Positions 1-64,000 of a stretch of 64,000 nt of DNA are shown one piece after another. This stretch comes from Chloroflexota bacterium (GTDB taxonomy: Bacteria > Chloroflexota > Anaerolineae > Anaerolineales > Villigracilaceae), in NCBI GenBank assembly GCA_016195815.1, contig JACPYX010000023.1:1-64000 (forward strand), written 5' to 3'. The notes under the pieces were generated by a model. It was not told where the DNA came from and made no database searches. It was given only the letters and a program-made list of their open reading frames with translations. The position numbers were made by a program, and so were the translations under genes. The first letter of the stretch is position 1; the number at the start of each line of letters is the position of its first letter.

Positions 1-1
1 G

Positions 2-160
2 CGGAAAGAACTGAAGAGAGAGTGGTGCAACAAATTCATTCAGGTATGGGGATTGACGGTCTTACCGGGAAGCAAGCCAAGAAGGTATTTGGCGGATGAT
101 CTTCCGAACCTGGTAGAGTGGTGTTACTCCTTATTGGCAGACCTGGGTTATAAAGATTAA
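2..160 (+). CDS. C-terminal fragment of an unidentified protein (5' truncated by window edge)
   Basis: Open frame from the window edge reads ...RKELKREWCNKFIQVWGLTVLPGSKPRRYLADDLPNLVEWCYSLLADLGYKD then TAA at 158-160; directly upstream of the rSAM gene. Confidence 0.45.
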   Translation, partial: RKELKREWCNKFIQVWGLTVLPGSKPRRYLADDLPNLVEWCYSLLADLGYKD

Positions 161-162
161 CA

Positions 163-1629
163 GTGGAGGATTTGATGACAACGCCGAAGATACTACTCTC
201 CAGTGATTCGAAGGATTTCAGCGCCAGAGAAGAGTGCGATTGCGCCTGTGCCGATACTGCTGTTATGGCTTCCGATATTCAATATAAAGTCGGCGGCCGT
301 TTATTTCGGCCGGAATTACATTTCCAACCGCTTCTTGATGACTATAAAGTGGTATTCAATCCCAAAACAGATTCCGATACCGCCGTTCTGGATTCCTCCG
401 CGATGAGTATTTTAAATTCCTTCCAGTCTACTCGAAGCGTGAGACTTGAAGACCCACAAAATGTTGTTGGAAAAATGATCAAGGCAGGTCTGTTGGAGAG
501 GGTGGATGGAGATATAACTCAGATTTGCGCGGCGCCGCCTCAAATATTAAGCGCCTGGATTCATGTCACCGACCGCTGTAATCTGCGTTGCTCTTATTGC
601 TACCTGCCCCATGTTCGCGAAGATATGTCGCTTGAAACTGGACGCGCCGCGATTGATGCGATTTTTCGTTCAGCAGTGATTCATGACTATAGACAAATCA
701 AAATCAAATATGCGGGCGGGGAGCCGCTCTTGCGATTTTCGTTAATAGAAGAATTGCATGAATATGCAAATCGGCTGGCAGGCGAACATGATGTGGCGCT
801 TGACGATGTAGTATTGAGTAACGGGACCCTGCTTACGCCTGCAATTGCTCAGACTCTTAAAACTCGTAATATTCGCTTGATGATTTCTCTGGATGGCCTC
901 GGACAATATCATGATAGCCAGCGCTCGTACGCCGGTGGGCATGGAACATTTGATGACGTTGTTGAGGCGGTCATGCTTGCGTTGGATTGTGACGTTATAC
1001 CGCATATATCTGTAACCATAAGTAGTCGGACGGCAGATGGATTGCCTAAATTGATGAGTTGGATGCTGAAATATGATTTACCCTTTAGCCTGAATTTTTA
1101 TCGCGAAAATGAGCTCTCAGCCTCCAATATTGATATGCGCATGGATGAAGAAAAGATAATTGCAGGGATGTTAGCTGCTTTTAAAATCATTGAATCTGAC
1201 CTGCCAAAGCGGAACCTTTTACCTTCGCTAGTTGATCGAGCGAATCTATCATCTCCACATTCGCATACATGTGGTGTTGGTCAGAATTACCTGGTTTTTG
1301 ATCAGAACGGGCAGGTAGCGAAGTGCCAAATGCACATTCGGAAACCAATCACGGATGTTCATGTGGCTGACCCATTGGCGGTCATCCGCGCTGATCAAAT
1401 TGGCGTTCAAAATCTTCCTGTCCAGGAAAAGGAAGGTTGTCGCACATGTGAGTGGAAGAATTGGTGCGCCGGGGGTTGCCCAATCACAACTCATCGTGCT
1501 ACAGGCCGATACGATGTCAAATCGCCTAATTGCAATATTTACAAGACGCTTTACCCTGAAGCGTTGCGATTGGAAGGATTGCGATTATTGAAGTATCAGG
1601 ATGATCCGGAAGTAGTGATAGCACTTTGA
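163..1629 (+). CDS. Radical SAM/SPASM domain protein (RiPP-type maturase-like)
   Basis: CNLRCSYCY (CxxxCxxC) radical SAM motif, KYAGGEPLL, C-terminal SPASM-type Cys cluster CRTCEWKNWCAGGCP...C. Confidence 0.9.
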   Translation: MEDLMTTPKILLSSDSKDFSAREECDCACADTAVMASDIQYKVGGRLFRPELHFQPLLDDYKVVFNPKTDSDTAVLDSSAMSILNSFQSTRSVRLEDPQNVVGKMIKAGLLERVDGDITQICAAPPQILSAWIHVTDRCNLRCSYCYLPHVREDMSLETGRAAIDAIFRSAVIHDYRQIKIKYAGGEPLLRFSLIEELHEYANRLAGEHDVALDDVVLSNGTLLTPAIAQTLKTRNIRLMISLDGLGQYHDSQRSYAGGHGTFDDVVEAVMLALDCDVIPHISVTISSRTADGLPKLMSWMLKYDLPFSLNFYRENELSASNIDMRMDEEKIIAGMLAAFKIIESDLPKRNLLPSLVDRANLSSPHSHTCGVGQNYLVFDQNGQVAKCQMHIRKPITDVHVADPLAVIRADQIGVQNLPVQEKEGCRTCEWKNWCAGGCPITTHRATGRYDVKSPNCNIYKTLYPEALRLEGLRLLKYQDDPEVVIAL

Positions 1630-1639
1630 TGTATTCGAA

Positions 1640-1772
1640 ACATATCGTCACTGGAACAGGTCAGGAGTTGCCGATGGTCTTGCGCAGGTCGTCCACGTTT
1701 CGTTTTTGCCTTCGCAAGCAACAGTTCTATCTGCTCCCATTATTCATTGCTTAGGTCGCCACGATTTCCCAT
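1640..1772 (-). pseudogene. N-terminal relic of an IS5-family-like transposase
   Basis: Reverse strand from 1772 reads MGNRGDLSNE*WEQIELLLAKAKTKRGRPAQDHRQLL, resembling the IS5-family N-terminus (DLSDEEWExIEPLLP...GRPxxDHR), with an in-frame stop and truncation. Confidence 0.7.
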
Positions 1773-2038
1773 GTCAACCAGTTTAATCACTTTTTTGTGT
1801 TTTGCATACAGACCCTAGCACAAAAGATTCAAATCTCTATAGTTGAAAAAATCAACACTCCGCCTGATGACATCTTGAAATATTTCGCTCAATAAGGGAA
1901 ACCGCAATGAACTGAAGATTAACGCTCTCGTTTTTTTCTTGTCGTGATTGCGGCTATGCTGGTTACAACTTGTGAGCAGACTTCTGTGTTAATGGATTTT
2001 ATGTGTCCTGCCCAAAACTTCGTCCTGGCAGTTGAATC

Positions 2039-2317
2039 TTAAACCATGGAAATATTCAGCTTATGAATTTCAACATCAAGGTTTTGCAATTCATCTTTGA
2101 ATCTTGCGCGCCTTCCATTATATAAAAGAGCAGTAAACCCGCCTGCAAGCAATGGAAGAAAGCCTAGCCCATAAACAGGTGTTAAGAATATGCCTATGAA
2201 TACTGCCCATAAGCCCATTTTATATCTTTTGGTTGAGCTTTGTATTTCTGTCTCAAGCTTTTTCTTGCGATTTTCAAGTTCAATAAGTTGAACCTTCATT
2301 TGGGCCAGGGAATTCAT
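2039..2317 (-). CDS. Small coiled-coil membrane protein, unknown function
   Basis: 92 aa ORF; N-terminal heptad-like helix, hydrophobic segment, C-terminal helix. Confidence 0.55.
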   Translation of the reverse strand: MNSLAQMKVQLIELENRKKKLETEIQSSTKRYKMGLWAVFIGIFLTPVYGLGFLPLLAGGFTALLYNGRRARFKDELQNLDVEIHKLNISMV

Positions 2318-2412
2318 GATTGCGGCTCCGGTTACAAGGGTTTAGACAATATCGTGCTGTGTCACAACTTTTTCTCTGGTTTGTTTCTGCTACAGCGCGG
2401 CTTTGCCTTCCA

Positions 2413-3063
2413 TCACGAACTTATAACTCTTATGTTGAATCGGTCGGAGGGAACAACGCGTCTCAGGCTGAACCAGAGCGGCAGCAGCATTTCCACACCG
2501 CGTGAAGTTGTAATATCGCCCAGGTCAATTACTGACTTCCAGCCTAACCACTCTCGCAGGATTCCGATAACTGTGGTTTTGGCATCTATGTCGTTTCCGC
2601 TGACAAATACATTCGTTCGCTCCGGAAGTTTTGCCGGCTCAACCATCATGTTGCAATTCATTGTATTAAGGGTTTTGACAACCCGCGTTTCAGGGAAAGC
2701 TCGTTGAATTTGCTCCCCCAGCGAATCTCCGTTGCAGACCGAAAGAATTAAATCCTCCTTTGAGTAGTCAATGGGGTTGGATGTATCAATCAGTATTTTG
2801 TTTTTTAAGTTGCTTGCTCCGGCCTGATGTAAAGCATCCAGGGACGCCGACCCCAAAGTACAGTTGAAAATGATCTCTCCGAAGGCCGCCGCATTTGTGA
2901 AAGTCCCGTACAAGGCGCGTTGGCCTTCTTCTTTTTTGGCCCAGGCGATCGCTTTGGGGTTGTCTGCATCGCGTGCGCCCATAAAAACATCATGTCCAAG
3001 TTGTACCAATTTGGAGCCAATAGTTTGTCCGACCATCCCAGTACCCAAAATACCAATTTCCAT
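2413..3063 (-). CDS. NADPH-dependent F420 reductase-like NAD(P)-binding protein
   Basis: GILGTGMVGQTIGSKLVQLGHDVFMGARD Rossmann start; LIDTSNPIDY; FPETRVVKTLNTMNCNMM typical of the family. Confidence 0.8.
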   Translation of the reverse strand: MEIGILGTGMVGQTIGSKLVQLGHDVFMGARDADNPKAIAWAKKEEGQRALYGTFTNAAAFGEIIFNCTLGSASLDALHQAGASNLKNKILIDTSNPIDYSKEDLILSVCNGDSLGEQIQRAFPETRVVKTLNTMNCNMMVEPAKLPERTNVFVSGNDIDAKTTVIGILREWLGWKSVIDLGDITTSRGVEMLLPLWFSLRRVVPSDRFNIRVISS

Positions 3064-3164
3064 CAGATCACCTCTTTCTTGACTGAAAAATTCAATTTGC
3101 CTGGATGTCGAAATATTCCAACTTTTTCGGCAGAAGCTCAGGCGTTTTAGTTGGTAGGACTCTC

Positions 3165-3854
3165 TTACATTGGGCTGACAATCGAATGTTCTTGATTTGC
3201 ATTTTGAGCTTCGAGCGCCGGTTTTGCAGCGGCCTTTTTGGTCATTTTTGTCTTAAGCCATTTCAAACGGAATGTCTCTTCACGCTCCCGCTCTTCGAGC
3301 GCGCCTTTTATGAACAAGACCGTTTCTTCGTATTCCGGGATGAAAATATATTGCAACGCTTTGACTCGCCGCTGGGTCTTGCGCAATTCTCCCGCCAGCC
3401 TCCACACTGCTGTCATTAATTCGGAGAGTTCAGGGATATGATTTAAGACTTCCCGGAAGGCCGCGCTTGCCTCGTCCAGAGTCGCGGTGGTGTCTCCCAT
3501 GCTATATGTCATTTCCTGGGGGCCTCCGCGCGATTCGACTTGCGGTATCGGAACCCCCATCACTCCGCGGAATTTTAAATGAACATCAACGGTCTGGTTC
3601 ATAGCCAGGGCGGCCCATTCAACGCGATCCTGTCCCATGGTCAGTTTTGACTGTTCAAGGGCAAGATAGGCCGCTGATAGCAATTTCCAGACTTTCTCCT
3701 GCAGTGCTCCGGCGTCATGAGCCAGGCGGATGAGTTCGGAAGTCAAGACTTCACGCTTGCGATCCAGGATTTCATATCCTTCGCGGGCAAATTGCAATTC
3801 TTGCTTCATACGCAGCAGGTTGCTGCGAGTGGGCGGAACGTTAATGTGCGCCAT
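3165..3854 (-). CDS. ntpD: V-type ATP synthase subunit D
   Basis: [20 protein letters not shown]... N-terminus and [21 protein letters not shown]; follows subunit B. Confidence 0.95.
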
Positions 3855-5268
3855 GGGAATCCATGTAGTATTGCTCTATTTCACCGGGGCTGACGCGCGT
3901 AAGCTCTTCTTTTGGAAGCATGGAAAGCAAGCGCCAGCCAATGTCGAGGGTGGTTTCGATGGTCCGATTTTCTGTCAGACCTTGATTAACAAACTCCTGT
4001 TCGAAGGCCCGTCCGAATTTCAAGTACTGTTGATCGGCCTTTGAGAGTTCCTCCTCGCCGATGACGGATGCCAGGGCGCGCACATCCTGTACGTGTGCGT
4101 AGGCTGCAAAAAGTTGCGAAGACCAATGACTATGATCGGCGCGTGTCCGTCCTTCGCCGATACCATCTTTCATCAAACGCGAGAGGCTTGGTAATACTGC
4201 GACAGGCGGATAAGTGCCTTGATGATCGAGATCTCGATTCAACGTAATTTGACCTTCGGTAATGTAACCCGTCAGGTCTGGCACCGGGTGGGTGATATCA
4301 TCGTTCGGCATGGTCAGGATTGGAAGCTGGGTAATTGACCCTTCACTGGTTTTGATGCGTCCTGTGCGTTCATAGAGCGATGCCAGATCGCTATACAAAT
4401 ATCCCGGATATCCTTTGCGGCTTGGCACCTCGCCGCGAATATTGGAAATCTGGCGCAAAGCTTCGCAATAATTCGTCATGTCGGTCAAAATGACCAGCAC
4501 ATGCATATTCCGCTCGAAGGCCAGGTACTCTGCCAGGGTGAGGGCGGCGCGCGGCGTTACCAGGCGCTCCACAGGCGGATCGTCTGCCAGATTAAGGAAC
4601 ATAGTCACGCGAGTTAGCGCGCCGCTTTCGGTAAACGAATCACGGAAGTACGAGGCCACATCATGTTTGACGCCCATGGCGGCGAAGACGATTGCGAATT
4701 GTTCCGATTTAGCAGATGACTGGCCGGCAGGCGCACCCAACGCTGCCTGACGTACGATTTGCGCCGCGAGCCGGTCGTGCGGCAATCCGGCGCCGGAGAA
4801 GAGCGGCAATTTTTGGCCCCTCAATAGTGTGTTCAACCCGTCAATCGTAGAAATGCCGGTCTGAATATAGTCAACCGGATATACGCGCGCCGTCGGATTG
4901 ATCGGCTGTCCGTTGATGTCCGCATAGCGGTCGGCCAGCGGGGCCGGGCCGCCATCCAATGGCTTGCCCAAGCCATTGAAGATTCGTCCGAGCATTTCTT
5001 CAGCCACAGGGATGTGAAAAGGTTTGCCGAGAAAGTGAACGCGCGTGCCGTCAATGGAAAGTCCGGTTGTGCCTGCAAATACCTCGACTACTGCGATACC
5101 TTCCCCAACCTCCAGGACACGGCCCAGGCGCATTTGTCCGCGTGCGTCAATAATCTCAACCACCTCGTCGTAGCCAATACTCCCCGTACCTTCAACGAAT
5201 ACCAATGGCCCTTCGATGCGGCTTACGCCGACGACTTCGTTCACTCCTAGATCAAGCGCGTCACTCAT
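3841..5268 (-). CDS. ntpB: V-type ATP synthase subunit B
   Basis: [53 protein letters not shown]. Confidence 0.97.
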
Positions 5269-7031
5269 AGGTATTCCGTCTCCAGTTTCTTGATCTGTTC
5301 ATTAATGTTCTTTTCTATATCATCGAACTTGGTTAAATCATCATTGGTCACAACCGTCTTCATGCGGATCATTGTATTGATGACGGGTAGATCATGGATG
5401 ACGTTGATTGGCGCGCCCAGTTTGATGATGCGTTGGGCTTGACGGTGAAACAGCAGGATCAATCCCAACATGCGGATCTGCTTCTGAACTGTCGAGAAAC
5501 TATCCACCGCATCGAACGAACTTTGTTGCAGGAAACCTTCCCGCAGCAGGCGCGCCGTTTCAAGCACCAGCCGCTGCTCGTCTGGCAAAGTGTCTGAGCC
5601 TACCAGTTTGACGATTTGCGAAAGCCGGCTTTCCTCGCTTAGAATTTCCATGGCCTGGGCGCGCAGAGCATACCAATCTTGGCCCACCTCTGCGCGCCAC
5701 CAATCCGCTACATCTTCCATATATTCGCTGTAACTATCCAGCCAGTTGATGGATGGAAAATGGCGCGCTGAAGCCAGGGACTTATCCAGCGCCCAGAAGC
5801 AGCGGATGAAGCGTTTGGTGTGTTGCGTGACTGGTTCGGAAAAATCGCCGCCAGGAGGAGAAACCGCTCCAATCACGCTGACCGACCCGGTCTGGCCGCT
5901 CAACGTTTCGACCGCGCCGGCTCGTTCGTAGAACTCCGCCAAACGGTCCGCGAGATAAGCGGGGTAGCCTTCTTCGGCGGGTAACTCCTCCAGCCGTCCC
6001 GATATTTCGCGCAGTGCCTCAGCCCAACGGGAGGTCGAGTCTGCCATCAGCGCAACATGATAGCCCATGTCGCGGTAGTATTCGGCGATGGTGATGCCCG
6101 TGTAAATGCTGGCTTCGCGCGCGGCTACCGGCATATTGGATGTGTTGGCGATCAGTACGGTGCGTTCCATTAATGGGCGGCCGCTGCGCGGGTCAATAAG
6201 ATGGGGGAATTCCTGTAACACTTCCGTCATCTCGTTGCCGCGTTCGCCGCAGCCGATATAAACGATTACCTGGGCGTCGGCCCACTTTGCAATGCTGTGT
6301 TGAGTAACCGTCTTGCCCGACCCAAACGCGCCTGGTATCGCGGCGGTGCCACCTTTGGCAAGTGGGAAGAAAGTATCCAATACGCGCTGGCCTGTAATCA
6401 ACGGTTCCGCTTTTCCCTGCCTGGACTTATAAGGGCGCGCCTTGCGTACCGGCCAATGTTGCAACATGGTCAGCTCTTGTTCGCCGCTTTCAGTGCGTAC
6501 TCTGGCAATCGGCTCATCAATGGTGTACTGCATGGCTGGCGCAATCCATGTCAGTGCGCCGCGCACGTTGGGAGGAACCATCACGCGGTGTTCCAATGCT
6601 TCGGTTTCCGGGACAGTTCCCAGGATCATGCCGCCGCTGACACTGTCTCCCACCTTGAGTTTGGGTGTGAAATTCCAGCGGTCTTTTCGGTAAAGCGGAT
6701 CGAGGTGCATGCCGCGGCTGATGAAGGATCCGCTTCGCATCTCAATGACCGGTAACGGGCGCTGGACACCGTCAAATATGCTGCGCAAGAGACCTGGCCC
6801 CAGTTCGACCGAGAGGGGCAGGCCGGTCGTGTAGACCGGCGCTCCTGGCCGCATCCCGGATGTTTCTTCATAAACCTGTATGGTAATAACATCGCCTGTC
6901 ATGCCGATGACTTCGCCTACCAGTTGGTCTTCGCCTACCTCCACCAGATCGAGCATGTTTACATGGCGCGAACCCTGGGCGCGGACGACGGGTCCGTTGA
7001 TCCAGGTTACTCTTCCGATCTGTTCGCTCAT
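5265..7031 (-). CDS. ntpA: V-type ATP synthase subunit A
   Basis: Walker [47 protein letters not shown]. Confidence 0.97.
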
Positions 7032-7663
7032 AGAGACTCTCCCATTAAGATGTGATACACCGGAGAGCGAAGAGTATCCTGCATTCGTCCGAGGCGGGTC
7101 TCAAGTGTATTATCATATTGCCGATGGCCGTCTTCTGTTTCCACGATCACGCCGGTGCCTTGTTTGAACGGTTCGCCGAGTTGTATTTGTATTTGAAGCT
7201 CTTTTGAAACCTCGTCAATTGCGTTTTGTGTAAGGAATTTCCGTGTGGTTTCATCGGCTCGGATGATGGCCTTTTTCGCACCGAGCTGGATCAGGGCTTC
7301 GCGCAAGAGCAGGCGCGCAGTCTTTTTGTAATCTGTGCTTCGTTGTATTGTGGATATCTTTTGTTGGACCGCATCAAAGACACTTTCCAGCAGTTTCTCG
7401 CGTTGCTCTAATTGCATAGTTCTGGCCTTTAGTTGGGTTGTGGCAATTGCCTGGCTTCGGACGCGCTCTGCTTCCACCAATGCCTTCTCGATCATCCGTG
7501 TCCGTTCGGCGGCGGCTTGTTCCATAGCCAGCTTTCGAATTTCATCGGCTTTTGCCCTGGCATTGGCCAGGTTTTGTTCAGCATCTGTGTGCGCGTCGCT
7601 TAATACTGCGCGGGAAAGGACTTTGATGTCTTCATCTGTTGATTTCATGAGTACACATCCCAA
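7028..7663 (-). CDS. ntpE: V-type ATP synthase subunit E
   Basis: Coiled-coil Ala/Glu-rich N-terminus plus GTGVIVETEDGHRQYDNTLETRLGRM; operon position. Confidence 0.85.
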   Translation of the reverse strand: MGCVLMKSTDEDIKVLSRAVLSDAHTDAEQNLANARAKADEIRKLAMEQAAAERTRMIEKALVEAERVRSQAIATTQLKARTMQLEQREKLLESVFDAVQQKISTIQRSTDYKKTARLLLREALIQLGAKKAIIRADETTRKFLTQNAIDEVSKELQIQIQLGEPFKQGTGVIVETEDGHRQYDNTLETRLGRMQDTLRSPVYHILMGESL

Positions 7664-7704
7664 TCCAATCTTCCCCAGCGAATGATTGCTGGTAGAAGGT
7701 TAAG

Positions 7705-8010
7705 TTAGAACTTGACGCCAATCGCCCGAAGCACAATTTCATTGAGGGTCGGCTGATCTGGTCCAATACCTTTTGGGCCCGGAATCTCGACAACCAGTGG
7801 CACTGTGCTTCGCAGCTTAAGTTGATCCATTCTGGCTTCGATCATTCCGGCGGCATCCTGGGTTACCAGAACGATACCGGCATCGGCGGTCGCCAAGGCT
7901 TCGTCAAGCGCTTGATTTACTTCAATGGCCGAGTTGGCAACTTTGCCATGAACTCCAACCAGGGAGAAACCTACTATTGCTTCCTCATTTCCAATTACCA
8001 GCACTTTCAT
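7705..8010 (-). CDS. ntpF: V-type ATP synthase subunit F
   Basis: ~100 aa; VIGNEEAIVGFSLVGVHGKVA; operon position. Confidence 0.9.
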   Translation of the reverse strand: MKVLVIGNEEAIVGFSLVGVHGKVANSAIEVNQALDEALATADAGIVLVTQDAAGMIEARMDQLKLRSTVPLVVEIPGPKGIGPDQPTLNEIVLRAIGVKF

Positions 8011-8017
8011 TGGAGGC

Positions 8018-8554
<537 letters not shown>

Positions 8555-10516
8555 TTACTTTTCTCCGCTGGGCACCGGATTCAGGGGTATATAAGGAACG
8601 CCACCTCCAATAAAGAATTTGCTAAAGAACTCGTAGTATTCCAAGCGCATGGTCTGAATGCCTACGATTAATCCCTCGAAGCCTACAATAAATATGTTTC
8701 CGATAACAACCACGATCCAATAACCCGCTCCATGATCCGGGCTGACCAGATTGGCCAGAATAAAGATCACAGCGCTCAAGCCGCCATGAGCCACAGCAAA
8801 AGCGCCCACGCGCACATAAGAAAGGCTGTTGCTCAAAAGGCTGATCAAGTTCTCGAATAATTCAACAATTGCCTGAATAATGTATGTGCCGAGACCGCCT
8901 TCGATCAATGGCCGATGTCTCTCGGCCAGGTGTTTTAGCGGTTCAGAGAACATGACGGCCAGGCCTGCCAATATGGCTAGTGCGGTGAAAACAAGCGGGG
9001 GCAGAGGGAACCCTTTGATAACGCTCGCCGCCCCAAGTCCAAGCAAAGACCAATAGAGCGTCAGCCCTACGATTCCGTGATGATCAAAAATGAGTCGGCC
9101 CCAATCGCGTGCGCGCCATGCATTAACGATGTTCAACAAATAGCCCAGGCTGAGAATGATGATCCCTGCGCCAATGGCAATGGCCAGGATTTTAGTAATG
9201 TTCTGTAAAGGCGCGATCCAGATTGGTTTAAACACCTCTTCTGAACCAAACATACTGCCGTAGAGAAAGCCAAACAATATTGCGGCCAGCCCGCAGACGG
9301 CGATAATCGTTCCCAGGCTGGCCAAACTCTGGAGCGCGCGGATTTTGCGGCTTGCGATAAGCCAGCCCAAAATAGCTAAGAGCAAGCCTTGCCCCACATC
9401 TCCAAACATGGCTCCAAAGAGAAGCGGGAAGGTTAGCGTCATTAGAATTGTGGGGTCTATTTCCTCATAACGCGGGCGGGCGTATGTTGTAACCAGTTGT
9501 TGGAATGCGCCAAGTATGCCGGGATTCTGCAAAGCTACCGGCACGTTCTGGTTGGCCTGACCTTGTCGGATCAAAGGGGTGGCGTCTACGAGAATGTTCC
9601 CGGATGCCTGTTTTAATTGCTGCGTAAGGGCCTCGGTTTTGGAGGAAGGCACCCAGCCAACGATCAGGTAAGTGAATTGAAGTTTTCCATAGTGCGCCAT
9701 CGCATCGGCTAATAGCCTGCTGGAACGAACACGCCATAATAAAGTCTGGAGTTGATGTTCGTAAGATGAGTGAAGTTGCGCTATGCGGGCTTTTTGTTTT
9801 CGTATGCTTTCCTGCAAACTCTCGATATCCATATTAAGAGATTTGATAATCTCTGCCGGGGTCCCATGGTGGACATCTGTCAAATCAAATGGATTAAGAT
9901 AGGCGCTGCGTGCGGCTCGTTCGAGAATATCCGTGTTGCGTTTTGAGCCAGTAAGCCACACTACGGCATTCTCGCGATCCTTTTGCAAAGTCAATAAAAC
10001 ATAGGGGATACGGGCCAGGCTGGTCTGAAGCCGCTCAAGATTGACAACCGGCATAATCCCCAGGATGGAAAGAAGGTAGCGGGGATTGTGAAGCAGACTG
10101 ATGTCGAGATCAATATCCGCGATCGGCAGAAGTTGGCGGATGTAGTTCTGAAGTTGTTCCAGCTTCTTTTGGCTGGCTGTCAACTGATTGTTTGAATCTT
10201 TTACATCCTGTTCTATTTGTTCTGCCAAAGGGCGGACCGCCTCGAGCTTGATCATTGCAGATTGATCAGCCGGCGGGGGAGAACCCGCCTCGATTGACAG
10301 GGCCTGCATTGTTATCAGGATTTGGCGTTCCAGGCTGGAATAGGCTGCGGCGCGGTCTTTCCAGGAATCGTTTGATTTGACATTGTTGTTTGAACTCAGG
10401 TAGCTGGCGTCCACCTGATGAAATATCCCCTGCCCGGCCAGGATGCTGGTAACCTGTAATAAATCCTTTTCCGGGACGATCAATTCCATCTCAGTCATTG
10501 CTTGTGGAAAGAACAT
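8555..10516 (-). CDS. ntpI: V-type ATP synthase subunit I (a-subunit)
   Basis: LTFPLLFGAMFGDVGQGLLL; FENLISLLSNSLSYVRVGAFAVAHGGLS. Confidence 0.96.
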   Translation of the reverse strand: MFFPQAMTEMELIVPEKDLLQVTSILAGQGIFHQVDASYLSSNNNVKSNDSWKDRAAAYSSLERQILITMQALSIEAGSPPPADQSAMIKLEAVRPLAEQIEQDVKDSNNQLTASQKKLEQLQNYIRQLLPIADIDLDISLLHNPRYLLSILGIMPVVNLERLQTSLARIPYVLLTLQKDRENAVVWLTGSKRNTDILERAARSAYLNPFDLTDVHHGTPAEIIKSLNMDIESLQESIRKQKARIAQLHSSYEHQLQTLLWRVRSSRLLADAMAHYGKLQFTYLIVGWVPSSKTEALTQQLKQASGNILVDATPLIRQGQANQNVPVALQNPGILGAFQQLVTTYARPRYEEIDPTILMTLTFPLLFGAMFGDVGQGLLLAILGWLIASRKIRALQSLASLGTIIAVCGLAAILFGFLYGSMFGSEEVFKPIWIAPLQNITKILAIAIGAGIIILSLGYLLNIVNAWRARDWGRLIFDHHGIVGLTLYWSLLGLGAASVIKGFPLPPLVFTALAILAGLAVMFSEPLKHLAERHRPLIEGGLGTYIIQAIVELFENLISLLSNSLSYVRVGAFAVAHGGLSAVIFILANLVSPDHGAGYWIVVVIGNIFIVGFEGLIVGIQTMRLEYYEFFSKFFIGGGVPYIPLNPVPSGEK

Positions 10517-10572
10517 GCTACCTCCAAAATTTATCCAGCAGTTTTATTTTTAAAGCAGTTATGCCGAGTTAA

Positions 10573-11652
10573 TTAAGTTGCAATGTTGTCTGGATTTGTC
10601 CCCATCAGGAGATAGGGTGTAAATTTTTCATTTGGCATGTGGGCTGATTTTGCCTCGATCAGCACGGTGAGATCTTGAATCTCAAATTCACTCAAGGCTA
10701 CGAGAGCGAGTGGAAGGCCGATATGGAAAGGATAGCCGGTAAAAACCGAATTGAATTGCCGCCTGACAAATCTTTGAAGCTGCAATTCGAGTTTGGGCAG
10801 TCCCTGCTCAGGTTCTTGAAGCAATGCCTCGACATTGCTGATGCCCGGATATAATCGTTCGATCACTCGGGCGATGTTGGCCCCTGCGGCAATTGCCCGG
10901 ATATCCTCATCCCGCATGTGATAGCCAAAAGGCAGGGTATAGTTGATGATTTCTTCTTCGGAAAGGCGATGATAAACACGATACCGCATAGCCCACATCA
11001 GATTATTCATATCCAGCAATGGGCCGATAATGCGCAGCGCCTGTGTTCGGTCCTGACCCGGAAGCTGTTTGACCGTAGTCCATAACTTGCGCCAATAATC
11101 AAGATCGAGCGCTACTTCCAGGGGAAATAGGCTTTGCTCGTCGGCATAACGTTTCATTGCGTGGCTGATCGTATCGTAATAGGGCGTGGCAGATATCAAA
11201 GTTACGGCGGCCTCGACGTTTCCCGCTTCCAGCATTTGCTGGGCAGGGATCAAGGTCAATGAGCCTAGTGGGAACAGCGTATCCCGGACACGCTCCCAGG
11301 ACGAGTTCGTCATAATACCCCGCAAAACCGCTTTCAAGTTATCTATTTCAAAGTGTCTAAAAAGTTGGATCAAAACTGGGCGAGTACGCGCCGGGGCCGA
11401 GTGAATAACTGTCAAATAGATATCGGCAGTGCGGCTCTTGATTTCGGAGACAGCCCGCCTTGGCGTCAGTTCTTTATCTTCCACCCGATTAAGGTAAGGG
11501 CCGTAAACTGTGTTCTTGAGAGATTCGAGCAGGCTGTTTAAGTCGGCAGTGTCGCGCAAACTGGCCCCGTCTTGTGGCGCGAGCAATTCGGAGTACATAA
11601 CCCGGACGCGTGAGTGAATGGCCGCATATCCTGAAGCCCCACCCGTTAGCAT
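10573..11652 (-). CDS. ntpC: V-type ATPase subunit C
   Basis: 359 aa AhaC-like helical protein; IDNLKAVLRGI; operon position. Confidence 0.9.
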   Translation of the reverse strand: MLTGGASGYAAIHSRVRVMYSELLAPQDGASLRDTADLNSLLESLKNTVYGPYLNRVEDKELTPRRAVSEIKSRTADIYLTVIHSAPARTRPVLIQLFRHFEIDNLKAVLRGIMTNSSWERVRDTLFPLGSLTLIPAQQMLEAGNVEAAVTLISATPYYDTISHAMKRYADEQSLFPLEVALDLDYWRKLWTTVKQLPGQDRTQALRIIGPLLDMNNLMWAMRYRVYHRLSEEEIINYTLPFGYHMRDEDIRAIAAGANIARVIERLYPGISNVEALLQEPEQGLPKLELQLQRFVRRQFNSVFTGYPFHIGLPLALVALSEFEIQDLTVLIEAKSAHMPNEKFTPYLLMGTNPDNIAT

Positions 11653-11655
11653 GTT

Positions 11656-11967
11656 TTATTCCCTTCCTGCTACGCGGTCAAGCACATATCCAACTGCGCG
11701 TTCCAGGTGACTCATTGCCAGCCCCCTGGTTCGATTGGTTTTTTCTTCAGCTTCGATCAGGATACGCGCGCATTCTTCCTTTGCTTCAGCGTTTGCCACC
11801 AAGCGGCGCGCTTCCGCTTCGGCTTCGGCCCGGGTTTTGTCTAACAGGGCCTGGGCTTCCTGGCTTGCCGCGACAGGCAATTGATCTGCCTCACGCAACG
11901 CGGCATCGTAAATTTCCTGTGCCTGTTTTTCTATTTTCAATACTTCTTGAATTCGTTTTTCGTCCAT
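11656..11967 (-). CDS. V-type ATPase peripheral-stalk subunit G/H-like
   Basis: 103 aa Ala/Glu-rich coiled coil at the head of the operon. Confidence 0.75.
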   Translation of the reverse strand: MDEKRIQEVLKIEKQAQEIYDAALREADQLPVAASQEAQALLDKTRAEAEAEARRLVANAEAKEECARILIEAEEKTNRTRGLAMSHLERAVGYVLDRVAGRE

Positions 11968-12132
11968 GTAACTTTATCCTCACACAGCTTATTCTTTATT
12001 CAAGAGCAAATAGTGAGTAAACGTAATTGGACAATAATGATGCGAATTATTGGGTTATTATATAGCAGAATTTGGTACACATCAATAACCAATTTCAAAT
12101 TCTCCCCAATAAGCCAAATGATGCTACTAGGA

Positions 12133-12172
12133 TGGTCAATGCGCCGCTCCATACAAAGCCGCGCATTGACCA
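12133..12172. promoter_or_regulatory. Perfect 12-bp inverted repeat upstream of the V-ATPase operon
   Basis: TGGTCAATGCGC-16 nt-GCGCATTGACCA; no T-run on either side. Confidence 0.6.
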
Positions 12173-12313
12173 AATCTATTTATGACTTTCGCCCTCTCAA
12201 AACAATTCGCTGCGAAAGCCCTGCTATTGAAATTATTCCCAGTGGATATAAAAAATATGCCCGTTCTGCCAGGCGGGCAATGTCGAATCGCTTCACTTGA
12301 CTTGCTATTGGTC

Positions 12314-12565
12314 TTACTCCACCTTTTCGACCACTACCGTTGCCTCGGTGATCAGCGCGGCAATCGCGCCGACAGCGGCCAGCGTGGGAGCTAGCAGCGC
12401 GCCGACCACACCGATGGTCATCGGTATTTCCATGACAACACCGCCATCTTTATTTTTAATGATGATGCGGCGAATGTTGCCTTCATGGACAAGTTTCTTG
12501 ATTCTGGCGAGCAACTCCTCGCCGTTGACGCGGAATTCCTCGGTGCGAAATTTTTCTTCGGGCAT
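12314..12565 (-). CDS. DUF4342-like small membrane-associated protein
   Basis: MPEEKFRTEEFRVNGEELLARIKKLVHEGNIRRIIIKNKDGGVVMEIPMTIGVVGALLAP; start set to internal ATG at 12565. Confidence 0.75.
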   Translation of the reverse strand: MPEEKFRTEEFRVNGEELLARIKKLVHEGNIRRIIIKNKDGGVVMEIPMTIGVVGALLAPTLAAVGAIAALITEATVVVEKVE

Positions 12566-12575
12566 GTGAGCCTCC

Positions 12576-13148
12576 TTACTTGAACCAATTTTCATCGAGC
12601 GCAGGCCATTCATTCGATTGATCTGCGCGCTCTTTCCAGTTTTCTTTTCCGCTCCACGATTCGATCTTGATCTCATAAACCGAAGTCTGGCGCAGTTCTT
12701 TCTCGGTGACGGGGCGATAATCCCTGCCGCGTTCCATTTCGCCGAAATATTTTTCGATCAGTTTATGCAGAACGGCGGTTTGTTCCTCGGCATCTTGGAT
12801 GAATTGTGCTGTTCCAAAAACGATCACGCTCCGATATTGGAGCGAGAATTCCAGTGCGATATTGGATGGAAGCCTCCTGCCCATTTCACTTACTTCAGCG
12901 CATACTTTCGGATTCCGCTCGAGGTTGGCGCGCAGGCGGCCGGCGATGTTCGAATGGAAGATTAAACGGTGTCCGGCCTGGTCGTAGAAAAAGGTGGTGG
13001 GGTGGATGAACGGCTGATCGTCCCAGAGCGAGGCGATGTGAGCAATTTGTCCGCGATGGAGAATCTCACGAATCCAATCATCTTCGCGTTTGTATTCGGG
13101 CAGGCGTTGAAATGCGGCGGGGGGGCGGGTTGCGTAATCGCGCGGCAT
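12576..13148 (-). CDS. Pyridoxamine 5'-phosphate oxidase family protein
   Basis: IASLWDDQPFIHPTTFFYDQAGHRLIFHSNIAGRLRANLERNPKVCAEVSEMG flavin-binding split-barrel pattern. Confidence 0.85.
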   Translation of the reverse strand: MPRDYATRPPAAFQRLPEYKREDDWIREILHRGQIAHIASLWDDQPFIHPTTFFYDQAGHRLIFHSNIAGRLRANLERNPKVCAEVSEMGRRLPSNIALEFSLQYRSVIVFGTAQFIQDAEEQTAVLHKLIEKYFGEMERGRDYRPVTEKELRQTSVYEIKIESWSGKENWKERADQSNEWPALDENWFK

Positions 13149-13167
13149 GATTTGTCCTTTGTTAGAT

Positions 13168-13758
13168 TTATCGGTCGTCCACTAAAAGGCGTTTGTACCA
13201 GAGCCATTGCAGGAGCACGCCCGTAACGAAAGAAAGGATGATGAGCGCCCAGCCCCATAACAGGATTTCGCCGATTGCAAACAGTGCAAAATAAAATGCC
13301 GCGGCACTGGTCAAGCCGCCAAGTAATGCGACTTCGACCGCGATCAAATTGGCGATGCTGAAGGGTTTATCGGTTGGAGGAATGGTTGTGCCGCGCCATT
13401 TGAAGGCTGGCCTGATTTCGGGATGATGGTTGATGTAAAAATTCTTGAGCTGGTTCATTGCCTGAACGGATTCGTGCCAGGCGGCGCGCAAACGCGCAAG
13501 TTGGGCGATGGTCAGCGCGCCGAGTACCGTCAGGAAGAAAAACAGAATCGAAAATGCAACCGATACGCTTTTTAGGTTGTCGGCGGCGAATTGTGTGCCG
13601 AGAATGGCCGCCACGATGGAGCCGACCGAAACAAAGTAGAAGGATGCCACGCGCGAGCGATCTTCGTTGGCTTGAAAAACAGTGCTGGCGATGTATTCGT
13701 ATTCTGCCGTCAGAATATCATCGGGTTTTACGGCAGGATCGGATTTCGGTTTTGGCAT
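13168..13758 (-). CDS. Membrane protein of unknown function (about 4 TM)
   Basis: 196 aa with two pairs of hydrophobic segments. Confidence 0.6.
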   Translation of the reverse strand: MPKPKSDPAVKPDDILTAEYEYIASTVFQANEDRSRVASFYFVSVGSIVAAILGTQFAADNLKSVSVAFSILFFFLTVLGALTIAQLARLRAAWHESVQAMNQLKNFYINHHPEIRPAFKWRGTTIPPTDKPFSIANLIAVEVALLGGLTSAAAFYFALFAIGEILLWGWALIILSFVTGVLLQWLWYKRLLVDDR

Positions 13759-13921
13759 GTTCCCTCCATAGTAAAAAAGTCAGTCTGTGTTTGACGTGAA
13801 GCGAATTGATTTTACAATACTCGCTGTGTTTCTGTCAGCCGGCAGATAGGAAATTGGCACTTTCCCATCTATCAAGTCTCATTATATACTTAACCACTTC
13901 ATTCTGTTGCAAGAGGTTCTC

Positions 13922-15052
13922 ATGAGTACTGTTCAACTCGTTGACACAAACAACAAAGCGCACATTAAACAGTTCGTCGAGTTTTATTATGACCTCTACA
14001 AAGATTGCCCGCAGTGGGTGCCGCCGCTTTATATTGATGCTTATCTTCCGCTCAACCGAAAGAAACATCCCTTCTTCGAACATTCAGAAGCCGATTTCTT
14101 CCTGGCTTTACGCAACGGCAAAGTGATGGGACGGATTTGCGTTGGGGAAAATAAACTCTTCAACCAATACCATAAAACGAAGAAGGCCCAATTTTATTTT
14201 TTCGATTGCGTTGACGATCTTGAAGTCGCCAGGGATCTTTTCAATGCCGCGTTTGATTGGGCGCGTCAACGCGGACTGGACAGCGTGATCGGTCCGAAAG
14301 GCCTTTCCCCGTTTGACGGCTACGGCGTCCTGATTGAAGGTTATGGGCATCGCCAGATGATGACGATGATGAATTACAACTACCCATATTATCAAAAATT
14401 GATCGAAGCGCTTGGCTTTGAAAAAGAAGTGGATTTTGTCTCTTGCTATTTGCCGTCAGACGCCTTCAAAATTCCCGAACGTGTCGAACGCATCGCCAGA
14501 CGCGTCATGGAACGCGGCAAACTGTCCGTCAAAAATTTCAAGAGTAAAAAAGAATTGGTAAGTTGGGCACAGCGCATCGGCGAGACTTATAACAGGACAT
14601 TCATCAACAACTGGGAATATTATCCGTTTACGCAGGGCGACATTGATTATGCCGTGCAGAACGTATTTATGGTCGCAGATCATCGCCTGATCAAACTCAT
14701 CATGCACGGCGATGACATTGTCGGATTTTTGTTCGCTTTCCCAGACGTGTCCGCCGCGCTCCAACGCGCCAAAGGCCGTCTTTTTCCATTTGGGATTTTT
14801 GATTTACTGATCGAGATGAAGCGCACCACAACCGTTTCCGGCAATGGCATGGGCGTTTTGCCGGAATTCCAAGGTACAGGCGGAAACGCTTTGCTCTATT
14901 ATGAAATGGGCAAAACCATGCTGGATTTCAAGCAGTTCAAGTTTGTTGAAATGACTCAGGTGGCCGAGACAACTCACCAGATGCGCGCAGATTTAAAAAA
15001 CCTGAACGGCGTGGAATATAAAAATCATCGCGTATATCGAAAGGCGATCTAA
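13922..15052 (+). CDS. GNAT-like protein of unknown function
   Basis: N-acetyltransferase-like pattern GRICVGENKLFNQYH... and GVLPEFQGTGGNALLYYEMGKTM; start moved to ATG 13922. Confidence 0.65.
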   Translation: MSTVQLVDTNNKAHIKQFVEFYYDLYKDCPQWVPPLYIDAYLPLNRKKHPFFEHSEADFFLALRNGKVMGRICVGENKLFNQYHKTKKAQFYFFDCVDDLEVARDLFNAAFDWARQRGLDSVIGPKGLSPFDGYGVLIEGYGHRQMMTMMNYNYPYYQKLIEALGFEKEVDFVSCYLPSDAFKIPERVERIARRVMERGKLSVKNFKSKKELVSWAQRIGETYNRTFINNWEYYPFTQGDIDYAVQNVFMVADHRLIKLIMHGDDIVGFLFAFPDVSAALQRAKGRLFPFGIFDLLIEMKRTTTVSGNGMGVLPEFQGTGGNALLYYEMGKTMLDFKQFKFVEMTQVAETTHQMRADLKNLNGVEYKNHRVYRKAI

Positions 15053-15060
15053 GCAAACAA

Positions 15061-15097
15061 AAAAATCCCCGCTCATTTCTGGGCGGGGATTTTTTGT
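15061..15097. terminator. Bidirectional rho-independent terminator
   Basis: AAAAATCCCCGCtcatttctGGGCGGGGATTTTTT between convergent genes. Confidence 0.9.
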
Positions 15098-15106
15098 CAT
15101 GTGAGT

Positions 15107-15316
15107 TTAGAGCGGAACCACGTTGGCGGCCTGAGGCCCTTTCGGACCTTGCTCTACCGTGAACTCCACCTTTTGGCCTTCCACGAGCTTGCGGAAACCG
15201 TCGCTCTGGATGGCCGAATAGTGGACGAACACGTCAGGGCCGCCATCGCGGGAGAGAAAGCCATAGCCCTTCTCCGCATTGAACCACTTGACCGTTCCGG
15301 TGATACGTTCGGACAT
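15107..15316 (-). CDS. Cold-shock domain protein
   Basis: [37 protein letters not shown]...[10 protein letters not shown]. Confidence 0.96.
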
Positions 15317-15410
15317 TGTTTTTGCCTCCTTCTGGCAAAAGAAAAAAATGGTGATGATGTCGCACGTCCATCGGATGATCAAGCAAAATGGCCCACCAGT
15401 TCATCAGGGC

Positions 15411-15434
15411 ATTTCGTTCTTGTTCCAACGAAAT
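15411..15434 (-). promoter_or_regulatory. Hairpin in the 5' region of the cold-shock gene
   Basis: ATTTCGTTcttgttccAACGAAAT, perfect 8-bp stem. Confidence 0.4.
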
Positions 15435-15544
15435 CGTACTGGCATCTTACAAATGCCGATGATAAATGCTATTTTATAAACCGTCAAGATTTTCATCTGG
15501 CTCTCATTTGTTTATATCTCATGGCTTTGGCAAAATCAGAGAAT

Positions 15545-15650
15545 GAACCGCGAAGCTCACAAAGAGCGCGAAGATTTCCTTTTTTTCTTGGCGTATTTTG
15601 CGCCCTTCGCGGTAAAAAATGAGAAAAGGGTGGAATTCGCCATGATCCTT
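15545..15650. repeat. Dispersed imperfect palindromic repeat, copy 1
   Basis: GAACCGCGAAGctcacaaagagcgcgaagatttcctttttttcttggcgtattttgcgccCTTCGCGGT then AAAAATGAGAAAAGGGTGGAATTC. Confidence 0.75.
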
Positions 15651-15716
15651 GAGTAAGCCTAATGTTTACCCCTTGCGATGCCTTCTGCCTGAGATATAAT
15701 CAGCGGCGGAGTCAAC

Positions 15717-16817
15717 ATGCCTGCAATTTACCCATTCACTGCCATCGTTGGACAGGAGCGCATGAGACGTGCGCTCATTCTTAATGCCGTAGATACCCGC
15801 ATCGGCGGCGTATTGATTCGCGGCGAACGCGGAACGGCCAAATCCACCGCGGCGCGTTCGCTGGCGGCTTTGCTGCCGCAAGTCAAAGTTGTACAGGATT
15901 GCCGCTTCGGCTGCGACCCGGATAAGCCCGGCACATGGTGTACTGAATGTAAGGAACGCTACGCAACAGGCAAGAAAGACTTGCCTTTTCACCAGCGCAC
16001 CACACCCTTTGTTAATTTGCCCGTCTCTGCAACGGAAGACCGCGTGGTTGGCACGCTCGACATCGAACAGGCCATTCAAAAGGGCGAGCGACATTTCGAG
16101 CCGGGCGTGCTGGCCAATGCCAACCGCGGACTTTTATACATTGACGAGGTGAATCTGCTCGACGATCATGTCGTGGACGTTTTGCTGGATTCTGCCGCGA
16201 TGGGCGTGAACGTTGTTGAGCGCGAGGGCATCTCCTTCTCGCATCCGGCCCGTTTCATTCTGGTCGGGACGATGAATCCTGAAGAAGGCGAGCTTCGTCC
16301 TCAACTGCTGGATCGCTTCGCGCTGTCGGTGGATATTGTCGGAATTCGTGAGGCGCGCGAACGCGTCACCATTATGGAACGCAACCTTTCGTTCGAGCGC
16401 GATCCGGAAGCATTCCGCAAGGAATGGTTGTCGAAGGAGGCTGAACTCTCGAAGCAGATCGGGCTTGGGCGCGAGTTGGTAGATCAAGTCACATATACCA
16501 GCCGCGACCTGCTTTCGATTGCCGCGCTGACTTCTTCTCTCAATGTCGATGGTCACCGCGCCGACCTTGTAATTCTCAAAGCCGCGCGCGCGCAGGCCGC
16601 CTTTGAAGGCCGCGTCAAGATCAACGATCACGATATCGCTCTGGCCGCCGAGCTGGCGCTTCCGCACCGCATTAAACGCTCGCCGTTCCAGCAGGCCGAG
16701 ATCACGTCGGACCAGTTGCAAGAGCGCATCGAACAGCTGGCCGGCCAATCGGTCCCGAGCGAAGCGGAAGATGATTCCGAGTCTGAAAAAGGCAAACCCG
16801 AGGAAAAAAAAACTTAA
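15717..16817 (+). CDS. chlI: Magnesium/cobalt chelatase ATPase subunit (ChlI/BchI-like), zero-frame product
   Basis: GERGTAKSTAARSLAALLP Walker A, LLYIDEVNLLDDH Walker B, NPEEGELRPQLLDRF. Confidence 0.93.
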   Translation: MPAIYPFTAIVGQERMRRALILNAVDTRIGGVLIRGERGTAKSTAARSLAALLPQVKVVQDCRFGCDPDKPGTWCTECKERYATGKKDLPFHQRTTPFVNLPVSATEDRVVGTLDIEQAIQKGERHFEPGVLANANRGLLYIDEVNLLDDHVVDVLLDSAAMGVNVVEREGISFSHPARFILVGTMNPEEGELRPQLLDRFALSVDIVGIREARERVTIMERNLSFERDPEAFRKEWLSKEAELSKQIGLGRELVDQVTYTSRDLLSIAALTSSLNVDGHRADLVILKAARAQAAFEGRVKINDHDIALAAELALPHRIKRSPFQQAEITSDQLQERIEQLAGQSVPSEAEDDSESEKGKPEEKKT

Positions 16818-16837
16818 AACTGGAAGATGAAGTCCAG
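16805..16837 (+). promoter_or_regulatory. Candidate -1 ribosomal frameshift site
   Basis: A_AAA_AAA heptamer (16805-16811) in an A9 run, zero-frame UAA at 16815, CTGGA-8nt-TCCAG hairpin at 16820-16837; -1 frame continues into the VWA domain ORF. Confidence 0.6.
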
Positions 16838-16867
16838 GAAAATGAACAACAAGGACAGCCAGAGCCA

Positions 16868-17773
16868 ATGCCTCAGGATGTCTTCGCGCATACGGATGCC
16901 AACTGGTGGGAGGGCGGGCAGAAGATTAAGCCCGGCGAGGCTTTCAGGCCGCGCAAATTAAATACGCCGCTCGATAAGTTGGCGCGCAGGCACGCAGGCC
17001 GCCGTTCGCTGACCAAGACCGAGCGCAAACACGGACGTTACATCAAGGCGCGTCCGGCTGGGAACAAAACCGATGACATTGCGTTCGACGCCACTTTGCG
17101 CGCGGCTGCGCCCTTTCAAAAGCAACGCGTCGAAAAACGCAAGCGGCTGGCTTTTGCCATCGAACGCGGCGACCTGCAGCGCAAGATCCGCGTCAAGCGT
17201 GTGGCGAATCTGGTTTTATTTTTGGTTGATGCTTCGTGGTCTATGGCGGTAGCCGAACGCATGAACGCCACGAAGGGCGCCATCCTTTCGCTGTTGACGG
17301 ATGCCTATCAACGCCGCGACCGCGTGGGCCTGATCGTTTTTCAAAAAGATCGCGCCACATTGATTTTGCCGCCTACGAACTCCGTTCAACTTGCCCAGCG
17401 CGCGTTGGTGGATATTCCCGTCGGCGGCAAGACTCCGCTTTCGGCGGGATTGCTTATGGCCGCTGACGTTTTGCAGCACGAAAAATATTCCCATCCGGAT
17501 GTAGAGCCGCTTCTGATCGTTCTGACCGATGGGGCGGGCAACGTTTCAATTGGCACTCTGCCGCCCCAGGAAGAATCCTACCGCTTCGCCGAATTGATCG
17601 CGCACGAAAAAGTGAAGAGCGTGGTCATCAACATGGAGCACGCTGCCTTCGATCAGGGACTGGCGCAAAATCTCGCCGAGCATTTGAAAGCTCCATGTTA
17701 CGCCTTGAGCGAATTGAAGGCCGAGAATTTGTATCACGCGGTGCGAAATGAGATGTCAGGAGGAAAGAAGTAA
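16868..17773 (+). CDS. chlD: Chelatase VWA domain portion (ChlD/BchD-like); open frame extends upstream to the frameshift site
   Basis: VLFLVDASWSMAVAERMNATKGAILSLLTDAYQRRDRVGLIVF; LIVLTDGAGNVS. Confidence 0.9.
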   Translation: MPQDVFAHTDANWWEGGQKIKPGEAFRPRKLNTPLDKLARRHAGRRSLTKTERKHGRYIKARPAGNKTDDIAFDATLRAAAPFQKQRVEKRKRLAFAIERGDLQRKIRVKRVANLVLFLVDASWSMAVAERMNATKGAILSLLTDAYQRRDRVGLIVFQKDRATLILPPTNSVQLAQRALVDIPVGGKTPLSAGLLMAADVLQHEKYSHPDVEPLLIVLTDGAGNVSIGTLPPQEESYRFAELIAHEKVKSVVINMEHAAFDQGLAQNLAEHLKAPCYALSELKAENLYHAVRNEMSGGKK

Positions 17774-17812
17774 TCAGCTTCGATAACAAAATATCTGATT
17801 GTCAGTTTGTCT

Positions 17813-17850
17813 ATAAAAAAGTGAGAGCCCACTGTGATGAGTGGTCTCTC
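17813..17850 (-). terminator. Terminator of the tRNA-Ser transcript
   Basis: Minus strand GAGAGACCACTcatcacAGTGGGCTCTCACTTTTTT. Confidence 0.65.
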
Positions 17851-17898
17851 GTCAGGGCAAACTTCTCATGTGGTTATAGCTTAAGTTTGTCCATCAGC

Positions 17899-17984
17899 GG
17901 AGAGGGCGGGATTTGAACCCGCGAACCCTTGCAGGTTACACGCTTTCCAAGCGTGCGCGCTAAGCCAGACTACGCGACCTCTCC
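17899..17984 (-). tRNA. tRNA-Ser(GGA)
   Basis: Reverse complement GGAGAGGTCGCGTAGTCTGGCTTAGCGCGCACGCTTGGAAAGCGTG...GGTTCGCGGGTTCAAATCCCGCCCTCTCC; 7-bp acceptor, long variable arm, anticodon GGA. Confidence 0.95.
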
Positions 17985-18083
17985 AGTAAAGCGGGCAGAT
18001 TATACCAGAAATTTTTGAGCGAAAAGATTTGTTAGACAGCACTCCAACTGCTGTCTAACGTGTACGCTGCATTTGTTATTTTG

Positions 18084-19226
18084 CTAACGCTTTTTGGCCG
18101 TCTCGACCTGAACTTCGCGCGGTTCCAACATTCCCCAGCGGCCTGCGCCCATGTAGAGAATATCCAGGATCAGATCGTTGTAGCCAATATCTTCGGCTTT
18201 GGCTTGCAGACAGAGATCGCTATAGTCGGGAGTCAAGCCGGGCAGGGTATTGATTTCAATCAAGCGTGGATTGCCTTCTGCATCCAGGCGAATGTCTGTG
18301 CGTGAAATGTCCAAAGCGCCGAGTAGAACGTGAGCGCGCCATGCAAGATAGTGAAGTTTCTTGCCGAGTTCGGGCTCGACTTCTGCCGGGCAAAAGTAGC
18401 CAGGCGCGCCATCCTCGCCCACGGCCTTCGATTTCGATGCGTTGCTATAGACACCGGGTGTCACGGAGCGGCTGCTGTCCAATTCCAAAATGGGGAAGCG
18501 ATGAAAGCCATCCTTCTCGTACCATTCTGGATGGCGGCTGTATAGTTTTATATCAGCTCGCCCCATGATACCGACCGTAAACTCACGCCCCGGCAGGAAG
18601 GTCTCAACCAGGGCTGGCTGTTGATAGGTGTTGATCACCCAGCAAACCCGTTCGCGTAGTTCCTTTTCGGTTTTGACAATGGCGTTTAGATCCACGCCCA
18701 TGCCAGTTCCTTCTCGGGCAGGTTTAACGAAGAGTGGAAACTTAAGCTCGGGGCGAAGCGCCTCGTCCCCGATGTAAAACTCCTGAAACGGCGCGACCGG
18801 CAAACGTCTATCGCGCCAGATGCGTTTGGTCAGAGTTTTGTCGAGCGAAATTGCATTGGTTAATACGCGTGAACCGGTGTACGGAATCTGCATCATTTCC
18901 AATAAGGCAGGGATTTGCGCTTCGCGGGCGTCTCCGCCAAGCCCTTCGGCGATATTGAAACAAATATCAGGTTTGTTTTCTCGGAGGGTAAACGGGAGAG
19001 TATCGTCGGCCATGAGAAAAATCGATTCGTGACCGTCGGTTTCGATTGCGGAACGAATATGGTTGATCGTCTCTATGTGGTCGAAATCAGCGAATGCATC
19101 TGGCGGCACGCCTTCAGGTTTGGGCTGGCGTTCATCTTTGATGTTGGCCAATACTGCCACTTTCCAAAAACGTTTCATGCGACGACTGGGAGGCTGGTCG
19201 TTGTCCGGCTCCTTGACAGTGTTCAT
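18084..19226 (-). CDS. D-alanine-D-alanine ligase-like ATP-grasp protein
   Basis: FPLFVKPAREGTGMGVDLNAIV; LDISRTDIRLDAEGNPRLIEINTLPGLTP. Confidence 0.85.
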   Translation of the reverse strand: MNTVKEPDNDQPPSRRMKRFWKVAVLANIKDERQPKPEGVPPDAFADFDHIETINHIRSAIETDGHESIFLMADDTLPFTLRENKPDICFNIAEGLGGDAREAQIPALLEMMQIPYTGSRVLTNAISLDKTLTKRIWRDRRLPVAPFQEFYIGDEALRPELKFPLFVKPAREGTGMGVDLNAIVKTEKELRERVCWVINTYQQPALVETFLPGREFTVGIMGRADIKLYSRHPEWYEKDGFHRFPILELDSSRSVTPGVYSNASKSKAVGEDGAPGYFCPAEVEPELGKKLHYLAWRAHVLLGALDISRTDIRLDAEGNPRLIEINTLPGLTPDYSDLCLQAKAEDIGYNDLILDILYMGAGRWGMLEPREVQVETAKKR

Positions 19227-19432
19227 CGTTGCTCCTTTGAATGAAAATTCAAGAGTTTAGTATATAACAATACTCTAAGATTTCAAGAGGTAGGTTAGGC
19301 TTTTCTTATGTGAGCATCCACTATGAGGAAAATAAGTTTCCGCGACCATTAAATGAGCCGATGATATTTGTAACTAGACAAGTGTAGTGCTTTCAGGTAT
19401 CATTGCGGCGATTGTAACCATTTACACATACG

Positions 19433-19455
19433 CCCGGATAAGACCCTTATCCGGG
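19433..19455 (+). promoter_or_regulatory. Perfect hairpin in the leader of the F1 gene cluster
   Basis: CCCGGATAAGacCCTTATCCGGG followed by TTCTTG. Confidence 0.55.
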
Positions 19456-19511
19456 TTCTTGTACGTAATTGAAACTACGTTGTTGCGAGGAGCGTTTTAC
19501 GCGACGAAGCA

Positions 19512-21203
19512 ATGACAAATCCCGTGGAGGCGAAAGAAATGACGGATTTGATCAAGCAAATCACTAGCGATTTGCAAAAACAGATTGAGGGATTTACACC
19601 TGAAATCGGCATCAGCGACATCGGTATCGTGTTGGAAGCCGGGGACGGTATTGCGCGCGTGCAGGGGTTGGCAAATGTGCAGGCGCAGGAATTGGTTCAA
19701 TTTTCTAATGGCGTGATTGGAACAGCCTTCAACCTGGAAAAAGACAGTGTCGGCGTGATTATCATGGGCGATTATGCCGGAATTATCGAAGGCATGACCG
19801 TTCGCGCGACTGGACGTATTGCTTCAGTGCCAGTGGGGGACGCCTTGATCGGCCGCGTGGTCAACGCGCTAGGCGAGCCGGTTGATGGCAAAGGTCCGAT
19901 CGCGACAACCGGTTTTCGCCCGATTGAACGCATTGCGCCGGGCGTGGTCCAGCGCCAGGATGTGGATACCCCGGTCCAGACTGGCATCAAGTCCATTGAC
20001 GCCATGATCCCGGTTGGACGCGGCCAGCGTGAACTCATCATCGGCGACCGCCAAACCGGCAAGACCGCCATCGCAATTGATACGATTATCAATCAAAAAG
20101 GCAAAGACCTGGTTTGCATCTATGTGGCGATTGGTCAGAAGAAAGCTGCAGTCGCCCGCACGGTTGGCATTCTCGAACGCGCCGGCGCAATGGACAATAC
20201 CATCATCGTTGTGGCGGCTGCGGACGAATCAGCCGCTCTTCAATATATTGCTCCTTACTCCGGTTGTGCTATTGGCGAAGAGTTCATGGAAACCGGACGT
20301 GACGCGCTTGTCATTTACGATGACCTCTCCAAACACGCCTGGGCATATCGCCAGGTTTCTTTGCTTTTGCGCCGCCCGCCCGGACGCGAAGCGTATCCCG
20401 GCGATGTGTTCTATCTTCACTCCCGCCTGCTCGAGCGCGCCGCGCGACTCGCGAACAAATACGTTATTGTGAAGAAAGATTATCAGGACGCGTTTGCATC
20501 CGAGTCCGATGGCGTGGACAACAAAGTCTATGCCGGGCCTATTTCCAAAGACCAGGCTGAAGAAGCCCGCAAAGAAATGAAAGATGCTGACAATTACAAG
20601 ATTGTCAAAGTCAAAAACACGGGCGGTTCGCTCACTGCGCTGCCTATCATCGAGACTTTGCTTGGCGATGTTTCTGCATATATTCCCACAAATGTTATTT
20701 CGATTACCGACGGCCAGATCTATCTTGAGTCGAACCTCTTCAATGCAGGCATTCGCCCGGCGGTGAACGTGGGCATCTCGGTCTCCCGCGTGGGCGGCGA
20801 TGCGCAGACCAAAGCCATGAAGCAGGTGGCCGGACGTTTGCGCCTCGACATGGCCGCTTATCGCGAGTTGGCCGCCTTTGCTTTGATGGCATCTGATCTC
20901 GATAAAGCCACCCAATCCCAATTGAGCCGCGGCCAGCGTATGCAGGAAATCCTCAAACAACCGCAATATTCTCCTATGTCCCTTCCTGATCAAGTCATTG
21001 CGATGTATGCCGGCACGAATGGGTATGCCGATCTGGTCCCCGTTGAGAAGATGGCGCAATGGCAGAACGACATGTTGCGCTATATGGAAGCCTCCCATCC
21101 TGAAATTGCCAAAGATATCGTCGAAAAGAAAATGATCACGGACGATAACCGTGCAAAACTTACAAAAGCGTTGGACGCCTTCCGCACTGGCTGGCAGGTA
21201 TAA
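19512..21203 (+). CDS. atpA: F-type ATP synthase subunit alpha
   Basis: [58 protein letters not shown]. Confidence 0.98.
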
Positions 21204-21206
21204 CCT

Positions 21207-23514
<2,308 letters not shown>

Positions 23515-23530
23515 CGATTTAGGAATAAAG

Positions 23531-23968
23531 ATGCCGATCCGTTGTGAAATTGTTTCTCAAGACCGAACTGTCTTTCAGGGCGATGTAGATATCGTTGTCC
23601 TGCCGGGCGCGGGAGGCGAGATGGGTATTTTGCCGCACCATGCCCCGGTATTGACCACGCTTAAATATGGCGTAGTCAAAGTTCGCCGCGGCGGGAAAGA
23701 GGATGTTTTTGCAGTAGCAGGCGGCGTGGCCGAAGTCCAGCCCGAGATCGTGACTATTCTGGCGGACGCGGCTGAGAACGTCGAGGAAATTGACACAGCT
23801 CGCGCCGAAACCGCAAAACGACATGCCGAGGAACTATTGGCAAAAGGAATTCCCGCTGATACATCTGACAAATACCTGGCTATTGAAGCGGCCTTGCGGC
23901 GCTCCAACCTGCGCCTTGATGCTGCTCGTCGTTATCGCAAAGGCAACACCCATTACACAGAAAAGTAG
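23531..23968 (+). CDS. atpC: F-type ATP synthase subunit epsilon
   Basis: MPIRCEIVSQDRTVFQGDVDIVVLPGAGGEMGILPHHAPVLTTLKYG. Confidence 0.96.
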   Translation: MPIRCEIVSQDRTVFQGDVDIVVLPGAGGEMGILPHHAPVLTTLKYGVVKVRRGGKEDVFAVAGGVAEVQPEIVTILADAAENVEEIDTARAETAKRHAEELLAKGIPADTSDKYLAIEAALRRSNLRLDAARRYRKGNTHYTEK

Positions 23969-23973
23969 ATATA

Positions 23974-24981
23974 GTGGCTGTATTCTCTAAAGATCTCGGC
24001 ATTGACCTGGGCACCGTGTTCACCCGTCTTGCAGACAGCGCGCAAGTGCTTTTGCAGGAACCGACCATTGTTGCCATCGAAGTGGATGAGCAAAAGATGG
24101 TGGCTGTCGGCCAGGAGGCGCGCGACATGGTTGGCCGCGTGCCTGACAGCATCGAAGTGGCGCGCCCGCTCAGAAATGGCGTGATTGCAGATTACGAAAT
24201 CACCGAAACTTTGCTTTCATATTTATTGCAACGTGTGAGTGGGTCTTTGCGAGTCTTCCGCCCGCGGGTAATGATCTCTGTTCCGTATGGCGTGACAAGC
24301 GTCGAGCGCCGCGCAGTGTATGAAGCGGTGATGGAGGCCGGTTCACGCGAAGCGAGTCTAATTCAACAATCTCTGGCGGCTGCTTTGGGTATTGACCTGC
24401 CGATTGGCTCGCCTTCCGGCAACATGGTTATCTGTCTCGGCGGCGGTTGTACGGAGGCCTCGGTTATGGCCATGTATGGTATTGTCTCCGCTGACACGCT
24501 GCGAAAAGGCGGCCTGGATTTGGACGATGCAATCGTCAGTTATGTGCGCCGCAAGTATGGGGTAATCATCGGCCAGGCAACGGCGGAACAGCTCAAGGTC
24601 AAGATTGGAGCCGCTGTTCCTCAAGATACTGAAAACAGTATGGAAGTGCAGGGACAAGATCAAGTCACCGGCCTGCCGCGCCCGGTCACACTGACAACGG
24701 GTGAAATTGTCGAGGCTTTGCAGGAACCGTTGAAGGATATTACGGAGACTTGCCGCCGTGTTCTTGAGAAAACCCCGCCCGAACTTGTAGCAGATATTAT
24801 TGATCGGGGCGTGGCTTTGTGCGGCGGCGGCGCACTTTTGCGTGGAATTGATAAACTGCTGACCAAGTCTCTTGGCATCCCGGCCTATTTGGTGGATAAC
24901 CCGATGACTTGTGTGGTTGAAGGTTCGATCCGCGGTTTGGGAATGATGAATATTTTGCGGCGTAATCTGCCGCAGGTCTAA
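23974..24981 (+). CDS. mreB: MreB-like actin-family rod-shape protein
   Basis: FSKDLGIDLGTVFTRL; RPRVMISVPYGVTSVERRAVYEAVMEAG; GVALCGGGALLRGIDKLL; GTG start. Confidence 0.9.
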   Translation: MAVFSKDLGIDLGTVFTRLADSAQVLLQEPTIVAIEVDEQKMVAVGQEARDMVGRVPDSIEVARPLRNGVIADYEITETLLSYLLQRVSGSLRVFRPRVMISVPYGVTSVERRAVYEAVMEAGSREASLIQQSLAAALGIDLPIGSPSGNMVICLGGGCTEASVMAMYGIVSADTLRKGGLDLDDAIVSYVRRKYGVIIGQATAEQLKVKIGAAVPQDTENSMEVQGQDQVTGLPRPVTLTTGEIVEALQEPLKDITETCRRVLEKTPPELVADIIDRGVALCGGGALLRGIDKLLTKSLGIPAYLVDNPMTCVVEGSIRGLGMMNILRRNLPQV

Positions 24982-24994
24982 AAATTTATGGAAT

Positions 24995-25026
24995 GAAAAG
25001 GCGTCCGGTCAAGGGCGCCTTTTTTG
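24995..25026. terminator. Rho-independent terminator (mreB-like/rex convergent)
   Basis: AAAAGGCGTCCggtcaaGGGCGCCTTTTTT. Confidence 0.8.
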
Positions 25027-25037
25027 TTCCTGTTTTT

Positions 25038-25658
25038 TCAATCCAGATAATAAGTCATTCTTTGCAGGTGTGTGGATGGATCGATATATTGAACGCGGAC
25101 GTTATGCGGGACATTGATGCTGGTGGGGGCGTAATTCAGAATGGCTCTGACGCCGGCTTGCACGAGTTTATCGGCAACTGCCTGGGCGGCCGAAGCCGGG
25201 ACCGTCATCATCGCCATTTTTATTTTGGCGGAGCGGATGCGTTCTGTCATTGTTGATGCGTCTTCGATTATGAATCCCCCGATCTTTTGTCCGACTTTTG
25301 CATTGTCAATGTCGAAGACCATTGCCACGCGGAAGCCGCGGTTGCTGAATCCTTGATAGCGGGCCAGCGCGTGCCCCATATCGCCTGCGCCGACGATGAC
25401 TATATCCCACATGCGGTTAACGTTCAGGATTTCACGCAATTTATCGATCAGGAATGAAATCGAATAACCTGTGCCTTGCTTGCCAAATTCACCGAATTGA
25501 GAAATGTCTTTGCGTATCTGTGCTGCTGAAATTCCGACGAGTTCGCCCAATTCCTGTGAAGAAGTGGTCTTCATTCCGTTTTCAGCCATGCGTTGCAACG
25601 CACGTAAATAAACAGGCAGACGGCCAATGATGATATCGGGGATTTTATCTGCATTCAC
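25038..25658 (-). CDS. rex: Redox-sensing transcriptional repressor Rex
   Basis: IPDIIIGRLPVYLRALQRMAENGMKTTSSQELGELVGISAAQIRKDISQFGEFGKQGTGYS; GAGDMGHAL; GTG start assumed at 25658. Confidence 0.95.
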   Translation of the reverse strand: MNADKIPDIIIGRLPVYLRALQRMAENGMKTTSSQELGELVGISAAQIRKDISQFGEFGKQGTGYSISFLIDKLREILNVNRMWDIVIVGAGDMGHALARYQGFSNRGFRVAMVFDIDNAKVGQKIGGFIIEDASTMTERIRSAKIKMAMMTVPASAAQAVADKLVQAGVRAILNYAPTSINVPHNVRVQYIDPSTHLQRMTYYLD

Positions 25659-25759
25659 GGGATGCCCTCGTTTACTGGATTGGTTAAATCTACCATAAAA
25701 TTTGATTTTGTACAATTCCACACAAGTTGCGCGCCATGGGTTTCTAAAAATAAGAAAAC

Positions 25760-25860
25760 GAACCGCGAAGAGCGCCAAGATTTCTTTTTTTCTTGGTGTA
25801 CTTCGCGTCCTTCTCGGTGAAAAAAATGAGAAAAGCCGGAATTCACCAGGACTTTGAGAA
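25760..25860. repeat. Dispersed imperfect palindromic repeat, copy 2
   Basis: GAACCGCGAAGagcgccaagatttctttttttcttggtgtacttcgcgtccttctcggtgAAAAAAATGAGAAAAGCCGGAATTC; flank matches copy 1. Confidence 0.75.
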
Positions 25861-26082
25861 GACCGTGAAGTTCCGCGTTATGCTTTTCTCAAAGCTCAGG
25901 TGAACGCTATTTTTTTCGCGAGCTTTACCTGCGAGTGCAATGTCGCAGTTCGGTCCTTGCCTTTGAAAAAGCGATGAGTTGATTGTCAGTAAATTGGGTA
26001 AACGGGAAAATTTGAAGTCAGGAAAAAATATTTAAACGATGACAGATTTGGGTTTGAATGGAGGCGGTGAACTTTGTCTGCT

Positions 26083-26123
26083 TAAAAACTCCCCTTCCTC
26101 TTGCAAGAGAAAGGGGAGTGCGG
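26083..26123 (-). terminator. Terminator of the CHASE2-cyclase gene
   Basis: ACTCCCCTTTCTCTTGCAAGAGGAAGGGGAGTTTTTAAG on the minus strand, right after the stop. Confidence 0.85.
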
Positions 26124-28022
26124 TTATTCTGATTTGTTTTGATCTGGAGTTTGTTGATTCCAGAGTTGGATTCGATCAGATTTGGGGGCGTTTTTGCGGC
26201 CAAGTAATTTGTAGACATTGACGGGCTGCGTTTTGCCCTTGACGGTGACCGAGTCGGCCAGCTCTGTATCGAATTCATCCTTGACCTGCTGGTAGGTGCT
26301 TTCGCTGATGAGGATCGGCCACTGGTAAGTCTTGGTCAAATCTTGCAAGCGCGAGGCCAGATTGGCGTTATCGCCGATGATGGTGTAGTTGATGCGCTGG
26401 GCCGACCCAAGCAGTCCGACAAAGACTTCGCCCGAATTGATGCCGATGCCGATCTCAATGTGATATGGACGGTGTTCCCGCTGCCATTGTTGATGAAGAG
26501 CAACGAGCGCCTTTCGCATTTCGACTGCTGTGCGGACCGCGCGCAGAGCATGGTCCTCGTGGACAACCGGCTCTCCGAAAAAGGCAATAATGGCATCGCC
26601 TTCATATTTGTCAACGGTTCCGCCGAAATTATCTATAACGCGTGTCATGGCCTCAAGATAAGGATTAAGCACTTCCACTACTTCTTCCGGCGACAGTTTC
26701 TCGGAGAGTGTGGTGAAACCGCGAATATCAGAGAATAGGATGCTGATGTCGGCGCGTTTATTGAGCGATGTGATGTCCTGCGTGGCAATGAGTTGATCCA
26801 CCATTTCAGGCGATATGAAGCGGGTGAATAGATTGCGCACGCGGCGCTTCTCCATCTCTTGCGAGACGGCTTGCTCCAGCGTTGGCAGGACCACGCCCAG
26901 GAAAAGCATAAGCTGCGGCCCGACGGTTGGGATGTAGAGTGCTTGTGTGATGAATGAAATGTAGGCTGCAATAGCGTACAAGATTATGCCGCCAGCCATG
27001 ATTCCAATTGTCATAGATGGCCGGTGAATGCGGGAGATCAGACTGGCAAGCAGCGCCATCGCGATGATAATAACCAGCGCCACCCAGGGTTGTGTTGCGC
27101 GCAGGTATCGCCCGCTGACTAATGTGTCTATGGCATTGGCGACGATCTCAACCCCGGCTGTCGGTTTCTGCGCCGAGAAGGGCGTGGGATAAACATCGTG
27201 AAGCGAGAGGGTGGTAGCGCCGATCAGGATGATTTTGTCTTTGAATGCGTTCGGATTTTCTGCAAGGACATCACCTAAAACAACTTTGTAGGCAGAATAG
27301 GTTGGATAGGTCCCGCCCGGGCCTGCGAAGTTGACCAATAGTTGGCCGTTGCGTAAAGGTATCTGTTGATTGTTGAAGGTCAGGCCGGCGGCAGAAGGAG
27401 CGGAAGGTGCCGAGCCGTTCGTAAACAATCTGGCGGCTTCAAAGGCCCAGTTGTAATAGACGGTCTCTCCGTATTGATCATAAGCCTGGATGGAGCGGGT
27501 AATGGCATCTTTATCTTGAATGATCGTGGTAATGCCAATGCCATCGAGGATTTCGCGATATTGCTTCAGGGGTAAATTGAGGGTAGCAGTGCCGTGCTGG
27601 AGAGGGTCACGGGAAATCTGCATGTCGAGCACAGCGGCAGGAGACTCGCTCAAGGCTTTTGCGAGAGTCTCATCCCCTCCCGGATCGCGGCCTTCCTGGA
27701 ACAGAAATACGTCCAAGCCGACCACGCGCGCTCCTCCCTTGTTGACTGCGTCCACGATCTGCGCCAGATAGGCTCTTGGCCAGGGCCACTGGTAGCCCGT
27801 CCAACTAAAAGATGCGTCGTCAATGGCAACGATGACGATATCTCCTGAAACGGGTTCAGGCCCGCGCAGGCGCATCATGGTGTCACGCGCGCCAAGTTCC
27901 AAACCATCGAGCGGTGTGCTGATATTTGGGAAAAGGGTCATGACTTGAAGCGCTAACAAAACGATGGCGACAGCAGCAATTAAAATAAAACGCAAGCGGG
28001 GAGTGGTTCTTTGGCTATTCAT
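26124..28022 (-). CDS. CHASE2 domain adenylate/guanylate cyclase
   Basis: CHASE2-like GDIVIVAIDDASFSWTGYQWPWPRAYLAQIVD, three TM, cyclase domain ISILFSDIRGFTTLSEKLSPEEVVEVLN. Confidence 0.93.
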   Translation of the reverse strand: MNSQRTTPRLRFILIAAVAIVLLALQVMTLFPNISTPLDGLELGARDTMMRLRGPEPVSGDIVIVAIDDASFSWTGYQWPWPRAYLAQIVDAVNKGGARVVGLDVFLFQEGRDPGGDETLAKALSESPAAVLDMQISRDPLQHGTATLNLPLKQYREILDGIGITTIIQDKDAITRSIQAYDQYGETVYYNWAFEAARLFTNGSAPSAPSAAGLTFNNQQIPLRNGQLLVNFAGPGGTYPTYSAYKVVLGDVLAENPNAFKDKIILIGATTLSLHDVYPTPFSAQKPTAGVEIVANAIDTLVSGRYLRATQPWVALVIIIAMALLASLISRIHRPSMTIGIMAGGIILYAIAAYISFITQALYIPTVGPQLMLFLGVVLPTLEQAVSQEMEKRRVRNLFTRFISPEMVDQLIATQDITSLNKRADISILFSDIRGFTTLSEKLSPEEVVEVLNPYLEAMTRVIDNFGGTVDKYEGDAIIAFFGEPVVHEDHALRAVRTAVEMRKALVALHQQWQREHRPYHIEIGIGINSGEVFVGLLGSAQRINYTIIGDNANLASRLQDLTKTYQWPILISESTYQQVKDEFDTELADSVTVKGKTQPVNVYKLLGRKNAPKSDRIQLWNQQTPDQNKSE

Positions 28023-28089
28023 AATGCCCTTCCAACAATCTGGATTGTATCAAACTCTGTTGTTATATGTGATGCAGATGGATGCTTTT

Positions 28090-28155
28090 TCACCGCGAAG
28101 GGCGCGAAGTGCGCCAAGAGAAAAAAGAAATCTTTGCGCTCTTCGCGGTTTGTTT
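28090..28155. repeat. Dispersed imperfect palindromic repeat, copy 3 (core only)
   Basis: TTCACCGCGAAGggcgcgaagtgcgccaagagaaaaaagaaatctttgcgctCTTCGCGGTTTG. Confidence 0.7.
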
Positions 28156-28194
28156 CTTGCTTAGAAAAACCTTGATGCTTTCTTTGCCCAAATC

Positions 28195-29340
28195 TTAACG
28201 CATTGTCTCGATGCCCAATGTGTAATTCACATATTCCAATCCGTTGTTCCCGGGTCTGACAAACAGCCGCACCAAATACATTTGCCCGGCGATTACATCC
28301 AAGATTTTTTTCTGGCCGCATAACAAGCCTGCCCAGTTCTGAGATGTCGCGCCATTTTGCCAAAGTTCAACATTTAATGCGCCATTGCCGGCACAGGTCA
28401 GGCTGATCGAAACACTCGCACTATAAGGCGTAAATTGGACCCAGTCTTCCGCGTCGCCGTCGGGCGCAGAAACATTGCTTGAATAAATCAGCGAGCGCGT
28501 TCCAACAGGCGAAAAAATAATGCTCACCGCAGGCGCTTGTTGCGAATCGTTATCCTGCAGGGCAGCCACCAAAGTGGGCGTGATGGTCGGCGGGATTATT
28601 GTCGGTGTGCCGGTGCCGACCACCTGGCCGCCTCCGCCCACAATCGGCAAATTCTCCGCGCCGCTGGATTGCACATAAGCCGCCGTCACCCAGCCTTTTC
28701 CATCGGGCGCATTTGTAAAAGATATTTGCAGCCACATGCCGTTTGCATCTTTTCCGATCAACGTAACGACATCTTTCGGGTTGAGCGTGCCGAGCGTGTC
28801 GAAGTCTGTACCGGGGCCACTGCGGACGTTGACCTGTTGGATGATGACGCCGCTTGGGCCGGATATTGATCCGCTTCCATTTCCGGACGTTGAGGCGGGC
28901 GCGGCGCCAATAACCTTGATCGCGTCCTTGTCTTTGACTTCCACATACTGTGCTGTAACCCAGCCTTTTCCATCCGGCCCTTGCGGGAAAATAATTTGAT
29001 ACCAATTTCCGCCCGGGTCTTTTCCGGTGATTTGGATTTTTGCAAACTGGTCAACGATGGCGAGCGTTGTACCTGCCGTGGATGGTTCAGCGCGCACATT
29101 GACCTTCGAGGATGTTGTCCCTTCGACTGGCGTCAGAGTGGGCAAAGCTGTCGCAGGCTGAGTCGCCTGGGCCGGAGGAGGGGGCGTGGTCGGCGGCAAA
29201 GTAGCCGTGATGATAAAGACCGTCGGCCTGACTGAATCTGGCGCAGTGGCTTTGAATCCGCAAGCGGAGAGGAGCAGGACAAATAAGGAGATGAAGAAAA
29301 TAGTTTTATGCACAGTGCAATTGTAATATCGATGGCGCAT
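28195..29340 (-). CDS. SH3-domain lipoprotein
   Basis: Lipobox LLLSACG; two SH3b units (KVNVRAEPSTAGTTLAIVDQ... and QVNVRSGPGTDFDTLGTLNP...). Confidence 0.85.
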   Translation of the reverse strand: MRHRYYNCTVHKTIFFISLFVLLLSACGFKATAPDSVRPTVFIITATLPPTTPPPPAQATQPATALPTLTPVEGTTSSKVNVRAEPSTAGTTLAIVDQFAKIQITGKDPGGNWYQIIFPQGPDGKGWVTAQYVEVKDKDAIKVIGAAPASTSGNGSGSISGPSGVIIQQVNVRSGPGTDFDTLGTLNPKDVVTLIGKDANGMWLQISFTNAPDGKGWVTAAYVQSSGAENLPIVGGGGQVVGTGTPTIIPPTITPTLVAALQDNDSQQAPAVSIIFSPVGTRSLIYSSNVSAPDGDAEDWVQFTPYSASVSISLTCAGNGALNVELWQNGATSQNWAGLLCGQKKILDVIAGQMYLVRLFVRPGNNGLEYVNYTLGIETMR

Positions 29341-29418
29341 GAATTGAACGTTGGATACAGTTCAAATGAAACCGGCGGTAAAAGGAGGCAATCGCTTTGC
29401 CAGTGACTGCTTCCCGTT

Positions 29419-30429
29419 TTATTTTGCGATAACCGCCCTCATCACAAACTTATTCACCCCTCCCAAACGATACTTATATTCCTCGTCTCCGCGCATGAAA
29501 TCGAATTCGGTGCGGCCATGCTCGCAGGCCCATTGGATTTGGTGGCCGAGCAGGACCCAGCCGGGGGAGAGTTCCATGAAGTCCCGGTTGACGCCGGAGT
29601 TGTAACCCCATAATTTATTTTTGTAATCGAAGTTGACCGCCGCCGCGGCTTTGACTCCGCCCACTTCGAGAAATGCCAGCCACAAATAGCCGTGTTCGAA
29701 CGCGGCACGTAGAATGGACGTCATTTGTAAGTGCATATCGTCTTTCAAAAAGAGCGCCTTGTTCGGGTCTTGAATCATTAAGCTGAAAAAGGCTTCGATC
29801 TCGGAATCGAGCGCGGCGGCATCCTCGACGATATAAAAGCGGACCGGCATTTCATATTCCGCGGCGCGGCGCATCTTGCGTTTGATCTCGTGCCGCTGTT
29901 TCTTTTCGATGCGCGCAAGATATTCTTCGAACGAACCGTTCAACGCGATGCGCGGCGTGGGGCGATAGATTTCCTGGCGATACGTCCAGCCGCGCCGTTC
30001 AGATTCGGCTTTGAGCGCCGCCAGCGTGGGGGATGAATCGGGCAGGTTGTACCAATCGCAGGCCGTGCCCGCTTGAAGTCCGGAATGAACGAGGAAGTCG
30101 AAGAGTCCCGTCAGAAAGCGCGGCAAGTCTTCGGCGCGCACAATCAAATCCAGATAGTCTGAAATCTCGATGCTTCCAACTAAAAGCAACGCGGCGCGTC
30201 CATCGTAATCCGTTTTGAAGAGCGGAGCGATGCCGATGAGCCTTCCGTTTTCAGAAGCGGATACCAAAACCAGTTCGGCCTGCTTCCATTCGCCGCCGCC
30301 CCGCGTTTGCCACCATTGGCTGAGATATTCATAACGTGAAAAAGGTGTATCGCTGATGCCTGCTTCGACAAGCGTGTTCCAGTCTTGCGGATTGATGGTT
30401 GAAAAGTCTGTGTGTAAGGTGAATTCCAT
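29419..30429 (-). CDS. GNAT/BioF2-like acetyltransferase (FemAB/CelD type)
   Basis: KQRHEIKRKMRRAAE; AAAAVNFDYKNKLWGYNSGVNRDFMELSPGWVLLGHQIQWACEHGRTEFDFMRGDEEYKYRLG. Confidence 0.85.
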   Translation of the reverse strand: MEFTLHTDFSTINPQDWNTLVEAGISDTPFSRYEYLSQWWQTRGGGEWKQAELVLVSASENGRLIGIAPLFKTDYDGRAALLLVGSIEISDYLDLIVRAEDLPRFLTGLFDFLVHSGLQAGTACDWYNLPDSSPTLAALKAESERRGWTYRQEIYRPTPRIALNGSFEEYLARIEKKQRHEIKRKMRRAAEYEMPVRFYIVEDAAALDSEIEAFFSLMIQDPNKALFLKDDMHLQMTSILRAAFEHGYLWLAFLEVGGVKAAAAVNFDYKNKLWGYNSGVNRDFMELSPGWVLLGHQIQWACEHGRTEFDFMRGDEEYKYRLGGVNKFVMRAVIAK

Positions 30430-30501
30430 GTTTGTCCAATGCGGGATGTTGTCGCCAAGATTTTACCAGTATAATGATGCAGGATATTTTCGTTTCTTAC
30501 C

Positions 30502-32796
30502 ATGCCGCTGGATTTGACACTCACCCCCATCTATCGTATCAACGGACAAGACCAATCGTCATTGCCTGGCCTGCTGGCCGCAACACCGCCGCGAAAAGCC
30601 GCGCGCGGCCGCGACCAAGATCGCCTGGTCATCTATCTTGTGTTGACCGGCAATGCGGTTTTTTCGACGGGTGAGTATGCACAATTCGCCAGCCGCGCGG
30701 CGGTGACGTTCTATGAAACACAGGGTACGCTCACATCTGCATTGCGCGCCGCAGCCCAGGCCATCAACAAACCATTGCTCGAACGCAACATGACCACCAG
30801 CGGGCGCGGCCAATACGCGGTGGGCTTGCTGGTGCTGGCCGCCATGCGCGAGTCGCAGGTCACTTTTCTGGTCAGCGGCCCGTTGCATATTTTTACGCTG
30901 GGGGCGGGCGGCGTTCAACATATTTTCGATTCGCTCTCAGGCAAGGGCCTCGGCCTCAACGCCGCCGCCACTTATCATTTTTCACAAGCCGCGCTTCAAC
31001 CTGATGACCGCTTGCTATTTTCGGGCAAAGTCCCGGCGATGTGGGATGCCGCGCTGAAGGATGCCAGCCCGGCTTCGCTCGAAGCCACGCGCCGCCGTCT
31101 CATGACTCTTACAACCGAAGACGTGAACGCCGTCCTGCTTCAAGTTGCGAATGGCCCCGGCGTGTTGACCCTACTGCGCCCTGCGCCTCCACCCTCCGAC
31201 GTGAGCCTGCCGCGCGCGCAACCAGCCGAGTCCGCGCCCGAACCTGAACTACCCATTTCTGCGCGCCAGGCGCATCTTCTCCAGCCATCGGCGTATGCCA
31301 TTCCGCCGCAGCCGAAGGAAGAGATTCTGCTTCCTGAAGAATCCACCGCTCCAGATGTTTTGAGTGCGTTGCCGCGCGCTAGGCAGGCTGATCCGCCATT
31401 GATCGAAGAAGAGACGGCTACGCCCTCCGGCCAGCCGCCTGCGCCGCGCCAACCCTCAGCCCGGACGCGCCGGGCGGCGAAGACCGTTGTAAACGGGATG
31501 CAGGCCTGGCGTCGAATTTCCGAGCGTTTCAATATCGGGATGCAAAAATTTCTGCCGCGCCTATTACCCGAATCGGGAGAAACCGCGCCCGTTGTTCTGC
31601 CGCCGTCTGCCATGGTCTTCATCACATTGCTGATCCCGCTGGTGGTTGTGACCGTGGCGAGCGTGGTCTATTTCCGTTATGGACGAAGCGTTCAATATGA
31701 AGAGTATCTCATCCAGGCGAAAAATGAGCAGGAGCAAGCTGTCAGTTTAACCGACCCGGTTGCGCAACGAGAAGCATGGCAGAGAGAACTCTTTTATCTT
31801 GATAAGGCGGATGAATACAGCTCCACCGATGAGACACTCAAACTTCGGCAGGAGGCGCAAGGCAATCTGGATCGTTTGCAAGGCATCACGCGCTTGCGAT
31901 TCCAGCCGGTGTTAAATACCGGTGTGGGCGCCCAGATCAGCCGCATGGCCGCCAGCGAAAACGATTTGTATTTGCTGGATGCGCAGCGCGGCGGAGTTTT
32001 GCGGATCATGCTTACAAGCAGCGGCTTTCGGCAGGATTCTACTTTTAAATGTCAGCCTGGTTCTTATAATGATGGAAACTATACCGTCGGCCCTTTGGTT
32101 GACATTCTGGCCATGCCGCAGAACAACATCAATGCGCCTGTGATCGGCGTGGATGCCAATGGAAACTTGCTGAATTGCACGCCGGGCCAGGTGGCGCTGG
32201 CTGCTCCGCTTCCACCGCCTGATACAAATTGGGGACGCGTGACCGCCATTACTTTGGACGGCGGCAATCTCTATGTGCTTGACGCGCCCTTGCGCGCTAT
32301 ATGGGTTTATACAGGTAAAGATGGCGTATTTGTGGATCGGCCATATTTCTTTTTTGGCGGGCAGATTCCGCAGCTGGAAGATGCCATTGATCTGGCAGTA
32401 AGCGGGGATGATCTGTATATCCTGCATTCCGACGGGCGTCTTTCGCATTGCTCCTACAGCCGTATTGATACCGTCCCAACGCGTTGTGAAGATCCGGCCA
32501 GCCTGGTGAATCCCTTCCCGGCTTATCGTGATGTCAATGCGTTTACTGAAGCCCACTTCACGCAAATGACGTTTACGCCCGCGCCCGATTCCGCTTTGCT
32601 TTTGTTGAACGCGGATGGGCAGAGCATCTTTCGTTTTACGCCGCGTTCTCTCGAATTACAAAACCAGCTTCGGCCTCTTGCCGGGCAGGCCAACCCATTA
32701 CCACCTGGCCCTATCGGCGCGATAGCCATCAGCCCAAACCATGTGGTGTACCTGGCCGTTCAAGACAGGATATACTTCGCCGTAGAGTCGCCATAG
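30502..32796 (+). CDS. PP2C-like domain protein with TM and extracytoplasmic beta-propeller-like region
   Basis: N-terminal PP2C-like pattern, Pro-rich linker, one TM (VFITLLIPLVVVTVASVVYF), repeat-like C-terminus. Confidence 0.55.
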   Translation: MPLDLTLTPIYRINGQDQSSLPGLLAATPPRKAARGRDQDRLVIYLVLTGNAVFSTGEYAQFASRAAVTFYETQGTLTSALRAAAQAINKPLLERNMTTSGRGQYAVGLLVLAAMRESQVTFLVSGPLHIFTLGAGGVQHIFDSLSGKGLGLNAAATYHFSQAALQPDDRLLFSGKVPAMWDAALKDASPASLEATRRRLMTLTTEDVNAVLLQVANGPGVLTLLRPAPPPSDVSLPRAQPAESAPEPELPISARQAHLLQPSAYAIPPQPKEEILLPEESTAPDVLSALPRARQADPPLIEEETATPSGQPPAPRQPSARTRRAAKTVVNGMQAWRRISERFNIGMQKFLPRLLPESGETAPVVLPPSAMVFITLLIPLVVVTVASVVYFRYGRSVQYEEYLIQAKNEQEQAVSLTDPVAQREAWQRELFYLDKADEYSSTDETLKLRQEAQGNLDRLQGITRLRFQPVLNTGVGAQISRMAASENDLYLLDAQRGGVLRIMLTSSGFRQDSTFKCQPGSYNDGNYTVGPLVDILAMPQNNINAPVIGVDANGNLLNCTPGQVALAAPLPPPDTNWGRVTAITLDGGNLYVLDAPLRAIWVYTGKDGVFVDRPYFFFGGQIPQLEDAIDLAVSGDDLYILHSDGRLSHCSYSRIDTVPTRCEDPASLVNPFPAYRDVNAFTEAHFTQMTFTPAPDSALLLLNADGQSIFRFTPRSLELQNQLRPLAGQANPLPPGPIGAIAISPNHVVYLAVQDRIYFAVESP

Positions 32797-32813
32797 TGAT
32801 TAGGAGAAGAGCC

Positions 32814-33878
32814 ATGCCAATTTCGGATTTTCTGAATTCTTTGCTTGGAAACAAACCTCAACAGCCGGGCCAGCCATCCGGCGCAGGCATCGCCGGACAG
32901 GTCAAACTGCCGGATAGTGCCAACGAACCGGCCCAGATCACCAATGCCAAAGTTCTGCTTATTGTTTATAACCCTGCAATGAACGATGGCAGGAAATTAT
33001 CTGAATACATGAATTGGGCGCGGCCTGATGATTTAGTCACTGGATTCATAAACGATATTTTGCAGACCAGCGGCGGGATGGTTCGCTATCAAATCGCCCA
33101 GCGCGTCGACCTGGACGAATTTCCTCTGCTTGCTGACGGCTTCCGCTACACGCCCCAAACTTTCCTGGATGTAGTGAGCGGCAAGACGCCCATGCATAAT
33201 CCGCCCGGCGTGGACTACAATGCCATCTTGAAACAATTCAACATTCTTCAGCGTGTGGATAATAAAGAGTTTGATGAAGTGTGGGTAATGGCCTTTCCCT
33301 ACGCCGGCTTTTATGAATCGGTCATGGGCGGCGCAGGCGCGTTCTGGTGCAATGCCCCGCCGCTTCCCAACACGAACTCCAGCAGGCGGCGCTTTGTCGT
33401 TATGGGATTTTCGTATGAGCGCGGCGTGGGTGAAATGCTGGAATCTTATGGGCACAGAACGGAGAGTATTCTCGGCAAAGTATTCAATTCCCAGGATTTC
33501 GTCACCTGGGCTTATAAACCCAACCGCAATCCCGCTGTTGTGAGTGGAAATCTCAACCCCTTCCAGCGCTTTCTGCTCTTCGATCAGATTGCGCCGGGCA
33601 AGGCCGCGCTGGGCACGATCCATTATGCTCCGAACAGCGCGAAGGATTACGACTGGAGCAACCAGACTCCCGTCCAATCCGAATGCCACGATTGGCTGAA
33701 CTTCCCGAATTTCAAAGGCGATGTGAGGAGCGTGACCGCCGCCGACTGGGGGAACGGGGATATCCGCGCCCATCATGTTTGGTGGTTCAACCATCTTCCA
33801 AAAGTCGCGGGACGCAGAAACGGCGTCCACAACAATTGGTGGCAATATATAGCCAATCCGAATAATGTGATTGTATAA
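32814..33878 (+). CDS. Conserved protein of unknown function
   Basis: 354 aa; distinctive HHVWWFNHLPKVAG...NNWWQYI; start at ATG 32814. Confidence 0.6.
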   Translation: MPISDFLNSLLGNKPQQPGQPSGAGIAGQVKLPDSANEPAQITNAKVLLIVYNPAMNDGRKLSEYMNWARPDDLVTGFINDILQTSGGMVRYQIAQRVDLDEFPLLADGFRYTPQTFLDVVSGKTPMHNPPGVDYNAILKQFNILQRVDNKEFDEVWVMAFPYAGFYESVMGGAGAFWCNAPPLPNTNSSRRRFVVMGFSYERGVGEMLESYGHRTESILGKVFNSQDFVTWAYKPNRNPAVVSGNLNPFQRFLLFDQIAPGKAALGTIHYAPNSAKDYDWSNQTPVQSECHDWLNFPNFKGDVRSVTAADWGNGDIRAHHVWWFNHLPKVAGRRNGVHNNWWQYIANPNNVIV

Positions 33879-33892
33879 AGTTCGAGTCCGGC

Positions 33893-33932
33893 GGCATCGC
33901 ACCGGGGAACGTTCCGGTGCGATGCTTTCTTA
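33893..33932 (+). terminator. Strong hairpin terminator
   Basis: GCATCGCACCGGggaacgttCCGGTGCGATGCTTTCTT. Confidence 0.8.
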
Positions 33933-34030
33933 TTAACAGAATTGAAAGCGGGGGGCATGTGTATTTGAGTTGTAATGTATTTATCGGGATCGAAATATAA
34001 AATTAGCATGGATCAGGTTGCCAGGATCTT

Positions 34031-36499
34031 ATGCTTGAAAAACTCGCCTATCCTCGTTCGCAGACCTTTCCGCGCCTGCTGGTTGCAGGCCTGTGGGTTT
34101 TATATTTTGTGGTCTTCGAACTGTTTCATCATCAGATAGGACCCGATATTGGCGCTCTGGCAATTTTTCCCATCATTGCCGCAGGCTGGTATCTGGGGTT
34201 TCGAGCGAGTCTTCTAGTCGCTGTCCTGATGATTTTTGCCAACTTCACCCAGCTTCTGGTCGAAAATCATGTAACCTTTTTGTCAATAATCGGATTTTGG
34301 GATTGGATTGACAACCTGATCATGTTGTTCGTAGGCGTGATTGTCGGGAAGCTTGGGATGGTACTACGAGAACACAGAACGGTAATGGTTCAACTGCAGG
34401 GGCTGGAAAACGAGCGCGAAAACCACGCACATTTTATCTCCACGTTGAATGATGTTACATGGACGGCGCTGGAGGCCAAAGACCTTGAATCCGTCCTGAA
34501 TAGATTGGCAAAACAAATCGCGGAGCTCTTTGACGCAGAGGATTGTTTCTTTGCGCTTTGGGATGAAGTGAACCAGTCCCCTGTCCCGACGGTTGCGTAC
34601 GGCCCGGCCAGCGATATTTATCCCTCCATTCGGCTTGATCCTGGCGAACCTTCCATCGCCGCATGGATTTTGGAGTCCGGACGCCCTCTGGTTATATCTG
34701 ATCTTGAAAATTCTTCCTACCGAAAGATGGTAAGCCCTAAAATGATTGGGGTTTTTAACACCAAAGCCGTTCTCGGCCTGCCGCTGGCAACCCGCGATCA
34801 TAAATTGGGGGTCATGTATCTGGGATACCATCAAGTCCATCACTTTAGCGAACAAGATATTAAGCAAGGCCAGCTGGCCGCCCGCCAAATTGCCCTGGCT
34901 TTGAGCAGGGTCCAATCCTTTGAAGAGGCCGAGCGCCGCGTAAAGGAGCTGGCTGTCTTGCATGAGATTGCGCTGGCGCCCACCCAGGTCGAAGGAGTGG
35001 ACTCGTTACTAGATCTTGCCACCGAAATCATCGGTCGAAATTTGTTCCCCGATAATTTCGGGATTCTCCTGCTGGACGAAAAATCAGGCTTGTTGCGCTT
35101 TCATCCCTCGTACCGCGTCTATCCATTGGCGGACTACAACACTCGCGAACTCACGGTGCCGCTGGAACAGGGCGTCACAGGCCAGGTGGCGCGGGACGGA
35201 ATTTCCCAACGACTTGGAGATGTGCGTCAGATCGAGAATTACTTAAATGTTGATCCTCGCACGCGTTCCGAACTTTGTGTGCCGCTGAAATCCAGGGAGC
35301 GCATCCTGGGCGTGATTAACGCCGAGAGCATGGAACTCAATGCTTTTACTGCCAGTGACGAAAAACTGATGACGACACTGGCCGGCCAACTGGCAACTGC
35401 GCTCGAATATCTCCATTCATTGGAAGCGGAACGCCACTGGATGAACAGGCTGGCGCATTCCAATGAACTTATTTCCGCCCTGTCCCGCCTCACCGCTGAA
35501 ATCGAAAAGGCTTTGAATCCATCCGAGGTGATCAAAACACTGAAGGAGGAGTTCCAGAAATTGGGGCTGACCTCTTTGCTGGCGCTCTATCTTCCCGAGA
35601 GCGATCAAATGCTTATTCAATATTCATCCCTTCTTTCTAAAGAGCACGAGCGCGCTGGGAAGGATGTATTCGGTTATAAACTCCGCGCCGACAAAATGGA
35701 GACATTGTTTGGAATCGAGAACGTGCTGATGCCCATGGTTTTGCCTGCCCCGCTTGCGGCGATGGAAATTATATTGGGCGCCCTGCCTAAAACGATCGTT
35801 GAGAAAACTTTATCTGCCATCGGCGTGACGGCTGGGACGGAAATTATCCACCTGCCGCTTTTATTGGAAGATCGTTTGCTGGGTGCATTATGGTTGTGGG
35901 GGAACGATTTAACGCGCGCCGATTTGCCGGTTATGTCCATCTTTGCCAGGCAGGTGGCGATTACTCTGGAGAATGCCCGCTTATTTGAAGAGGCGCAAAA
36001 CCTGGCGCTCACCGATCCTTTGAGCGGATTGCATAACCGCCGCGGGTTGTTTGAGATCGGGAAGATCGAGTTTGCCAGAGCGCGCCGGGCAAACCGGCCA
36101 TTCTCCGCCATCATGGTGGACATAGATCATTTCAAACGGATCAATGATACCTACGGCCATTTCACGGGAGACCGGGTCTTACAGAATTTTGCCCATATTT
36201 GCAAAAACTCGATACGCGATGTTGACTTGATCGGGCGCTACGGCGGCGAGGAGATCGTCATCCTGCTCCCGGAAACCGATCTTGCCGCTGGCGTTGAAGT
36301 CGCAGAGCGGGTGCGGAAAGCCGTCTCAGATGCGTCCATCAAGATTACAGATGAACTTGAAATAAAAGTCACTGCCAGTTTGGGAGTGGCCCAACAGGTC
36401 GAAAATGCGCCCAACCTTGAAACTCTGATTGCGCGCGCGGACCAGGCCATGTACACCGCCAAAAACAAAGGTCGTAATCAGGTTGCGATAAGTTCGTAG
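34031..36499 (+). CDS. Multi-GAF GGDEF diguanylate cyclase
   Basis: N-terminal TM helices, repeated GAF-like segments, DPLSGLHNRRG and GRYGGEEIVILLPET. Confidence 0.93.
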   Translation: MLEKLAYPRSQTFPRLLVAGLWVLYFVVFELFHHQIGPDIGALAIFPIIAAGWYLGFRASLLVAVLMIFANFTQLLVENHVTFLSIIGFWDWIDNLIMLFVGVIVGKLGMVLREHRTVMVQLQGLENERENHAHFISTLNDVTWTALEAKDLESVLNRLAKQIAELFDAEDCFFALWDEVNQSPVPTVAYGPASDIYPSIRLDPGEPSIAAWILESGRPLVISDLENSSYRKMVSPKMIGVFNTKAVLGLPLATRDHKLGVMYLGYHQVHHFSEQDIKQGQLAARQIALALSRVQSFEEAERRVKELAVLHEIALAPTQVEGVDSLLDLATEIIGRNLFPDNFGILLLDEKSGLLRFHPSYRVYPLADYNTRELTVPLEQGVTGQVARDGISQRLGDVRQIENYLNVDPRTRSELCVPLKSRERILGVINAESMELNAFTASDEKLMTTLAGQLATALEYLHSLEAERHWMNRLAHSNELISALSRLTAEIEKALNPSEVIKTLKEEFQKLGLTSLLALYLPESDQMLIQYSSLLSKEHERAGKDVFGYKLRADKMETLFGIENVLMPMVLPAPLAAMEIILGALPKTIVEKTLSAIGVTAGTEIIHLPLLLEDRLLGALWLWGNDLTRADLPVMSIFARQVAITLENARLFEEAQNLALTDPLSGLHNRRGLFEIGKIEFARARRANRPFSAIMVDIDHFKRINDTYGHFTGDRVLQNFAHICKNSIRDVDLIGRYGGEEIVILLPETDLAAGVEVAERVRKAVSDASIKITDELEIKVTASLGVAQQVENAPNLETLIARADQAMYTAKNKGRNQVAISS

Positions 36500-36512
36500 G
36501 CGGGAAAAATTT

Positions 36513-37643
36513 TTACGCCAGGAATTTTTTGTAAAGTTCGGCGTCCTGCCAGGCTTGCCGGCGCAGATCATCGGATTTCGCCATCAGCGATTTAGAAACT
36601 TCAGCGCGTGAGGCGCGCAGTCGTTTGGACTGCGAGATCATTTTTTCATAATCCAGCCTGCGCCAATCAGAAACATAATCTCCCAATCCAAGTTCATTCA
36701 TGACTTCGTTCATGCGTTCTTCGTACGCGATGGCCATCACAGGCGTTCTAGTCATTGAGCAAAACAGAGCCGAGCCAAGCCGCCCGGCAAAGAGCATATC
36801 TGCTGCGCGTAAAATTCCCAGCACTTCAGAAGATAAATAGCGGCGGCTGAGAATCTTCAACTTTTCAGGCGCGCGCATTTGCTGACGGATGTAATGTGCG
36901 GTTTCCGAATCTTCATCCAAATCAGGGTGCATGGGGATCAACACCACCTGGCCCAGTTCGCTCAGGGAATCCACCACGCGCGCCATGACCCGATTCGATT
37001 TTTCGATGGAGGCCTCGTCGAATCCATGCGCGCGCTTGACCCAGGCAGGGACATCTTTATGAATGTGACGCGTCGTCAGCGCGATGAATGGCGGATGAAT
37101 GCCCTCCGACGCGAGAATAGATTGGATGTGGTCATCCGCATCCAGGTCCAGAATGAGGCGGGGGTCGCCTCCCGCGTGGACTTTGGGCGGATTCAGTCCG
37201 ATGTCGCTTAATGACTTGGCCGCCACCTGATCCCGCACGTGGATGGCATCCGCCTGATTCAAAATCCAGCGATAGCCGAGTTTGGCCCACCACAATTTGA
37301 TCGGAAAAACCGTTACACCGTAAACCAGAACCGGGATGCGAAACAAGCGCGCCGTCAAAATGAGCAGGGCGCATTTCAGCATTTGCAAGATTTCTTCATA
37401 AAAAGGCCCGCCGCCGATGACCAACAATTGGCTCTGAAGAAGCTTTGTGATGGCTTGGCCTAGTTGAGCGAATGGCACGATGTGGATTTCCGGGAAGCGA
37501 TTGCGAATCTCATGATGAGGCTGGGAGATGAACGTGACCTGCGCTTCGGGACAAAATGTTTTGATAATCTTGTAATGAGACAGGAGCTGTGCTTCGTCTG
37601 CCACCTTTTTGAAGGACGTGCCCCAGACAGTTATTTTTTTCAT
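36513..37643 (-). CDS. Polysaccharide pyruvyl transferase family protein (CsaB-like)
   Basis: VIGGGPFYEEI; DAIHVRDQVAAKSL; MLFAGRLGSALFCSMTRTPVMAIAYEERM. Confidence 0.8.
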   Translation of the reverse strand: MKKITVWGTSFKKVADEAQLLSHYKIIKTFCPEAQVTFISQPHHEIRNRFPEIHIVPFAQLGQAITKLLQSQLLVIGGGPFYEEILQMLKCALLILTARLFRIPVLVYGVTVFPIKLWWAKLGYRWILNQADAIHVRDQVAAKSLSDIGLNPPKVHAGGDPRLILDLDADDHIQSILASEGIHPPFIALTTRHIHKDVPAWVKRAHGFDEASIEKSNRVMARVVDSLSELGQVVLIPMHPDLDEDSETAHYIRQQMRAPEKLKILSRRYLSSEVLGILRAADMLFAGRLGSALFCSMTRTPVMAIAYEERMNEVMNELGLGDYVSDWRRLDYEKMISQSKRLRASRAEVSKSLMAKSDDLRRQAWQDAELYKKFLA

Positions 37644-37647
37644 GATA

Positions 37648-38412
37648 TCAGCTTTTGAAGATCAGCGAACAGCATGTGACCGCGCCCTCGGCCTTGGCGA
37701 GTTCGTCCGCATCCACATTGACGATTTTGACACCCGCGGCTTCTAATCGTTTCTGAGTCTTTGGAAACGCAGTCGGATAAATGATCGTGTCGCCAATCAG
37801 CAACGCGTTCGCGGCGTACGGCTCGGACGGGTCAATCTCGACGAACTTCATTCCATCGAAATAATTTTTATCCGCCCATTCAGGGTTGATCAGAAGAGTA
37901 TCTTCCGCAACTTGCGTCACCGCCGATTTGAGATGCAGACAGCCTGTGACTGTGACGCCTTCGATTTCATAGCCGAAAGGCCGCAGATAATTTTGCATTT
38001 GCTCAATTGCGTTGTTGTCGCTGCGCGTGGACAGGCCGACGTAAATCTTTTTATCCACGCGCAGGATGTCCCCGCCGTCCACGCGGGCGGGAGGTTGGAC
38101 AAAAAATAATTTTCGATATTGTTCAAGAACGTTTGTAATTGATTCTGTTTCGGGCTTGCGCGAGTCCGCGCCGGGACGCGTGATGATCGCGCATTCGTCC
38201 AGCACGAGTGCCGTATCTTCGACGAAAACCGAATCGGGCAGATCGGGATCGGCGGGCAGAACCTGGACTTGCAATCTCAGCGAACGAAGCGCGTTCACAT
38301 ATTGTTTATGTTGCTCGCAGGCGCGTTCATAATTGATCGGCTCGCGCTCGTGAAAGGTCAATTCACATTGATTGATGGATGGACTGATTTCGCGCGTGAT
38401 GGCGATAAGCAT
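37648..38412 (-). CDS. Dimethylarginine dimethylaminohydrolase/arginine deiminase-like protein
   Basis: PDSVFVEDTALVLDECAIITRPGADSRKPE; VDGGDILRVDKKIYVGLSTRSD; HLKSAVT. Confidence 0.9.
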   Translation of the reverse strand: MLIAITREISPSINQCELTFHEREPINYERACEQHKQYVNALRSLRLQVQVLPADPDLPDSVFVEDTALVLDECAIITRPGADSRKPETESITNVLEQYRKLFFVQPPARVDGGDILRVDKKIYVGLSTRSDNNAIEQMQNYLRPFGYEIEGVTVTGCLHLKSAVTQVAEDTLLINPEWADKNYFDGMKFVEIDPSEPYAANALLIGDTIIYPTAFPKTQKRLEAAGVKIVNVDADELAKAEGAVTCCSLIFKS

Positions 38413-38455
38413 TTATTCTCTCCTCATTATGCGTAGGGGGAAGCATGTTTCGCCC

Positions 38456-39280
38456 CTACCGTTTTTTCCAAACCTGATACAAACCCAACCTCTTATTCTC
38501 TCCATCTGAATAAAACGTTTCGATGATTTCAAATCCGCTGGCTTGAGCCAACTCAGCGAGTTCGGCCTCGTCGAAGTGATGGACATAGCGCAGACCCAGG
38601 CCGCCGCGCTTCCAGTCCAGCAGGTAATCGTTCGCGTCCACGTCCCGGGCGGCCAGCCCGATTGTATCCCACGATTGGATTCTGGCCTTCAACCGTTCAC
38701 TGTTCAAGAACTGCCAGTTCGAGTGAATGAAGAGTCCGTTTGGCTTCAGCAGGTCTGAAACTTTTTGAATAAGTTTCAGACGAAGTTCGTCAGAGGGAAT
38801 GTGATGCAAAACAGCAAATGCGGTAACCAGTGACCAGTTGCCAGTGATTGACCACTGATCACTGGTTACTGAAAACTGAGAGAGATCAACCTGCTTGAAT
38901 TGAACGGGAAAACCAAAAGCCTCGCGCTCCGCCTCGTTGAGCAGCGGCAGGCTGAAGTCCAGGCCCAGATACGGGCCGCGCTGGCCGCGCTGTAACAACG
39001 CGCGCGCCAATTCGCCGTTGCCGCATCCGAGGTCAAGAATCGATTCATCGCCGCGCAAAGTATCAAGCACGCGCAGAACCCCGTTTTGCAAACGCGTGCG
39101 CGTGGCGGAAAAATCCGCGCCATGCTCCGTGTAAAACCGGCGGTTGAGGTCAAGCAGTCGCTGGGCGGTGGCGGTGTTCACGCCAACATTATAACGGGTA
39201 TAATTTTCGCCAATGTTTACACAGGAAGAAATCGCCGCGCTCTCAGCGCAATTCGAAACGAAGACCCCGCAGGAGATCAT
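38456..39280 (-). CDS. Class I SAM-dependent methyltransferase
   Basis: ILDLGCGNGELARALLQRG; LVTAFAVLHHIPSDELRLKLIQKVSDLLKPNGLFIHSNW. Confidence 0.85.
   Translation of the reverse strand: MISCGVFVSNCAESAAISSCVNIGENYTRYNVGVNTATAQRLLDLNRRFYTEHGADFSATRTRLQNGVLRVLDTLRGDESILDLGCGNGELARALLQRGQRGPYLGLDFSLPLLNEAEREAFGFPVQFKQVDLSQFSVTSDQWSITGNWSLVTAFAVLHHIPSDELRLKLIQKVSDLLKPNGLFIHSNWQFLNSERLKARIQSWDTIGLAARDVDANDYLLDWKRGGLGLRYVHHFDEAELAELAQASGFEIIETFYSDGENKRLGLYQVWKKR
38823..38880. repeat. CAGTGATCAGTGG-type iterated repeat inside the methyltransferase CDS
   Basis: AACCAGTGACCAGTTGCCAGTGATTGACCACTGATCACTGGTTACTGAAAACTG. Confidence 0.65.
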
Positions 39281-39965
39281 TCAATGGGCGGTGGACGAGT
39301 TCGCGCCGCAGATCGCCATGAGCGCATCGTTCCAAACGCAGAGTATGCCGCTCGTGCGCATGGTCACGCGCGTCATGCCCGGCATAAAAATTTTTTTCCT
39401 CGATACAGGCTATCACTTTTGGGACACGCTGATCTTCCGCGAACAGATCCAGCGCGAATGGAATCTCAATGTGGTTGATCTCTATCGCGATGTGCGCTGG
39501 GATATTTTTGCGCGGCAAAATACACGCACGCTTCCCATCCAGGACCCGAACCTGTGTTGCTACATTCATAAAGTCCAGCCGATGCAAAAAGCCTTGAGCA
39601 GAGTGAAGGCCTGGATCAGCGGCATTCGACGTGACCAGACTCCTGAACGCGCTCAGGCGCAAATTTTGGAATTGCAGGATGACGGACTCTTGAAAGTGAA
39701 CCCGCTTCTTAACTGGACGAAGCGCGATATCCAGACCTACATGGCGGATCATCATCTGCCGGTGCATCCGCTTTATGAGCGCGGCTATCGAAGCATCGGG
39801 TGCGCGCCCTGCACGATTGCCGTCGGACTCAACGACGATGACCGCGCCGGACGCTGGGCCGGGCGCGGCAAAACCGAATGCGGCCTCCATACCGATATGT
39901 TCAAGCATAAAGATCTCGCTGAAGTGAAAGATCAATTTATGATGAAACCCGAGGACGTGACATGA
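39213..39965 (+). CDS. cysH: Phosphoadenylyl/adenylyl-sulfate reductase
   Basis: FLDTGYHFWDTLIFRE; CC...K and CAPCTIAV...KTECGLH cysteine pattern of Fe-S APS reductases. Confidence 0.93.
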   Translation: MFTQEEIAALSAQFETKTPQEIIQWAVDEFAPQIAMSASFQTQSMPLVRMVTRVMPGIKIFFLDTGYHFWDTLIFREQIQREWNLNVVDLYRDVRWDIFARQNTRTLPIQDPNLCCYIHKVQPMQKALSRVKAWISGIRRDQTPERAQAQILELQDDGLLKVNPLLNWTKRDIQTYMADHHLPVHPLYERGYRSIGCAPCTIAVGLNDDDRAGRWAGRGKTECGLHTDMFKHKDLAEVKDQFMMKPEDVT

Positions 39966-41620
39966 GATCGGCGAAACAGGAAGAATGGGTCGCGACTCAC
40001 ACCATCAAGCCTGAGTGGCTGGTTTTGGCGCGCAACGTGATGACCGAAATCCAAAATGGCAAGCCGGTCATGGACGCGTTACGCAAACATCCGCTCGAAG
40101 ACGGCGGTTATCTCGGCAAATATGTTTTGGTCGCCGCGTATCATCAGATGGTGAAGGCCGGCGAACTGCGCGCCGACGCACGCCTGCTCGAACGTTTGCG
40201 GATGAAACCCGTCCGCACGCTTTCGGGCGTGACGACGGTCACGGTGCTGACCAAGCCGTATCCATGCCCGGCGAAGTGCATCTTCTGTCCGACGGATGCG
40301 CGTATGCCGAAATCGTATCTGCCCGATGAGCCGGGCGCGATGCGCGGCCTCGAACATGATTTCGACCCGTACGCACAAGTCAGGTCGCGCATTCAGGCGC
40401 TGGAAGCACTGGGGCATCCGACCGACAAAATCGAATTGCTCATCCTCGGCGGCACGTGGAGTTCGTATCGCCGCGATTATCAGGAATGGTTTGTGAAGCG
40501 ATGCTTCGATGCGATGAATGCCCCCCTCACCCCAATCCCTCTTCCAACGGGAGAGGGGAGAGGGGAGATGGGAGAAAAGATTAGCGCGGGCGAATTACAG
40601 CAAGCCCATTCTTTGAACGAATCCGCGCCTCACCGCAACGTGGGATTGGTAATTGAGACGCGTCCCGTCGAGATCACGCCCGATGAAATCCGCTGGCTAA
40701 GACACCTCGGCGTGACCAAAGTTCAGATGGGCGCGCAGAGTCTGGATGACCGCATTCTTGAAATGAATAAGCGCGGACACGATGTTGAATGCACGCGCAA
40801 AGCCACGGCGCTGCTGCGCGCGGCGGGATTCAAAATCGTTTTGCATTGGATGCCCAATCTGCACGGCGCGACGCCCGAATCGGATCGCGAAGATTTTGTT
40901 CGTTTGTGGCAGGGCTTCTGCCCCGACGAAATAAAGATTTATCCAAATCAACTTTTGGCGAACGCAGAACTTTATGAATATTGGCAACGCGGCGAATTTC
41001 ATCCGTACACCACCGGACAATTGATTGACCTGATCGCGGACATCAAGCCGACCGTGCCGCGCTATTGCCGCGTTAACCGCGTGATACGCGATATTCCGTC
41101 CACAAATGTGGTCGAGGGGAATCGCCGTACGAGTTTGCGGCAGGACATTCACGCTGAAATGAAGCGGCGCGGAACCTTCTGTCAATGTGTTCGTTGCCGC
41201 GAAGTGCGCGGTAAATCAGTGGATGCGGCTTTGCTTAAATTAGACGATCTCGTTTATCAGGCCGATCACGCCGAGGAGCATTTCATTTCATACGTCACGC
41301 CTGACGATAAACTGGCGGGCTTCGTTCGTTTGTCTTTGCCTGCCAAAGATGCGCCGCAAACGGGTCTTGCCGATCTGGTTGGCGCGGCCTTGATCCGCGA
41401 AGCTCACGTTTATGGGCAGTCGCTTCCCGTCGGCGCGGAGAAGGATGGCGCGGCTCAACACGCGGGACTTGGAACGCGCCTGCTCGAACAGGCAGACCTG
41501 ATTGCAAAAGCGCATGGCTTCCATCGCATGGCTGTCATCGCCGCAGTGGGGACGCGGCAATATTATCTGGATCGCGGCTTTGAACGCGGCGAATTGTATT
41601 TGGCGAAGAATATTCCGTAA
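39962..41620 (+). CDS. elp3: Elp3-like tRNA U34 modification radical SAM/GNAT enzyme
   Basis: KPYPCPAKCIFCPTDARMPKSYLPDEPGAMRGLEHDFDPY; LVIETRP; HVYGQSLPVG...HAGLGTRLLEQAD GNAT end. Confidence 0.95.
   Translation: MRSAKQEEWVATHTIKPEWLVLARNVMTEIQNGKPVMDALRKHPLEDGGYLGKYVLVAAYHQMVKAGELRADARLLERLRMKPVRTLSGVTTVTVLTKPYPCPAKCIFCPTDARMPKSYLPDEPGAMRGLEHDFDPYAQVRSRIQALEALGHPTDKIELLILGGTWSSYRRDYQEWFVKRCFDAMNAPLTPIPLPTGEGRGEMGEKISAGELQQAHSLNESAPHRNVGLVIETRPVEITPDEIRWLRHLGVTKVQMGAQSLDDRILEMNKRGHDVECTRKATALLRAAGFKIVLHWMPNLHGATPESDREDFVRLWQGFCPDEIKIYPNQLLANAELYEYWQRGEFHPYTTGQLIDLIADIKPTVPRYCRVNRVIRDIPSTNVVEGNRRTSLRQDIHAEMKRRGTFCQCVRCREVRGKSVDAALLKLDDLVYQADHAEEHFISYVTPDDKLAGFVRLSLPAKDAPQTGLADLVGAALIREAHVYGQSLPVGAEKDGAAQHAGLGTRLLEQADLIAKAHGFHRMAVIAAVGTRQYYLDRGFERGELYLAKNIP
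40521..40575. repeat. Palindromic intergenic-type repeat captured inside elp3
   Basis: CCCCCCTCACCCCAATCCCTCTTCCAACGGGAGAGGGGAGAGGGGAGATGGGAG, translated APLTPIPLPTGEGRGEMGE. Confidence 0.75.
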
Positions 41621-41654
41621 TTCCGATCTTTGCTCCAGATAACGAGGGCGCTTC

Positions 41655-42176
41655 TTGGATAAACTTCTTCTGCTTTTTTGGACTTTTCTGAAAGTCAATC
41701 TCCTCAGCACGTCTGGCACAGCCTCAACAGGCCTGCTTTACAACGAGGCTGTCGGCCGTTTTCTCACCGAAGCGCAATTTGTTCAGGCAGTTGGCCTGGC
41801 TACTTTACTTCCGGGAAGCGATGCGTTACAGCTTGCCATGTTCGTCGGTTACACAGTCGCGGGGATTCCCGGCGGGCTGGTCTCATTGCTGGCCGCCATT
41901 CTGCCTCCAACTATCATCATGCTTGGAGTGGTTATGATTTTGCATCGAATTCAGCGCGAGGCCTGGGTCAGCCGTTTTGTTGAGGGATTAACTCCGGCCG
42001 TGGCTGTGTTGATCGTCTCCGTCGCATGGAAAGTTTTCAAGGGCGGCGGCAATGATGCCTTTGGCTGGCAATCGCTTGCGCTTGGAGGAGCGACTCTCAT
42101 TGCCCTGTTGTTGGATATGCCTGCGCCTTTCGTGCTTCTGGCTTCCGGCTTGCTGGGGATATTTTTATTCAAATGA
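41655..42176 (+). CDS. Chromate transporter, half-size subunit
   Basis: LLFWTFLKVNLLSTSGTASTGLLYNEAVGRFLTEAQFVQAVGLATLLPGSDALQLAMFVGYTVAGIPG. Confidence 0.9.
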   Translation: MDKLLLLFWTFLKVNLLSTSGTASTGLLYNEAVGRFLTEAQFVQAVGLATLLPGSDALQLAMFVGYTVAGIPGGLVSLLAAILPPTIIMLGVVMILHRIQREAWVSRFVEGLTPAVAVLIVSVAWKVFKGGGNDAFGWQSLALGGATLIALLLDMPAPFVLLASGLLGIFLFK

Positions 42177-42769
42177 AAAAGCCGCGCGTTACGATTGAAC
42201 CGAGAGTCAAAATCAAAGGTTCGCAACCGGTTTCCAAACAATCCAGCTTATCGGACTGGTTGAATTTGTTCTGGATCTTCCTCAAAGTCAACCTGCTGAC
42301 CACGGCCGGGGCCACCTCGGTCGGCCTTCTCTATAAAGAAACGGTCGGCGTCATTATGACCGAAGCGCAATTTGTCGAAGCGGTTGGATTTTCGAATCTT
42401 GTGCCGGGAAGCGAGGCGCTCAAACTCGCCATGTTCATTGGTTACGCCTCCGGCGGGATCGCGGGCCTGCTGGCCGCTTTACTGGGAGCGATCATCCCCC
42501 CGACTGCAATCATGTTGACGGTCGCATCCATCCTGATCCGCTTCCAGGGCCAGGATTGGATGAAGTTTTTCATCAAAGGCATGACCCCCGCCATCAGTGT
42601 TTTGATGGGCTTCGTAGCCTGGCAATTGTTTCGCGCCAATAATCCCAAATTGACCAAGTGGCGCCCCGCCATCATTGCTTTGTTCAGCGCGATGGCTTTG
42701 TGGTTCAATGTCCCGCCGCAATATGTGCTGATCGGCGCGGGCTTTTTCGGTATCCTTCTCTTCCGGTAG
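42173..42769 (+). CDS. Chromate transporter, half-size subunit (paralog)
   Basis: LFWIFLKVNLLTTAGATSVGLLYKETVGVIMTEAQFVEAVGFSNLVPGSEALKLAMFIGYASGGIAG. Confidence 0.9.
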   Translation: MKKPRVTIEPRVKIKGSQPVSKQSSLSDWLNLFWIFLKVNLLTTAGATSVGLLYKETVGVIMTEAQFVEAVGFSNLVPGSEALKLAMFIGYASGGIAGLLAALLGAIIPPTAIMLTVASILIRFQGQDWMKFFIKGMTPAISVLMGFVAWQLFRANNPKLTKWRPAIIALFSAMALWFNVPPQYVLIGAGFFGILLFR

Positions 42770-42775
42770 GTCAGT

Positions 42776-43621
42776 ATGAAATCTGAATTCCTGATTGCCA
42801 CAAATGGATTTGAAAGCACCTGGCCTTCGATTGAATATGGCGCCTGGGCTGCGGCCTCCATCAATGCGCCGCTTACTTTGCTGGGCATTGCCGAGCATCT
42901 GCCCAGCGCGCCGATTGACGACAAATATCCGCTGGAAGATATCTTCGCGCGCGCGGTGGAAGTATTTCAGCAAAAGGGGATTCGATACTCGCTCGAGATC
43001 CAAAACGGCGACGCGGAAGAGATCATCCCGCGCGAAGCAAAGAAGAGAGATTGCATCACGGTCGTCGGCCCGCTGGGACGCGCGCCTCTGCGCCGCTTTT
43101 TGGTGAGACGTTCCATCCATCATTTGATAGCTGAAATTTCAACGCCCATCCTGTACGTTCCGCAGGCGCGCCTGCCATTGAAGAAAATGTTGATCTGCCT
43201 CGGCGGGCTTGGTTATGAAATCACCGCCGAAAATCTTGCGATCCGCCTGGGTGCGATGAGCAAGGCCGGCGTTACGCTTTTAAATGTTGTGCCGCCTGTT
43301 GAACTTGATTATCCAACCGCCCGCGCGGTGCGTGAGCATTGGCGCGACCTGGTGGACACCGATACTTTGCCCGGACGCAATTTGCGCATGGCGCTCGAGA
43401 CGGCGCGTTCGGCGGGCCTGAGCGCCTCTATCAAAGCCCGGCAGGGAAATGTGGTTGAAGAAATTCTCGCAGAGATCAAAGAAGGGGACTACGATCTGGT
43501 CTGCATGGGCTCGCAATACAGCGCGCATACCTTGCGTCAAATGTACATGCCTAACATTACCGACGAAGTAGCTGAAACCGCTCAGTGTCCGATTCTGACA
43601 GCGCGCTATAACCCCGAATAA
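42776..43621 (+). CDS. Universal stress protein-like tandem protein
   Basis: Two Usp-like halves; DYDLVCMGSQYSAHTLRQMYMPNITDEVAETAQCPILTAR. Confidence 0.8.
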   Translation: MKSEFLIATNGFESTWPSIEYGAWAAASINAPLTLLGIAEHLPSAPIDDKYPLEDIFARAVEVFQQKGIRYSLEIQNGDAEEIIPREAKKRDCITVVGPLGRAPLRRFLVRRSIHHLIAEISTPILYVPQARLPLKKMLICLGGLGYEITAENLAIRLGAMSKAGVTLLNVVPPVELDYPTARAVREHWRDLVDTDTLPGRNLRMALETARSAGLSASIKARQGNVVEEILAEIKEGDYDLVCMGSQYSAHTLRQMYMPNITDEVAETAQCPILTARYNPE

Positions 43622-43626
43622 AAAAT

Positions 43627-43651
43627 AAAGGCAGGTGTAAGACCTGCCTTT
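43627..43651. terminator. Bidirectional terminator
   Basis: AAAGGCAGGTgtaagACCTGCCTTT. Confidence 0.8.
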
Positions 43652-43656
43652 GCGAG

Positions 43657-44409
43657 TTAACCGGGGGTATATTTCTTTTCCCATTGGGCCACCGCGCCTC
43701 TGATGGCCGCCAGGACTTCTGCATCAGGAACTTCTGCAATACTCTCATATCTATTCGTTCCAATCGTGACAATGACGCCTCCCGTTAACGATTCGCTGAG
43801 ACGGATGCCGCGGCTGTCGAGCGGCGTGCCGCTCAGATTTTCTTGCAGGATGGCGTCAATTTGAGCGACCATGCTGGCCGGCGCCGCATCTTTTTTCGGC
43901 GGGAGAGCGGGCGCGGCCGCAATGGGTGCTGGTCTCGGCTGTGAAGCGGAAGCCGCTGGCGGCGGAGTCTGAAGCGTTCCCGAAGCTGAAAGCGGCTTTG
44001 AAAGCGGAGGCGTGTGCGCGGCAAGCGGCCGTGAAATTGCAGTCTGGCTTTGTGTTGCACCGTCTTCGGCCCAGGCGCGCATCGTTGTTATCAAGTCAAT
44101 CAATTGCCCGCGTTGTTTCGGCGTCAGTTGCGATGTGTTCACCCGCTGGTCGTGAAGGTCGAGTTGAGGCTGGTTGTTTTTATCGAGGCTGAGTTTAAGC
44201 AGGCTGTTTTCGGCTGGCATCGCAGCAGGCGGGGTGGGGGTGGGAAGCGGCGTTTCGATGCCGGCTTTTATCTTCATTTCATCCGCTTCTTCTTTTCTGC
44301 GTTTTTTGTAACCCTGGCTGCGGCCTTCAAGCAGGCCGAGGTAATTTCCCGCGACGAGGATGATGAGGCCGATAAAAACGGCGGCGATTATGTTGAGGGT
44401 TATCTGCAT
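43657..44409 (-). CDS. Membrane-anchored protein of unknown function
   Basis: N-terminal TM (LNIIAAVFIGLIILVAGNYLGLLEG), Pro-rich linker, conserved-looking C-terminus. Confidence 0.55.
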   Translation of the reverse strand: MQITLNIIAAVFIGLIILVAGNYLGLLEGRSQGYKKRRKEEADEMKIKAGIETPLPTPTPPAAMPAENSLLKLSLDKNNQPQLDLHDQRVNTSQLTPKQRGQLIDLITTMRAWAEDGATQSQTAISRPLAAHTPPLSKPLSASGTLQTPPPAASASQPRPAPIAAAPALPPKKDAAPASMVAQIDAILQENLSGTPLDSRGIRLSESLTGGVIVTIGTNRYESIAEVPDAEVLAAIRGAVAQWEKKYTPG

Positions 44410-44412
44410 ACC

Positions 44413-45249
44413 TTACTCCGCTTGACATTTTGGGCAGATGTGTGTGCCGCGCTGCCCGACAAACATTTTTTGTATCGTTGTTCCGCACACCGGACAAGGC
44501 TCTCCGCCGCGGCCATAGACGCGGAAATGATTTTGAAATTCGCCGCCGCGATAGACCCAGTCTATGCTGGCGCCGTTGCGGCGGATGCCTTCTTGAAGAA
44601 CAGACTGGATGGCTCGATGCAAATTTTCAGTCTGTTTGACGCTGACTGAATTTGAGAGTGCCAGCGGATGCAGCTTTGCGATATGCAAACACTCGTCGGT
44701 GTAGATATTGCCGAGGCCGGCCAGGAAGCCCTGATCGAGAAGCAATGGCTTGAGTTGGCGATGACGCGCCTGCAAAGCGGCAAACAGCCAGCGCGGGGTG
44801 AAATCTTTGCTCAACGGTTCAGGGCCGAGGTTTCCCAATACTTTGGCTGCATCGTTGGTCAGCCAGATACGGCCAAATTTGCGCGTGTCGTTGAAAACGA
44901 GGCTGCTCCAGCTGCCGTCCTCGGCAACCGGCTGCGACAAGTTCGGCGCAGAGAGCAACAAGATCAGCCTGTCATGCTTCCCCGGTTTAATTTTACCTTC
45001 TTTGACAAACAAATCTCCGCTCATGCGGAGATGTATAAGGAGATTGTAAGCTGTTAGTTTAATATTCAGGAACTTGGCGCGGCGGCTCACGCTTTGAATA
45101 ACCTGACCCTTGATCTGTTCCTTGAATTTCTTTGCAGATGGCATCGCCAGCGTACGCGCCCAGCGCACGTCCGCCTCGAGGACGGCCTTGCCGACGAGGT
45201 GCGGAGTCAATTTGCGGGCGATGGTTTCAACTTCAGGAAGTTCGGGCAT
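44413..45249 (-). CDS. mutM: Formamidopyrimidine-DNA glycosylase
   Basis: MPELPEVETIARKL; C-terminal zinc finger CPVCGTTIQKMFVGQRGTHICPKCQ. Confidence 0.96.
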   Translation of the reverse strand: MPELPEVETIARKLTPHLVGKAVLEADVRWARTLAMPSAKKFKEQIKGQVIQSVSRRAKFLNIKLTAYNLLIHLRMSGDLFVKEGKIKPGKHDRLILLLSAPNLSQPVAEDGSWSSLVFNDTRKFGRIWLTNDAAKVLGNLGPEPLSKDFTPRWLFAALQARHRQLKPLLLDQGFLAGLGNIYTDECLHIAKLHPLALSNSVSVKQTENLHRAIQSVLQEGIRRNGASIDWVYRGGEFQNHFRVYGRGGEPCPVCGTTIQKMFVGQRGTHICPKCQAE

Positions 45250-45283
45250 GGTTGTAGCGGTTAGCAATAAGCCATTAGTTACT

Positions 45284-45325
45284 AGCGTTTAGCTGTCGAA
45301 GGCCAACTGCTAACAGCTAAACGCT
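45284..45325. repeat. 13-bp perfect inverted repeat in the prs-mutM intergenic region
   Basis: AGCGTTTAGCTGT-16 nt-ACAGCTAAACGCT. Confidence 0.75.
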
Positions 45326-45330
45326 AAAAG

Positions 45331-46329
45331 CTATTCGTTAAACATCTCTCCCACACTGCGGCCTTCGTGGGCGCGCCTGATGACCTCGCCCAACAGCGGA
45401 GACACAGACAACACAGTGATGCGGCCTTCGAGGTGTTTCATGTTTTCAGGTGAGATCGGGACTGAGTCAGTGGTGATGATATGTTTGATCGGCAGAGCGG
45501 CCAGACGTTCCGCAGCGCTGCGGGAAAGAATCGGATGGACGAATGCCAGATAAACATCGAGCGCTCCCTGTGACTTCACAAGGTTAATCGCCTGAGAGAT
45601 CGAGCCGCCCGTGTCAACCTCATCGTCCACGATCAGCACGTCGCGATTTTCCACTTCGCCGATCAAGGTCAACGCTTCGGCCCTGGCATCGTTGCCTGAG
45701 CGACGTTTTTCTATAAAGGCCACAGGCATATCCATATCGGCCGCGTAGTTGCGCGCTTTTTTGGCGAAGCCCAGATCGGTGGCGACAACGACCGGGTTGG
45801 TGAGTTTGGCGCGCATCGTGGCGTTGATGTGGTCAATGATCAAGTGCGAAGCGGTCAACACATCGCCGGGGATGGAGAAAAAGCCCTGGACCTGACCCGC
45901 ATGGGGGTCGAGGGTCATGTAGCGGTCCGCGCCGGCCACTTCGATCATGTCTGCTACAAGGCGTCCCGTGATCGGCACGCGCGGCTGATCTTTTTTATCC
46001 GAACGCCCATAAGCGAGATATGGAATGACCGCCGTGATACGCGCGGCCGAGTCGAGGCGCAGAGTCTGGATGGTGATGAGCAGTTCCATTAAGTTGCGAT
46101 GAACCGGCGAAGCCGTGTGTTGGATGAGATACACATCCTGTCCGCGCACGCTTTGTCTGAGTTTGACGAACAGATTTTCATTGGGAAATTCGATCATCTC
46201 ATAGTCGCACAAAGGCGCGCCGAGATATTCCGCGATCTTGCCTGCAAGTATGGGTGAGCCTGTCCCCGAAAATAATTTGACTTCGCCGTACACTTTCATT
46301 TCGTGATGGTGGTGATTATGATTGCTCAT
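45331..46329 (-). CDS. prs: Ribose-phosphate pyrophosphokinase
   Basis: TRITAVIPYLAYGRSDKKDQPRVPITGRLVADM-type PRPP synthase region; DVLIVDDEVDTGGSISQA. Confidence 0.95.
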   Translation of the reverse strand: MSNHNHHHHEMKVYGEVKLFSGTGSPILAGKIAEYLGAPLCDYEMIEFPNENLFVKLRQSVRGQDVYLIQHTASPVHRNLMELLITIQTLRLDSAARITAVIPYLAYGRSDKKDQPRVPITGRLVADMIEVAGADRYMTLDPHAGQVQGFFSIPGDVLTASHLIIDHINATMRAKLTNPVVVATDLGFAKKARNYAADMDMPVAFIEKRRSGNDARAEALTLIGEVENRDVLIVDDEVDTGGSISQAINLVKSQGALDVYLAFVHPILSRSAAERLAALPIKHIITTDSVPISPENMKHLEGRITVLSVSPLLGEVIRRAHEGRSVGEMFNE

Positions 46330-46340
46330 TTCTTCTCCAG

Positions 46341-46373
46341 ATGAGCGTTACACTCCGAACGCAAAACGCTCAT
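46341..46373. repeat. 9-bp inverted repeat upstream of prs
   Basis: ATGAGCGTT...AACGCTCAT. Confidence 0.5.
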
Positions 46374-46429
46374 AAAATGTATGACGATATATTTTTCCAT
46401 GCCGCGAAAGCGGATGCGTTTCCCATAGA

Positions 46430-47425
46430 TCATTTCGCCCTCCCGTTCGTCAACATCTTGACCGCTTCCCGCGGCGACAAACTTCTTTTATAGACCTGCA
46501 TCATTACTTCATCATATTTGGATTCGGGAACGCGTTCGCGAAATTGGCTGACCAGCGTTTCCTGTAAAACCGCATCCATCTCAGACTCGAGGCGGGCACG
46601 CTCACGAGCGGCCCAATCCCCGCTGACGCGTAAGTGCTCCGCGTGAATCGCGATCTGTTCGGCCAGCTCAGGGATGCCCGTCCCGTCAATCGAAATTGTC
46701 CGTTGAATGGGTGGAATCCAAAGCGCCGCGTCTTTGACCTGCGGCGCGGCGCTCATATATTTTCCGTGATGTGAAAATATGTGTTGGGTTGGGTGCGACA
46801 GCTCCAGCATGGACTTCAACGCTTTTTCCGTGTTTTCCACGCCGGGACGGTCTGCTTTGTTGACGACCAGAATATCCGCGATTTCCAGAATGCCCGCTTT
46901 AATGGCCTGGATGTCATCGCCGAGTCCGGGCGCTTCCACTACCAGCGTGGTGTGGGCCAATCGAGCGATGTCCACTTCACTTTGTCCCGCGCCGACCGTT
47001 TCGATCATCACGATCTCAAAGCCCGCCGCGTCGAAGACCTGTGTCATGCCTGCCGTGGCCTGCGCCAATCCGCCGAGTGAACCGCGCGTCGCCATTGAGC
47101 GGATGAATATGCCCGCGTCGCCGCTCAAATCTCGCATGCGCACGCGGTCGCCCAGCACCGCGCCGCCCGTGAACGGGCTGGACGGATCCACTGCGACAAT
47201 CGCCACGCGTTTATTTTGTTTGCGAAAATATAATGCCAGTTGATTGACCAGCGACGATTTACCGGTTCCCGGCGCGCCCGTTACGCCGATCAGATGCGCT
47301 TTGCCAGCGTGGGGAAACAGCGTCGCCAAAGCCGCGCGGCCATCCTGGGTGTCATTCTCGATATGAGTTAACACGCGCGCCAGCGCAAGACGATCACCGT
47401 TGAGAATCTGAGTCACCAAATCCAT
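46430..47425 (-). CDS. meaB: Methylmalonyl-CoA mutase-associated GTPase MeaB
   Basis: GVTGAPGTGKSSLVNQLALYFR; VAIVAVDPSSPFTGGAVLGDRVRM; ETVGAGQSEVDIA. Confidence 0.95.
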   Translation of the reverse strand: MDLVTQILNGDRLALARVLTHIENDTQDGRAALATLFPHAGKAHLIGVTGAPGTGKSSLVNQLALYFRKQNKRVAIVAVDPSSPFTGGAVLGDRVRMRDLSGDAGIFIRSMATRGSLGGLAQATAGMTQVFDAAGFEIVMIETVGAGQSEVDIARLAHTTLVVEAPGLGDDIQAIKAGILEIADILVVNKADRPGVENTEKALKSMLELSHPTQHIFSHHGKYMSAAPQVKDAALWIPPIQRTISIDGTGIPELAEQIAIHAEHLRVSGDWAARERARLESEMDAVLQETLVSQFRERVPESKYDEVMMQVYKRSLSPREAVKMLTNGRAK

Positions 47426-47471
47426 CTATAATCCTTACGTTTAACGTTTTACGTGTTGCGTATTACGCAAC

Positions 47472-47867
47472 TTATTTCACCGCTTCTTTTATATCCTTGA
47501 TGATATCTTCCGTCGAAGCGCCGGGACCGTATACCCCGGTCACGCCGATTTGCTTCAATTGCGGCACATCTTCATCCGGTACAATGCCGCCGATGAAAAC
47601 CTTGACCTTGCTTTGCCCGTTGGCCTTCAGCAATTCGAGAATGCGCGGCGCAAGCGCCATGTGCGCGCCTGAAAGAATGGACAATCCGACGATATCCACA
47701 TCCTCCTGCAAGGCGGCCTCGGCGATCATCTCAGGGGTTTGACGCAGGCCGGTGTAGATCACCTCCATACCGGCGTCGCGCAACGCACGCGCTACCACTT
47801 TTGCGCCGCGGTCGTGCCCGTCCAGGCCGGGCTTGGCCACCAGCACACGGATCTTTTTGTCTGTCAT
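47472..47867 (-). CDS. Cobalamin-binding subunit of a methylmalonyl-CoA mutase family enzyme
   Basis: [42 protein letters not shown] (DxHxxG B12-binding motif). Confidence 0.95.
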
Positions 47868-48038
47868 GTATCCTCCGCGGGTAAATTCGATGCGATTATA
47901 CTAGACTTGTTTAATAAATCACTGTTGGCGTAAACTTTATGCGGCCATCATTCAATTTGCAATTCACTTGCAATCATCCAGGCTTCTCGCGGCCTTCTCC
48001 AGCGCAAAAGCCAACCTTAAATATGCTATACTTCCAAT

Positions 48039-48308
48039 ATGCAAACGCGCGATTACTGGCCTCGCTGGGCCGAATCATTGCGACGCTACAAGCTTGATGC
48101 GCTTGCCGTCTTGTTGCTTGAAGCGGGCGGGCCTCTCAATCTGCTTGGCGCACAAGCACTCTATATTGGAAGTCCTTTTCTCGGCGAAAGTGCGGCCGCT
48201 TTAGCTCGCACGCTTGAATCGTCCGACGAAACACACGCCTTTGCATCTTATCTCGATCCTGAAGAAAGCGCTGAAAGCCACAGCGCAGGCGGGGGAGCGG
48301 CTTCATGA
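48039..48308 (+). CDS. Small protein of unknown function, first gene of the 48-56 kb cluster
   Basis: 89 aa ORF overlapping the next start (ATGA-type). Confidence 0.6.
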   Translation: MQTRDYWPRWAESLRRYKLDALAVLLLEAGGPLNLLGAQALYIGSPFLGESAAALARTLESSDETHAFASYLDPEESAESHSAGGGAAS

Positions 48309-49042
48309 ATCTCATTGCACTTGGCATCGTTAGTTTCTCTGGCATTCTCCTGCTGGCCTTTTCATTGATCAAACGAAAATCTCCTCCTAAATTTCGCATC
48401 ATCCCGGCGTTGACGCGTCTTTATCGCGCCATCGGCCTTAGTGTGGAAGACGGCACCCGCGTCTTCATTCACCTGGGACCGATGAGTCTGCTCACGCCGC
48501 GCGGCGGTGCGCCGCTGGCGGGACTCGGAATGCTGCGCCATCTCACCGAGCGGACTTCGCTCAGTGATCGTCCGCCGATTGCCGCGGCGGGCGAGGCATC
48601 TTTGGCCTTGCTGGCGCAGGATACACTCGAAGCAGGTTACGAAGCTGCGGGCGCGGGCGAATTTTATCAACCCTTATCTGGCCGTCTGATTGGATTGACT
48701 CCCTTCTCTTCTGCGGCGGGGGCCATGTCCATTATTCGTGATGAAGATATTTCGGCCAGCATCCTGATCGGTCACTTCGGCCCGGAAGCCGCGCTCATGG
48801 CGGAAGCCGCTGAACGTGAGAACACATTTTTGCTGGGCGCCAGCGATGATCTTTCTTCACAGGCCGCGTTGTATGCCTCGGCACAGGAAGTGTTGATTGG
48901 TGAAGAACTTTATGCGGCGGGCGCATATCTGGGCGCGACCGCCTCACACGCGGCCAGCATCACAGTCCAGGATATTTTGCGCTGGCTCATTATTTTGGGC
49001 CTGCTGGCGGGCGCGGCTTTGAAACTTTTCGGGATGATCTAA
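48305..49042 (+). CDS. DUF6754-like membrane protein
   Basis: Two terminal TM segments around a soluble domain; family name from memory. Confidence 0.6.
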   Translation: MNLIALGIVSFSGILLLAFSLIKRKSPPKFRIIPALTRLYRAIGLSVEDGTRVFIHLGPMSLLTPRGGAPLAGLGMLRHLTERTSLSDRPPIAAAGEASLALLAQDTLEAGYEAAGAGEFYQPLSGRLIGLTPFSSAAGAMSIIRDEDISASILIGHFGPEAALMAEAAERENTFLLGASDDLSSQAALYASAQEVLIGEELYAAGAYLGATASHAASITVQDILRWLIILGLLAGAALKLFGMI

Positions 49043-49653
49043 TGCGGACTGTTGCAGTAATTCTCGCGGTTCTAACAGGCCTGATCGTTCTGCTGGGTTA
49101 TTTTTTTCCGGTCTTATCCGGCGTCCAAACCGTCGTTTTAAGTTGGACTATTATTTTGGCCGGGACAGCCACAGTGGTCGGTGTGTTCAGCTTGATTCTG
49201 GTTCATTTCAATAAAGTCACTCGCCGCGAAAAGGGGAGTGTGTACAGTGTGCTTTTATTGATGGCCTTGTTTGTGACTTTTATTTTTGGAATCACACTTG
49301 GGCCGGATGACCCCAACATGCAATTACTGGTCAACGCTATTATTGTGCCGGTTGAGTCTACATTGATGGCGCTGCTGGCAGTCACTCTTCTCTATGCCGG
49401 TGTGCGTCTCCTGCGCCGCCGAACCGACTTGATGAGCGTCATCTTTCTTCTGACCGCCGCGTTCATGTTATTTGCCTCGGCAACCCTGCCGTTCGGTGAG
49501 ATCAGCCTGTTGAATAACTGGATCCGTCCCTGGGTCCAGCAAGTGCTCGCACTGGGCGGGGCGCGCGGCATTTTGATAGGCGTTGCACTTGGCACATTAA
49601 CCACCGGTTTACGCATCCTATTCGGCGCAGACCGGCCGTATGGGGGCAAATAA
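49042..49653 (+). CDS. Polytopic membrane protein, unknown function
   Basis: 203 aa, about six hydrophobic segments; TAATG coupling with the next gene. Confidence 0.65.
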   Translation: MRTVAVILAVLTGLIVLLGYFFPVLSGVQTVVLSWTIILAGTATVVGVFSLILVHFNKVTRREKGSVYSVLLLMALFVTFIFGITLGPDDPNMQLLVNAIIVPVESTLMALLAVTLLYAGVRLLRRRTDLMSVIFLLTAAFMLFASATLPFGEISLLNNWIRPWVQQVLALGGARGILIGVALGTLTTGLRILFGADRPYGGK

Positions 49654-52142
49654 TGGCCGATACCATTAAGTGTCCCGTTTGCGGTGAGGTCAACACAGCC
49701 GACCTGGAATTTTGTCAAAATTGCCAATCGCGCCTTCAGCCTTTTACCGGCCCATTGCAAGGTGAAAACGCCCCGCTTCAACCGGGACAGAATCCGACTA
49801 AAAAAGTTACCTCTGAGCTTGAACCCATTCTGCCGCAATGGCTGCGCGAAGCGCGCCAGCAGTCCCGCCAAACTGATGGCGAAGAGCCGCGCCTTGCCGC
49901 TCAAGATACTCCCACCGTCCCGATATCGTCCGCACCAGATTTGCTGGCCGGCCTTGCATCACAAAACGACGATGATGAAGATGCGCCCGATTGGCTGCTG
50001 AACATCACGGGCAATGCTCCCGCCAGGAAGAAAAAAAACGAACCGGAAGACTCAAATGTCAAGTGGGTGGAAGTCGGCAGTCCCGACGATTTTTCCGAAA
50101 CGCCTTCCGAGGAAATAAAAACATCTCCTACTACTCCGACGTGGATGACCCCGCAAGAGTCCGCGCCGGAAAAGGACGAACTGGCTGCCTGGCTTTCTCA
50201 AGTGGAACAATCTCCCGCATCTTTTGCGGACGAAAAAGAGTCCCCGGTTCCTTCAGTCTCATCTGCGCCTGATGTTTCCTCTGTCATCGCCGACAAGCCC
50301 GATTGGTTGGAGAATCTACAAGCCGGGATTTCCACAATTGACAACGCACCTGTTGGCCAACCGCCCGTCTCCGGCGATGAAACCAAAGACTGGCTGCATA
50401 GTTTGGATTCTGGCATGACTTCGTTGGAATCGCCTGCCCAACCCGCGCCGGTTTCGAGCGATGAAACTCCTGACTGGTTGAAGAATCTGGGCGCAAATTC
50501 AATTTCATTTGAACAGAAGCCGCCAGAACAACCCGCCCCACAAAATCAACCTGAACCGGCATCCGATATTCCTGATTGGCTGAGAACCTTTGGCGAACCG
50601 CGCATATCTTCGGCGCCAGAGGGCGCAGATTCGGCGTCAAATGGGATGATGCCCGATTGGTTGAAGGCCGCCGCCCCGTCTGGCGAGAAGCCGCCTGTTG
50701 ACCAACCAGAACCCGCTTCCGACCGCTCGGCGGATATGCCATCCTGGTTATCCTCGCTGAAACCGATTGAGGCACAACAGCCGCAAGAACCCCCTGCACG
50801 CGCGTTGACGCCCGATGAAGCGGCGGCTCAGAAGCCATTTACCGCACCTGCCTTTGCGGAAGATTCGCTTTCGAGCGATGATGTGGATGCCATTTTCGGT
50901 TCGTTGCAGATGCCCGATTGGCTTTCGAGCGCCGCCGCGCCGAGTCAACCGCCCCTGACAGAGAGTCCGCCGCCCGCCGCACAATCTGGCGAATCGATTG
51001 CGCCAGCCGAATTGCCTTCGTGGGTGCAAGCCATGCGCCCGGTAGAATCGGCGCCCCCCAATGCCAGTTCAAGTGAACTGGTTGACTCTGCCTTTGAGAC
51101 AGATGGTCCGCTGGCTGGGTTGCAAGGCGTTTTGCCCGCGCTTCCTGGAGGCATAAAGGCGTCTTCACGGCCTAAATCATATTCCATCAAACTCAATGCC
51201 AGCGAAGAACAGCAGGCGCAATCCGCCTTGCTTGAACAAATCCTGGCGCAGGAAACCGCAACCATTCCAATGAAGTCGTCTTCGATGATCCTGTCGCAGC
51301 GCGTTTTGCGCTGGGTCATTACGGCATTGCTATTCATTTTTGTCGGCGGCATCCTGTTTGCAAGAACAGAGATTTTTACCTTACCAGGCCGAATAGCTTT
51401 GCCCAACGATGAAACCGAGGCGGCGCTCTCAGTAGTGGACACAATCCCTGAAGGCGTTCCCGTCCTGGCAGTCTTCGATTATGAGCCGTCGTTGGCTGGA
51501 GAGTTGGAGGCTGTCGGCGCGCCGTTGTTCAACCGTTTGCTTTTATTGAAACACCCTAATCTTGCGATTGTCTCCACTTCACCGACTGGCCCGGCGCTGG
51601 CTGAACGCTTCATGTCAACAACGATGGCCGAACGCGGATATCAGCGCGGCGCGCAATATGTTGATCTCGGATATTTGGCCGGCGGCCTGGCCGGTGTGTA
51701 TGACTTTGCCCAGAACCCGGCGACAGTCCTGCCTCTCGGCGCGGATGGGACGCCTGTCTGGCAATCTGCGTTGTTACAGGGCAAAACGCGTCTCTCGGAC
51801 TTCGCGGCGGTCATCGTTTTGACCGATAGTGTCGAAGCCGGACGCGTGTGGGTCGAGCAGGCGGGTCCGTTTCGCGGCAACGCTTCGTTTGTAGTTATCT
51901 CAAGCGCACAGGCTGGCCCGCTGTTGATGCCTTACCTGCAATCTGGACAGATCAATGGTCTGGTCGCAGGTTTGAACAGCGCGGCAAAGATCGAGCAGGC
52001 GAATGGCCAGCCCGGGCTGGCCCGGCGTTATTGGGACGCATACAGCCTAGGTCTTTTGCTGGCGGTCGCCGTCATGTTCCTGGGCGGATTCTGGAATTTT
52101 GTCATCGGCTTGCAGGTTCGCCGCTCACAAGGTGCTAAATAA
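49653..52142 (+). CDS. Zinc-ribbon protein with repeated PDWL motifs, TM and extracytoplasmic domain
   Basis: N-terminal CPVCGEVNTADLEFCQNC zinc ribbon; about ten (P)DWLxxL motifs in a disordered region; TM (VLRWVITALLFIFVGGILF). Confidence 0.7.
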   Translation: MADTIKCPVCGEVNTADLEFCQNCQSRLQPFTGPLQGENAPLQPGQNPTKKVTSELEPILPQWLREARQQSRQTDGEEPRLAAQDTPTVPISSAPDLLAGLASQNDDDEDAPDWLLNITGNAPARKKKNEPEDSNVKWVEVGSPDDFSETPSEEIKTSPTTPTWMTPQESAPEKDELAAWLSQVEQSPASFADEKESPVPSVSSAPDVSSVIADKPDWLENLQAGISTIDNAPVGQPPVSGDETKDWLHSLDSGMTSLESPAQPAPVSSDETPDWLKNLGANSISFEQKPPEQPAPQNQPEPASDIPDWLRTFGEPRISSAPEGADSASNGMMPDWLKAAAPSGEKPPVDQPEPASDRSADMPSWLSSLKPIEAQQPQEPPARALTPDEAAAQKPFTAPAFAEDSLSSDDVDAIFGSLQMPDWLSSAAAPSQPPLTESPPPAAQSGESIAPAELPSWVQAMRPVESAPPNASSSELVDSAFETDGPLAGLQGVLPALPGGIKASSRPKSYSIKLNASEEQQAQSALLEQILAQETATIPMKSSSMILSQRVLRWVITALLFIFVGGILFARTEIFTLPGRIALPNDETEAALSVVDTIPEGVPVLAVFDYEPSLAGELEAVGAPLFNRLLLLKHPNLAIVSTSPTGPALAERFMSTTMAERGYQRGAQYVDLGYLAGGLAGVYDFAQNPATVLPLGADGTPVWQSALLQGKTRLSDFAAVIVLTDSVEAGRVWVEQAGPFRGNASFVVISSAQAGPLLMPYLQSGQINGLVAGLNSAAKIEQANGQPGLARRYWDAYSLGLLLAVAVMFLGGFWNFVIGLQVRRSQGAK

Positions 52143-52804
52143 TGTCTCCAGATCTGATCGTGGGCGCGCTGGCTTTTCTATTCACGCTGATGATATTTAG
52201 TTATTTGATTGGCGATAATCCCCTCTTTCGAGTGGCGGTTTATGTATTTGTCGGCGTTTCGGCGGGTTATGTAGCGGCAGTTGCGTTTCGCCAGGTGCTT
52301 TTGCCAAATCTGTTATATCCGCTTGTCAATGGGACGACAACACAGCGCGCCCTGCTTGCAACCCCCTTGTTGTTAAGTGGACTCTTGCTGATGAAGGCCT
52401 GGGCGCCTCTTTCGCGGCTTGGCACTCCTTCGATGGCAGTTCTGGTCGGCGTGAGCGCGGCAGTTGCAATTGGCGGCGCAGTGACGGGCACTCTTCTTCC
52501 GCAAATCGGCGTCACCATCAATATGTTCGACCTGCGTACTTCAACTTCTCCATTTACGGCATTGTTCAACGGCGCGTTTATTCTGGCGGGTGTTGTTACC
52601 ACATTGGTCTATTTCCATTTTGGCGCACGCACAACTGCGGATGGTTCGGTGCGCCGCTTCGGTTTGATCGAATTCATTGCGTTCATCGGCAGTATCTTCC
52701 TCGCCTTTACGCTGGGCGTATTGTTCGCCGGAGTTTATTCTGCGGCGCTGACGGCTCTCATCGAACGCCTGTATTTCTTCGGGACATTCTTTGGGTTGGG
52801 TTAA
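52142..52804 (+). CDS. Polytopic membrane protein, unknown function
   Basis: 220 aa, about six TM; TAATG coupled to the preceding gene. Confidence 0.65.
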   Translation: MSPDLIVGALAFLFTLMIFSYLIGDNPLFRVAVYVFVGVSAGYVAAVAFRQVLLPNLLYPLVNGTTTQRALLATPLLLSGLLLMKAWAPLSRLGTPSMAVLVGVSAAVAIGGAVTGTLLPQIGVTINMFDLRTSTSPFTALFNGAFILAGVVTTLVYFHFGARTTADGSVRRFGLIEFIAFIGSIFLAFTLGVLFAGVYSAALTALIERLYFFGTFFGLG

Positions 52805-52816
52805 TCATAAGGATTT

Positions 52817-54574
52817 ATGCCTGCTTCTCTCGTTCAAGGTGACTCACTTCTGGCTGTAGATGTCGGCGCGGCGACCACGCGTGCTGTGTTCTTCGACGTT
52901 GTGGAAGGGGAGTATCGTTTTCTCGCGGCGAGTTCCGCGCCGTCTACCGCCGAGGCTCCATTCAAAGATCTTATCGAGGGTGTGCGCGACGCCATCACCA
53001 GGCTGCAATCGGTGACCGGGCGCACGCTGCTCGACGGGAATAGCCAGCTGATTACGCCGTCCCAGCCCGACGGGTCCGGTGTGGATGCGTTTGTTTCCAC
53101 TTTATCTGCAGGCCCGGCCTTGAAGACGGTCATCATTGGTTTGTTGTCCGACGTGTCGCTCGAAAGTGCGCGGCGATTGGCCGAGACGACTTACGCGCGC
53201 ATCATCGATTCAATAGGATTGAACGATCATCGCAAGCCCGACCAGCAAATTGATACGCTCCTGCGCCTGCGGCCCGACATGGTCATCATCACCGGCGGCG
53301 CGGACGGCGGCGCGTCGCGTTCAATTCACAAGACTCTTGAGCCGGCGGGATTGGCGGGCTATCTGCTCGCGCCCGAGAAACGCCCGGCAGTTTTATTTGC
53401 AGGCAATCAAAAGCTGGACGATGAAGTAAAGGAAATGTTGGGCAGCGTGACTTCGGAGCTTCACTTTAGCCCGAATGTACGCCCTTCGCTCGATACCGAA
53501 GACATTGAACCGGCTGCGCGTCAATTGGCTGACCTTGTTATTGGAGTCCGCAGGCGCCAGCTCAAAGGCGTGGATGTTTTGCAAGCCTGGTCTGGCGGAC
53601 GTGTTCTGCCGACGGCCTACGCGGAGGGACGCATGTTGCGTTTCCTCGGCCAGGTTTACGGCGGGACGAAGGGCGGCATTCTCGGCGTGGACCTGGGCGC
53701 GTCGGCGGCAGTGATCGCGGCCGGTTTCAAAGATAAAACCGTGCTGGGCGTGTATCCGCAATTTGGGTTGGGCGAGAATCTGCCCGCCCTTTTGCAATAC
53801 ACCCAGCTCGAAGATATTCTGCGCTGGTTGCCTCTCGATATTTCAACCGGCACTCTGCGCGATTACCTGTTCCAAAAATCCTTGTATCCTGCCTCCATCC
53901 CCGCCACCAAAGAAGATCAAACGATAGCCCAGGCTGTCTCGCGCCAGGCTTTGTATTTGGCGATGCAAACTGCCCGGCGTGATTTTCCACGGTCGGCCCG
54001 CCCGCCAAAGGCAGGCTTACTCCCGTTGTTCGAGCCTATCCTGGCGGGCGGCGGTGCGTTGGGCGATGCTCCCACGCCCGGACAAAGTTTATTATTGCTG
54101 TTGGATGCCATTCAGCCCGTCGGCGTGACGACCATCATTTTGGATCGCAATAATTTACTTCCGCTTCTGGGCGCGGCTGCGGCCCGCAACAGCCTCCTGC
54201 CTGTGCAGGTTTTGGATTCGGGCGCGTTCCAGAGTCTCGGCTCGGTGGTCTCGGTCATCGCTTCTGCGAGTTATGGCGAATTGGTTGTGCGCGCCAAGTT
54301 GGTTTACGATAATGGTACTGAAGCCCGCACCGATGTTAAATACGGCAGTCTCGAATTGATTCCGTTGGCGACGGGCCAGTCTGCGAAATTGACCCTCCAG
54401 CCGCAGCGCGGCGCGGACGTGGGCTTTGGTCCCGGACGAGGCGGTACGCTGTCCGTCAGCGGAGGCGCGATGGGCGTGGTCATTGATGGCCGCGGGCGCC
54501 CGCTGGCCTTGCCCGAAGATTCGGTGCGGCGGCGTGAATTGATCAAAAAGTGGATATGGACGATTGGAGGCTGA
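52817..54574 (+). CDS. GlmL/MutL-like ASKHA-fold protein (glutamate-mutase accessory family)
   Basis: DSLLAVDVGAATTRAVFFDVVEGEYRFLAASSAPST; RPDMVIITGGADGGASRS; GGILGVDLGASAAVIAAG. Confidence 0.8.
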   Translation: MPASLVQGDSLLAVDVGAATTRAVFFDVVEGEYRFLAASSAPSTAEAPFKDLIEGVRDAITRLQSVTGRTLLDGNSQLITPSQPDGSGVDAFVSTLSAGPALKTVIIGLLSDVSLESARRLAETTYARIIDSIGLNDHRKPDQQIDTLLRLRPDMVIITGGADGGASRSIHKTLEPAGLAGYLLAPEKRPAVLFAGNQKLDDEVKEMLGSVTSELHFSPNVRPSLDTEDIEPAARQLADLVIGVRRRQLKGVDVLQAWSGGRVLPTAYAEGRMLRFLGQVYGGTKGGILGVDLGASAAVIAAGFKDKTVLGVYPQFGLGENLPALLQYTQLEDILRWLPLDISTGTLRDYLFQKSLYPASIPATKEDQTIAQAVSRQALYLAMQTARRDFPRSARPPKAGLLPLFEPILAGGGALGDAPTPGQSLLLLLDAIQPVGVTTIILDRNNLLPLLGAAAARNSLLPVQVLDSGAFQSLGSVVSVIASASYGELVVRAKLVYDNGTEARTDVKYGSLELIPLATGQSAKLTLQPQRGADVGFGPGRGGTLSVSGGAMGVVIDGRGRPLALPEDSVRRRELIKKWIWTIGG

Positions 54575-54578
54575 CGCA

Positions 54579-55634
54579 ATGCTGGCGGCTGTTCATCACA
54601 TCATCCCTCTAACTACCATCGTGCGCGAAAGACTCCTGCCCGTGAAGGGCAAAGTGTTGGCGCGGCTGAATCAAAAAGTCAGCCCGACGGATATCGTCGC
54701 CGAAGCGGCCTGGGCGCGCGAACACATCTTGCTGGATGTGGCGCGTATTCTCAATTTGTCTGCCGATGCGGCGGATAGACTCATTCGATGCAAAGTGGGA
54801 GATCGTCTCCCGGCCGGCGCGGTGATTGCCACCGGGCGCGGCCTGTTGCCGAAAATGGTCAAGGTGCCGCGTGAAACTCGTGTGACGGCATCCGGCGGAG
54901 GTCAGGTTTTGCTCGAGGCCGGTGAGTCGCGCATGGAATTGCGGGCGGGCATATCCGGAATCGTTGTGCAGATCATCCCTGACCGTGGCGTTGTCATTCA
55001 GACCTCCGGCGCGCTGATCCAGGGTGTGTGGGGCAACGGCCGCGTGGACACGGGCGTGATGATCAATCTGGCGGAAAAGCCGGATACGGTTTTGACGGAA
55101 GGCCGCCTGGATGTAAGTTTTCGCGGTTCGGTCATCATCGCCGCGCAGGCCAGGGATGTTGAAACGTTACAGGCCGCGGCAGAACTTCCGGTGCGCGGTT
55201 TGATCCTTGCAAGCCTGTTCCCCTCATTGTTACCGGCGGCGCGCGAGATGCGTTACCCGATCGTATTGACCGACGGATTCGGTTCGATGCCGATGAACTC
55301 TGCCGCCTATCGTTTGCTGACCACCAATGCGAAGCGCGAAGCCACGCTCAACGCTGAAGTGTATGATCGTTATAGCGGTGCGCGGCCCGAGGTCATCATC
55401 CCCCTGCCTGTTTCATCCGAACAGGCTTCACCGCGCGATGTCGAAACATTTGCCGCGGGTCAAACTGTGCGAATGCGCCGTCCGCCGATGGCCGGCACGA
55501 TCGGGACGGTTTTGGCTTTGCATCCCGGCTTAACGACTCTGCCTGGCGGTTTGCGGGCCGTATGTGCCAATATTAAATTTGAGAACGGCGAGCAAGCGCT
55601 CGTCCCTCTCGTAAATCTTGAAGTTGTGGGATAA
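54579..55634 (+). CDS. Protein of unknown function with barrel-sandwich/KOW-like regions
   Basis: VKGKVLARLNQKVSPTDIVAEA; C-terminal MAGTIGTVLALHPGLTTLPGGLRAVCANIKFENGEQALVPLVNLEVVG. Confidence 0.55.
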   Translation: MLAAVHHIIPLTTIVRERLLPVKGKVLARLNQKVSPTDIVAEAAWAREHILLDVARILNLSADAADRLIRCKVGDRLPAGAVIATGRGLLPKMVKVPRETRVTASGGGQVLLEAGESRMELRAGISGIVVQIIPDRGVVIQTSGALIQGVWGNGRVDTGVMINLAEKPDTVLTEGRLDVSFRGSVIIAAQARDVETLQAAAELPVRGLILASLFPSLLPAAREMRYPIVLTDGFGSMPMNSAAYRLLTTNAKREATLNAEVYDRYSGARPEVIIPLPVSSEQASPRDVETFAAGQTVRMRRPPMAGTIGTVLALHPGLTTLPGGLRAVCANIKFENGEQALVPLVNLEVVG

Positions 55635-55668
55635 TGGAAACACAAGCACATCATGCGAGGAGATGACC

Positions 55669-56196
55669 ATGTACGAAGGCGATCAACAAAACTTTGATGC
55701 TCCGCCGCCGGAAGAGAACAACAACCGCACCTTCTTCACTGCGGTCGGTATTCTGGGCGGTATTGTGTTGATTTCACTGGCTTGTTTAGCGGCGTTTTAT
55801 TTCTTCAATGTCCGGCCAAGCCAAGGAGCGAACAGCGCCAATGCGACCGCGCAAGCGATCCAAAACGCGCAAGTTGCGCAGGCCTTGACTTCGACTGCCC
55901 AGGCACAATCTTTCCCGACCGCGACCGTCACGCCGACAGCGACTCCGCTGGTGGCACAGGGAACTGCGACAGCAACGGTCACCGCTCTTAATCTTGACCC
56001 GATTACGGCCACCGTTGGCGCGGCTTTGACCCAGGCCGCACTGGCGCAGCTTACCGTCGTGCCCACCATGTCGGCCCTGCCCCAGACCGGCATCGCCGAC
56101 GAATACGGCGCGCCGGGCCTGATTATCATAGGCGCGGCGTTGATCGCAGTGATCTTCCTTGTGCGAAGATTAAGAGTTGTACCCGTAAAGAAGTAG
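55669..56196 (+). CDS. Membrane protein with C-terminal LPQTG sorting-like signal
   Basis: N-terminal TM, Thr/Ala-rich spacer, LPQTG-hydrophobic-RRLRVVPVKK end. Confidence 0.7.
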   Translation: MYEGDQQNFDAPPPEENNNRTFFTAVGILGGIVLISLACLAAFYFFNVRPSQGANSANATAQAIQNAQVAQALTSTAQAQSFPTATVTPTATPLVAQGTATATVTALNLDPITATVGAALTQAALAQLTVVPTMSALPQTGIADEYGAPGLIIIGAALIAVIFLVRRLRVVPVKK

Positions 56197-56215
56197 ATTA
56201 TAAATTTATAAATTG

Positions 56216-56254
56216 AATGGGACGGCAGAATATCTGCCGTCCCATTTTGCTTTT
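56216..56254 (+). terminator. Strong terminator after the 48-56 kb cluster
   Basis: AATGGGACGGCAGAatatCTGCCGTCCCATTTTG. Confidence 0.85.
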
Positions 56255-56275
56255 ATGCAATCACATTGTTTATAA

Positions 56276-56314
56276 GTGATGCAGCGCAAGATACTATCTT
56301 GCGCTGCACATCAG
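56276..56314. repeat. Long near-perfect palindrome next to the terminator
   Basis: TGATGCAGCGCAAGATActATCTTGCGCTGCACATCA. Confidence 0.75.
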
Positions 56315-56535
56315 ATCACTTCCGTTAAGCCACTGCCTTGTTTTTATATCACGGTATGTAAACATTATCCTCGCGATGAACCGGACATGGCTTCTCATTT
56401 GTCTGAGCGCGGCAAAGTCAATTGCAGAAGTTCGCACGCATATAATGTCATACGCGCACCGAGGACTTGCCGGGGGCAGATGTGTTTATGGGTGCCAAAC
56501 TTTCATTGTAATCAACAGATAACATCTGCAAGTGA

Positions 56536-58368
56536 TCAGAGTTTCCAAAATAGCGGTACCGCAATCATCAGCGCAATGAAGCAGACGATCGTCAGCATCC
56601 AGCCGCTTTTCGCAAAGTCACGGAATGTGTAATTGGCCGGCGCGATCATGATGATATTGACCGGATGTGAAAGCGGGGTAATGAACGAAATCGAACCGGC
56701 AATGGCGGTGACGAGGGCAACGGCTTGGGGATTCACTCCCAATTGGATCGCGGCGCTGATGGTGATCGGCGCGATAACCAGAGGCGAAATCTGCCCGCCC
56801 ATCACCTGTGTCAGTGCGGCGCTCAATAAATATGCGCCTGCAATCAGTCCCATTGCGCCCAGAGGGGCAACCAGCCGGACAACCGCGTCGCCGAAGAGTT
56901 GTGCCAGGTTGGTCTGCACCATTGCATAACTGATTGAGATCGTCCCGGATATCAGGAAAATCGCCCGCCATTTGACCACCCGATAGACTTCATCGGGTTT
57001 CATCAACCCAACCAATAGAACCAATACGGCGGCGGCAAGCATGGCGATCTCAACAGGCATGCCCGCAAACAAGGCGATCAGCGCGCCGATGGAAATGCCC
57101 AATGTCAGCGCCACCCTGGGAACATCCAGTTCATTCCCATTAGACGCCGTTTCCACAACCACAAAATCATGCTGATCCCTGAGTTCGACAAGTCTCTCAG
57201 GCGGTCCCATTAATAAAAGCGCGTCACCGGAATGCAGGTCAATGGAAGCAACATCCGTCCGATAACTGCGCTGTTCACGCCATAAGGCAATGGCAATAAA
57301 CCCGTAATGGTTGCGAAATTCCAATTCGCGCAGATTTTTTCCCTCCATATTGGAACGCGGCGGCAGGACTACCTCGACAAAGACTGCGTCACGCAACAAA
57401 GCGGATATCGCCTGTGTTGAACGATATACTCGCAAACCGGCTTGCTCCAGTTGCAATGCGCGCTCCTCCCGCCCAATGATCAACAGCACATCGCCCACCC
57501 GAATTTTATATGTCGCATCGCTCGCTGGAAGAACGCGGTTGCCGTGACGGATTCCCAGCACGGCCATACCGAGGCTCTCACCAATGCGTGTTTGACTCAA
57601 CGGTTTATTCGCGATAACAGATTCCGGGGTTACCTCCGCCTCCCAGGTACGTTCCACAATCTGAAATGTTTTCGTCAGTTCATCACTACTCGGATCCATT
57701 CTGACTGTGGGAGGTTCATGGTCGGGCAAAAACCGCCTGCCAAAAAGGGTTAGAAAGAGAAGGCCGATAATGGCTACAAAACCACCTGTTGGAATGAAAT
57801 CCAGAATGGTGAGCGGCTGCTGGGGAGGATTTGCCAACCGCAACAATCCGCTGACGATGATGTTCGCTGTGGTGAGATAAGTAGCCGCGCCGCCCAACAT
57901 CGTGCCATAGGCGATCGGGATCAAAAGTTTGCTGGGCTTTATACCCGTACGACGCGAGGCGCTTAATGCACTGGGTAAAAGCAACGCGCCTGCCGCCAGC
58001 GTATTCATGAACAGGGACAATAACGCCGCCGTAAAAGCAAACAAACCGATCAATCTCGGTTCCGATTGGCCGCCAAGCGAGAGAAGTTTTTTTGCAATCC
58101 AACGCGTCACACCATATTTATCCAGGCAGGCAGTAATAACAAACAAAGCCAGCAAGGCAATCACTTCCGGCGTTCCGAAACCGGTCAGAGCTTTAGATGC
58201 CGCGTCAGGCGTATTGGCCGGTCCCACCACACCAATACCCAGATATTGGGCAATGCCCAATAAAGCGGCCATGAGCAAAGCGGCTATATCCTCCCGAAGC
58301 CGATTCAAGAAAACTAAAGTTAAAGGAATAACCAGAACGAGCAAAACAAAAATTTGGGAAAGGGTCAC
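56536..58368 (-). CDS. SLC13/citrate-transporter-like permease with RCK_C (TrkA-C) domains
   Basis: Multiple TM at both ends; central IRVGDVLLIIGREERALQLEQAGL and LHSGDALLLMGPPERLVELRD TrkA-C-like repeats. Confidence 0.9.
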   Translation of the reverse strand: MTLSQIFVLLVLVIPLTLVFLNRLREDIAALLMAALLGIAQYLGIGVVGPANTPDAASKALTGFGTPEVIALLALFVITACLDKYGVTRWIAKKLLSLGGQSEPRLIGLFAFTAALLSLFMNTLAAGALLLPSALSASRRTGIKPSKLLIPIAYGTMLGGAATYLTTANIIVSGLLRLANPPQQPLTILDFIPTGGFVAIIGLLFLTLFGRRFLPDHEPPTVRMDPSSDELTKTFQIVERTWEAEVTPESVIANKPLSQTRIGESLGMAVLGIRHGNRVLPASDATYKIRVGDVLLIIGREERALQLEQAGLRVYRSTQAISALLRDAVFVEVVLPPRSNMEGKNLRELEFRNHYGFIAIALWREQRSYRTDVASIDLHSGDALLLMGPPERLVELRDQHDFVVVETASNGNELDVPRVALTLGISIGALIALFAGMPVEIAMLAAAVLVLLVGLMKPDEVYRVVKWRAIFLISGTISISYAMVQTNLAQLFGDAVVRLVAPLGAMGLIAGAYLLSAALTQVMGGQISPLVIAPITISAAIQLGVNPQAVALVTAIAGSISFITPLSHPVNIIMIAPANYTFRDFAKSGWMLTIVCFIALMIAVPLFWKL

Positions 58369-58998
58369 GACAATACTCCGAACATGGAAGAATTCATTTT
58401 TACTTTGGGATGTAAACCCGCTTCAAGACTCACCCGAGGCTGGTTCTGTTTCGAGAGAGAGCCAAACCCGTCAGATTTCTTGGCATGTTGTTAATTTATA
58501 CGCCTCTTTGACGGGATTGAGAGGGCGCAAGAGCCAATACGGTCTGCGGTTGCCATCCGAATCCACTCTCAGACGAGAAAAATGCCTGGGCGCGCGGGGC
58601 TCGAAAGATTGCTGACAAAGTTACACTATGAAAACACCTGCCCGTATTATGACACGATGGCGTGCAAGAGGCCACACCCAATTTAAATTGTTGACCAACG
58701 CAACCTAAAGCCCAGTGCCTTGACTAAAAATCCGCACCGCGAACAAAAAGATAGCAGGCAAACTATGATGGCGGGCAAAGGTGGGAGACACAATTTTTAC
58801 GGCCACATTATTTTGCCCACGAACCCACATCAGAAATAAAATATGCCGGCTAACTAACGGTTTGCGTTAGCTGCGCTGGGGCAGGGGCGGCAAAGCCGTC
58901 CAACTAGAAAAAGGCTAAGGCATGGAAAATGCTTGAGATGTGCGCAGAATCCCCAGCGTCAAGAGCACGCTGTGTTGGGCGCTGGATGAATTGAAGAC

Positions 58999-59604
58999 TC
59001 ACTCGCCTTGCCTGCGTATTGCTTCCGCGATTACTTTGGAATCTTCATCTCCACGTTTTTCAAGTTCACTGACAATATTCTTGCGTTCTCCTTCGGTCTT
59101 TCCTTGACTCAATTTATAACCACTATCTATGCGAGTAGCATCCATAGCGAAACCAAAAACGCCTTTGATTTCTTTTTGCACCATGTCTTGTGGAAGTCCT
59201 TCGAGACGATAGGATGTATTTGATTCGTGGTTTTGCACCAGGCGGCTGAGGACTGAATACAATTCATCGCCTTGAACTTCTCGTGCTTTTCCGTAAACAT
59301 GCACAATCATGTAATCCCAAGTCGGCACATCAACTTCGGTATACCAACGCGCAGAAATATAAGTATGCGCTCCCTGAAAAATAAGCAATGCTTCTTGCCC
59401 GCCAAATGTCATTTTCTGAGGATTTGCGCGTGAGAGATGGCCATAGATTGTCCAGCCGTTTTCAGATTCAACTACTTCGACAGGGGTGTGAGTGGCGATT
59501 GGTTTTTCGCCATCAAAAGTAACAAGCGCGGCAAAATTATTCTGTTTGAGAAATGCCAGGATTTTTTGACGGTCTTCTTCACGGTAATATTTTGGAATGT
59601 ACAT
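58999..59604 (-). CDS. FMN-binding negative transcriptional regulator (PaiB-like)
   Basis: MYIPKYYREEDRQKILAFLKQNNFAALVTFDGEKPIATHTPVEV; VPTWDYMIVHVYGKARE. Confidence 0.93.
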   Translation of the reverse strand: MYIPKYYREEDRQKILAFLKQNNFAALVTFDGEKPIATHTPVEVVESENGWTIYGHLSRANPQKMTFGGQEALLIFQGAHTYISARWYTEVDVPTWDYMIVHVYGKAREVQGDELYSVLSRLVQNHESNTSYRLEGLPQDMVQKEIKGVFGFAMDATRIDSGYKLSQGKTEGERKNIVSELEKRGDEDSKVIAEAIRRQGE

Positions 59605-60025
59605 GGTTGCACCTTATATGAGTTTGACTTCCCGATTGTCTTTGTCTAAAAATGCTGTTGAAGCCGTGCCGCCACAATTTGTTTAACTAAACCTGCCAAT
59701 TCACGGATTGCAGTTTCAACGCGGAGCGCGTGCTTCTTTCTCGCCTAAAAGAAAAACAGCGGGTTCGTCATTACCAGTCCGTGTTAATAGAACGTCACCA
59801 AGCGCCGTTTAATAACCTTCTTGTTAAATTCTCGACGGATTAAGGATAATCCTTCGGTCTTGCTCCAAATTATCGATGGGCTTCCCGTCAAGTTGTAATA
59901 TAAGGGTGTTCAATGGCTTTGGTTCATGATGAAAATTTGACAAAAGAGGCGTGACTGTGTAAGTTTGGTTTATGCCTAAACAAAACAAGAAGCCACAGTC
60001 GCGCCCAAAGTCATTATACTGTGTG

Positions 60026-60403
60026 ACGAGTTTGCCGCCGATGGCGCTTACGACAAGCGCACAGCGTATGATTGTCTGAACGCACATTCGCCGGATGTGA
60101 AGATATTGATTCCGCCGTGCAAGAATGCGCATATTTGGAAGCACGGCAATTCCAAAGCAAGCGTCTCAAACGCGATGAGAATTTACGCTCCATCCGCAAA
60201 CACGGACGCAAAGAATGGAAGAAGAATTCTGGCTATCATATCCGTTCGCTTGCCGAGACACTATGTTTCGCCTGAAGATCATCTTCGGCAATGAATTCTC
60301 CGCGCATTTGCTTGAAACGCAGACTACTCAAGTCTTAGTCTGTTGCGCGGCGCTCAACCGCATGACGCACTTGAGTATGCCCCAAAGCTACAAATTGGCA
60401 TAA
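60026..60403 (+). pseudogene. C-terminal part of a decayed IS5-type transposase
   Basis: Across three frames: DEFAADGAYDKRTAYDCLNAHSPDVKILIPPCKNAHIWKHGNSKA / RDENLRSIRKHGRKEWKKNSGYHIRSLAET / MFRLKIIFGNEFSAHLLETQTTQVLVCCAALNRMTHLSMPQSYK. Confidence 0.8.
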
Positions 60404-60598
60404 CTTTTCCTTCCGACAAACGCATTGCGTCTACTTTTCGATTTATGCACCAAAGTCCTTTCTTAATTACAAAAATCAGTAGGGCCGGACAAGGCCCGCT
60501 GTTCCAAACGGACGACCTGTCCGAGACCATAAGTCCAGTGCGTCACTGTATCCCTTTGTGAAAGTTCATAAGTGCCTCCTCCAACGATCCAGTAGCAA

Positions 60599-61579
60599 CT
60601 AATCATTCTTTCCTTGTTCCTTCAACCATTGAAGCATACTACGAACACTTGCTGTTGCCGTGGCGATACTAGTATCCGCCGCGCCATAATAAATGCGCAG
60701 CGTGTCACCGTCAGACGCAAGAGTATAACCACACGGAAAAACAACTTTATCCACGTCCCCAAATTGTTCGTATGGTTCCTCGGGGCCGAACACCCACTCG
60801 TCCCCGCGTTTCAAGCAGCGTTCCGGTTCATTCAGATCAAATAGAGCGAGACCTAATCTGTAAATCGAACCGGATGCGTTTTGCTTCACGCCATGATAGA
60901 TCATCAACCAGCCCTCTGTGGTCTCGATCAGCGGAGTGCAGAGGCCGATCTTATTCGCATCCCACCAACCGCCGAGCCGTGCTTCCAGGATTTTCTTGTG
61001 CCCACCCCAATGATGTAGATCATCAGAATAGGATATCCAGATATTCGCGCTGGTTGCACCCACTGGACGGTGAACCAAAGCCCAACGGCCATCGATCCTG
61101 TGTGGCAGGAGCGCTGCATCCTTGTCTTCTGGCTGCATGATCACACCGTAACGCTCGAAGGAAATAAAATCTTTTGTGAGCGCCAAAGCCACACCCGGAC
61201 CTCCACTGGCATACGCCGTGTGAACGATGGCATACTGACCTAATTCAGGGACATAGGTAATGCGCGGATCTTCAAGTCCCCACAGCTCATCGGGATAGTG
61301 TTCCGGGTCAGGCATAAAGGTAGGTTTGGAGTCGATCTGCCAGTTATCAACACCATTCGCAGAGCGCGCAGCGCATAAATGGGAGAGACCGCGCCTATCT
61401 TCCACACGGCATAACAGCAAAGTGGTACCGTCAGCCAGCAAAGTAGCGCCCGGATTAAATACACTATTGACCCGATAGGGCCAGTTGGCGGCTGTTAGAA
61501 TGGGGTTAAGTTTGTGGCGTTGAAATAGTTCCGGGGAATGATCGTTCGTCGTGAGCATGCTCATTAGGGTGACCAACAC
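60599..61579 (-). CDS. GH130-family glycosidase/mannosyl phosphorylase-like protein
   Basis: RHKLNPILTAANWPYRVNSVFNPGATLL...LWGLEDPRITYV; GEWVFGPEEPYE-like region. Confidence 0.9.
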   Translation of the reverse strand: MLVTLMSMLTTNDHSPELFQRHKLNPILTAANWPYRVNSVFNPGATLLADGTTLLLCRVEDRRGLSHLCAARSANGVDNWQIDSKPTFMPDPEHYPDELWGLEDPRITYVPELGQYAIVHTAYASGGPGVALALTKDFISFERYGVIMQPEDKDAALLPHRIDGRWALVHRPVGATSANIWISYSDDLHHWGGHKKILEARLGGWWDANKIGLCTPLIETTEGWLMIYHGVKQNASGSIYRLGLALFDLNEPERCLKRGDEWVFGPEEPYEQFGDVDKVVFPCGYTLASDGDTLRIYYGAADTSIATATASVRSMLQWLKEQGKND

Positions 61580-63830
61580 TTTCTGCTAATCTTAATTCAA
61601 GGAGTGACTGGAGAAAGGCGAGCGTTGACTCTGCGCCTTGATTTTCGTTCGGGCGGTCGGGATGCAGCCCATCGCGACAACCGCCTGTCGTCGGATCATA
61701 GACCGGCAAGTGCAAATCGTTGCGGCCAAGGAACCACTCGAAGGCACAGCGTACATCTTGGTGCCACTTTTTATTTCCAGTGATTCGATAAGCTTCGAGG
61801 CAGGCAGAGACCATTGCCTGCGCCTCCACCGGCTGTTGGTCAAAACGGGCGCGTTCGCCGCCTTGCGGATAAAAGCCATTGGAGCCAATTGGGACAAAGT
61901 GTCTTCCTTCTGTATCCGATCGCTGCAAGTCTGCCAGCCAATTGAGAGACTCCAACCCCGCCTCGGTCATTGCAACATTGGGTATGGACTCGCCGCACAA
62001 AAGCATGGCATGCGGCAACGCCGCATTGCAATAGGTCAACCTATCTTCGAACCAGTTCCATCCCGCCGCGCGGTTGTTTTGATACAGCGCCAGCAAGCGA
62101 CCCGCTAACTCCTCCTGCACCTGGCTGGCGCGCCGGTCACCGGCAAATCGTCCCAGGTATTCGTGGATGCCAATGAGTGCGAAGGCCCAGGCGCGTGGAC
62201 TGGTGGTTTCGAGGATGGCGAGCAGGGATTGTTGGAATACCCGGCTAGCCATGTCATGAAGTGTTGGCGCAGTCGAACGGCCAAGTACAGCGCCCAGCGC
62301 CCACAAGGCTCGGCCGTGGCTGTCATCCGAACCGCTCTCTTCGAGCCAATTCCGCTGGTAATCCATAAAGTTGCGGAAGCGTCTCGTTTCAGAGTTGAAG
62401 GCATACCAGGTGAAGGCAAGATAGCGGGTCGCCAATTCAGCGGCTTCCTTGTTTCCCAATTCGTCCAGGAGCACACTGACCATCAAGGCGCGGGCATTGT
62501 CGTCAGTTGTATAACCTTCGCGGTAGTTCGGTATTGTAAAAACGGCATGTTGCAATATGCCGGTGTGATCCGTGAGGTGACGCAAGTGATCCAGTTTGAG
62601 CGGCGGCAATTCCCAGGCCCGTTTATCCAAAGGTTTGATCGCGAACTCAGCCGCCGCAAAGTGGTGGTGTTCGGTACGGGCGTGTTCAAAGGTCTCCATA
62701 TAACGGCGGGCCACTTGCGGCCAGATCATGTCCCGACCGAAAAGGTAGGCGCGCTTACGCATGGCGTGGCGTTTTGACTCATTGGCCAATAGGTCAATCA
62801 CCTGATCGGCCAGCGCTTGGGGATCACTAAACGGCACCAGCGCGCCGCGCTCATCAGCCAGCATTTCCTCTGCATACCAATAGGGTGTGGATATAACTGC
62901 CTTACCGGCTCCGAGTGTATACGCCAATGTGCCGGATGTAATTTGTGCCGCATCCAGATAGGGCGTGATATAGATATCCGCCGCACTGATAAACTGGTTA
63001 AGTTCATCCAATGCAACAAAGCGGTTATAAAAGATCACATTGCCTTCCACGCCCTTTTCATGAGCCAGCATTTGCAGGGACAGCCGATAGCTTTCGCCTT
63101 CGTTCTGTATGACATGGGGATGGGTCGCGCCCACAACGATATACACTACATTGGGGTGTTTCTCCAAAATGGCGGGCAGGGCGGCGATGACATTCTCAAT
63201 GCCTTTGTTGGGGGAGAGCAAGCCGAAACTAAGCAAAACACTTTTGCCTTCGACCCCAAACAAATCCTTGTTAAAGCTTGGGTCTACGAATGGGACATCG
63301 GGAATACCATGCGGGATCAGATCGATTTTTTCCGGGGATACGTGATAAACGCTCTGCAGAAATTCAGCCCCCCGTTTGCTCATAACCACCACACGGTCGG
63401 ACAAAGACACGATTTCTTCGAGCACACGGCGCTGATCGGGATTAGGATCCCGCAAGATTGTATGTAACGTTGTGACAATCGGCATACGCAATTCGCGCAG
63501 GAGCGTCAGAATATAACTGCCTGCCTTTCCTCCGAAGATGCCGTACTCATGCTGCAGAGACACCATGTCCACGTTGTTGATATTCAGGAAATCGGCGGCG
63601 CGGCGATACGACTCGATGTCCTTTTCGGTCAGCTCGAAGCGAACACGCGGCGGGTACTCGTAGCCTGCTTCGGTATCATTGACGGGCAGTGCGATGCAGG
63701 CAGTGCCTTTGTACTCCTCGGCGACGGCTTCGCAGAGATCGGTGGTGAATGTGGCGATGCCGCACTGGCGTGGCAGGTAATTGCCGATAAAGGCAATCCG
63801 CTTGATGATCGAATCAGTAATCTGTTTCAT
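61506..63830 (-). CDS. GT4-type glycosyltransferase with a C-terminal helical glycosidase-like domain
   Basis: RIAFIGNYLPRQCGIATFTTDLCEAV; LSFGLLSPNKGIENVIAALP; long helical C-terminus. Confidence 0.88.
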   Translation of the reverse strand: MKQITDSIIKRIAFIGNYLPRQCGIATFTTDLCEAVAEEYKGTACIALPVNDTEAGYEYPPRVRFELTEKDIESYRRAADFLNINNVDMVSLQHEYGIFGGKAGSYILTLLRELRMPIVTTLHTILRDPNPDQRRVLEEIVSLSDRVVVMSKRGAEFLQSVYHVSPEKIDLIPHGIPDVPFVDPSFNKDLFGVEGKSVLLSFGLLSPNKGIENVIAALPAILEKHPNVVYIVVGATHPHVIQNEGESYRLSLQMLAHEKGVEGNVIFYNRFVALDELNQFISAADIYITPYLDAAQITSGTLAYTLGAGKAVISTPYWYAEEMLADERGALVPFSDPQALADQVIDLLANESKRHAMRKRAYLFGRDMIWPQVARRYMETFEHARTEHHHFAAAEFAIKPLDKRAWELPPLKLDHLRHLTDHTGILQHAVFTIPNYREGYTTDDNARALMVSVLLDELGNKEAAELATRYLAFTWYAFNSETRRFRNFMDYQRNWLEESGSDDSHGRALWALGAVLGRSTAPTLHDMASRVFQQSLLAILETTSPRAWAFALIGIHEYLGRFAGDRRASQVQEELAGRLLALYQNNRAAGWNWFEDRLTYCNAALPHAMLLCGESIPNVAMTEAGLESLNWLADLQRSDTEGRHFVPIGSNGFYPQGGERARFDQQPVEAQAMVSACLEAYRITGNKKWHQDVRCAFEWFLGRNDLHLPVYDPTTGGCRDGLHPDRPNENQGAESTLAFLQSLLELRLAESVGHPNEHAHDERSFPGTISTPQT

Positions 63831-63928
63831 ATCAGTCTTCTCCTTCCAAACGCCCCTGTTATTTGTAATAATCTGATTACCATATGGGGTATCCTCAAGG
63901 TTGCGAAACCCAGCTGAGGAGGCATCCC

Positions 63929-64000
63929 ATGACTACAGACGACATTATTCTACACATCTCCTGCCTTGTGGACGATAGCCTACCCGAGATGCCCAGGCAT
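63929..64000 (+). mobile_element. 5' end of a putative transposase (truncated by the window)
   Basis: MTTDDIILHISCLVDDSLPEMPRH..., resembling IS982-like N-termini. Confidence 0.5.

Follow-up and report, generated by a model that had tools for sequence, protein, structure and literature searches.

A conserved, uncharacterised envelope operon of Chloroflexota with a separable core containing an ASKHA-fold protein

Do neighboring genes that encode membrane proteins of no assigned function, a surface protein, and an ATPase-fold protein form a single machine of the cell envelope? This question is raised by eight genes, here called A to H, at positions 48039–56196 of the window, a 64,000-nucleotide stretch of DNA from a Chloroflexota bacterium. 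A preliminary description of the sequence had listed them as co-directional, joined in part by overlapping stop and start codons, and closed by a strong terminator. All eight open reading frames were found in place on the + strand, and a terminator-like hairpin with a T-rich tail follows H (Table 1). The overlap is 4 bases at the A/B junction and 1 base each at B/C, C/D, and D/E, and the remaining gaps are 12 bases (E–F), 4 bases (F–G), and 34 bases (G–H). Matches in a sigma-70 promoter scan were no commoner than in shuffled sequence, and no known RNA element was found in the cluster region. Just upstream of A, genes for a B12-binding methylmalonyl-CoA mutase subunit (47472) and for MeaB (46430) lie in divergent orientation. 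Throughout this work, membrane helices were called by simple hydropathy, and the open reading frames of other genomes were called with a simple script.

Table 1. Genes and features of the cluster, with the basis of each assignment.
Feature	Position	Strand	Description and basis
Gene A	48039..48308	+	89 aa, small soluble conserved protein, no family; ORF call, no Pfam match
Gene B	48305..49042	+	245 aa, DUF6754 protein; Pfam PF20539, hydropathy
Gene C	49042..49653	+	203 aa, polytopic membrane protein; hydropathy
Gene D	49653..52142	+	829 aa, scaffold: zinc ribbon, PxWL array, helix, Rossmann-like extracytoplasmic domain, helix
D, N-terminal zinc ribbon (CxxC...CxxC)	49671..49724	+	residues 7–24; Pfam DUF7577 (8.3e-08) and zinc-ribbon families
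D, array of nine P-x-W-[LMI] motifs	49833..50924	+	residues 61–424; pattern counts vs shuffles
D, transmembrane helix 1	51288..51359	+	residues 546–569; hydropathy
D, extracytoplasmic alpha/beta domain	51360..52049	+	predicted structure, fold search, alignment
D, transmembrane helix 2	52050..52106	+	residues 800–818; hydropathy
Gene E	52142..52804	+	220 aa, polytopic membrane protein; hydropathy
Gene F	52817..54574	+	585 aa, GlmL/MutL-type ASKHA protein, extra C-terminal domain; Pfam MutL PF13941
Gene G	54579..55634	+	351 aa: barrel-sandwich hybrid, swivelling beta/beta/alpha, KOW/SH3; model, fold search, PDB profile
Gene H	55669..56196	+	175 aa, surface protein: helix, Thr/Pro-rich linker, LPQTG, helix, basic tail
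Terminator-like hairpin	56215..56247	+	15 pairs, T-rich tail

Conservation of the neighborhood was followed in two sets of loci: 54 loci (L061–L114) inspected in detail, and the best 80 of 569 relatives, which are named assemblies labelled Chloroflexi/Chloroflexota or Anaerolineae-type and share few genomes with the first set. Among these best 80 of 569 relatives, the exact order ABCDEFGH was found in 50 loci, and the remainder mostly show the same order interrupted by contig ends or split reading frames. Coupling, defined as a gap of at most 20 bases and counted over the loci that hold both genes, was observed in 60/60 loci for A/B (A homologues adjoin B in all 60), 62/62 for B/C, 61/62 for C/D, 73/73 for D/E, and 74/77 for E/F; F and G are adjacent in 80/80 loci, with a gap of 20 bases or less in 62 of them. 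Identity of F falls to about 45% within this group of 80 and to about 30% in other classes. The order A-B-C-D-E-F-G-H is kept through much of Anaerolineae, and some other genomes of the 54-locus set, which we take to be Chloroflexus aurantiacus, Roseiflexus, and Herpetosiphon, show B-C-D-E-F with G at a second site. Order and coupling far exceed chance and are conserved over large divergence within Chloroflexota. F was found in 171 of the 301 Chloroflexota genomes searched, i.e., about half of the phylum, G in 140, and the DUF6754 family of B in 66, the last being absent from all 14 control genomes; restriction to one phylum holds only as far as the genome collections searched.

The preliminary description had also called the function of the cluster unknown, and had named loss of gene order in relatives, or assignment of all members to unrelated known functions, as what would speak against it; the order is retained, and no member passes a curated cut-off of a known-function family except F, with its ASKHA family. 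In the literature consulted, nothing relevant on DUF6754 or on this gene cluster was found. An anti-phage defence system was considered and rejected, the PADLOC search having returned 0 matches for all eight proteins.

Neither A nor its homologues match any Pfam family. B is a clear member of DUF6754, a family without assigned function (9.1e-22, 77.9 bits vs a gathering cut-off of 27). C carries a conserved GARGILIGxALG near its C-terminus, and E carries conserved GDNxxFR and GTLxPQ motifs; scanning of all their homologues gave no convincing family match for either protein. The expectation of several polytopic membrane proteins was borne out for C and E but not for B, which has only two helices by hydropathy, located at its two termini and flanking a soluble domain. 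By the positive-inside rule, this domain is probably cytoplasmic. A relationship between B and the D ectodomain was rejected after a negative hhalign comparison. H was correctly described as an LPQTG protein: most of its homologues show LP[QNGT]TG followed by a helix and a basic tail, one reading MPTSG instead, and H itself scores 18.2 bits against Gram_pos_anchor, just under the cut-off of 20. Sortases were matched in the organism's own genome as well as in each of the 41 genomes scanned, so that H has all the features of a sortase substrate, i.e., LPxTG, helix, basic tail, and a sortase encoded in the genome.

The described architecture of D, a zinc-ribbon/PDWL scaffold with an extracytoplasmic domain, was confirmed and extended by a second helix. 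The region between the zinc ribbon and helix 1 is long, of low complexity, and filled with repeated PxWL motifs; under a restricted pattern, D of the window has 8 motifs vs 0.1 expected by shuffling. In 38 D homologues, 447 copies of PxW[LM] hold 60% of all Trp residues, and the flanking positions are strongly biased: D/E at position −2 in 64% (background 15%), L/I/V/M at −1 in 79% (19%), and R/K at +4 in 51% (6%). The strict form [DE][LIVM]PxW[LM][RK] occurs 137 times in D homologues vs 0 times in 306,309 residues of neighboring reading frames. Copies per homologue range from 1–2 up to 60, and those of Chloroflexia include DVPAWLR. The ectodomain with helix 2 was predicted with a pLDDT of 93.7, and its alignment shows an invariant WxxQ and near-invariant PY and LGY. 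A fold search with this domain returned generic Rossmann-like matches only (top E 7e-4, low TM-scores).

F was proposed to be a GlmL/MutL-like ATPase-fold protein with no glutamate mutase nearby, and both parts of this proposal proved right. It matches Pfam MutL (PF13941, methylaspartate mutase accessory protein) over its ASKHA domain, residues 12–467, with 2.1e-58 and 198.6 bits vs a cut-off of 27, and is the sole match to this family in its genome. The phosphate and adenosine motifs are present in most homologues: among 45 of them, D15 is kept in 32, G17 in 40, T21 in 40, D292 in 35, G294 in 39, and G412 in all 45. Some lineages have degraded versions of these motifs, which speaks against an essential ATPase in those lineages. 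Judged by sequence, the closest relatives of F are GlmL proteins, FtsA being at best a remote relative within ASKHA. F nevertheless does not appear to be GlmL proper, as it scores 90.2 bits vs an equivalog cut-off of 475 and 69.6 bits vs a subfamily cut-off of 204 (NCBIfam GlmL). It also differs from the GlmL/MutL family in its coupling to membrane genes and in an extra C-terminal domain that ends in an almost invariant IDARGRPL, with D557 and R559 invariant in the 45 homologues. Glutamate mutase (PF06368) is absent from the whole genome, and one over the cut-off was found among 41 genomes. A relationship of the C-terminal domain to G was rejected on comparison, and a sequence search found no solved structure homologous to F. 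A tie of F to peptidoglycan was likewise dropped: all F-positive genomes except one (G178) are on the FtsW/RodA-positive list, but most genomes that lack FtsW are small and probably related, so that phylogeny confounds the pattern.

For G, the description as a barrel-sandwich-like protein holds for the N-terminal part but is incomplete, as G adds swivelling and KOW domains. In the predicted structure (pLDDT 92.7), the swivelling beta/beta/alpha domain matches AF_0055 with a TM-score of 0.67 normalised to the target; the KOW domain matches SPT5, NusG, and uL24 with E down to 5.9e-08 (profile vs PDB). The best whole-protein fold match is Thermotoga maritima NusG, and PetP is also among the matches. 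The N-terminal part is recognised as RnfC_N in 14/30 homologues (up to 3e-06) and as NqrA_N in 3/30. G resembles RnfC and NqrA in this barrel-sandwich domain but lacks an FeS or FMN domain, and no other Rnf/Nqr subunit was found among the cluster proteins by Pfam. Diol dehydratase reactivases combine ASKHA and swivelling domains. F and G similarly unite the two in one functional pair, yet the two domains lie on different proteins, G additionally contains a barrel-sandwich and a KOW domain, and there is no dehydratase.

The cluster consists of two parts: a cytosolic core of F–G, which a D-like zinc-ribbon protein often accompanies, and a membrane set formed by B, C, E, and the membrane part of D. 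In a sample of 30 genomes across the phylum, picked for F matches and mostly also G matches, C, E, and the D ectodomain occur in exactly the same 7 genomes and are absent from the other 23. B was found by Pfam in 6 of the 7, and the seventh (G168) has a diverged B detected with a local profile (L077). Since the seven genomes are spread over several families, the pattern, taken from a plain presence/absence count, looks like repeated joint gain or loss rather than one clade. At five loci that contain D-F-G or D-F but not B, C, or E (L080, L083, L088, L090, and L092), D retains the zinc ribbon and LPxWL motifs yet lacks any membrane helix; at L078 and L100, only one helix region is predicted for it, and the ectodomain is missing. 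Hence, the motif-bearing half of D travels with F–G, and its membrane half with B, C, and E. The F–G core is separable and also exists without the membrane part; in a few lineages, it stands without a recognised D nearby. The membrane helices, the D ectodomain, and the LPxTG protein are consistent with a location in the envelope. The joint gain and loss of C, E, and the D ectodomain supports the earlier proposal of an envelope-associated machine, whose physical assembly we infer.

What might connect the two parts is suggested by the D motif, [DE][LVI]PxWL[RK], which resembles the tail LDIPTFLRNR of the organism's own FtsZ. This FtsZ ends DDLDIPTFLRNRR, and nine further FtsZ tails are alike; the aromatic residue is Trp in the D motif vs Phe in 10/10 FtsZ tails examined. 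In Escherichia coli, the FtsZ tail is DYLDIPAFLRKQAD, and FtsA is among its binders; the tail serves as a hub for FtsA, ZipA, MinC, ZapD, ClpX, and SlmA (PMC4117426). PilM and FtsA, both of actin fold, bind the cytoplasmic tails of the membrane proteins PilN and FtsN, respectively (PMC7613929). As F belongs to the same superfamily, this analogy suggests that F may read the D motifs. Like the FtsA–FtsZ pair, the cluster joins an ASKHA protein and a short D-I/V/L-P-x-aromatic-L-R motif in one system, but here the motif contains Trp, occurs in up to 60 copies, and sits on a zinc-ribbon membrane protein, and F is not FtsA. Indeed, the FtsA family profile does not match F, and FtsA (PF14450) is encoded separately in 296/301 genomes, the best match in the organism's own genome being on contig C6; F as a replacement for FtsA was rejected, given this near-universality. 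With PilM–PilN of type IV pili and GspL of type II secretion, the cluster shares a cytosolic ASKHA protein and a membrane protein that combines an outer domain with a docking segment in the cytoplasm. It differs from them in having no pilin, PilO, secretin, or traffic ATPase and in the Rossmann-like fold of the outer domain of D; PilM gave no sequence match to F, and Pfam and NCBIfam detected no pilin, traffic ATPase, or PilNO-type subunit in the cluster.

The reading that we favor, tentatively and with somewhat less than even confidence, is one two-module, envelope-spanning assembly in which F–G docks on the motif array of D and regulates the membrane complex. F and G would form a cytosolic nucleotide-binding complex, presumably ATP-dependent, and B, C, E, and D a membrane complex. 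D would bridge the two modules: its array, cytoplasmic in the proposed topology, would contact F as a docking tail for the ASKHA module, as the FtsZ tail does for FtsA or the PilN tail for PilM, but multivalently, and its transmembrane and Rossmann-like part would join B, C, and E at the outer face. Depending on its nucleotide state, F–G would govern whether the membrane complex assembles or is active, and H may be a sortase-anchored surface partner in Anaerolineae. Against docking, the FtsZ-like motifs could be meant for FtsA, which nearly all genomes encode; F–G occurs without a recognisable D alongside in several lineages; and F, with GlmL as its nearest kin by sequence, is at best remotely related to FtsA. 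Of the testable ideas supported by these data, multivalent docking of the ASKHA protein on an FtsZ-tail-like array is the most specific. Its fullest form is that a GlmL-like ASKHA protein reads dozens of FtsZ-tail-like PxWL motifs and links its nucleotide state to the B-C-D-E complex, perhaps where these largely filamentous bacteria divide, and this we consider possible, though rather doubtful.

Four other explanations deserve consideration. The array of D may imitate the FtsZ tail and attract the ordinary divisome (FtsA, SepF, or other proteins that bind the tail), bringing the envelope complex to the septum, while F–G has another job in the complex. The likeness of the motif to each organism's own FtsZ tail, the near-universal FtsA, and the many known binders of that tail (PMC4117426) speak for this, but the motif has Trp where all ten FtsZ tails have Phe, its part of D occurs with F–G and not alone, and about 130 of the 301 genomes have no detected F though FtsA is nearly universal; we regard this as unlikely, but worth keeping in view. 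Somewhat less probable is a bioenergetic role, with the membrane set as a transporter or energy-coupling complex. The RnfC_N and NqrA_N matches of G point in this direction, as does the position of G at the head of a gene run into the ATP synthase genes at three Chloroflexales-type loci (L101, L102, and L104). However, this linkage may reflect one ancestral arrangement, and in L103, from an apparent Herpetosiphon, G is not beside the atp genes; moreover, no redox cofactor motif was noticed, and no match of C or E to a respiratory membrane subunit exceeded the cut-off.

The KOW domain raises another reading, in which F–G, the zinc ribbons, and KOW make a membrane-tethered RNA, ribosome, or transcription factor, e.g., for co-translational insertion. 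It draws on the SPT5, NusG, and uL24 matches and on NusG as the best fold match of whole G, but KOW/SH3 folds serve protein contacts too (as the PetP match illustrates), the cluster has no RNA-binding partner, and a patchy distribution is odd for a translation factor; we judge this reading improbable. GlmL proteins are thought to be reactivases or chaperones of a B12-dependent mutase, and F could in principle serve the methylmalonyl-CoA mutase encoded upstream, as the MeaB and B12-binding subunit genes are divergently adjacent and are present in 14/80 other loci (best 80 of 569 relatives). Within that set, prs (17 loci) and mutM (14 loci) belong to this synteny block as well, which makes the block ordinary shared gene order and no functional indication; most F loci lack it, it is confined to part of Anaerolineae, and the score of F far below the GlmL cut-off, the coupling of F to membrane genes, and the missing glutamate mutase all argue the other way. 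A B12-mutase partner for F was therefore rejected as very improbable.

The cluster is a strongly conserved, uncharacterised envelope operon with a separable, ASKHA-containing core, and, with several membrane families that have no assigned function, it offers a concrete target in a phylum whose envelope is poorly understood. If ASKHA docking on the PxWL array is true, it would be a new actin-fold docking system beside FtsA–FtsZ and PilM–PilN, with an unusual multivalent array. Either way, the division into a portable cytosolic core (F–G, often with a D-like protein) and a membrane module guides which proteins to purify together.

Among homologues of D, the scaffold protein of the cluster, those in L080, L083 and L090, which belong to the large-genome D-F-G lineage (family f28), carry a conserved segment resembling SRPREAAANVFASMLGVAS, located C-terminal to the motifs. 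In two Chloroflexus-type loci (L114 and L086), D has lost the zinc ribbon and contains 48–60 PxWL motifs, many of them with a 16-residue period. This motif, elsewhere typical of D, is also found twice within the C-terminal extension of one homologue of F, the GlmL/MutL-type ASKHA protein (L089:9098-11275).

In one lineage, the proposed cytosolic core, F-G, lies ~3 kb from mreB, mreC, mreD, PBP2 and a RodA-like gene (L094:14737-19900). In three Chloroflexales-type genomes (L101, L102 and L104), G heads a same-strand run in which one or two response-regulator-like genes are followed by ATP synthase genes; in a genome of Herpetosiphon size (L103), the regulators are present without atp genes there.

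Divergent block upstream of the cluster
Feature	Window position	Orientation
Whole block	44413-47867	divergent from cluster
mutM	44413	divergent from cluster
prs	45331	divergent from cluster
meaB	46430	divergent from cluster
B12-binding methylmalonyl-CoA mutase subunit	47472	divergent from cluster

This four-gene block is common to 14–17 of the 80 loci compared, and its position beside the cluster is ordinary synteny.
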